From positions 1 through 35,698 of the forward strand of contig CADALT010000026.1 in assembly GCA_902788785.1 (NCBI GenBank): 35,698 nucleotides of DNA. The letters run 5' to 3'. The DNA comes from an uncultured Ruminococcus sp. Lineage in GTDB: Bacteria; Bacillota; Clostridia; Oscillospirales; Ruminococcaceae. Under the pieces are notes generated by a model. The model was not told the DNA's origin. It saw only the letters and a program-made list of their open reading frames with translations, and searched no databases. A program made the position numbers and the translations under genes. This document shows positions 1 through 35,698 of the stretch, in pieces (the first letter of the stretch is position 1; each line of letters begins with the position of its first letter).

Positions 1-19
1 AGCTACAGAAGCATATAAG

Positions 20-93
20 CGACCCGGATGAGACTCGAACTCACGACCTCCGCCGTGACAGGGCGGCGTTCTAACCAACTGAACTACCGGGCC
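20..93 (-). tRNA. tRNA-Asp (GTC)
   Basis: On the minus strand the sequence folds as a complete cloverleaf. The acceptor stem is GGCCCGG with CCGGGTC, the anticodon loop reads CTGTCAC (anticodon GTC), and the T-arm contains GTTCGAGTC. The discriminator base is G. No CCA is encoded after it, so it must be added post-transcriptionally. It lies 50 bases downstream of tRNA-Val and is probably co-transcribed with it. Confidence 0.96.
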
Positions 94-143
94 GTGTCAA
101 AAAGATCGTGTGCAGATTTTGCTCTGCACACCTCTTCGACTGA

Positions 144-216
144 TGGGGACTACAGGGCTCGAACCTGTGACCCTCTGCTTGTAAGGCAGATGCTCTCCCA
201 GCTGAGCTAAACCCCC
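144..216 (-). tRNA. tRNA-Val (TAC)
   Basis: Minus-strand cloverleaf. The acceptor is GGGGGTT paired with AGTCCCC (two G-U pairs), the D-arm contains AGCTCAGCTGGGAGAGC, the anticodon loop is CTTACAA (anticodon TAC) and the T-loop is GTTCGAGCC. The discriminator is A and no CCA is encoded. It is the first gene of a two-tRNA unit. Confidence 0.96.
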
Positions 217-261
217 ATATTCGTTGTCTGTGAAGTTCATGTGTCCCTCACAACAGTATCT

Positions 262-290
262 ATTATACTACACCAAAGACGATTTGTCAA
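262..290 (-). promoter_or_regulatory. Promoter of the tRNA-Val/tRNA-Asp unit
   Basis: Minus-strand consensus promoter: TTGACA (285-290), 17-base spacer, TATAAT (262-267). It lies about 46 bases before the tRNA-Val 5' end, and no other gene start is nearby. Confidence 0.9.
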
Positions 291-414
291 GGGTTTTTGA
301 TAAAAAAATCTCAGTTTTTTTCACTTTGTTGATTGCGTTATTATCCTGCCCATGTTTTTGAGAATTATTATATCAAACGTCAAAATAATTTCGATACAGC
401 GCCCTTATCAGAGG

Positions 415-514
415 TATATTAAACGACATAAATATCTATACACCGGCACTCACTAAAACATAAAGTATCGTTTTTGCGAACGCCGATGTAGAAATTTTAA
501 TGTCGTTTACTATA
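415..514. mobile_element. MITE-like element, copy 1 (100 bp)
   Basis: The ends are inverted repeats. The left end is TATATTAAACGACAT and the right end, reverse complemented, is TATAGTAAACGACAT, with one mismatch in 15. The interior is AT-rich and has no open reading frame. The same ends bound the 266-bp element at 2662-2927, on the other side of the GH5 gene. No transposase is visible, so this is a non-autonomous element by structure only. The rest of 291-414 holds nothing I recognise. Confidence 0.6.
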
Positions 515-516
515 AA

Positions 517-540
517 CGGGCGGAGAATCATCTCCGCCCG
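517..540 (-). terminator. Terminator of the GH5 gene
   Basis: A perfect 10-bp stem (CGGGCGGAGA / TCTCCGCCCG) with an ATCA loop lies 46 bases beyond the GH5 stop codon. On the minus strand it is followed by TTTATAG, a weak U tract, so termination efficiency is uncertain. It abuts the edge of the MITE-like element. Confidence 0.7.
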
Positions 541-586
541 CTGTTATGCGTTATTTGGATATAGTTCCCGTAAATTATACGGTCCG

Positions 587-2512
587 TCAGAGTCCCTTTG
601 CCTTGGAAAGGCTGATGCCGTTCTCGCCCAGAGGTATCTTGTGGTCAAGTCCCACGAACTTTCCGTCTTCCTGCCAGAGAACTTCCTTGACGAAATCGTA
701 CTTCTCGTCGTCCCATGTGGTGAAGTCGTCCAGCACCAGTCCGCCCGTGTCGCCCGAATTGGCATTATAGCACCAGAAAGTATGGTTAAGATGATTGTCC
801 GCTATGAGCTTTCTCATGTAGGTCATCCATGTGATGTTAGGCTCTGTCATGAAGCCGCCCCACTCGCCTATGAGCAGCGGCGCGATATCCTCATCATTTA
901 TATACAGCCAGTTATCCTGCCAGCAGTCCTTTTTCAGGCTCTTGTAGTCGTAATCTCCCTCGAACCAGGGCTGCTCGTAAACGGTCGGACCGTAGTCGTG
1001 AGGCGAATAAACCAGCTTGTCTTGATGCTTGCCCAGGTCAACGGGATAGTCCTTTACTCCACGGAGATTTCCGCCCCACCAGTTGAAGAAATAATCCGCA
1101 CTGTCCTTCGAGCTGTAGTCGCCGTTTTTCTTGATATCCTTGGGATATATCTCGGTACCCTCTACCATTATGAGCACGTTGGGATTTTTCGCCAGCACCT
1201 TTGATGCCGCCGTTTCAGCCACATACTTCCAGTTATTATCGTCCTTCGAGTCGTTCCAGATGGCTGCCTTGTCACCCTCATCGGGCTTGCCGTGGGGCTC
1301 GTTTTTCAGGTCGAAAGCTATGATGGTGTCGTTATCCTTATAGCGTTCAGCCATCCACTCCAGCGCCGAATAATATTCCTTTACGCTCACCTTATCGGTA
1401 TACCAGAGATTTGCGTTATGTCCCGCAGCATCTGTCTCGGCAGAATGTATATCGGGCATTACCTTGATGCCGTTCTCCTCCGCCAGTTTGAGGAAATAAT
1501 CAAATATCTCCAGCGAGTTCATTGAGTTGAGTTCCTCGTTGTATGCATTGTTGTAATTCGCCTGAGGATACTCTCCGTCAGCCCACTGATTTATAAGCTC
1601 TGCCGACATGGGCACTCTTATCAGGTTAAATCCGTGGTCGGCTATGCCCTCTACCGCAGGCACCAGCTCACTGTTCCACAGTCCGTCGAAAGTATTGGTA
1701 CCCGTGTTGTATCCGAACCAGTTTACACCCGTCAGCCAGACCTGCTTGCCGTCAGCATCAAGTATCTTATTGCCGTCCGTGTGCAGCCAGTCATCGCCCT
1801 GCTTAGCCTCATCGCTGCGCTTTAAAAGCTCATCGACATCAGCATCTTTTTTCTTGCTGTCGCCGCCGTTATCCTTGTTATCGTTCTTGCTTACCTTGCC
1901 CTTTTTGATGGTACATTCAACACCGTTGAACTTTGCTGACTTTATGTTCAGCTCAACGCCCGTGCCGATATTGCAGCCGCAGTTCACCGAAGCGCCTTTC
2001 TGCACAGCACCGTTGTATTCCACATTCTCTATGATAAGGGTATCGCCCTTTATCTCAAATTCACCGTTCCAGCCGTCGCAGGATTTCAGATCTTCCACTT
2101 CAAGCTCCAGCGTCCAGCCGTTTACAGCCTCGCCCGACTTGTTCGTAACGCTCATGTCCAGACCGCACATCTTCTTGCTGCCCTCGTCCCAGCTGTTGCC
2201 CGATGACCAGTTGAATATGAAGCCCTCGTCCTTGCCGTCAGCCTCTTCCTCGTCCTCTTCACTCTCGTCTTCGCTTTCGGCTTCTTCCTCAGAATCTTCC
2301 TCGGACTCCTCTTCGCTTTCTTCTTCCTTGCTGCTGTCTTTCTTCACAGCCGCAGAAACGGGCTTTGAGTCATCATCGGTCTGCACGCCTTTATTGAAAA
2401 AGTTCGTAACTATCAGCATCGACGCCAGTATGATTATCAGCAAGCCCATCGCCACAAAAGCAGCAATGATCTTTTTGGAAATTCCCCCGTTCATCCTTTG
2501 AATAACACCCAC
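587..2512 (-). CDS. Membrane-anchored CBM2-like/GH5 endoglucanase
   Basis: Glycoside hydrolase family 5 enzyme, expected to cut beta-1,4-glucan (cellulose or related glucans) on the cell surface. Residues 14-36 form one hydrophobic segment after K13-K14, reading as an uncleaved signal anchor. An extremely acidic Glu/Ser/Asp linker follows (about 59-96). A cellulose-binding module of CBM2-like pattern (about 97-200) has W102, W108, W133 and W148. The GH5 barrel (about 242-625) carries NEP with acid/base E405, the HDY motif at 505-507 and nucleophile E550 in IGEWGG. No dockerin is present. The start is uncertain: GTG at 2512 has a weak GGA site 5 bases upstream; ATG at 2494 (635 aa) is the alternative. 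GH5 is clear; the subfamily and exact substrate are inference. Confidence 0.9.
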   Translation of the reverse strand: MGVIQRMNGGISKKIIAAFVAMGLLIIILASMLIVTNFFNKGVQTDDDSKPVSAAVKKDSSKEEESEEESEEDSEEEAESEDESEEDEEEADGKDEGFIFNWSSGNSWDEGSKKMCGLDMSVTNKSGEAVNGWTLELEVEDLKSCDGWNGEFEIKGDTLIIENVEYNGAVQKGASVNCGCNIGTGVELNIKSAKFNGVECTIKKGKVSKNDNKDNGGDSKKKDADVDELLKRSDEAKQGDDWLHTDGNKILDADGKQVWLTGVNWFGYNTGTNTFDGLWNSELVPAVEGIADHGFNLIRVPMSAELINQWADGEYPQANYNNAYNEELNSMNSLEIFDYFLKLAEENGIKVMPDIHSAETDAAGHNANLWYTDKVSVKEYYSALEWMAERYKDNDTIIAFDLKNEPHGKPDEGDKAAIWNDSKDDNNWKYVAETAASKVLAKNPNVLIMVEGTEIYPKDIKKNGDYSSKDSADYFFNWWGGNLRGVKDYPVDLGKHQDKLVYSPHDYGPTVYEQPWFEGDYDYKSLKKDCWQDNWLYINDEDIAPLLIGEWGGFMTEPNITWMTYMRKLIADNHLNHTFWCYNANSGDTGGLVLDDFTTWDDEKYDFVKEVLWQEDGKFVGLDHKIPLGENGISLSKAKGL

Positions 2513-2625
2513 TCTTTCCGTCTTTTTTCACTTCAACACCGCACATTATCCCGTGCGCTTCCACATATCACAGCATCTGTTGCCGCAATATCTCCAAGCA
2601 CCGTCCCCAACACGGCACTGCTGAC

Positions 2626-2654
2626 ATTATAACACAATTTCCGCCACATTTCAA
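2626..2654 (-). promoter_or_regulatory. Promoter of the GH5 gene
   Basis: Minus strand: TTGAAA (2649-2654), 17-base spacer, TATAAT (2626-2631). The transcript would carry a leader of about 105 bases before the GTG start. The -35 box is only 7 bp from the edge of the MITE-like element at 2662, so the element supplies the DNA immediately upstream of this promoter. Confidence 0.8.
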
Positions 2655-2661
2655 GGGCTAT

Positions 2662-2927
2662 TATATTAAACGACATAAAGGCAACACCGCACAACCATCG
2701 ACTAAAGCCTTTGCACACCATACACTTGCAGATTTTTCGTCATCTTTCCCAAATTTTCCTTGAAAGGCGTCAGCCTTCCTGCGTCAAATTTAGAAAATCT
2801 GACTTCGTGTCTGGTACACAATGATTGTGCGGTGTTGCCTAAATTTCCCGCTATATCCCGACCACACTTCCAAACACCACAGGCTCTGCGGTCGGTCTAT
2901 GGAAAAATTTTTATGTCGTTTACTATA
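2662..2927. mobile_element. MITE-like element, copy 2 (266 bp)
   Basis: The 18-bp terminal inverted repeats are TATATTAAACGACATAAA (2662-2679) and the reverse complement of 2910-2927, TATAGTAAACGACATAAA, with one mismatch. They match the ends of the element at 415-514. Inside is a second inverted repeat (2679-2698 with 2821-2840). No credible coding frame is present. Both ends carry TATA, so a TA target duplication is possible but cannot be separated from the repeat. Confidence 0.65.
2679..2840. repeat. Nested inverted repeat of the GGCAAyACCGCAC type
   Basis: Left arm AGGCAACACCGCACAACCAT (2679-2698) matches the reverse complement of 2821-2840 at 19 of 20 positions. The core GGCAAyACCGCAC also appears in the hairpin at 17364-17421, which suggests a dispersed family. 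It sits inside the larger TIR element, sharing its last base with the left TIR. Confidence 0.65.
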
Positions 2928-2960
2928 CCTTTAACATTTTGCACTAATTCAAATATGCAT

Positions 2961-2996
2961 AAAAAATGCCCACTCAGCCGAATAGCCGAGCAGGCA
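2961..2996 (-). terminator. Terminator of the duplicated DUF4303-like gene
   Basis: On the minus strand a 12-bp stem with some G-U pairs (starting TGCCTGCTCGGC) has a short TATTCG loop and is followed directly by TTTTTT. It begins 13 bases beyond the stop codon at 3010, a textbook intrinsic terminator. Confidence 0.88.
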
Positions 2997-3009
2997 CATC
3001 TTATTTATC

Positions 3010-4239
3010 TCACTTAACTCCGCAGTCCTCCAGAAGGCTTTTCTCGATGATATCCTTGCCGTTCGCCCTTACCGAAGCCTTTGCTGTCATCACGCCATAC
3101 TCCATCTCGCCTATAAGTATGGGGACTTTCCTGCCGAAATGCTCCTCGGTAACGTGCTCTTCATGAAGCTCCTGCACCGCTGTGATAGCATCGGCATACA
3201 CAGCTTTCATCAGACCTGCATCATCACGCCTGCCTATCCCTTTTGCCTTTGCCCATGCCGTCACGAATTCGGCATCAAGACCATCAGCTTCTTCATCCTT
3301 CCAGCAGCATATGTTCCAGCGTTCACGGCTGCCCGACTCTTTGAAATAACTCTCGGTATTATACGCAAATGAAATATACGCTGTCATTCCCTCACAGGCA
3401 CCAAGCTCACAGATCAGCTGCATGGCGTAAACATCATCGTCCTCTATTGTACCGATGACCCCTTTTGCCATATCCTTTATGGCTTCTATCAGTTCTCGGT
3501 CGCTGCCTTCAAAGGACTCGGTTTCATACACTCCGCCAACTCCGCAGTCCTCCAAAAGGCTTTTCTCTATGATATCCTTGCCGTTCGCCTTTACAGACCA
3601 TATTGCCGTAGTATCACCAAGCTCTGTCTCGCCTATAAGTATGGGGACTTTTCTGCCGAAATGCTCCTCGGTAACGTGCTCTTCATGAAGCTCCTGCACC
3701 GCCTTGATGGCATCGGCATACACAGCTTTCATCAGACCCTCGTCATCATACTCATCAAAACCCTTAGCCTTTGCCCATGCAGCCACGAACCCTGAATCCA
3801 GACCGTCCATTCCATCATCCTTCCAGCAGCATATGTTCCAGCGGTCAGAGCTGCCCGATTTTTTGAAATAACTCTCGGTATTATAAGCAAAACTGATATA
3901 AGCCGAAAGTTCCTCATCAGCACCAAGCTCACAGATCAGCTGCATGGCATAAACATCATCGTCCTCTATTGTACCGATGACCCCTTTTGCCATATCCTTT
4001 ATAGCTTCTATCAGCTCTCGGTCGGTACCGTCGGAAATATACTCGTCTGTTTCATCATTTGATGCGGAGCTTGCATTCATGGCAGCAGCAGTTTTCATAA
4101 GCTCCCCGATCTGTTCGTCACCTGCGCCAACTCTCTTGAAATATTCCTCCACCGTTTCACCGGGGCGCATTGCATACTTTTCCATATCACCGAGATCGGG
4201 TGCGCCTGTCTTCTTTTTCAGATCATCAAAAATGCCCAT
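3010..4239 (-). CDS. Tandem-duplicated DUF4303-like protein
   Basis: A cytoplasmic 409-aa protein without signal peptide or membrane segment. Residues 1-70 are a unique N-terminal part. Two copies of a roughly 162-residue domain follow, at 73-234 and 247-408, offset by 174. Shared blocks include DRELIEAIKDMAKG, AYISFAYNTESYFK, RWNICCWKD and ELHEEHVTEEHFGRKVPIL, and DNA identity between copies is high, so the duplication is recent or gene-converted. The NTE...W arrangement resembles DUF4303, a family of unknown function; this assignment is from memory and tentative. AGGAGG lies 9 bases before the ATG. It has its own promoter (4292-4320) and terminator. I cannot give a function. Confidence 0.75.
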   Translation of the reverse strand: MGIFDDLKKKTGAPDLGDMEKYAMRPGETVEEYFKRVGAGDEQIGELMKTAAAMNASSASNDETDEYISDGTDRELIEAIKDMAKGVIGTIEDDDVYAMQLICELGADEELSAYISFAYNTESYFKKSGSSDRWNICCWKDDGMDGLDSGFVAAWAKAKGFDEYDDEGLMKAVYADAIKAVQELHEEHVTEEHFGRKVPILIGETELGDTTAIWSVKANGKDIIEKSLLEDCGVGGVYETESFEGSDRELIEAIKDMAKGVIGTIEDDDVYAMQLICELGACEGMTAYISFAYNTESYFKESGSRERWNICCWKDEEADGLDAEFVTAWAKAKGIGRRDDAGLMKAVYADAITAVQELHEEHVTEEHFGRKVPILIGEMEYGVMTAKASVRANGKDIIEKSLLEDCGVK

Positions 4240-4291
4240 AGTGTTGTCCTCCTGTTTTTTCTCTTGTCATATGCCCCATGTATTTTTACAC

Positions 4292-4320
4292 ATTACAGCA
4301 TTTACTTATATCTTTGTCAA
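4292..4320 (-). promoter_or_regulatory. Promoter of the DUF4303-like gene
   Basis: Minus strand: TTGACA (4315-4320), 17-base spacer, TGTAAT (4292-4297). The -35 box lies inside the last codons of the upstream phosphodiesterase gene, so the two genes overlap in control DNA. Confidence 0.75.
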
Positions 4321-5028
4321 CACATCTCCCTCAAAGATGATACCGTCCGCCAACGCCTGTGCTTTATCAAGAGCCGCATCATCTTTCACCGTCCATACCA
4401 GCAGCGCAATGCCTGCGCCCCTTATCTGTTCGACCATCTCAGGTGTAAGGCTGCGTATATCCGCTGCGATGAAATCGGGCTTTGTGATATACTTCCAGAC
4501 TATGGGTGATGCCGATATCACCCTTGCGATATACTCCCAGAAGCTACCGAAACGTCTTGTGGATATGAGCTGTCCCCTGCATACCGACGGCGCAAACAGT
4601 CTGAACCACAGCACCGTCCTCGGGTCGAATGCCTGCACCGCATAACTACCCTTGTAGCTTTTGAGTATTCGCCTTACCCTCGGCTCGATACTGCCGTGGT
4701 CGCAGTTTTTTATCTCGATAAGCAGAGGTACTCTGCCGTTTATCCTTTTGAGCACCTCCCTAAACATAGGTATGCCCTCGCCGCTGCCATTCAGCCTGAA
4801 AGCCCCCAGTTGTTCTGCTGTGAAGTCTCTTACCTCGCCTTCCACACCGCACACCCTCATAAGACTGCTGTCATGGAGCACCACCAGCTTGCCGTCCTTA
4901 GTAAGCCTCACATCAAGTTCCACCGCCAGACCTTTCTGCGCCGCCGTTTCAAATGCCGCCATGGAGTTTTCGGGCACAGCTTCGCCATGCAGTCCTCTGT
5001 GGGCGATATATCTTCCAAAGTCTGTCAT
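4306..5028 (-). CDS. Glycerophosphodiester phosphodiesterase
   Basis: Cytoplasmic GDPD-family enzyme (240 aa, normal length) that hydrolyses glycerophosphodiesters to glycerol 3-phosphate and an alcohol, recycling phospholipid headgroups. The family signature is complete: H10-R11-G, E20-N21, E37-L-D39 and H52-D53 supply the metal and catalytic residues, and LLIEIKN follows in the barrel. There is no signal peptide, as in UgpQ-type enzymes rather than secreted GlpQ. GAGGAG precedes the ATG by about 8 bases. It lies 98 bases after the PrsA-like gene with a terminator between, so it probably has its own transcript, though I found no clear promoter. Confidence 0.92.
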   Translation of the reverse strand: MTDFGRYIAHRGLHGEAVPENSMAAFETAAQKGLAVELDVRLTKDGKLVVLHDSSLMRVCGVEGEVRDFTAEQLGAFRLNGSGEGIPMFREVLKRINGRVPLLIEIKNCDHGSIEPRVRRILKSYKGSYAVQAFDPRTVLWFRLFAPSVCRGQLISTRRFGSFWEYIARVISASPIVWKYITKPDFIAADIRSLTPEMVEQIRGAGIALLVWTVKDDAALDKAQALADGIIFEGDVLTKI

Positions 5029-5080
5029 ATCATCATCTCCTCACTGTATGTTATTCATTCCAATACCGTCTGTGTGCTAC

Positions 5081-5112
5081 AAAAATATCCCCCCGAAAAT
5101 ACGGAGGGATAT
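5081..5112 (-). terminator. Terminator of the PrsA-like gene
   Basis: Minus strand: an 11-bp stem (ATATCCCTCCG with CGGGGGGATAT, one U-G pair) and a 6-base loop, ending in TTTTT, 14 bases after the stop codon at 5127. Confidence 0.88.
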
Positions 5113-5126
5113 AACATTTCTATGCA

Positions 5127-6392
5127 TCAGGTAATGCTGTCTATGGTCAGCTTGTCCCAGTCAGCGCCGTAGGTGATCTCCATGCCTTCGGAAACTTCCT
5201 GCAGTTTCTGCTGTATAGCAGGCTGATCGTTGGACTTTATCATCTCATCGATATTCTCGTTGATGAAGTCCATATCAACAGGCAGACGCTTAACGATGAA
5301 ATAGCCGTAAGTGGTGTTCTCGGTAAGCTCATCAGCCACCTGATCTTCTTCCAGTGCAAATGCAGCGTCCAGCAGTTCCTGAGGATATCCGCCTGCATTG
5401 TCACGCTTCATATAGTAGCCCTTTGAAGGATCCTGCTCCAGACCTATATCCCAGCCGTATTCATTGACCAGCTCCAGGAAGTCCTCGCCGTCCTTTGCCT
5501 TTTTCAGTGCTTCCTCGGCAACAGCCTTTGCCTTAGCCTTCTGCTCAGTCTGCTCAGCCTCGGTCATGGTGGAATACTTTGTGCTCTTAACGCTTATCTT
5601 CTGCGAGAGGGTCTTGTCATCGTAGCCCTCAGCCTCGCTGTCGTCCAGCTCGACCTGTGAATAGTAAGGCACCATTATATGCACCTCATGTGCAAACTGC
5701 TCGGGGTCCTCCACCATCTTCAGGAAGTCCTCGTGCTTTGTGGCATAGATACCGTCATTTGCAAACAGTACATCCATTACCTTATTATATCTCTGTGCCC
5801 TTGTGAACATATTGCGGTACAGGTCCTCAGTCAGATAAGCCCTTTTCAGCTCGTCCTTGAACTCATTCTCGCTCTTGTAGTTTGCCATCGCATTGAGCAT
5901 ATTGCTCTGGATTATCTCGTTATCCTCTTCGTCAAGCTCAATATTATTGTCCCTTGCCAGCTTATCGGTGACAAGCTCGTTCTTGATGGTATTGACGATG
6001 TCTTCCTTAAACCTGCCGAATGCCTCGGTATCGGTCTTCATGGTCTCGGCAGTTATACCGTAATTCTGCTCATAGCTTGAGAGCATATAATAATAATAGA
6101 ACCTGAACTCATCAAAGCTGATATCAAAGCCGTCGATGGAAAGCATAACATAATCGGTAGTATCTATCTTATTTCCGTCGATAGTCAGCGAGGGCTCGGG
6201 AGTGGGCTTTACCTCAGCCGCAGAAGTCTCGCCGTCGCTTGCGGTCGCATCATCTGCACCTGTGGTATCCTCAGCATCAGTTACCGTGCTGTCATTCGCA
6301 CCCTTTTCATCGTTCTTCTTATCAGCGCAGCCTGCCATCACACCTGCGCACAGGGTGAGTGCCAGCAGCATTGCAGTTATCTTTTTTATCAT
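5127..6392 (-). CDS. PrsA/SurA-like foldase lipoprotein (parvulin type)
   Basis: Probable extracytoplasmic peptidyl-prolyl isomerase that helps secreted proteins fold. A lysine-led hydrophobic segment ends in the lipobox VMAGC, giving lipidated C22, then an acidic Asp/Thr/Ala linker. A helical SurA-like N-domain covers about 75-215. A parvulin-like domain covers about 233-373, with the EVHIM strand, the FLELVNEYGWD region, GYYMKRDNAGG and TTYGYFIVKRL matching the parvulin order. The start at 6392 is chosen because AAAGGAAA lies 9 bases upstream; a longer reading to 6428 would put this site inside the gene and the signal peptide too far in. A TATAAT lies at 6463-6468 without a good -35. Active isomerase residues are not confirmed. 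Confidence 0.82.
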   Translation of the reverse strand: MIKKITAMLLALTLCAGVMAGCADKKNDEKGANDSTVTDAEDTTGADDATASDGETSAAEVKPTPEPSLTIDGNKIDTTDYVMLSIDGFDISFDEFRFYYYYMLSSYEQNYGITAETMKTDTEAFGRFKEDIVNTIKNELVTDKLARDNNIELDEEDNEIIQSNMLNAMANYKSENEFKDELKRAYLTEDLYRNMFTRAQRYNKVMDVLFANDGIYATKHEDFLKMVEDPEQFAHEVHIMVPYYSQVELDDSEAEGYDDKTLSQKISVKSTKYSTMTEAEQTEQKAKAKAVAEEALKKAKDGEDFLELVNEYGWDIGLEQDPSKGYYMKRDNAGGYPQELLDAAFALEEDQVADELTENTTYGYFIVKRLPVDMDFINENIDEMIKSNDQPAIQQKLQEVSEGMEITYGADWDKLTIDSIT

Positions 6393-6630
6393 GATCCATT
6401 TTTCCTTTCCTTGCAGCCGCCCCATCATAACAGGCAGCCTTTAATACAGTAACACAAGCTACATTATAAAACAACAATGTGACAGATTTGTGTTTTTACA
6501 AGAAATTTTTTCTCATCTGTTAATGCGGCAGTTATTCGGGCTTTGCATTTGTCATAAATATACAAAATCCGAGCTTAATTTTGTCTGATTATACGAAATA
6601 ATGATTTTCACTTTAAAAATCAGCAAAAAG

Positions 6631-6639
6631 TGGTATAAT
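6631..6639 (+). promoter_or_regulatory. Extended -10 promoter of the GGDEF sensor gene
   Basis: TGGTATAAT (TATAAT at 6634-6639) is an extended -10 element. The -35 region is weak (CTTTAA at 6611-6616). The start codon is 93 bases downstream. The flanking stretch TGATTTT...AAAATCA (about 6602-6622) is a small palindrome that could bind a regulator. The rest of 6393-6630 shows nothing else convincing. Confidence 0.6.
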
Positions 6640-6731
6640 ATAAAGTGTGACTTTATGTGCAGGCGTATACCTATCAAACAGCATAGTATCTGCCTGTACT
6701 CGATCGTTAATGTATTTTCGGAGGATTCCTT

Positions 6732-8636
6732 ATGGGCATAATAAATATTGCTGTCGTGGTCTCGGGACTGGATGAAGAGTACCCGTACAATATCATCCGT
6801 GGCATACGCAGGTCTGCGGGCGACCATAATATCAATGTATCTGTGTTCGCTGCCTTCGGAGGTGTGGTGAACAGCAAAAAATTTGATATAGGCGAATTCA
6901 GCATATACAACCTCATTGACTTCTCAAAGTTCGATGGTGCGCTGATGTTGTCGAACACCTTTTCCGACCCCGTACTCAGGGGCAGGATAACCTCAAAGGT
7001 CAAAGCTGCGGGCATACCTGCGGTCATATTCGAGTGTGATGACCATCAGGAATTTTACAATATCTCCATAGATAATTACTCCGTCATGTACAAGCTGACC
7101 GAACACGTCATAAAAAAGCACGGCGCAAAGGTCATAAACTACATCTCGGGACCCCTTGCAAATCCCGAGGCGCAGACCAGATACGAGGCTGTGCAGGCGG
7201 CGCTCAGGGACAACGGACTGACGCTGGACGAAAGGCGTTTCTACCACGGCTTTTTCAGGAGCTATGACGGCATAAAAGCCATAGAAGCTTTTCAGGAGTC
7301 GGGGCTGCCGCTGCCCGATGCATTCATATGTGCCAACGACAGCATGGCGCTAACTGCCATTTCTTCGCTGGAAAAGCTGGGATATAAAGTGCCGGATGAT
7401 GTGATAGTCACGGGCTTTGACAATACGTTCAGTGCGAAAAATTCCTCTCCCGAGCTCACCACCGTGGAAAGACCGCTGTATCAGTCGGGCTACAAGGCGT
7501 GCGAGATAATCTACGACCTGGTCACAGGCAAGGAGCGCCCACGCAAGACCGTCCTCGATGCGACACCCGTATTTTCCGAAAGCTGCGGCTGCCAGAGCAC
7601 GAATATGTTCGACCTGGCATCGTACAAAAAGCGTACCTACACACGCATCGAGAACAATAACAACAATGTGCATATGATAAACCGTCTTACCGCAGGGCTT
7701 GCGGAAACTGCCACCCCCGAGGACTGTTTCAAAGTCATCACGGGCATGATAAACGAGCTTGAATGCGATATGTTCTGCCTGTGCCTTACCGAGGACTGGG
7801 AGAGCGATTTCAACACCTCATCGCTGGCGGACGAAAATTCGACCTATGCCGAAAACATGACAGCGCCCATAGTATGGCGCAATGGCGAAGTCACCTCGGT
7901 GAAGAGATTCAAGAGCAGTGATATGTTCCCCGTACCCCAGGAAACAGGTGGAAACATCAACTACTTCCTGCCGCTGCATTTCGGCGAAAGATGCCTGGGA
8001 TACTACATCATTTCCAACAGCGACTTCCCTATCTACAGTCTGCTGTGCCATTCGCTTGCCATGGCGATAAGCAACTCGGTGGAGAATATCTCGAAGTTAA
8101 GCCATATCCGCAAGGCTATGGAGGAACTTGACCACCTTTATGTCATCGACCCCCTGTGCAATATCTATAACCGCAACGGCTTCATAAACCGTGCCTCGGA
8201 AATGTTTGATGACAGCCTGAAAAATCACAAGCCGCTGATGCTGTGCTTTATAGATATGGACGGGCTGAAATCCATAAACGACAACTACGGTCATAACGAG
8301 GGCGACTTTGCTTTGCAGAGGCTTGCAGCCGCCATCAATAAATGCTGCGATACTTCATCTATCTGCGCCCGTGTGGGCGGTGATGAGTTCGTGGTATGCA
8401 GCACCAACGGTTCAGAGAGTTCTGCCAAGGCGCTCGCATCATGCATCGAGCAAAGCCTGAACGACATAAACACCCTGACCCAGAAGCCCTATACGCTTTC
8501 TGCCAGCATAGGCAGTGTCATCAAGGTAGTCGATGAGAATGACACTCTCAACGATCTGCTGGAAAAAGCAGATGAGAAGATGTACGTCATCAAGCGCCGG
8601 AAGAAAAAACAGCGCATGGACGAAACGAACATATAA
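6732..8636 (+). CDS. LacI-type ligand sensor fused to GGDEF (diguanylate cyclase)
   Basis: A soluble 634-aa signalling protein, predicted to make c-di-GMP in response to a small ligand, perhaps a sugar. Residues 1-285 match the periplasmic-binding-protein fold of LacI/GalR regulators (VSGLDEEYPYNIIRGIRR; ICANDSMALTAISSLEKLGY; VTGFDNT) but lack the DNA-binding helix-turn-helix and any signal peptide. Residues 290-455 form a middle region that may be GAF-like. Residues 465-625 are a GGDEF domain with an intact GGDEF at 549-553, the metal-site IDMDGLKSIND, and the conserved C-terminal ADEKMY. An RxxD inhibitory site five residues before GGDEF is absent. CGGAGG lies just upstream of the ATG. It is monocistronic. 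Ligand identity is unknown. Confidence 0.88.
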   Translation: MGIINIAVVVSGLDEEYPYNIIRGIRRSAGDHNINVSVFAAFGGVVNSKKFDIGEFSIYNLIDFSKFDGALMLSNTFSDPVLRGRITSKVKAAGIPAVIFECDDHQEFYNISIDNYSVMYKLTEHVIKKHGAKVINYISGPLANPEAQTRYEAVQAALRDNGLTLDERRFYHGFFRSYDGIKAIEAFQESGLPLPDAFICANDSMALTAISSLEKLGYKVPDDVIVTGFDNTFSAKNSSPELTTVERPLYQSGYKACEIIYDLVTGKERPRKTVLDATPVFSESCGCQSTNMFDLASYKKRTYTRIENNNNNVHMINRLTAGLAETATPEDCFKVITGMINELECDMFCLCLTEDWESDFNTSSLADENSTYAENMTAPIVWRNGEVTSVKRFKSSDMFPVPQETGGNINYFLPLHFGERCLGYYIISNSDFPIYSLLCHSLAMAISNSVENISKLSHIRKAMEELDHLYVIDPLCNIYNRNGFINRASEMFDDSLKNHKPLMLCFIDMDGLKSINDNYGHNEGDFALQRLAAAINKCCDTSSICARVGGDEFVVCSTNGSESSAKALASCIEQSLNDINTLTQKPYTLSASIGSVIKVVDENDTLNDLLEKADEKMYVIKRRKKKQRMDETNI

Positions 8637-8642
8637 AAATCT

Positions 8643-8674
8643 TGCCCCCGAATGCCGCAAAGCACTCGGGGGCA
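8643..8674 (+). terminator. Terminator of the GGDEF sensor gene
   Basis: A 9-bp perfect stem TGCCCCCGA / TCGGGGGCA lies 6 bases after the stop codon, with TTGTTAT after it. The U tract is interrupted. Confidence 0.7.
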
Positions 8675-8722
8675 TTGTTATCTATTCGCTCACTGAGATA
8701 AGTCCTGACTATTCTTATCATC

Positions 8723-9010
8723 TTATGTTTTATTTTTTTCAGATCTTTCTTTTATATGTTTCGCTCCCATACTTCTTACTCCTGCAAGGATGGCACTATA
8801 GATCACCGAAACACACAGCGCTAAGCCATAATTATATCCTTCATATTCATTGTTCTTGATAACGACCTCAATTATATACTTAAAGATCGGTAAAAAAAGC
8901 TCGAGCACAATTGTCATTTCTATAAAAATCGGGATAAATAGTTTGAGCCAGTTTGTCTCGGTCTTTAGTCTTTCAAAATAAGCATTCATCTTTTCTAAAT
9001 AAGCCTTCAT
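8723..9010 (-). CDS. Small two-TM membrane protein of unknown function
   Basis: A 95-aa protein not recognised as any family. An amphipathic N-terminus (1-20) is followed by a long hydrophobic segment at about 21-50 that may be one or two passes, an acidic/Tyr loop (NNEYEGYNYG), a second membrane segment at about 61-79 and a basic tail. AAAAGGAG with an 8-base spacer before the ATG supports translation. It faces the GGDEF gene tail to tail. Codon use looks more AT-rich than neighbours. Confidence 0.65.
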   Translation of the reverse strand: MKAYLEKMNAYFERLKTETNWLKLFIPIFIEMTIVLELFLPIFKYIIEVVIKNNEYEGYNYGLALCVSVIYSAILAGVRSMGAKHIKERSEKNKT

Positions 9011-9134
9011 TATAACTTCTCCTTTTACGGCAAAACAAATGCCATTAAAATACCTTTGTTATTACTGCACATACCACACGCCTGAAGTTTGTGCAAACAT
9101 ATGTTTTTATATTTTACTCGGACATATTCCATTT

Positions 9135-9160
9135 AAAGTTGTACGTTTTCGTACAACTTT
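9135..9160. terminator. Perfect hairpin, possible terminator of the pentapeptide gene
   Basis: AAAGTTGTACG, a 4-base loop, then CGTACAACTTT: an 11-bp perfect stem. On the minus strand TTTAAAT follows, so it may end transcription from 9290. A palindromic protein-binding site is an alternative. The remainder of 9011-9289 shows no gene. Confidence 0.5.
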
Positions 9161-9289
9161 TGCCATCAAAACGGGTGTATATAGAAAGACTTTTTTCCCA
9201 TGCACGATGGCAGGCTGCCGCCAAAACAGAGCATAGACTGACAGATGCCTGTACAGCGACAGTGTCATACTATGGATAAATGTTCTTAT

Positions 9290-9901
9290 TCACTTTATAA
9301 CAAGCCCCATGAGCCCTGCCAGCTGTGCTGCCTGGTCGTAGCTGACTATCAGCCCTTTAAGCTCCGCAAGCTCACGGGATACGACTATGCCCGAAATATC
9401 GCAGTCTCTGAGGTCAACGCCCCTGAGAGAAGCCCTGAAAAGCTCTGCCCTGATAAGCTTGCAGTCCTTGAGCTCGGTGCGGCTCAATCTCACCTGCGAA
9501 AGCAGAGCGTTCGACATATCACAGCTGCGCAGTGTACAGCCCTCGAACGTACTCTCCGAGAACAGACCGTAGGCAAAATGCGTGCCCTTTATCAGCGTGT
9601 TTTTCAAAGTGCTGCGGCTCAGGTCACTTCCGCCGCCTTTGCAGCCCGTGACCGTGCAGTCCTTCCAGTAGCTTTCACGCAGAGGGATATTGGAGAAGTC
9701 GCACTTATCGAAAGTACAGCCATAGAAAGCTGCTCTCTCCATATCACAGCTGATAAAGCGGCAGCCCACGAACCTCACATCCTGAAAGCTCATGCCGCTC
9801 ATATCCAGCGATGCCGCTGTCTCACGCTCATACACCGCATTCTTTATCTCGTCATCGCCCTCACGGGCAAGCTGTATATCCTCAGCAAGACTATTGCCCA
9901 T
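9290..9901 (-). CDS. Pentapeptide-repeat protein
   Basis: A 203-aa protein made mostly of A(D/N)LXX-type pentapeptides (about residues 33-185; for example LRGVD LRDCD, AELFR ASLRG), expected to form a right-handed quadrilateral beta-helix. Many repeats carry Cys. There is no signal peptide or membrane segment, so it is cytoplasmic. The start at 9901 is preferred because TGAGGTG lies 6 bases upstream; reading from 9943 would overlap the metallophosphoesterase. It follows that gene by 8 bases, so the two are translated from one message. Binding partners of such proteins vary, and no function can be assigned. Confidence 0.85.
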   Translation of the reverse strand: MGNSLAEDIQLAREGDDEIKNAVYERETAASLDMSGMSFQDVRFVGCRFISCDMERAAFYGCTFDKCDFSNIPLRESYWKDCTVTGCKGGGSDLSRSTLKNTLIKGTHFAYGLFSESTFEGCTLRSCDMSNALLSQVRLSRTELKDCKLIRAELFRASLRGVDLRDCDISGIVVSRELAELKGLIVSYDQAAQLAGLMGLVIK

Positions 9902-9909
9902 AGCACACC

Positions 9910-10611
9910 TCACACATAGAATTCTTCCATCGTATCCAGGCATATGCAGGCAAGTCTGCCGCCCATGCAGGCACCGCAGTCGATACAGATATTATTGTGA
10001 CTGTGGTATATCTCCGCCTTGCCCGATATCAGCAGAGTAGGCGTATGCCCCGTTACCACGAATATGCTCTCGTCCTCAAAATACTGCCTGTCAGGGTCGC
10101 TCCTGTCCATTATCAGTTCCTTGATGGTATACTCGCTTATCTTCTTGCCGAGCCTGAAATTGCCAAGCCCTGCATGAACGAGTATGAACACCCTGTCGCC
10201 CACTTCTGCCGCTTCATACATGGCAAAGTCCGCAAGATAGTCGAGCACATCACGTTTCTGTTCGTCCGAAAGCCTGCGATAACCCTCCATAGTCGTTCTG
10301 CCGCCGTCATGCATCCAGTCGAGGAACTCATTCATGGTATCCACATCGAGATGTGTTTCGGCATTTTCCTCGGTTATCTCCACATCAAGCTTTTTCAGCA
10401 TATCCAGCGCCAGAAAATCATGATTGCCGCAGATGGGGTATACATTTTCACGGTTCATCATATCCAGTAATATCTCCATCGGCTGAGGTCCACGGTCGAC
10501 CACATCGCCCACCACATACAGGGTGTCCTCCGCCGAAAGAGCTATCTTTTCGAGCATACGGCAGTATTTATCATACTCGCCGTGGATATCGCTCATCACA
10601 TATGTAGGCAT
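9910..10611 (-). CDS. Metallophosphoesterase, PrpA-type serine/threonine phosphatase-like
   Basis: A 233-aa cytoplasmic calcineurin-like phosphoesterase. The dimetal motifs are complete: D8-I-H10-G, G35-D36-V-V-D39-R-G, and G62-N63-H64-D65. Later metal histidines fit VHAGLG and TGHTPT. The compact size and GDVVDRGP motif match the PrpA/PP2A-like bacterial protein phosphatases, but diadenosine-tetraphosphate hydrolase-like activity is also possible. AAGGAGG lies 6 bases before the ATG. It sits 53 bases after the ExbD-like accessory lipoprotein with no strong promoter or terminator between (only a bulged hairpin at about 10627-10657), so it may be part of that operon. Substrate unknown. Confidence 0.9.
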   Translation of the reverse strand: MPTYVMSDIHGEYDKYCRMLEKIALSAEDTLYVVGDVVDRGPQPMEILLDMMNRENVYPICGNHDFLALDMLKKLDVEITEENAETHLDVDTMNEFLDWMHDGGRTTMEGYRRLSDEQKRDVLDYLADFAMYEAAEVGDRVFILVHAGLGNFRLGKKISEYTIKELIMDRSDPDRQYFEDESIFVVTGHTPTLLISGKAEIYHSHNNICIDCGACMGGRLACICLDTMEEFYV

Positions 10612-10664
10612 TTTGCCTCCTTAACTATCCCGAAGGAAATTTTATTTCATTTCCCGGGTACACA

Positions 10665-11129
10665 TCATTCGGTATAAGTAATATTCTTCTCCTGCAAATA
10701 AGAGGTCAGATCCTTATAGGCATTCTGCGATGCGTTATCGTCCTTTATAGTGACCACTGCGCCATCGTTATCGTCTATCAGCTTCTTGACCTCATCGAGG
10801 GTCATGGTGGTGTTATCCACGATGTACTTATCCGCCGAAACGGTTATATCAAGCTTATCCGCCTTTTTATTGGTGTTCTGCTCATCGGTCATATCATCGC
10901 CATTGCCCGTATCGGAGGTTTCCTCCTCGGACTCGGTCCTGACCTTAGCCTCTGCTGTCGTGGTCGTGCTTTCGGAAGTTTCTTCCGCCGACTCGGTCTG
11001 TGCAGAGGTTTTCTCGGTATCATTGCCAAAGGGCAGTTCGTAACCGAATATACTGCATCCTGCCATCATAGCTGCTATCATCAGCGCCGATGTGAATGCA
11101 AGCGCTTTCTTCAAATTATCATTTCTCAC
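10665..11129 (-). CDS. Lipoprotein with ExbD/TolR-like extracytoplasmic domain (accessory 2)
   Basis: A 154-aa lipoprotein. The signal peptide ends in the lipobox MMAGC, with lipidated C25. A Ser/Thr/Glu-rich linker (about 35-90) spans away from the membrane. The C-terminal domain (92-153) has the strand-helix-strand-helix order of the ExbD/TolR periplasmic domain: DITVSADKYIVDN, a TLDEVKKLI helix, AVVTIKDDNASQNAY and a last helix. It is plainly paralogous to the neighbouring accessory (NASQxAYxxLTxxLxEKxIxY shared). GTG at 11129 has AAGGAG 8 bases upstream; ATG at 11138 abuts that site and is rejected. It overlaps the upstream gene by 11 bases. Exact function is unknown. Confidence 0.75.
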   Translation of the reverse strand: MRNDNLKKALAFTSALMIAAMMAGCSIFGYELPFGNDTEKTSAQTESAEETSESTTTTAEAKVRTESEEETSDTGNGDDMTDEQNTNKKADKLDITVSADKYIVDNTTMTLDEVKKLIDDNDGAVVTIKDDNASQNAYKDLTSYLQEKNITYTE

Positions 11130-11508
11130 TTTCCGCATCTCCTTCGATATATTTTATGCTTTTTTCATCAAGTGCCGCCGTCAGTTCACGGTACGCTTTC
11201 TGTGAAGCGTTCCTGTCCGCTATCCTGACTGCCGCTATCTCATCATGTTCCTCCATCGCAGCTATTATAGCTTCGATGTCGGTCTTCTCATTATTATATA
11301 TATAGTCATTGCCGTCAATAGTGACTTCCATATATTCAAGCTGTTCGGTCTCGGGGGCAATGGACGCTGATGCTTCCACCGAAGGCACAAGACCCTTATC
11401 ACCTGTGCCAGAACCACGGTGCGTCAGGTAATACACGCCTATCGCCACCACAGCTGCCACCGCCAGCACCACGATGATGCCGATCACGGCACTGCCTTTT
11501 CTGTTCAT
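11119..11508 (-). CDS. Membrane-anchored ExbD/TolR-like domain protein (accessory 1)
   Basis: A 129-aa protein with one membrane segment (about 6-28) and the rest outside. Residues 58-122 form an ExbD-like domain: EVTIDGNDYIYNN, helix, AAVRIADRNASQKAY, helix. The segment VRIADRNA closely resembles the ExbD family strand that precedes the last helix. It lacks the Asp-bearing transmembrane helix that couples ion flow in real ExbD, since its helix has no acidic residue. ATG at 11508 is chosen because AGGAG sits 9 bases upstream; ATG at 11517 directly follows that site. It is 14 bases downstream of the ExbD-like gene and overlaps the next one. Likely role: a partner of the motor, by inference. 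Confidence 0.75.
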   Translation of the reverse strand: MNRKGSAVIGIIVVLAVAAVVAIGVYYLTHRGSGTGDKGLVPSVEASASIAPETEQLEYMEVTIDGNDYIYNNEKTDIEAIIAAMEEHDEIAAVRIADRNASQKAYRELTAALDEKSIKYIEGDAESEK

Positions 11509-11522
11509 GCAGTTCATCTCCT

Positions 11523-12140
11523 TTACGAACCCGAAGGATCCGATCCATTTAATTCTAAAGAATAATCAGTTTCGGAGCAATAGAAATGCGGATACTCACG
11601 CCTTACCTTTTCAAGAGCCAATGATGTTATCCTATATGCTTTCCTGGAACCTGCAGCAGCCCCGTCAAAATGCAATTCACAAAGAACCGTCATATCATTA
11701 TCCACTCCGCCGTTCTCTTTAAGCATGGACTTTATATCCTCAGCAAGAGCGTTTTCATTATCGACTTTAAATTCGTCAATTTCCTCATCGCCCTTTTTTA
11801 TATGCATAGTCCAGCTGCCGCCTTCTTCTTTCATAATGAACTTATAATTCTGTCCTCGGGCAAATTCTATCATAGCCGAAACGTCCTGCGCACGGCGGTC
11901 ATCGGCATCTTCAAGGGCTTTCATCTCTTCCTCAGCCTGCTTTTGGAGCGCTTCTGCCTGCGCCAGCTTTTCCTCGGCTTGTTCCGTCATGGTCTCAGCC
12001 TGTGCCATGGCTTGTTTGGTCTTCGTGCCTGTATCCATGGTGGAGAACATTATGAAAAAGAATATTATTATCAGCGTGACATCTAAAAGCGAGGTGAAGT
12101 CCACGAAGATATCAGCCTTTTTCAGTCCCGTCCTTTTCAT
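11523..12140 (-). CDS. ExbD/TolR/MotB-like proton-channel subunit with coiled coil
   Basis: A 205-aa membrane protein. Its N-terminus, IFVDFTSLLDVTLIIIFFF, matches the ExbD/TolR pattern in which one membrane Asp (here D20) accepts the proton. After the helix (16-35), a 40-residue Ala/Glu/Gln coiled coil (about 40-82, AQAEALQKQAEEEMK) replaces the usual short linker. A folded extracytoplasmic domain follows to about 200. The start overlaps the ExbB-like stop by 4 bases (ATGA), which indicates translational coupling and an obligate pair. No TonB, TolA, OmpA-like peptidoglycan domain or flagellar gene is nearby, so what the motor drives is unknown. Confidence 0.82.
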   Translation of the reverse strand: MKRTGLKKADIFVDFTSLLDVTLIIIFFFIMFSTMDTGTKTKQAMAQAETMTEQAEEKLAQAEALQKQAEEEMKALEDADDRRAQDVSAMIEFARGQNYKFIMKEEGGSWTMHIKKGDEEIDEFKVDNENALAEDIKSMLKENGGVDNDMTVLCELHFDGAAAGSRKAYRITSLALEKVRREYPHFYCSETDYSLELNGSDPSGS

Positions 12141-12631
12141 TTTCTCAGTCCGACTTTCTTATCCCTGCGCTGTTCTTCGGCTATCTCATCCAGCCTGTCC
12201 AGGTCATCTTCTACCTCGGGTTCGATGAAAGCCGCATTGAATATCTTGAACACCGCTGCAAATATTATGCCCCATGCGGTAGAGGTCAGTGCTGTGAAGA
12301 AATTGCTCTTTACCGCATCAAGGCTTTCCGTCATCTGTGAGAAATCCACGCTGCCAACATTTATCAGCGATACCACGGTGCCGAACATACCCAGCAGCGG
12401 ATATAGCGTGATAGATGCCGCAAATATGGAATATGCCGTATGGAGCTCCCTGCGCATATCGTCAACCCAATCGGGATTATCGGGCATTTTCTCCAGCTTC
12501 TTTTTGAGCTTGCTTTTAGTGCGCATTATTCTCCTGAGAGACCATATAGTGAGCAAAAGACCAAGAAAAACTATCCAGTCGGTCTTGAAGATATTCAGTA
12601 TCATCTGCTTGAAAACATTTACGAGCGCCAT
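12137..12631 (-). CDS. MotA/TolQ/ExbB-family proton-channel subunit
   Basis: A 164-aa protein with the three-helix ExbB/TolQ layout: TM1 about 17-35, a basic cytoplasmic loop, TM2 about 66-92 with the family motif LLGMFGTVVSLI, TM3 about 110-136 with ALTSTAWGIIFA, matching ExbB/TolQ (LLGLLGTV; ALxxTAxGL). The C-terminal tail is charged and cytoplasmic. ATG at 12631 has GGGGGTG upstream; a longer reading to 12667 is ruled out because the -10 box at 12656-12661 lies within it. It is first in an operon with the ExbD-like gene and two accessories. Proton-motive-force driven torque or force is the family role; its use here is unknown. Confidence 0.85.
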   Translation of the reverse strand: MALVNVFKQMILNIFKTDWIVFLGLLLTIWSLRRIMRTKSKLKKKLEKMPDNPDWVDDMRRELHTAYSIFAASITLYPLLGMFGTVVSLINVGSVDFSQMTESLDAVKSNFFTALTSTAWGIIFAAVFKIFNAAFIEPEVEDDLDRLDEIAEEQRRDKKVGLRK

Positions 12632-12655
12632 TGCGCAGATCACCCCCTGACAAAC

Positions 12656-12684
12656 AGTATACCACATAAAACCTCATTTTTCAA
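12656..12684 (-). promoter_or_regulatory. Promoter of the ExbB/ExbD-like operon
   Basis: Minus strand: TTGAAA (12679-12684), 17-base spacer, TATACT (12656-12661) preceded by TGG, an extended -10. It leaves a leader of only about 18 bases before the ATG at 12631. Confidence 0.85.
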
Positions 12685-12700
12685 GTATAAACACTATTTT

Positions 12701-12718
12701 ACGGCAAAATTTGCCCGT
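12701..12718. promoter_or_regulatory. Palindrome upstream of the ExbB/ExbD-like promoter
   Basis: GGCAAAATTTGCC (12703-12715) is a perfect 13-base palindrome, extended imperfectly to 12701-12718. It lies 16 bases beyond the -35 box, a place where an activator or repressor could bind. No regulator is identified. Confidence 0.35.
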
Positions 12719-12734
12719 GGCGGTCTGAACGCCT

Positions 12735-12768
12735 AAAAAACACGCAGTGACGGGTGATCGCTGCGTGT
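12735..12768 (-). terminator. Terminator of the AraC-family regulator gene
   Basis: Minus strand: an 11-bp stem (ACACGCAGCGA with TCACTGCGTGT, one U-G pair) and 7-base loop, followed by TTTTTT. It lies 76 bases beyond the stop codon at 12844. Confidence 0.85.
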
Positions 12769-12843
12769 GCTCAAATAAAATAGATTTGTTCTATTATTGC
12801 GACTAAAAATTATATTTAAAATCGACAATGTTGCTATAATAAA

Positions 12844-13722
12844 TTAAGGTTTCGCAAGCTTCTTCTGCAAGCGGAACTGTTTGGGCGTAACGCCCCTGTA
12901 TTTACGGAAATTACGGATAAAATGGCTGCAATCGGAAAAGCCTGTCTGCTGGCTTATGTAGTTGAGGTCGTGGTCGGTGAACAGCAGATATTCTTCGGCT
13001 TTATATATCCTCATACGCTCGATATATTCTTTACAGCTCATGCCGTACTGCTCCCTGAATTTGGCTGCAAAGCTGGAATAGCTCATGTGGCATTTCTCGG
13101 CGATGTCTGCGACCCTGACATTGTCCTCAAGACAGCTGTCGATATACTCGGTGACATTTTCGATGCCGAATATCTCCTCAGACCTTACGGGGCAGCTGCC
13201 GATATCGAGCCCTTCATCTATCCACAGCCTGAACATACCGTATATCAGGCGGTAGACATGGGCACGCAGCATGACATCTCTGCCAAAGAGAAAGCCTGCG
13301 GTCTCGCCGATGCAGTCTCTGAATATCTCACGGCAGCGAAGTTCATCGGCAAGGGGGGCACTGAAATGTATGCGCATACCGTTGGCGCAGGCATAGCGGA
13401 AAATATCGCCTACGCTGGGTGCATAGGAGGTCGTATTCGGGAATTTGCCCGGGTCGAACTTTACGCCTACAAAGTGCGGCACTGAGTCGTTTGCAGGGAA
13501 TATGGAGTGTACCGATGAGGGCGGAATGGTGATGAGTTCACCTGCATTTACGATATATTCGGTATCATCGCAGGTGACAAGTGCACTGCCCTTCAGCATA
13601 TATATGAACTCCGCAAAATAATGCCAGTGGAGTTTAACGGGCAGGGGTATGACCGATGAATCAAAATCAAAGGTCTCTATGGGGGCATTAAGGCTATCCT
13701 GCTTTTCAAATAATGAGCGCAT
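12844..13722 (-). CDS. AraC-family transcriptional regulator
   Basis: A 292-aa DNA-binding regulator. An N-terminal cupin-like sensing domain (about 20-95; HWHYFAEFIYMLKGSA, then GELITIPPSSVHSI) probably binds a sugar or other small ligand. The C-terminal 100 residues hold the paired helix-turn-helices: VADIAEKCHMSYSSFAAKF and LNYISQQTGFSDCSHFIRNF, ending in the family signature RKYRGVTPKQFR. ATG at 13722 has AAAGGAGG 9 bases upstream; the reading frame extends further to 13926, but that part spans the promoter. It is divergent from the MATE gene, 124 bases apart, so it may control that exporter (inference from position). Confidence 0.9.
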   Translation of the reverse strand: MRSLFEKQDSLNAPIETFDFDSSVIPLPVKLHWHYFAEFIYMLKGSALVTCDDTEYIVNAGELITIPPSSVHSIFPANDSVPHFVGVKFDPGKFPNTTSYAPSVGDIFRYACANGMRIHFSAPLADELRCREIFRDCIGETAGFLFGRDVMLRAHVYRLIYGMFRLWIDEGLDIGSCPVRSEEIFGIENVTEYIDSCLEDNVRVADIAEKCHMSYSSFAAKFREQYGMSCKEYIERMRIYKAEEYLLFTDHDLNYISQQTGFSDCSHFIRNFRKYRGVTPKQFRLQKKLAKP

Positions 13723-13774
13723 GGTCAGAAGCCTCCTTTCGGCTGAAAGCAAACGTATAAAATGCTTTGCTTTC

Positions 13775-13803
13775 ATTATATCATACATTTTCAGAAATTT
13801 CCA
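13775..13803 (-). promoter_or_regulatory. Promoter of the AraC-family regulator gene
   Basis: Minus strand: TGGAAA (13798-13803), 17-base spacer, TATAAT (13775-13780). The -10 is perfect; the -35 matches four of six bases. No good plus-strand promoter for the MATE gene was found in the same gap. Confidence 0.6.
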
Positions 13804-13846
13804 GTGGTGTAAAAAGATTTTTTCAATTTTGATAGGGTGAGATATT

Positions 13847-15223
13847 ATGAAAGGTACTACAGATTTTACAGAGGGTAAGGTAACAGGGCAGATACTCAGA
13901 TTTTTCTTTCCGCTGCTGATAACCAATGCTTTGCAGCAGCTTTACTCCTTCGCAGATACTGCCATAGTCGGCAAGGGCTTGGGCGATGACCCGCTGGCGG
14001 CGGTGGGCAACATGGGTTCGCTTTGCTTTTTGATAGTGGGGTTCTCCATGGGGCTTTCCAACGGATTTTCCATACTCATCGCACAGAATTTCGGTGAGAA
14101 GGATATGGGCAAACTCAGGCGCACGCTGGCGGCTTCGATACAGCTGGCAGTGGGCATTACAGTGGTGCTGACATTATTCAGCGTGGTGTTCCTTGGGAAT
14201 ATACTCAGGTTCATGAACACGCCCGATGAAATATTCGCTGACAGCCTCAGCTACGGGCGGATAATCTTCGGGGGACTGTTTGCGACCATCGGATACAATA
14301 TGAGTGCAGGCATACTGCGCTCGCTGGGCGACAGCAAGACACCGCTGAAAGCCATAGTGGTATCATCACTGATGAACATAATACTGAACTCGGTATTCAT
14401 CTTCATATTCAAGTGGGGCGTTGACGGTGCAGCCTATGCGACGATAATCTCGCAGGTGGCATCGGGAGCGGTTTGCCTTAACAAGCTCAGAAAGATAGAC
14501 TTCCTGAGACTTTCACGCAAGGACATCACCTTTGACCTTGCGATGTACGGCATACTCCTGAAAAACGGAATACCGATGGCTTTGATGAATTCCATAACTG
14601 CCATAGGCTGTATTGCGGTGCAGTACTTCGTGAACGGTCTGGGCAAGGTATTTACATCGGCTTATGCAGCGTGCAGCAGATACCTCAATATGTTCATGCA
14701 GCCTGCTGCCACCGCAGGTGTTACCATGTCAGCCTACACCAGCCAGAACTACGGCGCAAAGCGTTTCGACAGGATAAATTCGGGACTGAGGGTTTGTCTG
14801 GGCATTGCAGCGGCGGCTTACCTTATACTGGGTTCGGTAATGACATTCATGCCGAGACAGCTCGCCTCTCTCATACTCAACGGTGAGGAACAGATAGACT
14901 ATGCGGTACAGTTTTTGCCCATGTGCGGAGTGATGCTGTTCGCAGTTGACCTGCTGTTCGTTATAAGGAACGGTGTGCAGGGCATGGGCTTCCCATTCGT
15001 GCCGATGCTTTCGGGCATAGCCGAGATGATACTGCGCACGGGTGCGATAATACTGCTTATAAAGCCCATGGGATTCCGTGCCACTGCTGCGGCGGAGATA
15101 TTCGCATGGACGGGCGCACTGCTGATAAACACGCTGGCTTATCTGGCGATATTCTCCCGTGAACGCAGTAAGTATTCTGCCAAGGCTGAACACAGCAGCA
15201 ATCTTCTTGCACAGGAACACTGA
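13847..15223 (+). CDS. MATE-family multidrug/metabolite exporter
   Basis: A 458-aa, 12-helix integral membrane protein, normal length for MATE exporters, which use Na+ or H+ gradients to expel small molecules. It has the DinF/NorM-like N-terminus (FFFPLLITNALQQLYSFADTAIVGK, in parts), and GLSNGFSILIAQNFGEKD, typical of the family. The second half repeats the pattern (MQPAATAGVTMSAYTSQNYGAK). An AGGGTGAG site precedes the ATG. It is probably monocistronic, divergent from an AraC regulator. Substrate unknown. Confidence 0.92.
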   Translation: MKGTTDFTEGKVTGQILRFFFPLLITNALQQLYSFADTAIVGKGLGDDPLAAVGNMGSLCFLIVGFSMGLSNGFSILIAQNFGEKDMGKLRRTLAASIQLAVGITVVLTLFSVVFLGNILRFMNTPDEIFADSLSYGRIIFGGLFATIGYNMSAGILRSLGDSKTPLKAIVVSSLMNIILNSVFIFIFKWGVDGAAYATIISQVASGAVCLNKLRKIDFLRLSRKDITFDLAMYGILLKNGIPMALMNSITAIGCIAVQYFVNGLGKVFTSAYAACSRYLNMFMQPAATAGVTMSAYTSQNYGAKRFDRINSGLRVCLGIAAAAYLILGSVMTFMPRQLASLILNGEEQIDYAVQFLPMCGVMLFAVDLLFVIRNGVQGMGFPFVPMLSGIAEMILRTGAIILLIKPMGFRATAAAEIFAWTGALLINTLAYLAIFSRERSKYSAKAEHSSNLLAQEH

Positions 15224-15293
15224 TGTGCCCATTATTTGCGGTGCGAATGCCCGACATTTGCACAAACTTCACAAAATGTGGGTGGTCAGATAC

Positions 15294-15322
15294 TTTACTT
15301 TTCTGCATAAATGTGGTATAAT
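15294..15322 (+). promoter_or_regulatory. Promoter of the DUF4867 gene
   Basis: TTTACT (15294-15299), 17-base spacer, TATAAT (15317-15322) with TGG before it (extended -10). The start codon is 54 bases downstream. Confidence 0.85.
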
Positions 15323-15375
15323 GAATGGGTACTCATGCAGATCATGAGCATTTATATCAAAGGAGGATACTTAGA

Positions 15376-15996
15376 ATGAAGATCTATTCGGTTACAGACC
15401 CCGAGTTCAGCGAGTACGGCAAGGTGCTCGAAGGTTATGACACCAAGGAACTCATCGCAGCAATGAACGACATCGCTCTGCCTGACGAAGGCGTAGCTTA
15501 CGAGCCCTGGATCGACTCACTGGAAAAGTGCGGTATATTCGGTACTCTGGGCACTAACGCTTACGGCGGTATGCCTGTACAGCTGGGTATGTGCTGGGGC
15601 CACAACAACGCTCTTAACTGTCTGGAATATCACAGAGACAGCGAGATAAACATCGGTGCTACCGATTTCATACTGCTGCTGGCTAAGCAGGGCAAGATCA
15701 AGGACGGCGTGCTGGATACTGCTGAGGTAAAGGCTTTCCGTGCTCCCGCAGGCGCAGTTGTTGAGGTATTTGCTACATCACTGCACTATGCACCATGTCA
15801 GGTCAACGATGACGGTTTCAGGGTAGCAGTAGTTCTGCCAAGAAACACCAACACAGACATCGGCGAGATAGCTGCTATCGACCCCGAGGACAAGGCTCTC
15901 TGGGCAAGGAACAAGTGGCTGCTGGCTCACGAAGAATCTGCTGAGGCTAAGCAGGGCGCTTATGTAGGTCTCAAGGGTGACAATATCACAGTTTGA
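15376..15996 (+). CDS. DUF4867-family (cupin-like) protein
   Basis: A 206-aa soluble protein recognised as DUF4867, a Firmicute family of unknown role with a probable beta-barrel (cupin-like) core: YHRDSEINIGATDFILLLAK, then FRAPAGAVVEVFATSLHYAPC, which carries a His and Glu placed like cupin metal ligands. The ATG at 15376 has AAAGGAGG 8 bases upstream; earlier in-frame starts (15325) lie before this site. Codon use is rich in GCT, GGT and CTG with few rare codons, and the promoter is strong, so it is probably highly expressed. Such proteins often accompany sugar metabolism genes; none is next to it here. Confidence 0.75.
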   Translation: MKIYSVTDPEFSEYGKVLEGYDTKELIAAMNDIALPDEGVAYEPWIDSLEKCGIFGTLGTNAYGGMPVQLGMCWGHNNALNCLEYHRDSEINIGATDFILLLAKQGKIKDGVLDTAEVKAFRAPAGAVVEVFATSLHYAPCQVNDDGFRVAVVLPRNTNTDIGEIAAIDPEDKALWARNKWLLAHEESAEAKQGAYVGLKGDNITV

Positions 15997-16007
15997 TAAA
16001 TAAGTTT

Positions 16008-16056
16008 ACGCCATGGTATTTCCGATCTTACAGTCGGAGGTGCTATGGCGTTTTTT
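16008..16056 (+). terminator. Terminator of the DUF4867 gene
   Basis: ACGCCAT (16008-16014) pairs with ATGGCGT (16045-16051); an inner TCCGA/TCGGA arm adds a second stem. TTTTTT follows at 16051-16056. It ends 12 bases after the stop codon. The next promoter starts right behind it. Confidence 0.88.
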
Positions 16057-16057
16057 G

Positions 16058-16086
16058 TTGACATCTTTCGGGGTATATGTTATAAT
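16058..16086 (+). promoter_or_regulatory. Consensus promoter of the DUF5131-DUF4186 gene
   Basis: TTGACA (16058-16063), 17-base spacer, TGTTATAAT with TATAAT at 16081-16086. All three elements match consensus. The start codon at 16147 is 60 bases downstream. Confidence 0.9.
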
Positions 16087-16146
16087 TTTACTGCCCCGAA
16101 ACAGGCTGAAAAACTCGGGGCAAGGCTACAGGACGGAGGTGAGCAC

Positions 16147-17253
16147 ATGACCATATGGAACCCGTGGCACGGGTGCAGAAAGATAAGTCCCGGGTGCAAA
16201 AACTGCTATGTATACCGCAGGGACGAGAGCGTCGGCAGGGACGCATCACAGGTGAACAAGACGCAGGATTACACGCTGCCGCTGAAAAAGAACAGGCAGG
16301 GCGGCTACAAGATAACTGCGCAGAACGGTACTGTGTTCACCTGCATGACTTCGGATTTCTTCCTGGATACTGCGGACGAATGGCGTGACGGCTGCTGGGA
16401 TATGATAAGGCAGCGCAGCGATCTGGAATTTCACATAATAACAAAGCGCATAGACCGCTTTTTGCAGTGCATACCCGATGACTGGGGCGAGGGCTGGGAC
16501 AATGTGACCATATGCTGCACCTGCGAGGACAAGGAGCGTGCCGAATACAGGCTGCCGATATTTATGGAAGTGCCCATAAAGCACCGACAGATAATCAGCG
16601 AGCCCATGCTGGAGGAGATAGATATAGAAAAATATCTGCGCACAGGGCTTATCGAACAAGTCACCTGCGGCGGCGAATCGGGGGACGAGGCACGGTGCTG
16701 TGACTTCAGGTGGGTAAAGGAACTGCGCAGGCAGTGCATAAGGTGCGGCGTGCCGTTTTATTTCAAGCAGACGGGGGCTAAGTTCATCAAGGACGGCAGG
16801 CTTTACCATATCGAGAGAAAATTGCAGATGGCACAGGCGGAAAGATCGGGGTACAGCTATTATCCGAACACGGGGAGCGCTGACAGGATACGCTATGTGC
16901 TGCCCGAGAGGAAGAACCTCATCGACAGGCTGGCAAGGTCGGATTTCAGGAGCAAATTCAGGCTGACGGACAAGGACAAGCTATACATCGAGAGCAAGGG
17001 CATGGACGTGATACGCAGCCATGCACAGGACTTTGTGAAAAAGCGTCTTGCGCCCGAAAACCCCGAAAACGACGGCAAACAGACTCCCATGCGTGGGCAC
17101 CCTGTATTTGTGGCACAGCACGCATCAGCCTGCTGTTGCAGGGGGTGTCTGGAAAAATGGCACAACATACCCTCGGGGAAAGTGCTGAATGATGCGGAGC
17201 AGAATTACATCGTAGATGTGCTTATGGACTGGATAGAGCGGCACAGGGAATGA
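16147..17253 (+). CDS. DUF5131 (phage Gp37/Gp68-like) - DUF4186 fusion protein
   Basis: A 368-aa soluble protein with two parts. Residues 1-250 match the Gp37/Gp68 family (DUF5131): WNPWHGC, then C17 and C20 in SPGCKNCY. Together with C10 these form the three-Cys pattern (CX6CX2C) likened to radical-SAM enzymes. FTCMTSDFFLD, HIITKRIDR, SEPML and CGGESG follow in family order. Residues 257-368 match DUF4186, with NDGKQTPMRGHPVF and QHASACCCRGCLEKWH (H318, H325, C329-C331, C334, H339), which looks metal-binding. The usual partner TcmP is not adjacent. GGAGGTG lies 6 bases before ATG 16147; the longer frame from 16045 begins inside a terminator. Function unknown. Family names are from memory. 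Confidence 0.82.
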   Translation: MTIWNPWHGCRKISPGCKNCYVYRRDESVGRDASQVNKTQDYTLPLKKNRQGGYKITAQNGTVFTCMTSDFFLDTADEWRDGCWDMIRQRSDLEFHIITKRIDRFLQCIPDDWGEGWDNVTICCTCEDKERAEYRLPIFMEVPIKHRQIISEPMLEEIDIEKYLRTGLIEQVTCGGESGDEARCCDFRWVKELRRQCIRCGVPFYFKQTGAKFIKDGRLYHIERKLQMAQAERSGYSYYPNTGSADRIRYVLPERKNLIDRLARSDFRSKFRLTDKDKLYIESKGMDVIRSHAQDFVKKRLAPENPENDGKQTPMRGHPVFVAQHASACCCRGCLEKWHNIPSGKVLNDAEQNYIVDVLMDWIERHRE

Positions 17254-17363
17254 TGCATTTTTTGTTTTCGCTGCATTTTCTGTCTTTTTGACAAGATATT
17301 AACAAAGAAAAACGCCGTAACAGAATAACAATAATATCATCACCTCACTGTTCGTGGGGTGTC

Positions 17364-17421
17364 AAGGCAATACTCGCAAGTTTTGTGCCATCTGACACAA
17401 AACGGGGTGCGGTATTGCCTT
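17364..17421 (+). repeat. Long hairpin of the GGCAATAC family, doubling as terminator
   Basis: AAGGCAATAC (17364-17373) pairs perfectly with GTATTGCCTT (17412-17421); inside, CGCA/TGCG and TTTTGTG/CACAAAA extend the stem. TTTTTATTTTTT follows on the plus strand, so it can end transcription of the DUF5131-DUF4186 gene, 110 bases away. Its core resembles the inverted repeat at 2679-2840, indicating a dispersed repeat family recruited as a terminator. Confidence 0.7.
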
Positions 17422-17610
17422 TTTATTTTTTAGGAAAATATGGAAATTTTTTTACTGCATACAACTTAAACGTTTTAGATTATGAAGAAATTGTTATCAA
17501 TCAAAAATTGCTGACGCATAAGATAAAAATATTTACATTTCATAATAAAGTCTAAAAAAATCCCATAAAATCAATCCAAAAAGCAATATATTTTTATGCT
17601 CATTCGATAG

Positions 17611-17674
17611 TTTTCGCAATAATCGGTCAGAAAATGTTTTTCCTACGCAAAAATCAGCTTGTTTATTTTCGCAA
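17611..17674 (+). promoter_or_regulatory. Paired TTTTCGCAA motif upstream of the xylanase gene
   Basis: TTTTCGCAA occurs at 17611-17619 and 17666-17674, in AT-rich DNA before the xylanase gene. The same 9-mer occurs at 34037-34045, with a one-base variant at 34067-34076, before the other secreted-protein gene. It could be a shared regulator site. The rest of 17422-17788 is AT-rich; I found no convincing promoter for the xylanase gene there. Confidence 0.3.
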
Positions 17675-17708
17675 ATTTGATAAACTCATAGACAGAGACG
17701 GATACACG

Positions 17709-17738
17709 TTGGAGTTTGCAGCGGGCCCGGCACTCCAA
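17709..17738 (+). promoter_or_regulatory. Leader hairpin before the xylanase gene
   Basis: TTGGAGT (17709-17715) pairs with ACTCCAA (17732-17738) around a GC-rich loop containing GGGCCC. It lies 50 bases before the start codon and may stabilise the message or respond to a factor. There is no U tract, so it is not a terminator. Confidence 0.4.
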
Positions 17739-17788
17739 CATCATACGACCCGTCCGACCTTATAACTTTTAAAGCGAGGAGAATAGTT

Positions 17789-20302
17789 ATGAAGAACTTC
17801 GTTTCCAAACGTATGTTAAGCTCGGTCGTTGCAGGCGTAGTAATGGCATCTTCTACCATTGCAGCCATCAACGCAGCCGCTGCGCAAACACTTCAGACAA
17901 CCCCGAACGATACACGAAAAGAGGGTTGGTATAATAACTATCATCATGAGATCTGGCAGGCAGATACTCCAAATTCATCAACAATGACACTTCATGATAA
18001 TGACGGCGGATTCAGCACCTCTTGGAAGTGCGGACCTAATAACTCAAGAGGAAACTTCCTGGCACGCCGTGGTCTTTTCTGGGATAAGAACAACCCCAAG
18101 ACATGGAAAGATTACAACGATTTCTATTGTGACTTCGATTGCAACTGGTCGGCAGGATCTTCGGGCAACTCCCGTATCTGCATATACGGCTGGTCACAGA
18201 ACCCTCTGGTAGAGTACTACATCATTGAGGACTGGAAGAACTGGTCCCCTGCACAGGATCCAAGTGCAAACTACAAGGGCTCGGTAACCATCGACGGAAG
18301 TGAATACAAGGTATACACAAGCAACAGAAATTCCTATACGATCGAAGGCAACAAGGACTTCGTACAGTATATAAGCATTCGTCAGAATACAAGAACATCG
18401 GGTACCATAAGCGTTTCCGAGCATTTCAAGGCTTGGGAAAGAATGGGCATGAAGATGGGCAACCTTTATGAGGTCGCTTTCAACGTAGAAGGTTGGGAGA
18501 GCGACGGTCAGGCTGACGTAAGCCTCACACTCAAAGAAGGCAAGTCCGGCAACTCGGGCAATTCAGGCAACAGCGGCAACTCGGGTAACAGCGGCAACAG
18601 CGGCAGCTCGGGTTCACACACACCAATGGAAGGTACACTGTACACAGGTACTTTCGAGAACGGTACAGACTACTGGGAGAGCAGAGGCAGTGCTAACATC
18701 ACCACATCTTCCTCCAAGGCAGCAGCAGGCAGCAAGTCGCTGTACATAAGCGGCAGACAGAACAACTGGAACGGCGCAGAGCTGGCACTTGACAGCAACT
18801 ACTTCAAGGCAGGTCAGGCATACAGCTTCAGCACACAGGTTATGCCTGCAACATCTACAACAGTTCAGCTTTCCATGCAGTATGACCAGTACGGCAGCAC
18901 CAAGTACACACAGGTAGCTTCCGCTAAGGCAAGTGCAGGCAAGTGGACACTGCTGGAGAACTCCAACTTCACTATCCCTTCGGGCGCATCCAACGTTAAG
19001 CTTTATGTTGAGGCTCCCGACAGCCTGACAGATATGTACATCGACCAGGCTATCTGCGCAAGCGCAGGCTACAAGGCTTCCACAGGCAGCCAGAGCAGCG
19101 GCAGCAATTCCGGTAACTCCGGCAACTCGGGTAATTCCGGCAATTCGGGCAACTCCGGCAATTCCGGCAGCAATACACCTGCAACTGCTGAGACAGGCAA
19201 CCTGTTCACAAGCACATTCGAGAACGGTACTGACTACTGGGCAGGCAGAGGCAGCGCAAGAGTTGCTTCCTCTTCTTCCAAGGCTTATGCAGGCAGCAAG
19301 TCGCTGTATGTAAGCGGCAGACAGAACAACTGGAACGGCGCAGCTATCGAGCTCGACGGCAACTATTTCAAGGGCGGCAACACCTACGCTTTCAGCGCAG
19401 AGGTTCAGCCTTCGACTTCCACAACAGTTCAGCTCTCACTTCAGTACGATCAGAACGGCAGAACTAACTACGCACAGGTAGCTTCTGCAAATGCATCCGC
19501 AGGCAAGTGGACAAAGCTCGAGAACAAAGAGTACACCATCCCCGCAGGTGCTTCCAACTGCGTACTTTATGTTGAGGCTCCCGACAGCCTGACAGATATG
19601 TACATCGACCAGGTAACAGCCAACACTACTGATGCAGCAGCTAACAGCGGCAGCCAGCAGCAGGGCGGCAACAACAATGTTGACACCAACAAGAAGCTCG
19701 TTGCTATATCCTTCGATGACGGTACAGGCGTTGCAGGTCAGAGGATCACTGATGCTCTGGCAGCTAACGGTTTCCACGCTACATTCTTCTATGTAGGCAA
19801 CTGGATCAACAATGAAAATCAGGTTCGCTATGCATACAACAAGGGTATGGAGATAGCTAACCACACCACTTCTCACCAGGATCTGACAGGCATGAGCGCA
19901 CAGCAGATCCGCAAGGAGTATGATGATACTCAGTACAAGCTTAGAAACATCATCGGCACTGAGCCCTCAAAGCTCATGAGACTGCCTTATCTGTCCTGCA
20001 ACTGGCAGGTACAGCAGACACTGAACGACGTGCCCCTGATAAGCTGCTCTGTTGACTCAGAGGACTGGAAGGGTATCTCTTCCGATCAGATAGTTGCTAA
20101 CATCCAGAACGCAGCAAGAAATGGCTCACTGGAAGGCGCTATCGTACTTTGCCACGAAAATCAGGCAAACACAGCTACTGCTATGGAGACAGTTCTTCCT
20201 TGGCTGAAGGACAACGGTTATGAGGTAGTTACCATTTCCGATATGTTCGCAGCAAAGGGTCAGACCCTCCAGGGCGGTCAGGTATACACTAAGGTAAGCT
20301 GA
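17789..20302 (+). CDS. Secreted GH11-CBM22-CBM22-CE4 xylanase/acetyl xylan esterase
   Basis: An 837-aa secreted enzyme that cuts acetylated xylan. The signal peptide (1-32) probably ends after AAA-AA. The GH11 domain (about 40-250) has the nucleophile E142 in PLVEYYIIEDW and acid/base E234 in NVEGW. A Gly-Asn-Ser linker (253-275) leads to CBM22 (281-424), a second linker (437-462) and a second CBM22 (470-612). The CE4 deacetylase domain (636-820) has all motifs: D643-D644, H692 and H696, R731-P733, D759-W760 and H789. One chain thus removes acetyl groups and cuts the backbone. There is no dockerin or sorting signal. AGGAGA lies 8 bases before the ATG. Codon bias suggests high expression. Confidence 0.95.
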   Translation: MKNFVSKRMLSSVVAGVVMASSTIAAINAAAAQTLQTTPNDTRKEGWYNNYHHEIWQADTPNSSTMTLHDNDGGFSTSWKCGPNNSRGNFLARRGLFWDKNNPKTWKDYNDFYCDFDCNWSAGSSGNSRICIYGWSQNPLVEYYIIEDWKNWSPAQDPSANYKGSVTIDGSEYKVYTSNRNSYTIEGNKDFVQYISIRQNTRTSGTISVSEHFKAWERMGMKMGNLYEVAFNVEGWESDGQADVSLTLKEGKSGNSGNSGNSGNSGNSGNSGSSGSHTPMEGTLYTGTFENGTDYWESRGSANITTSSSKAAAGSKSLYISGRQNNWNGAELALDSNYFKAGQAYSFSTQVMPATSTTVQLSMQYDQYGSTKYTQVASAKASAGKWTLLENSNFTIPSGASNVKLYVEAPDSLTDMYIDQAICASAGYKASTGSQSSGSNSGNSGNSGNSGNSGNSGNSGSNTPATAETGNLFTSTFENGTDYWAGRGSARVASSSSKAYAGSKSLYVSGRQNNWNGAAIELDGNYFKGGNTYAFSAEVQPSTSTTVQLSLQYDQNGRTNYAQVASANASAGKWTKLENKEYTIPAGASNCVLYVEAPDSLTDMYIDQVTANTTDAAANSGSQQQGGNNNVDTNKKLVAISFDDGTGVAGQRITDALAANGFHATFFYVGNWINNENQVRYAYNKGMEIANHTTSHQDLTGMSAQQIRKEYDDTQYKLRNIIGTEPSKLMRLPYLSCNWQVQQTLNDVPLISCSVDSEDWKGISSDQIVANIQNAARNGSLEGAIVLCHENQANTATAMETVLPWLKDNGYEVVTISDMFAAKGQTLQGGQVYTKVS
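18545..18616 (+). repeat. GNS-encoding minisatellite, linker 1
   Basis: Degenerate 9-bp units (GGC AAC TCG / AGC) encode repeated Gly-Asn-Ser, giving a flexible spacer between GH11 and the first CBM22. Synonymous variation between units shows it is not a fresh slippage expansion. Confidence 0.85.
19097..19174 (+). repeat. GNS-encoding minisatellite, linker 2
   Basis: The second array of 9-bp Gly-Asn-Ser units separates the two CBM22 modules. It uses TCC codons more than the first array, so the arrays diverged independently. Confidence 0.85.
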
Positions 20303-20325
20303 TCATATTTTATACTTCTGTCAGA

Positions 20326-20382
20326 CAGCCGTCCGCCTAAACCACGGGCGGCTGCCTAATATTAAACAGCTCTGCGCTGTTT
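20326..20382 (+). other. Two stacked hairpins after the xylanase gene
   Basis: CAGCCGTCCG/CGGGCGGCTG (20326-20335 with 20345-20354) and AAACAGC/GCTGTTT (20364-20370 with 20376-20382). Neither has a U tract. They may protect the 3' end of the message. Confidence 0.5.
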
Positions 20383-20415
20383 GATACACAAGCCATCCCT
20401 ATACTATATCATATA

Positions 20416-20454
20416 AAAAGTACCCGATGCTCGGAATGAACATCGGGTACTTTT
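20416..20454. terminator. Bidirectional terminator between the xylanase and anti-sigma genes
   Basis: A 14-bp perfect stem (AAAAGTACCCGATG / CATCGGGTACTTTT) with an 11-base loop has A and T runs on both sides. It serves the convergent genes at 20302 and 20515. Confidence 0.9.
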
Positions 20455-20459
20455 GTGTG

Positions 20460-20496
20460 TAGAGTAAACGTTATTGGGGTATGGACGTTTACTATA
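20460..20496. repeat. 37-bp inverted repeat related to the MITE-like ends
   Basis: TAGAGTAAACGT (20460-20471) pairs with ACGTTTACTATA (20485-20496), one mismatch. The TATAGTAAACG core matches the TIRs at 415-514 and 2662-2927. It may be a deleted remnant or a binding site. Confidence 0.4.
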
Positions 20497-20514
20497 TAAT
20501 ATAAGGAATGCTGT

Positions 20515-22035
20515 TTAGCTGTTTGAAAGTGCCAGGAGCTCATCTTTCCTGAAGTCGCCCACAAGCTCTGCGGTCACATTATCATAATCGACATTGAATG
20601 TTGCAAAGTCAACATACTTTCCTGTTTCAGCAGTCACTCTTATGGTGACCGTTTCTCTGCCTGTGCCGCTGATATCAAAGTCGAGGTCGTTGCCTGCGAT
20701 AAGCGAAGCGTCCTGTACCGTTTGTACATATGAGACGTCGCCGCTGCAGTATGCCTCGATAATATAAGAACCGCTAAGGCCCTCGGGGAATGGGACACTG
20801 AGGGTAAGATCGTTCCTGCTCAACTCTTCGGGACCTTTGCTGACTTTTACAGTGACACGTGTGCCCTCGGATACAGTCTCGCCCACAGCTGCGCTCTGTT
20901 CAAATATAACGCCCGCATCATAGTCGGAGTTATATTCTCCAATGATATCAAAACGCAGAGTGCGGTCATATTTCACAGATGCAAGCTCAATATCCGTGCC
21001 GACGAGGTCGGGCATAGCGAAAGTGCGCAGGTTCTTGGCTGAGTTATCATCATTGGGCACACTGCTATTGCTCTCCTTGACCGAATAGCCCGTATCTCCA
21101 ACAAGCTCTGCGGTCTTTGTATCGTAATCAACATTGAATACGGCATAGTTATCTATGGCTTCGCCTGTATCTTCATTTAAAAGTCTTATGGTAAGGGTCT
21201 CCTTGCCTCTGCCATGTACCTCAAGATCAATATGATCGGGGATATTATCGGCTGAGCCTATCGCCTGTCCGCCTATAGGTCTTGCGTCCTTATAGATCTG
21301 CGCTGTATAATTACCGCTGAGATCATCGGGAATAGGAAGACGTATGGTCATAAAAACAAGGTCTTTTTCGATAAACTCACGCATAGCTTCACTGTCTATA
21401 TTGACAACTTCGTATTTGTTGTTATCAAAATCAACTTCGATCGTAGCATAGTGTACCTCGTCTCTTGAGTCACTGTTCTTTCCAACATAAAGTTCAAGCT
21501 GCTGTTTACCGCTGCCTGCCGCTCTGAAACTTACAGATGCAGTATGTTTTTTCTCGATATCTTTGATACTTACCATGGAAAGAACTTCATTTTCTCTCAT
21601 CAATCTATAATTAAGAGTACCGCTGTAACCTGCAATATCCTCATCACGAAGTATAAATTCGATGAGCATTGTTTTTTGTTTCTCCTCAGCGTTTTTATTT
21701 TCTTTATCCGCAGCAGTTTCATCGGAAGTTACCACATCTGTTGTGGGTGATGCCACGGGGGCATTGTATTTATTTGCATACTTTGCCGCACCTGCACCGA
21801 CCACCAGAAGAAGTGCTGCCGCCGCTGCGACGGCACCGCCTGTGAGCCACTTGCTGCGCACCTTTGCCTGTGCTCTGTTTATTTCAATATTATTATTCTC
21901 CATTCTGAAGACCTCCGTTGTGCCTTTGTCATTTTCGGCATACTGAGGATATTTCGCTTTGAGCGCACTTTTGAGCTCTGCCTTTTTCTCATCGGGCAGA
22001 GAAAGATCACTGAAAAAATCCTTTATCTCGCTCAT
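20515..22035 (-). CDS. Anti-sigma-like membrane protein with PASTA domain
   Basis: A 506-aa single-pass protein, probably the partner of the ECF sigma factor encoded just upstream (4-base overlap). Residues 1-60 are cytoplasmic and would bind the sigma factor; no zinc-binding HXXXCXXC motif is present. A hydrophobic segment (64-84) crosses the membrane. Outside are three beta-rich repeats (about 124-212, 226-313 and 406-494, each ending near FNVDYDxxTAELVGD) and a PASTA domain (339-401: MPDLVGT, then VIFEQSAAVGETVSEG and VTVKVSKG). PASTA domains can bind muropeptides or beta-lactams, so cell-wall sensing is plausible. Anti-sigma status rests on gene order and topology. Confidence 0.75.
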   Translation of the reverse strand: MSEIKDFFSDLSLPDEKKAELKSALKAKYPQYAENDKGTTEVFRMENNNIEINRAQAKVRSKWLTGGAVAAAAALLLVVGAGAAKYANKYNAPVASPTTDVVTSDETAADKENKNAEEKQKTMLIEFILRDEDIAGYSGTLNYRLMRENEVLSMVSIKDIEKKHTASVSFRAAGSGKQQLELYVGKNSDSRDEVHYATIEVDFDNNKYEVVNIDSEAMREFIEKDLVFMTIRLPIPDDLSGNYTAQIYKDARPIGGQAIGSADNIPDHIDLEVHGRGKETLTIRLLNEDTGEAIDNYAVFNVDYDTKTAELVGDTGYSVKESNSSVPNDDNSAKNLRTFAMPDLVGTDIELASVKYDRTLRFDIIGEYNSDYDAGVIFEQSAAVGETVSEGTRVTVKVSKGPEELSRNDLTLSVPFPEGLSGSYIIEAYCSGDVSYVQTVQDASLIAGNDLDFDISGTGRETVTIRVTAETGKYVDFATFNVDYDNVTAELVGDFRKDELLALSNS

Positions 22036-22523
22036 ACGATCATCTCCTCTCCATAGTCTGCCAGCATGATACGCAGCTGCTTTCTTGCCCTGTCAAGGCG
22101 AGAGACCACTGTCCCCTTCGGCAGACCGAGTATCTGTGCTATCTCTTCTGTTTTGTACTCCTCGTAGTAGTAAAGGCAGATCACCGCACGGTATTTTTCA
22201 TCAAGTGTATCAAGGGCTCTTTGAACATCGAGCTTTCTTTCCGACCAGCCGAATTCGGCTTTATGTACATCGGTGAGTTCTGATGTACGCTTCCATCGGG
22301 GGGACTTGACTATATCCTTGCACTTATTTATCGCCGTCCGAAGAAGCCAGGCTTTAAGATGCTCTTTAGAATTTATCTGCAATGTTTCACACACAGAGAA
22401 ATACTTCATCAGCACATCGCTGACCACGTCCTGCGCCTCGGCACCCGAGCCGAGATATGCATATGCCGCACGGTAGATATGGTCTGCAAACTCATCCACG
22501 ACTTCATCAATGGTGTATCTCAC
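22032..22523 (-). CDS. ECF (sigma-70 family) RNA polymerase sigma factor
   Basis: A 163-aa ECF sigma factor. Region 2 covers about residues 5-75 (FADHIYRAAYAYLGSGAEAQDVVSDVLMKYF in parts). Region 4 covers about 100-155 (LDEKYRAVICLYYYEEYKTEEIA, then LPKGTVVSRLDRARKQLR). The GTG at 22523 is chosen because AGGAGG lies 8 bases before it; the GTG at 22562 has no proper site. It is co-transcribed with the PASTA protein, which likely holds it at the membrane. A CGTATT near 22570 preceded by a GAAATC 16 bases earlier may be an autoregulatory ECF promoter (weak). Target genes unknown. Confidence 0.9.
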   Translation of the reverse strand: MRYTIDEVVDEFADHIYRAAYAYLGSGAEAQDVVSDVLMKYFSVCETLQINSKEHLKAWLLRTAINKCKDIVKSPRWKRTSELTDVHKAEFGWSERKLDVQRALDTLDEKYRAVICLYYYEEYKTEEIAQILGLPKGTVVSRLDRARKQLRIMLADYGEEMIV

Positions 22524-22660
22524 CTTTACCACCTCCTTTTTCTCCTTTTTGAAGATCTTCACCTATAATACGAGACATAACGAAGTTTGATTTCATAATA
22601 ATAAAAAAAATTTTTTTGCCAAACAACAGTATAGCATATTATTTATAAAAGGTCAAATCC

Positions 22661-22689
22661 TTGACAGCGAACTGTTACTTTGGTATAAT
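22661..22689 (+). promoter_or_regulatory. Consensus promoter of the MutS-like gene
   Basis: TTGACA (22661-22666), 17-base spacer, TATAAT (22684-22689) preceded by TGG. All elements match consensus. Confidence 0.92.
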
Positions 22690-22697
22690 CATAACAG

Positions 22698-22715
22698 GCG
22701 CAAAGAGCTTTGCGC
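22698..22715 (+). promoter_or_regulatory. Palindrome in the leader of the MutS-like gene
   Basis: GCGCAAAG-AG-CTTTGCGC is symmetric with an 8-bp stem and lies at about +3 to +20 of the predicted transcript. It could be an operator or a 5' stem that protects the RNA. Confidence 0.5.
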
Positions 22716-22744
22716 TGTACTATACTATATTAAAGGAGACTTAT

Positions 22745-24394
22745 ATGGAACAGCTCGGTATGATAGGTCTGCCTGCGGCTATCATTATATTTATAATAGT
22801 ATACAATGCTTTTAACAGGGCAAAAAGCAAAAAACGTCTGGAAGAATATCTGAGGGTTTCCTACGGAAAGCCACGCAGTGACTTTGAAGAACAAAACGAC
22901 AGGCTGGGTGATATAGAAACGCTGTACCTCACCCAAAAGCCCCACAAGCAGGAACACGAGACAGTAGATGACATCACCTGGGAAGACCTGGGCATGGACG
23001 ACATATTCATGCTGATAAACCACACGGACAGCTTTGCGGGCGAACAGCACCTGTATTCAAGGCTGCACGACCTGTCACGGGACGACTCGGACGAGTTTGA
23101 GGAGAAGATAGAATTTTTCGACAAGAACGAGAACTTAAGGCACAAGGTAAGGACGACCCTTTTCCGGCTGGGAAAGCGTGTTATAAACTACGATATACCC
23201 TTGCAGATACAGAACATCACAAGCTACAGACTGCCTTGCCGCAAGGTGTACTACGGGCTTTGTGCAATGACTGTGATACTGGGGATAGCGGCGGCAGTGA
23301 CGAGGCTGCCTGCATTTATTGCCGCATTCGTGGGGATATATGTGGTCGGGCTGACGGTACACTCCATCGTCAAGGCAAGGCACGACATGAATATACGCTC
23401 GCTTTTCGCACTGGGCAGGATGCTGGGGGCGGCGCTGACCATAAGCGGTATTACGGGGAAATTCGGTGAGGACATAAGGGACGATCTAAGGTCCATGGAA
23501 AAAGCCGCAAAGAGGTCGGCATACATGGAGAGCAAAAATGCGGTGGACAACGCAGACCAGTTCAGTATGTTTACCGCATATCTGCTGGGACCGTTCATGA
23601 TAGACTTCATAATATACGACAGGATAATATCCGACATAAACCGCAGGAACGAGGAATGCCGCAGGGTATATGATTTTCTGGGAAGTATCGACTGCGCAAT
23701 TGCGGTGGGTTCGTTCAGGAGGAGTATGAAGGTATGGTGCGTGCCCGAGACAGCTAAGGGTGATGCGCCTAAGATAAAAGGACTTGTTCACCCTGCGATA
23801 CCCAATGCGGTGCCAAATGACCTTGAATACGAGAGACCCATGATGATAACGGGGTCTAATGCTTCGGGAAAATCGACTTATATAAAGACTGCTGCGATAA
23901 ACCTGATACTTGCGCAGACCATACACACCTGCACTGCTGAAAGTGCAGAGGTGCCGCAGTGCTGTGTAATGACTTCGATGGCGGTGCGGGACGATATTAT
24001 CTCGGGGGAAAGCTATTACATACGTGAGATAAGGTACTTAAAGAGAATGATCGAGCTTTGCCGTGAGGACAGGCTTTTGTTCCTCGCCATTGACGAGATA
24101 CTCAAAGGCACGAACACCCGTGAGAGGATAGCGGCTTCAAAGGCGATACTGGAGCATCTTGAGAAAAAGCGCTGTATACTGATGATAGCCACCCACGACC
24201 TTGAGCTTGCGAAGGATTTCGACGGGAGATTTGACAACAGGCATTTCTCGGAGGTCATAGGGACTGATGATGTTATTTTCGACTACACTATGCACGACGG
24301 CATAAGCACCACGAGCAACGCCATAAAGCTTTTAAAAGCCACGGGATTCCCCGAAGATATAGTAGCTATGGCGGAAAGGGCTGTCGGGGGATAG
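22745..24394 (+). CDS. Membrane-anchored MutS-family ATPase
   Basis: A 549-aa protein with the MutS C-terminal ATPase but no mismatch-recognition domain. A hydrophobic segment at 8-20 and a paired one at about 170-208 suggest membrane attachment. Residues 75-160 match the family core/lever region (DITWEDLGMDDIFMLINHT). The ATPase has Walker A G370-SNASGKST and Walker B LFLAIDE (445-451) followed by KGTNTRER, and the H-loop ATHDLE. The substrate is unlikely to be mismatched DNA; membrane-bound MutS relatives have no defined function. AAAGGAG lies 7 bases before ATG 22745. A longer frame from 22661 would begin in the -35 box. Confidence 0.88.
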   Translation: MEQLGMIGLPAAIIIFIIVYNAFNRAKSKKRLEEYLRVSYGKPRSDFEEQNDRLGDIETLYLTQKPHKQEHETVDDITWEDLGMDDIFMLINHTDSFAGEQHLYSRLHDLSRDDSDEFEEKIEFFDKNENLRHKVRTTLFRLGKRVINYDIPLQIQNITSYRLPCRKVYYGLCAMTVILGIAAAVTRLPAFIAAFVGIYVVGLTVHSIVKARHDMNIRSLFALGRMLGAALTISGITGKFGEDIRDDLRSMEKAAKRSAYMESKNAVDNADQFSMFTAYLLGPFMIDFIIYDRIISDINRRNEECRRVYDFLGSIDCAIAVGSFRRSMKVWCVPETAKGDAPKIKGLVHPAIPNAVPNDLEYERPMMITGSNASGKSTYIKTAAINLILAQTIHTCTAESAEVPQCCVMTSMAVRDDIISGESYYIREIRYLKRMIELCREDRLLFLAIDEILKGTNTRERIAASKAILEHLEKKRCILMIATHDLELAKDFDGRFDNRHFSEVIGTDDVIFDYTMHDGISTTSNAIKLLKATGFPEDIVAMAERAVGG

Positions 24395-24424
24395 AGACAA
24401 GCGGATAACGAATAATGAAAAATG

Positions 24425-24487
24425 AATAGTGAATAGTCAGGGTGTCCGCTATGCGGTGAGATTTCAATGCCTTAACTATTCACTATT
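24425..24487. terminator. Inverted repeat between convergent genes
   Basis: AATAGTGAATAGT (24425-24437) and ACTATTCACTATT (24475-24487) are perfectly complementary over 13 bases. T runs follow on the plus strand and A runs on the minus side. A third related copy (TTCACTATTCAC) lies at about 24492-24503. Probably a bidirectional terminator between the MutS-like gene and folC. Confidence 0.55.
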
Positions 24488-24508
24488 ATTTTTTCACTAT
24501 TCACTTTT

Positions 24509-25783
24509 TTATATATTCCCAAGTGCCGCTGTGAACTCTCGATACATATAGAGTGAGCCGAGGGCGATGAGGGGGAGCCTGTTTTTTTTCGCTTCATCAA
24601 GTGCCGCACGGACTCCGTCATCAAGCACGGGGAAGTTTTCGGCGGCGATGCCCTTTTCACGGAAAGCGGCTGCAAGGGTATCGCTGTCGAGCGAGCGTGG
24701 ATTATCGGGCTTTACGGTGAATGCTTTATGTATATATCCGCCCAGCATATCGGCATAGAGATGATAGTCCTTATCCGCCATGACACCTATGAGGAGCACG
24801 ACTTTTCCGCCGCCAAAATACCTGCCTATACTTTCGGCGGCACAGGCTATGCCCGCAGGATTATGGGAGCCGTCATAGATAATGAGAGGGTCTTTGCAGA
24901 GCACCTCAAAACGCCCGTGCCAGCGGACGTTTTTAAGACCGACGGCAACTGCTTCATCGGAGATATGAAGTCCACGGGAGCGCAGTATCTCAATAACGCT
25001 CAGCACATTGACCGCATTATCGAACTGATAGCTGCCGCACAATGCCGCATGGAGTTTTGTGCCCTTATAGTTTATCACGGTATCTGCGAGGGTACATTCG
25101 GCTTCTTCTAAGGTGAAGTCCTCACGCACGGGGAGATAGAGCTTTGCGCCCATTTTCTCGGCATATGTCCTGACAGTGCGGAGCGCCTCGGGGTCATTTC
25201 CGCCGAAATACACGGGACAACCCTGCTTTATTATGCCTGCTTTATGGGCGGCTATCTCAGCCACGGTATCACCGAGGAAACCGCAGTGGTCGAGCTGGAC
25301 ATTCGTTATGACCGAAACAAGGGGCGCTGATATGACGTTCGTTGAGTCGGTATCACCGCCCATGCCGCATTCCACCACGGCTATATCACAGTTCTCACGG
25401 AAGAATAGTTCGTATGCGGCGGCGGTAAGCACCTCGAATTCGGTGGGCTTATCCTCCATAGCTTCGCACAGGGGGACTACCCTATCCATGACTGCGGCAA
25501 ACTGCGCCTTGCTTATCTCGCTGCCGTTTATGCGGAAGCTGTCTGTGACCTCGGTTATGGCAGGGGAAGAAAATCCGCCGACCTTATATCCTGCGGCGGC
25601 AAGTATGCTTGTCAGCATAGCCCCGAAGGAGCCTTTGCCGTTAGTGCCCGAGATATGCACTGTTTTGACCTTATCCTGGGGTGAGCCCAGCAGTTGAGTC
25701 AGCTTCTCTATACGTTCAAGTCCGAGCCTGCTGCCACGGAGCGAGGCTTTTTTCAGATAAAGCTTTGTTTCTTCAAAAGTCAT
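24509..25783 (-). CDS. folC: Folylpolyglutamate synthase / dihydrofolate synthase
   Basis: A 424-aa cytoplasmic ligase of normal FolC length. It adds glutamates to folates (and may join dihydropteroate to glutamate), so imported folate is retained. The P-loop SGTNGKGS (45-52), the metal-site ECGMGGDTDSTNV, LDHCGFLGDT and the C-terminal YDGSHNPAGI motif are all present. Its start overlaps the folT stop by 4 bases (ATGA), indicating one operon under the THF riboswitch. This arrangement implies uptake and trapping of preformed folate. Confidence 0.95.
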   Translation of the reverse strand: MTFEETKLYLKKASLRGSRLGLERIEKLTQLLGSPQDKVKTVHISGTNGKGSFGAMLTSILAAAGYKVGGFSSPAITEVTDSFRINGSEISKAQFAAVMDRVVPLCEAMEDKPTEFEVLTAAAYELFFRENCDIAVVECGMGGDTDSTNVISAPLVSVITNVQLDHCGFLGDTVAEIAAHKAGIIKQGCPVYFGGNDPEALRTVRTYAEKMGAKLYLPVREDFTLEEAECTLADTVINYKGTKLHAALCGSYQFDNAVNVLSVIEILRSRGLHISDEAVAVGLKNVRWHGRFEVLCKDPLIIYDGSHNPAGIACAAESIGRYFGGGKVVLLIGVMADKDYHLYADMLGGYIHKAFTVKPDNPRSLDSDTLAAAFREKGIAAENFPVLDDGVRAALDEAKKNRLPLIALGSLYMYREFTAALGNI

Positions 25784-26367
25784 CTTTTTACCACCCTGCC
25801 CAGTTCTCTCACAAAGCCCTTATTCTGCATAAGCAGCCATATGATAGTAGTATCTGTGAGTGCGCTTACAAGACCGTTCACCACACGGAAGATGATGGTC
25901 TGCAAAGGTGTGCCGTAGGCTACATAAAGTCCCACGGATTTTATGAGCATAGAGCCTACCGCATAGGACACGAGCACCGACACGAACAGCTTGACCCAAT
26001 GGGGCTTGCCGTCGGTGCTGAGGGTATCTGCGGAACTCTTCACCAAATGCCTGTAAACAAATCCCGGGATAAGGCCTATGCACAGTGCGCCCACGGTTAT
26101 TATGGGGTTGATGGCATAGCCGTGCAGGATACAGCCGATGATATCCGCAGTAACGCCCACGACTGCACCGACTATGGGTCCGAAGAAAATACTCGCCATA
26201 ACTACAGGCAAATTCTCGAAGCCGATGCGGATACTGTTGCCGATGGGTATGGACAGGAATTTGCCCAGGATGATGCTCAGGGCTGTAAGGATAGCCGATG
26301 ATGTCATCACCACGAGGGTGCCGAACACTTTGATGTTCGCCTTTGATACTGTGTTGTTTGTCTGCAT
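25780..26367 (-). CDS. folT: Folate ECF transporter S component
   Basis: A 195-aa protein with about six membrane helices, the size of ECF-transporter substrate-binding components. It has the family NLPVVMASIFFGPIVGAVVG-like segment and the ADIIGC motif. The folate assignment comes from the THF riboswitch upstream and folC downstream. It would pair with an EcfAA'T module encoded elsewhere. ATG at 26367 is chosen because AAAGGAGG is 8 bases upstream; longer readings run through the riboswitch. Confidence 0.9.
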   Translation of the reverse strand: MQTNNTVSKANIKVFGTLVVMTSSAILTALSIILGKFLSIPIGNSIRIGFENLPVVMASIFFGPIVGAVVGVTADIIGCILHGYAINPIITVGALCIGLIPGFVYRHLVKSSADTLSTDGKPHWVKLFVSVLVSYAVGSMLIKSVGLYVAYGTPLQTIIFRVVNGLVSALTDTTIIWLLMQNKGFVRELGRVVKR

Positions 26368-26433
26368 AAAAATAACCTCCTTTTCCACTCTCATACGACA
26401 GAAAAGAAGGCAATGTCTTTTTTTGAGTCCTAT

Positions 26434-26548
26434 GAAGCGGGATGCAAAACGTGAACCGCAAGCTTTCGCTTTTCGTTTGACCGACAACTCCCCGTCCGGT
26501 CAACACTGCAATACCTCATAAGGTATAACGAACACGTTTTTACTCTTC
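26434..26548 (-). ncRNA. Tetrahydrofolate (THF) riboswitch
   Basis: On the minus strand the 115-nt segment between the folT promoter and gene aligns with the folT-type THF-I riboswitch consensus from memory. The closing stem is GAAG/CTTC; AAAACGTG pairs with CACGTTTT. TTGACC pairs with GGTCAA around a G-rich loop (GACGGGGAG). The conserved ACGAAAAGCGAAAGC, GCGGTTCA and TTGCATCC blocks are in the expected order. No strong terminator follows, so control is likely at translation, over the AAAGGAGG site. Confidence 0.88.
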
Positions 26549-26566
26549 AAACAATTTTGCAAACAT

Positions 26567-26595
26567 ATTATACACGATACGCCACAACTTGTCAA
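26567..26595 (-). promoter_or_regulatory. Promoter of the folT-folC operon
   Basis: Minus strand: TTGACA (26590-26595), 17-base spacer, TATAAT (26567-26572). It starts the message that carries the riboswitch. The nearby weak hairpin at about 26636-26663 may end the WYL operon. Confidence 0.9.
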
Positions 26596-26667
26596 TAGCA
26601 GGCAAGGCTCGCAGAAAAGGTTTGTATCTTTACACAATAATCCCACATTAAACGGTATTATTTTCAC

Positions 26668-27294
26668 TCATTTTATCGGGTGGCGGATAACGGTCTTTAG
26701 TTTTTCGGGGGCAGTCTTTCTCGGGTCGGAGAGATATATCTCATGGTGAAGACGGCTTTCGGATATATCAAGACTATAGCCCTCATGCTCCATAAACTCG
26801 TGCATTTTAATGACTGTTGCAGGTTCGTCATCATAGCTGCCCATATGCATACACTGAACGCACAGACCCTCATGCAATGTGAGAAACTCCACTTTTGACA
26901 GATCTATATTTTTCTTGCGTGAGGCTTCTTCAAGCGCCCATGTGAAGTCCTGCTCGGTGACAAAATCGGGCAGACGTATCATGGACACCCAGCTGAAGTT
27001 TTCCTTATGTGCATAGTCGATGCCATGCACACCCTCCTGATACCAAAGACCCTCCAGCGGCGGTACGACAAAGTCAAAATAACCCTTTATGGAATGTGTG
27101 CCTTTTTTACTCATCTTGATGGTATAAGCCACGGCATAAAGCATAGCTATGGACTGCTTATACTCTCCGTCCTCGGCATTGGGGTCGCCTTTGCCACGGA
27201 CGGAGATATAGTTCATTGGCGGCACGGTGACGATGGTCGGGCGCTTTGGGGGCAGGTAAAATTCTTTATATTCCTTTTTATAGTCGAAAGCCAT
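26668..27294 (-). CDS. GyrI-like small-molecule-binding protein
   Basis: A 208-aa soluble protein of the GyrI-like superfamily (YMNYISVRGKGDPN, KMSKKGTHSIKGYFDF, PPLEGLWYQEG). Members bind small or amphiphilic ligands and some hydrolyse cyclopropanoid toxins. Here it is a stand-alone domain, last in the WYL operon. ATG at 27294 is preferred (AAGGAG 8 bases upstream); it overlaps the preceding stop codon (TGATG), which points to coupled translation. Confidence 0.8.
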   Translation of the reverse strand: MAFDYKKEYKEFYLPPKRPTIVTVPPMNYISVRGKGDPNAEDGEYKQSIAMLYAVAYTIKMSKKGTHSIKGYFDFVVPPLEGLWYQEGVHGIDYAHKENFSWVSMIRLPDFVTEQDFTWALEEASRKKNIDLSKVEFLTLHEGLCVQCMHMGSYDDEPATVIKMHEFMEHEGYSLDISESRLHHEIYLSDPRKTAPEKLKTVIRHPIK

Positions 27295-27728
27295 CACTGA
27301 CGCTCCTTTTTATATGTATGAGTTTCAAAGTCCCAGGTCTCGATATAGGGGATATTATCCTCATATACCCAGGAACGTATTCTGTCGGGGGTCATCTCCA
27401 GCACACATTCTTCGGGCAGGGCTGACCAGCGCTTTACCGCATCGGGAAAGGCTTTCTCCATGGCTTTGATAAACTTTGTATCATCGAATGGTCTGCCCGA
27501 AATACGGCATTTGCCCTCGACGGAATATTTGCCGAAACACAAAGCGATGTACGGTGAGTTTTCTATATGACGGCATTTGGGGTATTCACGGTTGGTCTGG
27601 CAGAAGAACTTCCCGTCGTATACGACCACGCTCATACTGCGTGAATACGGTCTGCCATCGGCGCAGGTGGATAAGACCATAACGCTGTGGGTGCCTATAT
27701 CAGCCCATAATCTTTCAAATTCGTCCAT
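27294..27728 (-). CDS. Pyridoxamine 5'-phosphate oxidase-family (split-barrel) protein
   Basis: A 144-aa split beta-barrel flavin-binding protein (VMVLSTCADGRPYSRSMSVVVYDGKFFCQT, in family order). These usually bind FMN or F420 and reduce or oxidise small substrates; they are not usually true PdxH enzymes. AAAGGAG precedes the ATG. It overlaps the next gene. Substrate unknown. Confidence 0.85.
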   Translation of the reverse strand: MDEFERLWADIGTHSVMVLSTCADGRPYSRSMSVVVYDGKFFCQTNREYPKCRHIENSPYIALCFGKYSVEGKCRISGRPFDDTKFIKAMEKAFPDAVKRWSALPEECVLEMTPDRIRSWVYEDNIPYIETWDFETHTYKKERQ

Positions 27729-27739
27729 TATTGTCTCCT

Positions 27740-28114
27740 TTATTTTACGCCTGTCATTATAAAGTTTATCAGGGCTTCAACGTTGTCAAAGCCGTCATAG
27801 TCTCCGACTATGCCATCACGGTGGTAGACCACACCGTTTTTCTCGTTGCGTTCCAGGCAGTCAAGAAGTTTCTCTTCGCCGTATCGTTTAGCGAACAGTG
27901 TAAGACCCAGCGGTTTCATCTTTGAAAGCATACCTTTCGTGCAGTCGCTCTCACATTCATAGCAGTGTGGGTATGCTTTTTCAAGTGAGCATTTTCTGTT
28001 CTCACACCAAGATTTATCGGGACATTCGCCCGAATTACAGCCTGCACAGTGATCGTTTTCACTGCACAGACAGCACGCAAGTCCGCATCTTGCTATACCA
28101 AGTTCCCTTTTCAT
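27740..28114 (-). CDS. DUF3795 cysteine-rich protein
   Basis: A 124-aa protein with twelve Cys in the first 58 residues (C10, C14, C15, C17, C23, C26, C31, C37, C42, C51, C54, C58), in the DUF3795 order CGLACCLC. Such spacing suggests zinc or Fe-S binding. AAGGAGG lies 6 bases before the ATG. The biochemical role is unknown. Confidence 0.8.
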   Translation of the reverse strand: MKRELGIARCGLACCLCSENDHCAGCNSGECPDKSWCENRKCSLEKAYPHCYECESDCTKGMLSKMKPLGLTLFAKRYGEEKLLDCLERNEKNGVVYHRDGIVGDYDGFDNVEALINFIMTGVK

Positions 28115-28124
28115 AGCGCCCTCC

Positions 28125-28664
28125 TTATAAGCCGACTTTCTTTATATGGGCTTTCAGTTTTTTTAGTGCCCAATCGTAGTGAGATGAGAGGACACTTATA
28201 AAGTAACTGCCCAGTGCGTTATTGCCTGTCCAGTCATAATAGCTGCGGGTAAAGAGTTCTTCATCGGTAAACTTTTCAAGCAGTTCCATGACCTGACGGT
28301 GGGAATTTTCAAGCATAGCCCGTGCATCGGCAGGAGTGGTATCACGGTGTTTTTTCCAGAAAGCCAGATTCATCTCACCATAGGTCTTCCAGTTATAGGG
28401 CGGCGGCAGGAACGGTACGGCTTCACCTTTAAGGTTTGATGATACCCAGTTCAGCAGCAATTGGTGCCATTCATAAAGGTGTATGAACACATCACGGATA
28501 TCCTTATCACGCTGCCAGTGGGCTTCTTTCTTGCTTTTCTCGCCCGAGAAATCAAAGGGCGTTATGCGTGCTTTATCGTTCATGCTGTCAGCGGTTTGCA
28601 TCAGCTTTTTGAAGTTCTGCTCGGAAAGCTGTGTAAGGTCGGTCTTATTGGTCGGTCTTGGCAT
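28125..28664 (-). CDS. ClbS/DfsB-family four-helix-bundle protein
   Basis: A 179-aa protein in the DUF1706 (ClbS/DfsB) branch of the DinB-like fold. Shared blocks include HWQRDKDIRDVFIHLYEWHQLLLNW, and PPYNWKTYGEMN with LSSHYDWALKK. ClbS inactivates the genotoxin colibactin by opening a cyclopropane; other members confer resistance to different toxins. Whether this copy does so is inference. GAGGTGAT precedes the ATG. Confidence 0.85.
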   Translation of the reverse strand: MPRPTNKTDLTQLSEQNFKKLMQTADSMNDKARITPFDFSGEKSKKEAHWQRDKDIRDVFIHLYEWHQLLLNWVSSNLKGEAVPFLPPPYNWKTYGEMNLAFWKKHRDTTPADARAMLENSHRQVMELLEKFTDEELFTRSYYDWTGNNALGSYFISVLSSHYDWALKKLKAHIKKVGL

Positions 28665-28673
28665 AATATCACC

Positions 28674-28991
28674 TCAATGTTTTTTCTTTTTGGGTTCGGG
28701 CAGGTCATTATAGAGTGCCTCTGTCAGTTCGGATAGAAACTCCCTGTCATCAACATTATCCACAAGGAGCATTTCCTTTGCGCCCTCATAGGGCAGTTCA
28801 TACTGTGCATCTTTCATCAGGGCTTTTGCGGACTTTGTGGGCTTGACAAGAAAACGGTCATCGTATATGCCGCCAATTACCTTGCCACGGAAGTACAGTA
28901 TATACTCGCCCATCATGGGACGGCAGGTTATCTCGCCCGTATGGGGAAGCTGTTCAAGGATAAATTCTAGATATGCTTTTGATGATGCCAT
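28674..28991 (-). CDS. TfoX/Sxy N-terminal domain protein
   Basis: A 105-aa protein equal to the TfoX N-terminal domain (EITCRPMMGEYILYFRGKVIGGIYDDRFLVK in family order), with a basic tail. The TfoX C-terminal domain is missing. A competence role is not implied outside Proteobacteria. AAGGAGAG precedes the ATG. Confidence 0.82.
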   Translation of the reverse strand: MASSKAYLEFILEQLPHTGEITCRPMMGEYILYFRGKVIGGIYDDRFLVKPTKSAKALMKDAQYELPYEGAKEMLLVDNVDDREFLSELTEALYNDLPEPKKKKH

Positions 28992-29002
28992 TGTATCTCT
29001 CC

Positions 29003-29368
29003 TTATCCGCAGTATGCGACCGCATCTGCCTGGAATTTAAGACCGTTCTCGCCGCCCACATGGGCAAACTCGGTCTGTATGGATTTGCGCACGGGATATT
29101 TTCCGCCGAAACGTCCCTTGATGACTTTCTCCATCACGGGTATATCCCAGACATCACGGAAAAGGCAGTCCATCTGCACCACATTTTCAAGGGTCAGCCC
29201 GAACATGGCGAGCCTTTGTTCCATCTGATCGAACGCACCGTTTATCTGTTCTTCCACAGTGCCGCCTATATTGCCCACGCAATAACTGAGAAAGCAGTAG
29301 TCGCCTGCTTTTATGATGCCCGAATGTGCCCACTGTTCGCTGATATCTTTTCTTACTATCTCACTCAT
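29003..29368 (-). CDS. RidA/YjgF-family protein
   Basis: A 121-aa RidA-like protein (VEEQINGAFDQMEQRLAMFGL, NVVQMDCLFRDV, PVRKSIQTEF). RidA removes reactive enamine/imine intermediates. The final substrate loop differs: no canonical GALVEIE before the last strand, so it is an atypical member. AAGGAGG precedes the ATG. Confidence 0.82.
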   Translation of the reverse strand: MSEIVRKDISEQWAHSGIIKAGDYCFLSYCVGNIGGTVEEQINGAFDQMEQRLAMFGLTLENVVQMDCLFRDVWDIPVMEKVIKGRFGGKYPVRKSIQTEFAHVGGENGLKFQADAVAYCG

Positions 29369-29381
29369 ATGACCAGCCTCC

Positions 29382-29831
29382 TTATTTTATACCTATATAA
29401 ATATGTATCTCGCAGTTTTCCATGTCGGCATTCTGATATTCTTCAAAATCGAATTCGTAAGTGCGTGCAAGATCCATCTGCCATAGTTTCTGCCAGAAAT
29501 CGGCAACTGCTGTCATCATATTGCCTTTAACTATGAATTTTGCGTTCTTGCCGGCGGGCAGGGTGCGTACCTCGTAACCATCGGGGACATCACCGTTCAC
29601 GGCACAGGCGGTCATGAAAGTATAATCGCCGTGTTCGTCATTTTCATAATCGGTATAGATGCCCATGGTCTTGCCTGTGGTCTTATCAGGGATCGCTGTA
29701 TAGCCCTCGGCTGTGAAAAATCTCTGCCAGAGTGCGCCTATGGAAGTGCCCATATCGGGGGACGAATTATTTGTGCGCACCGTAAAGCCTGCTACCTTAG
29801 CCTCATTAAGTTCAACTGTTTCGTACTGCAT
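29382..29831 (-). CDS. Effector-binding (GyrI-like/AraC_E_bind) protein
   Basis: A 149-aa stand-alone effector-binding domain, like Cass2 and the GyrI domain of BltR/Rob-type regulators: ELNEAKVAGFTVRTNN, IGALWQRFF, MGIYTDYENDE, GYEVRTLPAGKNAKF and a final IHIYIGI. It is first after the regulator and 51 bases from a perfect operator palindrome, so it probably binds the ligand that the system responds to (inference). AAGGAGG precedes the ATG. Confidence 0.85.
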   Translation of the reverse strand: MQYETVELNEAKVAGFTVRTNNSSPDMGTSIGALWQRFFTAEGYTAIPDKTTGKTMGIYTDYENDEHGDYTFMTACAVNGDVPDGYEVRTLPAGKNAKFIVKGNMMTAVADFWQKLWQMDLARTYEFDFEEYQNADMENCEIHIYIGIK

Positions 29832-29873
29832 TTTGTGTACCTCCTTTTTAATTTATTACAGTATAGCACAGCT

Positions 29874-29897
29874 AATATGACAACAGAGTGTCATATT
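29874..29897 (-). promoter_or_regulatory. Operator palindrome of the WYL regulator (candidate)
   Basis: AATATGACA (29874-29882), 6 bases, TGTCATATT (29889-29897): a perfect 9-bp inverted repeat overlapping the stop codon of the WYL regulator. A TATACT -10 lies downstream at 29860-29865 with no good -35, so the palindrome covers the -35 region. It is probably the regulator's own site. Confidence 0.65.
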
Positions 29898-30799
29898 TCA
29901 TAACGGTGCATTATTTTTTTCACAAGCTCGGAAAATTCCTGCCTGTAACGGACAGGCTCGATTATCTCGGCGGTGTCGCCGAAAGAAAGGATATACTGAT
30001 AAAGCGAGGGCAGGTCGGACCAGGTGAAGTCCACGATGATGCTGCCGTTTTCGTCATACCTCAGAAAATCTGCGCCGAATTCGTCTATGATGCGCCATTT
30101 GACTGAAGCATCAAAGCGCACCTTTACACCGACCTCGCCCTTGGTATGGCGGAGTTTATCGCAGGTATACTCGGGCACTTCCCTTTCGGCACAGGGGGTA
30201 TCTGTCAGGGTAAGTTCGGTCAGGCGGTCAAGCTTGAACATACGGTAGTCATGACGGTCGGTGCAATAGCCCCAGACATACCACGACGACCACTGGAACA
30301 CCAGATGATAGGGTTCTATGCGGCGCAGGGTCTCGCCGCCCGGCGAAAAGTAGCGGAAGGTTATGATAAGGCGCTTTTCCATTGCCTGCTTGATGAGTTC
30401 TATCTTATCTGCCACGGCAGTTTTATCCCATCGTGAGAGGTCGATTATGATATGGTTATCCGCCTGCACCATAGCGGTATCGGTGATGGAAAGCTTATCC
30501 ATCAGCTGGCGGTAGCGATTAGTGCCGCTGACGGAATCAAGACTGCGAAGCCCCGAAAGTATCGCCTGCATATCTTCATTGGATAGCAGTGTCCTGTCCA
30601 TCTTATAGCCTTCCATCACGGAGATACCGCCGCCCTGTCCCTGTCCCGAAACTATGGGTATGCCTGACATATTAAGAGTCTCGATATCACGCAGTATGGT
30701 ACGGCGTGACACCTCGAAGCGTTCTGCAAGTTCTGCCGAGGTAACTTTATCTTTCTGCAAAAGCACCGAAAGAATGCCGATGAGTCTGTCTATCTTCAT
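29891..30799 (-). CDS. YafY/WYL-domain transcriptional regulator
   Basis: A 302-aa regulator. A helix-turn-helix covers residues 1-60 (KVTSAELAERFEVSRRTILRDIETL). A WYL domain follows at about 140-220 (RYFSPGGETLRRIEPYHLVFQWSSWYVWGYC; here WYV, not WYL), then a WCX-type C-terminal domain. It likely senses a ligand or nucleic acid and controls the operon downstream through the palindrome at 29874-29897. The ATG at 30799 overlaps an in-frame GTG at 30802; AAAGGCAGG is upstream. First gene of its operon. Confidence 0.9.
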   Translation of the reverse strand: MKIDRLIGILSVLLQKDKVTSAELAERFEVSRRTILRDIETLNMSGIPIVSGQGQGGGISVMEGYKMDRTLLSNEDMQAILSGLRSLDSVSGTNRYRQLMDKLSITDTAMVQADNHIIIDLSRWDKTAVADKIELIKQAMEKRLIITFRYFSPGGETLRRIEPYHLVFQWSSWYVWGYCTDRHDYRMFKLDRLTELTLTDTPCAEREVPEYTCDKLRHTKGEVGVKVRFDASVKWRIIDEFGADFLRYDENGSIIVDFTWSDLPSLYQYILSFGDTAEIIEPVRYRQEFSELVKKIMHRYEI

Positions 30800-30837
30800 C
30801 ACTGTGCCTGCCTTTCATCTATATTAAAATTTTATAT

Positions 30838-30866
30838 ATTATAGCATATATATTTTACGGAGTCAA
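30838..30866 (-). promoter_or_regulatory. Promoter of the WYL regulator
   Basis: Minus strand: TTGACT (30861-30866), 17-base spacer, TATAAT (30838-30843). It may serve the whole operon, with the second control site at 29860-29897. Confidence 0.85.
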
Positions 30867-30874
30867 TTTTAAGG

Positions 30875-30916
30875 AAAAAAAATCCCCGAAGTGACGGGTA
30901 AGATCACTTCGGGGAT
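30875..30916 (-). terminator. Terminator of the 846-aa repeat-protein gene
   Basis: Minus strand: a 13-bp perfect stem (ATCCCCGAAGTGA / TCACTTCGGGGAT, 30882-30916) followed by a run of eight T. It starts 4 bases after the stop codon at 30921. Confidence 0.92.
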
Positions 30917-30920
30917 CGCC

Positions 30921-33461
30921 TTATGCTTCTGTTACGCCTATTATTCTGGCACTCAGACATTCAAGATCTTTTACTGCATTTGCAGGTGAGATGACCAGGT
31001 AGCTTGACCTGATAGGTGCGGTCTCGCCCTCGGGAGTTTCCACGGCGAAATTCACCACTACCTTTCCGGGGTCATCGGGTGGGATGAAAACGGTGCTGTT
31101 GCCGATATCTGCACCGTACATGAATTTGGCTATGGGAGAGTCAAATTCAAATTCCAGCAGAGCGCCTCTGTAGCTGCCGCTTTTATGGTGGGTGAGTTCA
31201 AAGTCTACCTTGAACACATCATTGCCCGTGGCATAGTTTGAATAGCCAAGGTCAACGACCTTTGTGCAAGCCACTGAATAATCCTGCTTTATATCTGTCG
31301 GCTCGGGTTCGGGAGTGAGCGTTTCTTCTTCGGTCGTATCGGGTATCTTTTCAAATACCGTCCTTACCGTTACATCGCTGTCGGGCATCCTGAAATGGCA
31401 GGCTTTACGGTCAGGTGTCTCTACGATCTCAACAGGGGTACCGTCTGCTTTGAGTACCTCGATATATACGAGATCACAGCCATCATCGGGATATATCCAG
31501 AGTGCTGCCATATTTCCTGCTGTTACCATGCCGTCTGCGCTTATCTCGTCCTCAAAGCAGTCAGCTTCCACAGAACCGTTGGGAGCATCAAGCACATTGA
31601 TCCTGTAAGGCATGAGTTTTTCGAGAGTAAGATCGATAGATCCATCCGCATAGGAAGGATGATCCTCACCGAAAGAGAACAGGTAGCAATCGCCTGCGGC
31701 AAGTTCAAAGGTCAGGGCATATCTTCCCGAATGTTCGACCTCGATCTCGCCCGATGCATTGGTGACAGACAGCTCGGAAAGCACGCTGTCGGTATCGTTG
31801 AATGTCAGGCGGTACTTGCCGCTTTCTTCGGGTATAAAGATGTTTACACATTTAACATCGGCATAGTTGACACCAAGCACCAGTTCATTGATGGGTGCTG
31901 CATCGGTCTCGATATATGTTACGGTCTGCACACCTTTATAAACAGTACCTGTACCCTCAAAAGTAAGGGTATGGAGAATACCCTGATCGGTATTTTCAGA
32001 CTGATGGCCGAGAGTATAGTCAACACCCTCGATAAGTTCATTGCCGTCTGCTGACTTTACGGTATACTCTGGCTCGGTATCCCTTGCGCAGGTATCGGGT
32101 ATGCCGCTTATCTCCACGGGGATATAAAGCACGCCCTCGGTACGTCTGCCGTTTGAATATGCATCAGCCTCACGGTACATAGCATTTTCGGGAATATTTT
32201 TCTGTGTCAGCGATACGGGTGCAAAATCAGCCCTTATCAGCACATCGCAGGCAGGCATTTTGAACAGGTAGGTATAGAAGCAGTCAACGATGCCCACGGA
32301 TTCGCCGTCAGAGCCCAGCACTTCAAGGTTTTTCAGGTAATATCCGTCCGCAGGAGCGACCCTGATATCTGCGGTATCATCGGGATAAGCCGCACTTACC
32401 GATTTGCCGCTCGACACCACTGCGAGCAGACCGTTAACCGGTCTTGCCACAGTCAGCCTGTGCAGAAGATGTTCGCTGATAGTCAGATCAAGGGTCTTGA
32501 GTTTATCGGTATTATAGCTTGCCTTAGTCAGAACTGAATATGTCACGCCGCCTTCAAGTTCAACGGTGAAAGTTCCGTGGCAGACTATACCATCCTTATT
32601 TATAGTACCTCTTTTACCGTATGTGATAAATGTTTTTAAATAAAGTGAATCGGGTGCATCGAATGTAAAAGAGTATGTGCAGTCGGTCTTGGGCGTGAAA
32701 GAATACGCCTCATCAAGCAGCACAGATCTGTTTTCGCCCAGAGTGAGTTCATCCTCATTCGGGTCAAGGGGACGATCGGTCTCCATATAAGTCACGGCAT
32801 ATCTGCCCTTGCAGATATCGCCCTGACCTGTGAAATAGCCGCCTTTATCCTTTTCGGGACAGCCCTTGCCGTCGAAAATAAGAATATGGCGTGTACCTGC
32901 TTCGGTCTTTTCCTCAGCGGTGATAAGAGTATAATCCCTGCCCTCGGCAAGTCTTCTGCCATCGGCTGAAACGACGGTATATGTAGGCTTAGTGCCCAAT
33001 GGGACTGTCTTTTTGAGTCCCTCGGTATTAACAGGCACAAAAAGCTCCATACCCGTATATCTGCCGTCCTTATACTCCCTGAGCTCACGGTAAAGCTTAT
33101 CCTCGGGAGCTACCTCGCACACCAGCGACCTATCCTCAAAAACGGGTATCAGCGTTATATCCGATGAAGGCATGATAAAGCCGAAAGAGTCAGCTTCTTC
33201 ATACCTGCGTATCTCCTCGCCGTTAGCCGCCACGATATCAAGGCTTTTCAGATAGTATCCGTCATCGGGATAGACCCTTATCTCGGCATACCTGCCTGCT
33301 TCCTTTTCGCTTATGGGTTCATATCTGCCGTAATTCGTGACAGCTGCGCTGCCGTGCAAGCTCTGTGCAACATCTATGCCGAACCTTTCGCCTGCTGCAC
33401 CGTTCATATCCTGTCTTGCTCCATACAAAGGCATCAGCCCTTGTAAGTTTCGATCATTCAT
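30921..33461 (-). CDS. Large beta-repeat protein, no visible signal peptide
   Basis: An 846-aa protein built from a repeating unit of about 290 residues. The parts are a bacterial-repeat/InlB-B-like strand module (near 58-108, 362-413 and 652-704; DDGYYLKSL, then FIMPSSD), a TVKSADGxxLxEGxDYTL module (157-230, 463-520) and a DSLYL-type beta module. A distinct C-terminal domain (728-846) is unrecognised. The same modules occur in the divergent gene at 34529, so the two are relatives. Despite this extracellular-type architecture, the N-terminus (MNDRNLQGLMPLYGARQDMN) has no signal peptide. AGGAGG 8 bases before the ATG fixes the start. Function unknown. Confidence 0.8.
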   Translation of the reverse strand: MNDRNLQGLMPLYGARQDMNGAAGERFGIDVAQSLHGSAAVTNYGRYEPISEKEAGRYAEIRVYPDDGYYLKSLDIVAANGEEIRRYEEADSFGFIMPSSDITLIPVFEDRSLVCEVAPEDKLYRELREYKDGRYTGMELFVPVNTEGLKKTVPLGTKPTYTVVSADGRRLAEGRDYTLITAEEKTEAGTRHILIFDGKGCPEKDKGGYFTGQGDICKGRYAVTYMETDRPLDPNEDELTLGENRSVLLDEAYSFTPKTDCTYSFTFDAPDSLYLKTFITYGKRGTINKDGIVCHGTFTVELEGGVTYSVLTKASYNTDKLKTLDLTISEHLLHRLTVARPVNGLLAVVSSGKSVSAAYPDDTADIRVAPADGYYLKNLEVLGSDGESVGIVDCFYTYLFKMPACDVLIRADFAPVSLTQKNIPENAMYREADAYSNGRRTEGVLYIPVEISGIPDTCARDTEPEYTVKSADGNELIEGVDYTLGHQSENTDQGILHTLTFEGTGTVYKGVQTVTYIETDAAPINELVLGVNYADVKCVNIFIPEESGKYRLTFNDTDSVLSELSVTNASGEIEVEHSGRYALTFELAAGDCYLFSFGEDHPSYADGSIDLTLEKLMPYRINVLDAPNGSVEADCFEDEISADGMVTAGNMAALWIYPDDGCDLVYIEVLKADGTPVEIVETPDRKACHFRMPDSDVTVRTVFEKIPDTTEEETLTPEPEPTDIKQDYSVACTKVVDLGYSNYATGNDVFKVDFELTHHKSGSYRGALLEFEFDSPIAKFMYGADIGNSTVFIPPDDPGKVVVNFAVETPEGETAPIRSSYLVISPANAVKDLECLSARIIGVTEA

Positions 33462-33543
33462 AGTTAATCCTCCTGTTGTCATCAGCCGACGGGTATGCTG
33501 CCGTTCCCTACCGAAAGCTGCCCGTGCATAAAAAGATCTTTAT

Positions 33544-33566
33544 GAATAATCCCCCAAAAATTATCC
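33544..33566 (-). promoter_or_regulatory. Conserved leader hairpin of the 846-aa protein gene
   Basis: Minus-strand message: GGATAAT, loop TTTTGGGGG, ATTATTC, a 7-bp stem. It lies 83 bases before the start codon. The same hairpin stands at 34403-34425 before the divergent gene. It is part of the 175-base leader (33462-33636), for which no known riboswitch matches. Confidence 0.6.
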
Positions 33567-33642
33567 GCCCTATAATAAATGATCTGCATCAACCTGAACA
33601 GTCGGTTATTTATGTAAATCATTTAATCATTATATCAGGAAT

Positions 33643-33672
33643 ATTATACCATATTTACGCTATATCTGTCAA
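33643..33672 (-). promoter_or_regulatory. Promoter of the 846-aa protein gene
   Basis: Minus strand: TTGACA (33667-33672), 18-base spacer, TATAAT (33643-33648) with TGG before it. It is homologous to the plus-strand promoter at 34224-34253, including the same unusual 18-base spacer. Confidence 0.88.
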
Positions 33673-34223
33673 GACCCTAAAGCATCAAAATTTATAATGA
33701 TATTACGAAATAAAAGTATATTGTCCCAAAAATCGACTTAATTTTGTTAATTTATAAGAAAACATACAATAACTTGGATTTATTTGTGGTTTCGTATTTT
33801 TATATGTAAAAATGACAAAACTGACAAATAAAATCCTAAAAATTCAAAACGAACATTTAAACATCCTGTTATCCGTTTTGGAAGTGAACCTAATTCAACA
33901 AGTTAACGTGCGTTAATGTTCACAATTGACCGTTTGTCATTCTCTTGTGATATCGTTCTCAAATGATGATATATCTCCGAAATATTTTTCGACATTGAAA
34001 AACTATTGGTTAGTTTATCCATGAGTGATATTATGATTTTCGCAAGTGTGAATATTTTCTTTCAGATTTTCGCCAATGTTTTTCAATCAGGAATACAAAT
34101 ATGTCTAATTTGTGTCTTAATTTTAGTTAACACAATTCTTTTGCTGTATTAACAAAAATGAGCCAATTTAAGTTCTCATATTTTTTCAATATATAAGTTT
34201 TTTCAACAAAGATTTGAAATTCC
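33673..34223. other. AT-rich divergent intergenic region
   Basis: A 550-bp AT-rich stretch with no credible reading frame separates the two divergent promoters. It contains TTTTCGCAA (34037-34045) and a variant (34067-34076), and GTTAACGTGCGTTAA near 33901-33916. It may carry binding sites for a common regulator. I see nothing else in it. Confidence 0.6.
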
Positions 34224-34253
34224 TTGACATTGGCAAAATAAACGTGGTATAAT
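34224..34253 (+). promoter_or_regulatory. Promoter of the partial repeat-protein gene
   Basis: TTGACA (34224-34229), 18-base spacer, TATAAT (34248-34253) with TGG before it (extended -10). About 270 bases of leader follow. Confidence 0.9.
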
Positions 34254-34402
34254 ATTTATTGTAAAATGATTAAATATTTTACACATTTATTCGATTGCGA
34301 AAGGGTCAGCGGTAGTAGCATTCTCCGCAGATCCGAAAATCAGTCAGCGAAAACATCATCAGGATCCGGGTGTATGTAAAGCTTGCACTGATACAGGTAA
34401 GC

Positions 34403-34425
34403 GGATAATGTTTGGGGGATTATTT
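34403..34425 (+). promoter_or_regulatory. Conserved leader hairpin of the partial repeat-protein gene
   Basis: GGATAAT, loop GTTTGGGGG, ATTATTT: the same stem and loop size as at 33544-33566. Around it the leader (34260-34528) has GCGGATAAT and a GGGGGATTATTTCAT block shared with the divergent gene, but about 100 extra bases lie upstream. It is not any riboswitch I recognise. Confidence 0.6.
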
Positions 34426-34528
34426 CATTTACTATCAGAGCCCTTTCACAGCTCAATACGGTACAGACGGTTCTCTACAGGGAAGGGGAACAAGGTCTTG
34501 CCGCTCATTGAAAAGAGGAGGATCAAAT

Positions 34529-35698
34529 ATGAATGATCAGTTGATGAAGAAGTCGCTTATTGCGGCAGCAGCACTGCTGGTAGCTTCGGGTAAAGCTCCT
34601 GCAAATCCTGTTACAAGCGCATTTGATGACGCAACACTCAAGGCGAGCGCTGAAAAGCTTGGGGAGTTCCCTGCTGACGACTTCGATCAGAGTTCCACAG
34701 ACCAGGAAACAGAAATTCTTGAAACAAAGGCAGCAATGTTCGCTGCAGACGCACCTGCATCTTATGCAGAGTATAATGTAGATATCGTATCCGAGCACGG
34801 CACTGTAAGCCTGTCTGCACCCGGACTCAGAGCCGAAAACTTCAACGGCAAGTTCGCAGCAGGCAAGTCTGCACTGGTACAGATCGCACCCGAAGAAGGT
34901 TACAGCGTAAAGTATGTAACAATGACATCTTCCGAGGGCGTTACCAGATTACAGACTGTTAACGGCTCTTATCTGATGAAGATGCCCGAGAGCGATGTTA
35001 CACTCACTGTTGAGTATACAGACGATAATGCACAGAACGGTTATTCCAGCGAAACAGCTAATGAATACAATGTAGATGTAGAATCTGCTCACGGCAAAGT
35101 TAATCTTTCTGTAAGAGGACAGGAATTCACCGGAACTATCCAGCCCGGTAAATCTGCTATAATATCGGTCGATGCAGAAGAAGGCTACACTGTTAAGAAT
35201 ATTACTGCATTCACAGCAGACGGTCAGCCTTATGCACTCACTGTATTGAACGGCAGCTATGTTCTTGAAATGCCTAAGAGCGATATTACTATAAAGGTCG
35301 AGTACGACGGCGAAGAAAATGTTGCTGACACAGACTTTGCAAATGTTATAATAGACGGCATCAATGATACCTATAATAAGGGCGAGACACCCGTATACAC
35401 AGTTAAGGCTGCTGACGGCACTGTTCTCACCGAGGGTACTGATTATACAGTTAGCGCTAAATCCGAGAGAGGTACAGGCGCTACGATCAAGCACACACTG
35501 ACTTTCACAGGTGCAGGCAGCTACACAGGCGAAAAGGTCATCAGCTACAATGAAGTTATTACTTCAACTGCAACTGCTGAGGGTCATAACGTAAACATAA
35601 ATTCCGAGAATGGTACAGTGACCGTATCTCTTCCCGGAACAAATAAATTCGGCGGCAAGCTGGAAGCAGGCAAGACTGCTATACTGCAGATCAAGGCT
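34529..35698 (+). CDS. Secreted beta-repeat protein (3' end outside window)
   Basis: The frame is open from ATG 34529 to the window end (390 codons), so the protein is longer. A lysine-led hydrophobic N-terminus (MKKSLIAAAALLVASG, then APA) reads as a signal peptide. Three bacterial-repeat modules begin near residues 81, 180 and 352 (YNVDIVSEHGTVSLSA, then GYSVKYVTM and LMKMPESDVTLTVEY). A YTVKAADGTxLTEGTDYTV module lies at about 288-350. The modules match those of the divergent 846-aa protein. GAGGAGG lies 8 bases before the ATG. It is probably a cell-surface or secreted structural or adhesive protein; anchoring would be in the missing part. Confidence 0.85.
   Translation, partial: MNDQLMKKSLIAAAALLVASGKAPANPVTSAFDDATLKASAEKLGEFPADDFDQSSTDQETEILETKAAMFAADAPASYAEYNVDIVSEHGTVSLSAPGLRAENFNGKFAAGKSALVQIAPEEGYSVKYVTMTSSEGVTRLQTVNGSYLMKMPESDVTLTVEYTDDNAQNGYSSETANEYNVDVESAHGKVNLSVRGQEFTGTIQPGKSAIISVDAEEGYTVKNITAFTADGQPYALTVLNGSYVLEMPKSDITIKVEYDGEENVADTDFANVIIDGINDTYNKGETPVYTVKAADGTVLTEGTDYTVSAKSERGTGATIKHTLTFTGAGSYTGEKVISYNEVITSTATAEGHNVNINSENGTVTVSLPGTNKFGGKLEAGKTAILQIKA

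What the first reader, a model, noticed from the sequence alone, without database searches (positions are those of the whole stretch)
9290..12684. ExbB/ExbD-like motor with two paired accessory proteins in a Gram-positive cell
An ExbB-like (12137-12631) and an ExbD-like gene (11523-12140) overlap by 4 bases. They are followed by two small proteins, one TM-anchored and one lipid-anchored, that share a second ExbD-like extracytoplasmic domain (NASQxAYxxLTxxLxEKxIxY) but lack the membrane Asp. ExbB/ExbD normally energises TonB or TolA across an outer membrane, which this organism is unlikely to have. No TonB, OmpA-like domain or nuclease is present, so TonB, Tol and Zorya systems do not fit. The ExbD-like subunit also has an unusual coiled coil. 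A phosphoesterase and a pentapeptide protein may belong to the same unit. This could be an undescribed force-transducing system acting on the wall or membrane.
Basis: partly seen in the sequence, partly recalled or inferred. Interest (0 to 1): 0.78.

Follow-up and report, generated by a model that had tools for sequence, protein, structure and literature searches.

The report
ExbB/ExbD-like motor module in Clostridia
A small ion-driven membrane motor of a type known from bacteria with an outer membrane, plus a third protein of matching fold, is kept intact by selection in Ruminococcus and scattered relatives in which no outer-membrane marker was found; what it pushes or pulls on is unknown.

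Summary
ExbB-like (12137-12631) and ExbD-like (11523-12140) genes overlap by 4 bases; two small exported proteins, A1 and A2, follow. Motor residues are intact: ExbD membrane Asp in 56/56, both ExbB pore Thr in 29/29. A1's outer domain folds like ExbD/TolR (seven best PDB rows) and lacks the membrane Asp; sequence alone does not show this. The conserved unit has three genes, not four or six: ExbB-ExbD-Acc in order in 26/26 genus loci and 77/80 named Clostridia loci (9 loci shared). A second Acc occurs in 7/80. The window's phosphoesterase and pentapeptide genes do not travel with it. dN/dS is 0.02-0.14. TonB, OmpA and Omp85 models match 0/29 genus genomes. A patatin gene follows Acc in 24/26 genus loci. 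Four genomes keep Acc+patatin at a site without ExbBD, and two of them show no ExbB or ExbD match, so Acc is not only a motor subunit. Best reading: a working ExbBD-type motor with an ExbD-fold partner acting on wall or outer leaflet of single-membrane Clostridia; contact, rotation and target are inferred. New variant of a known kind.

The parts
12137..12631 (-). ExbB/TolQ/MotA-like subunit, 164 aa, three hydrophobic stretches (11-36, 66-87, 112-140), very small cytoplasmic part; Thr85 and Thr118 invariant in relatives
   Evidence: Pfam MotA_ExbB 44.4 bits; A6 invariants; Thr148/Thr181 of E. coli ExbB align to them; hydropathy
11523..12140 (-). ExbD/TolR-like subunit, 205 aa: TM helix with invariant Asp20, continued as a helical stalk to residue 94, then a bbb-a-b-a-b head
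11119..11517 (-). Accessory A1 (Acc family): TM helix, linker, ExbD/TolR-fold outer domain, no membrane Asp
10665..11138 (-). Accessory A2 (Acc family, second copy): lipobox-like MAGC, long linker, same domain by alignment (not modelled)
9910..10611 (-). Calcineurin-type phosphoesterase, ApaH/PrpE-like; downstream neighbour, not conserved with the module
9290..9943 (-). Pentapeptide-repeat protein; downstream neighbour, not conserved with the module

Best explanation
A working 5:2-type, ion-driven ExbB-ExbD motor adapted to a single-membrane envelope. Five ExbB surround two ExbD helices; ion flow past ExbD Asp20 and ExbB Thr85/Thr118 turns or pulls the ExbD pair (inferred from homology). The ExbD helix runs on to residue 94, a stalk of roughly 57 residues beyond the membrane (my estimate; about 8.5 nm if fully helical), which holds the ExbD heads away from the membrane. 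Acc, membrane- or lipid-anchored by a flexible linker, presents a second ExbD/TolR-fold domain in the same space and pairs with the ExbD heads or with a wall or lipid target, in the place that TonB/TolA hold in outer-membrane bacteria. In Ruminococcus the unit is joined to a patatin phospholipase and a phosphoesterase, so upkeep of membrane or wall lipids is the most likely job. Shown: gene order and spread, conserved motor residues, predicted fold of Acc, purifying selection, absence of three outer-membrane markers in the genus. Inferred: stoichiometry, rotation, Acc-motor contact, target.
Confidence: 0.5

Rival explanations
1. Acc is first of all the partner of the patatin phospholipase (an anchored sensor or adaptor for it), and the ExbBD motor is an optional driver of that pair.
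For: Acc + patatin without ExbBD at the site in the window's own genome (L119), R. albus 8 (L253), G019 (L254) and G220 (L137); genus Acc beside patatin carry a conserved K-rich N-terminal tail.
Against: Outside the genus most Acc lie beside ExbD with no patatin: a patatin relative shows in 9 of the 98 loci clustered, eight of them genus-type loci; Acc is missing in 1 of the 78 named loci where it could be seen.
Confidence: 0.2
2. Acc is a FliL-like regulator or plug that rings or gates the motor and does not transmit force (FliL comparison recalled).
For: Single-TM protein encoded with the motor, no Asp in the TM core; optional second copy, some with lipobox-like ends.
Against: The fold matched best is ExbD/TolR; otherwise untested.
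Confidence: 0.15
3. A Zorya-like anti-phage motor.
For: ExbB shows weak ZorA profile similarity. Three loci have defence genes nearby: L216 SngA/SngB, L180 ThsB, L136 DndH/PtuA-like. PADLOC families at E<=1e-10: 28 in 121 neighbours against 10 in 121 control genes, though several rows fall on one protein and not all were traced.
Against: No ZorC/D/E hit among the six genes; ExbB lacks the long cytoplasmic tail and ExbD the peptidoglycan-binding domain described for ZorAB (passages of PMC11890865; OmpA 0/29). Listed neighbours look mostly like housekeeping genes. Fixed place next to patatin in 24 of 26 genus loci; no viral-contig relative.
Confidence: 0.05
4. A decayed leftover of a Ton system, as suggested for monoderm bacteria in PMC12204202.
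For: That paper (passages) calls Ton systems in monoderms likely non-functional.
Against: Conserved motor residues, dN/dS 0.02-0.14, conserved third gene. The paper's Ton sets may be other loci.
Confidence: 0.03

Closest known systems
ExbB-ExbD of the Ton system (E. coli)
   Same: MotA_ExbB profile, pore Thr pair, TM Asp, ExbD-type outer fold (clearest in Acc)
   Different: No TonB_C, OmpA or Omp85 in the genus; ExbD helix runs on as a stalk; an extra ExbD-fold protein without Asp
TolQ-TolR-TolA
   Different: No Pal-type OmpA protein in the genus; the third gene, Acc, has an ExbD/TolR-type head
AglRQS gliding motor; paired tolR-like genes in PVC bacteria
   Same: One TolQ/MotA-like gene with more than one ExbD/TolR-like gene (passages)
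   Different: AglQ and AglS are both predicted to carry the membrane Asp (PMC9389320 passage); Acc has none
Zorya ZorA-ZorB
   Same: 5:2-type motor genes
   Different: No peptidoglycan-binding OmpA-like domain, no long ZorA tail, no ZorC/D/E
GldL-GldM
   Same: Motor with a long extracytoplasmic shaft (PMC9389320 passage)
   Different: GldM is described there with four domains and an 18 nm shaft; not compared by sequence here

Membership tests
ExbBD-type 5:2 motor | MotA_ExbB profile above cut-off | tested here: met
   44.4 bits against 22.9
ExbBD-type 5:2 motor | Two pore Thr of ExbB conserved | tested here: met
   T85, T118 invariant in 29 rows, aligned to Thr148/Thr181
ExbBD-type 5:2 motor | ExbD/TolR profile and membrane Asp | tested here: inconclusive
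   Asp in 56/56; Pfam ExbD 24.2 bits, cut-off 25.4; head fold ambiguous
ExbBD-type 5:2 motor | Five-to-two assembly and ion conduction | not testable with these tools
   no complex prediction or assay
ExbD/TolR (for Acc) | ExbD/TolR extracytoplasmic fold | tested here: met
ExbD/TolR (for Acc) | Membrane Asp in the TM helix | tested here: not met
   7 of 62 TM cores hold a charged residue, each K or R
ExbD/TolR (for Acc) | Sequence profile similarity | tested here: inconclusive
   hhalign E 0.034, probability 1.5%; no Pfam family; no ExbD in PDB profile search
Ton system | TonB C-terminal domain in the genome | tested here: not met
   0 of 29 genus genomes
Tol-Pal system | OmpA-like (Pal) protein in the genome | tested here: not met
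   0 of 29
Zorya | ZorB with OmpA-like domain and ZorC/D or ZorE | tested here: not met
   PADLOC on six genes finds only weak ZorA for ExbB; OmpA 0 of 29
AglRQS | Second TolR-like protein with membrane Asp | tested here: not met

The most novel reading that the evidence does not exclude
Single-membrane Clostridia run an ExbBD-type proton motor as a force machine on the cell wall or on the outer leaflet of their only membrane, with Acc as an ExbD-derived third subunit in the place of TonB/TolA, tied to phospholipid turnover by patatin: a Tol-like system without an outer membrane.
Probability: 0.35. Interest if true: 0.82.

Novelty: new variant of a known kind. Interest (0 to 1): 0.62.

Why it matters
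A 2022 review (PMC9389320, passage) says ExbBD is considered a Gram-negative property, notes ExbB-family proteins annotated in two Gram-positives, and leaves open whether Ton orthologues work there. A 2025 study (PMC12204202, passages) calls Ton systems in monoderms likely non-functional. Here an intact ExbB-ExbD pair under purifying selection, with its own third gene family, is near universal in Ruminococcus (ExbB in 27 of 29) and scattered through other Clostridia. It makes the question 'what does an ExbBD motor do without an outer membrane?' testable in cultured species such as R. albus and R. flavefaciens.

Tried and rejected
Six-gene unit: phosphoesterase and pentapeptide are not next to the module in the relatives shown. 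Stalk and linker reaching the same height: no length correlation. Defence island: 28 PADLOC families in 121 neighbours (121 of 191 neighbour clusters; proteins over 900 aa and others left out for size) against 10 in 121 of 156 control genes from 20 stretches; several rows fall on one protein, so I read no clear enrichment, but not every hit was traced; three loci with defence neighbours are told. Mobile element: pattern scans of viral contigs found no relative; plasmids gave two Paracoccus ExbB only. Accessory-ExbD homology by sequence: weak or none. ExbD head fold: ambiguous; a Foldseek run on it was not accepted. ExbBD remnants before orphan Acc: best E 0.011 (L254 was read on the wrong side there and redone, best E 1.2). 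In one search, 54 of 57 ExbB-profile genomes have 262-592 aa frames, look like MotA, and were left out of the module count, 45 of 67 matching genomes had only weaker matches (E above 1e-10) and were left out. Papers: six searches listed nothing on such a module in Ruminococcus or other monoderm Clostridia; I saw 20 of 50, 25 of 8,553, 16 of 16, 15 of 503, 20 of 21 and 8 of 9 listed papers, and passages of PMC12204202, PMC12505986, PMC12215075, PMC9389320, PMC12905483, PMC11890865 and PMC6069880; no paper was read whole, and most subscription journals are not held.

Full report
What is there. On the minus strand of the window lie, in order, an ExbB-like gene (12137-12631, possible earlier start at 12667), an ExbD-like gene (11523-12140, 4-base overlap), and two small exported proteins, A1 (11119-11517) and A2 (10665-11138, 20-base overlap with A1). 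An ApaH/PrpE-like phosphoesterase and a pentapeptide-repeat protein follow. ExbB passes the MotA_ExbB model; ExbD falls just under its Pfam cut-off; A1 and A2 reach no Pfam cut-off. One MotA_ExbB protein was found in the window's own genome, which is 91% complete.

How widely it is kept. 27 of 29 genus genomes (own included) hold an ExbB relative. In all 26 other loci, which I fetched, ExbB, ExbD and an accessory ('Acc') follow each other with gaps of at most 31 bases. Acc is the next gene after ExbD in 77 of 80 (in L157 after a stretch of short repeats); two of the rest end at the contig end and one (L177) shows no Acc. Nine genus loci and one family locus are also among the 80, so genus and named sets hold 97 different loci, 94 of them with the order. 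In a family sample, 22 of 198 genomes have an Acc match at E below 1e-10 (4 of the genus, 18 others); the other 45 of 67 matching genomes had weaker matches only and were left out. I opened the 18: 16 are contiguous triads, one (L130) has ExbD-Acc with ExbB 16 kb away, one (L137) is Acc without ExbBD; two further ExbB hits (L115, L138) show a variant with two weaker Acc copies. In a class sample of 343, G000, G270 and G531 have ExbB and Acc within 1 kb on one strand (the latter two loci were not opened); in a phylum sample of 398 only the own genome matches at E<=1e-12. So the module belongs, as far as sampled, to Clostridia: near universal in Ruminococcus, patchy elsewhere. Viral contigs gave no relative; plasmids two Paracoccus ExbB.

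One accessory or two. One is the rule; a tandem second Acc occurs in 7 of 80 named loci, among them R. albus 8, the nearest relative of the window (L140, the same DNA as L029). On an Acc-domain tree the second copies cluster (3 changes of label, shuffled mean 7.6, 0 of 500 as low), which points to an old pair rather than fresh copies. But the tree has 70 columns for 70 rows, many open forks, and the window's A2 lies in no well-supported set.

Is it alive? In eight close pairs of relatives, some sharing a locus, dN/dS for ExbB, ExbD and Acc is 0.022-0.136 in 23 of 24 estimates (one undefined, some dS above 1; for two pairs only part of ExbB was used). Window against R. albus 8 is too diverged for a sound estimate. 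This speaks against decay. TonB_C, OmpA and Omp85 match 0 of 29 genus genomes each; other outer-membrane genes were not searched.

Context. In 24 of 26 genus loci a patatin-like phospholipase follows Acc within 147 bases, and a calcineurin-type phosphoesterase follows on the same strand in 24 of 26 (one representative of each scanned by Pfam). In seven loci of one clade a gene of the LPG_synthase_TM type lies before ExbB (one member scanned). Other neighbours look like mixed housekeeping genes. Against expectation, Acc and patatin also occur together without ExbBD at the site in the window's own genome (contig C22, L119), R. albus 8 (L253), G019 (L254) and G220 (L137). The first two have their ExbBD elsewhere; G019 has no ExbB or ExbD match, and G220 has no ExbD match and is not among the ExbB matches. 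So Acc either has a second role with patatin or was kept after loss of the motor.

What it most likely is. An ExbBD-type motor retuned for a single membrane: motor parts shown by conserved residues, a long stalk and an ExbD-fold partner shown by models, function at wall or membrane lipids inferred from neighbours only. Zorya, Ton, Tol-Pal and AglRQS each fail a tested defining feature; 'works like an ExbBD motor' is not touched by that. In print, PMC9389320 (passages) leaves ExbB orthologues in Gram-positives open; PMC12204202 (passages) calls Ton systems of monoderms likely non-functional; the passages seen of PMC12505986 group non-flagellar motors without naming this module; the one Gram-positive passage of the 2026 review PMC12905483 is about PomAB. 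Searches listed no description of it.

Noticed in passing
L119:9446-9988 (window's own genome, contig C22): Third Acc, of the genus type, with patatin, phosphoesterase and M20 peptidase but no ExbBD at the site; Acc-patatin likewise in R. albus 8 (L253), G019 (L254), G220 (L137).
   Followed up: partly
L115:8373-9382 and L138:8803-9809: Variant module: the first accessory has two hydrophobic stretches (by eye), a second one follows, then a 322-355 aa exported-looking protein (tRNA_anti-like Pfam hit in L115).
   Followed up: partly
L130 (G102): ExbD-Acc pair and ExbB lie about 16 kb apart on opposite strands, the only split case among loci opened.
   Followed up: no
window 10612-10664: Imperfect inverted repeat between A2 and the phosphoesterase gene, read by eye; no T-run, not reported by the terminator scan.
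   Followed up: no
window 3010-4239: 409-aa ORF made of two closely similar halves, seen in its translation.
   Followed up: no
L216:2156-4977: SngA/SngB (Shango) defence pair directly behind one module.
   Followed up: partly
L157 after 6169: Short tandem repeats between ExbD and Acc, seen in the translated frames.
   Followed up: no
L136:4686-15940 (G108): Module flanked by PtuA-like ATPase, DUF4007 and DndH-like helicase genes; this genome holds a second, variant module (L115).
   Followed up: partly
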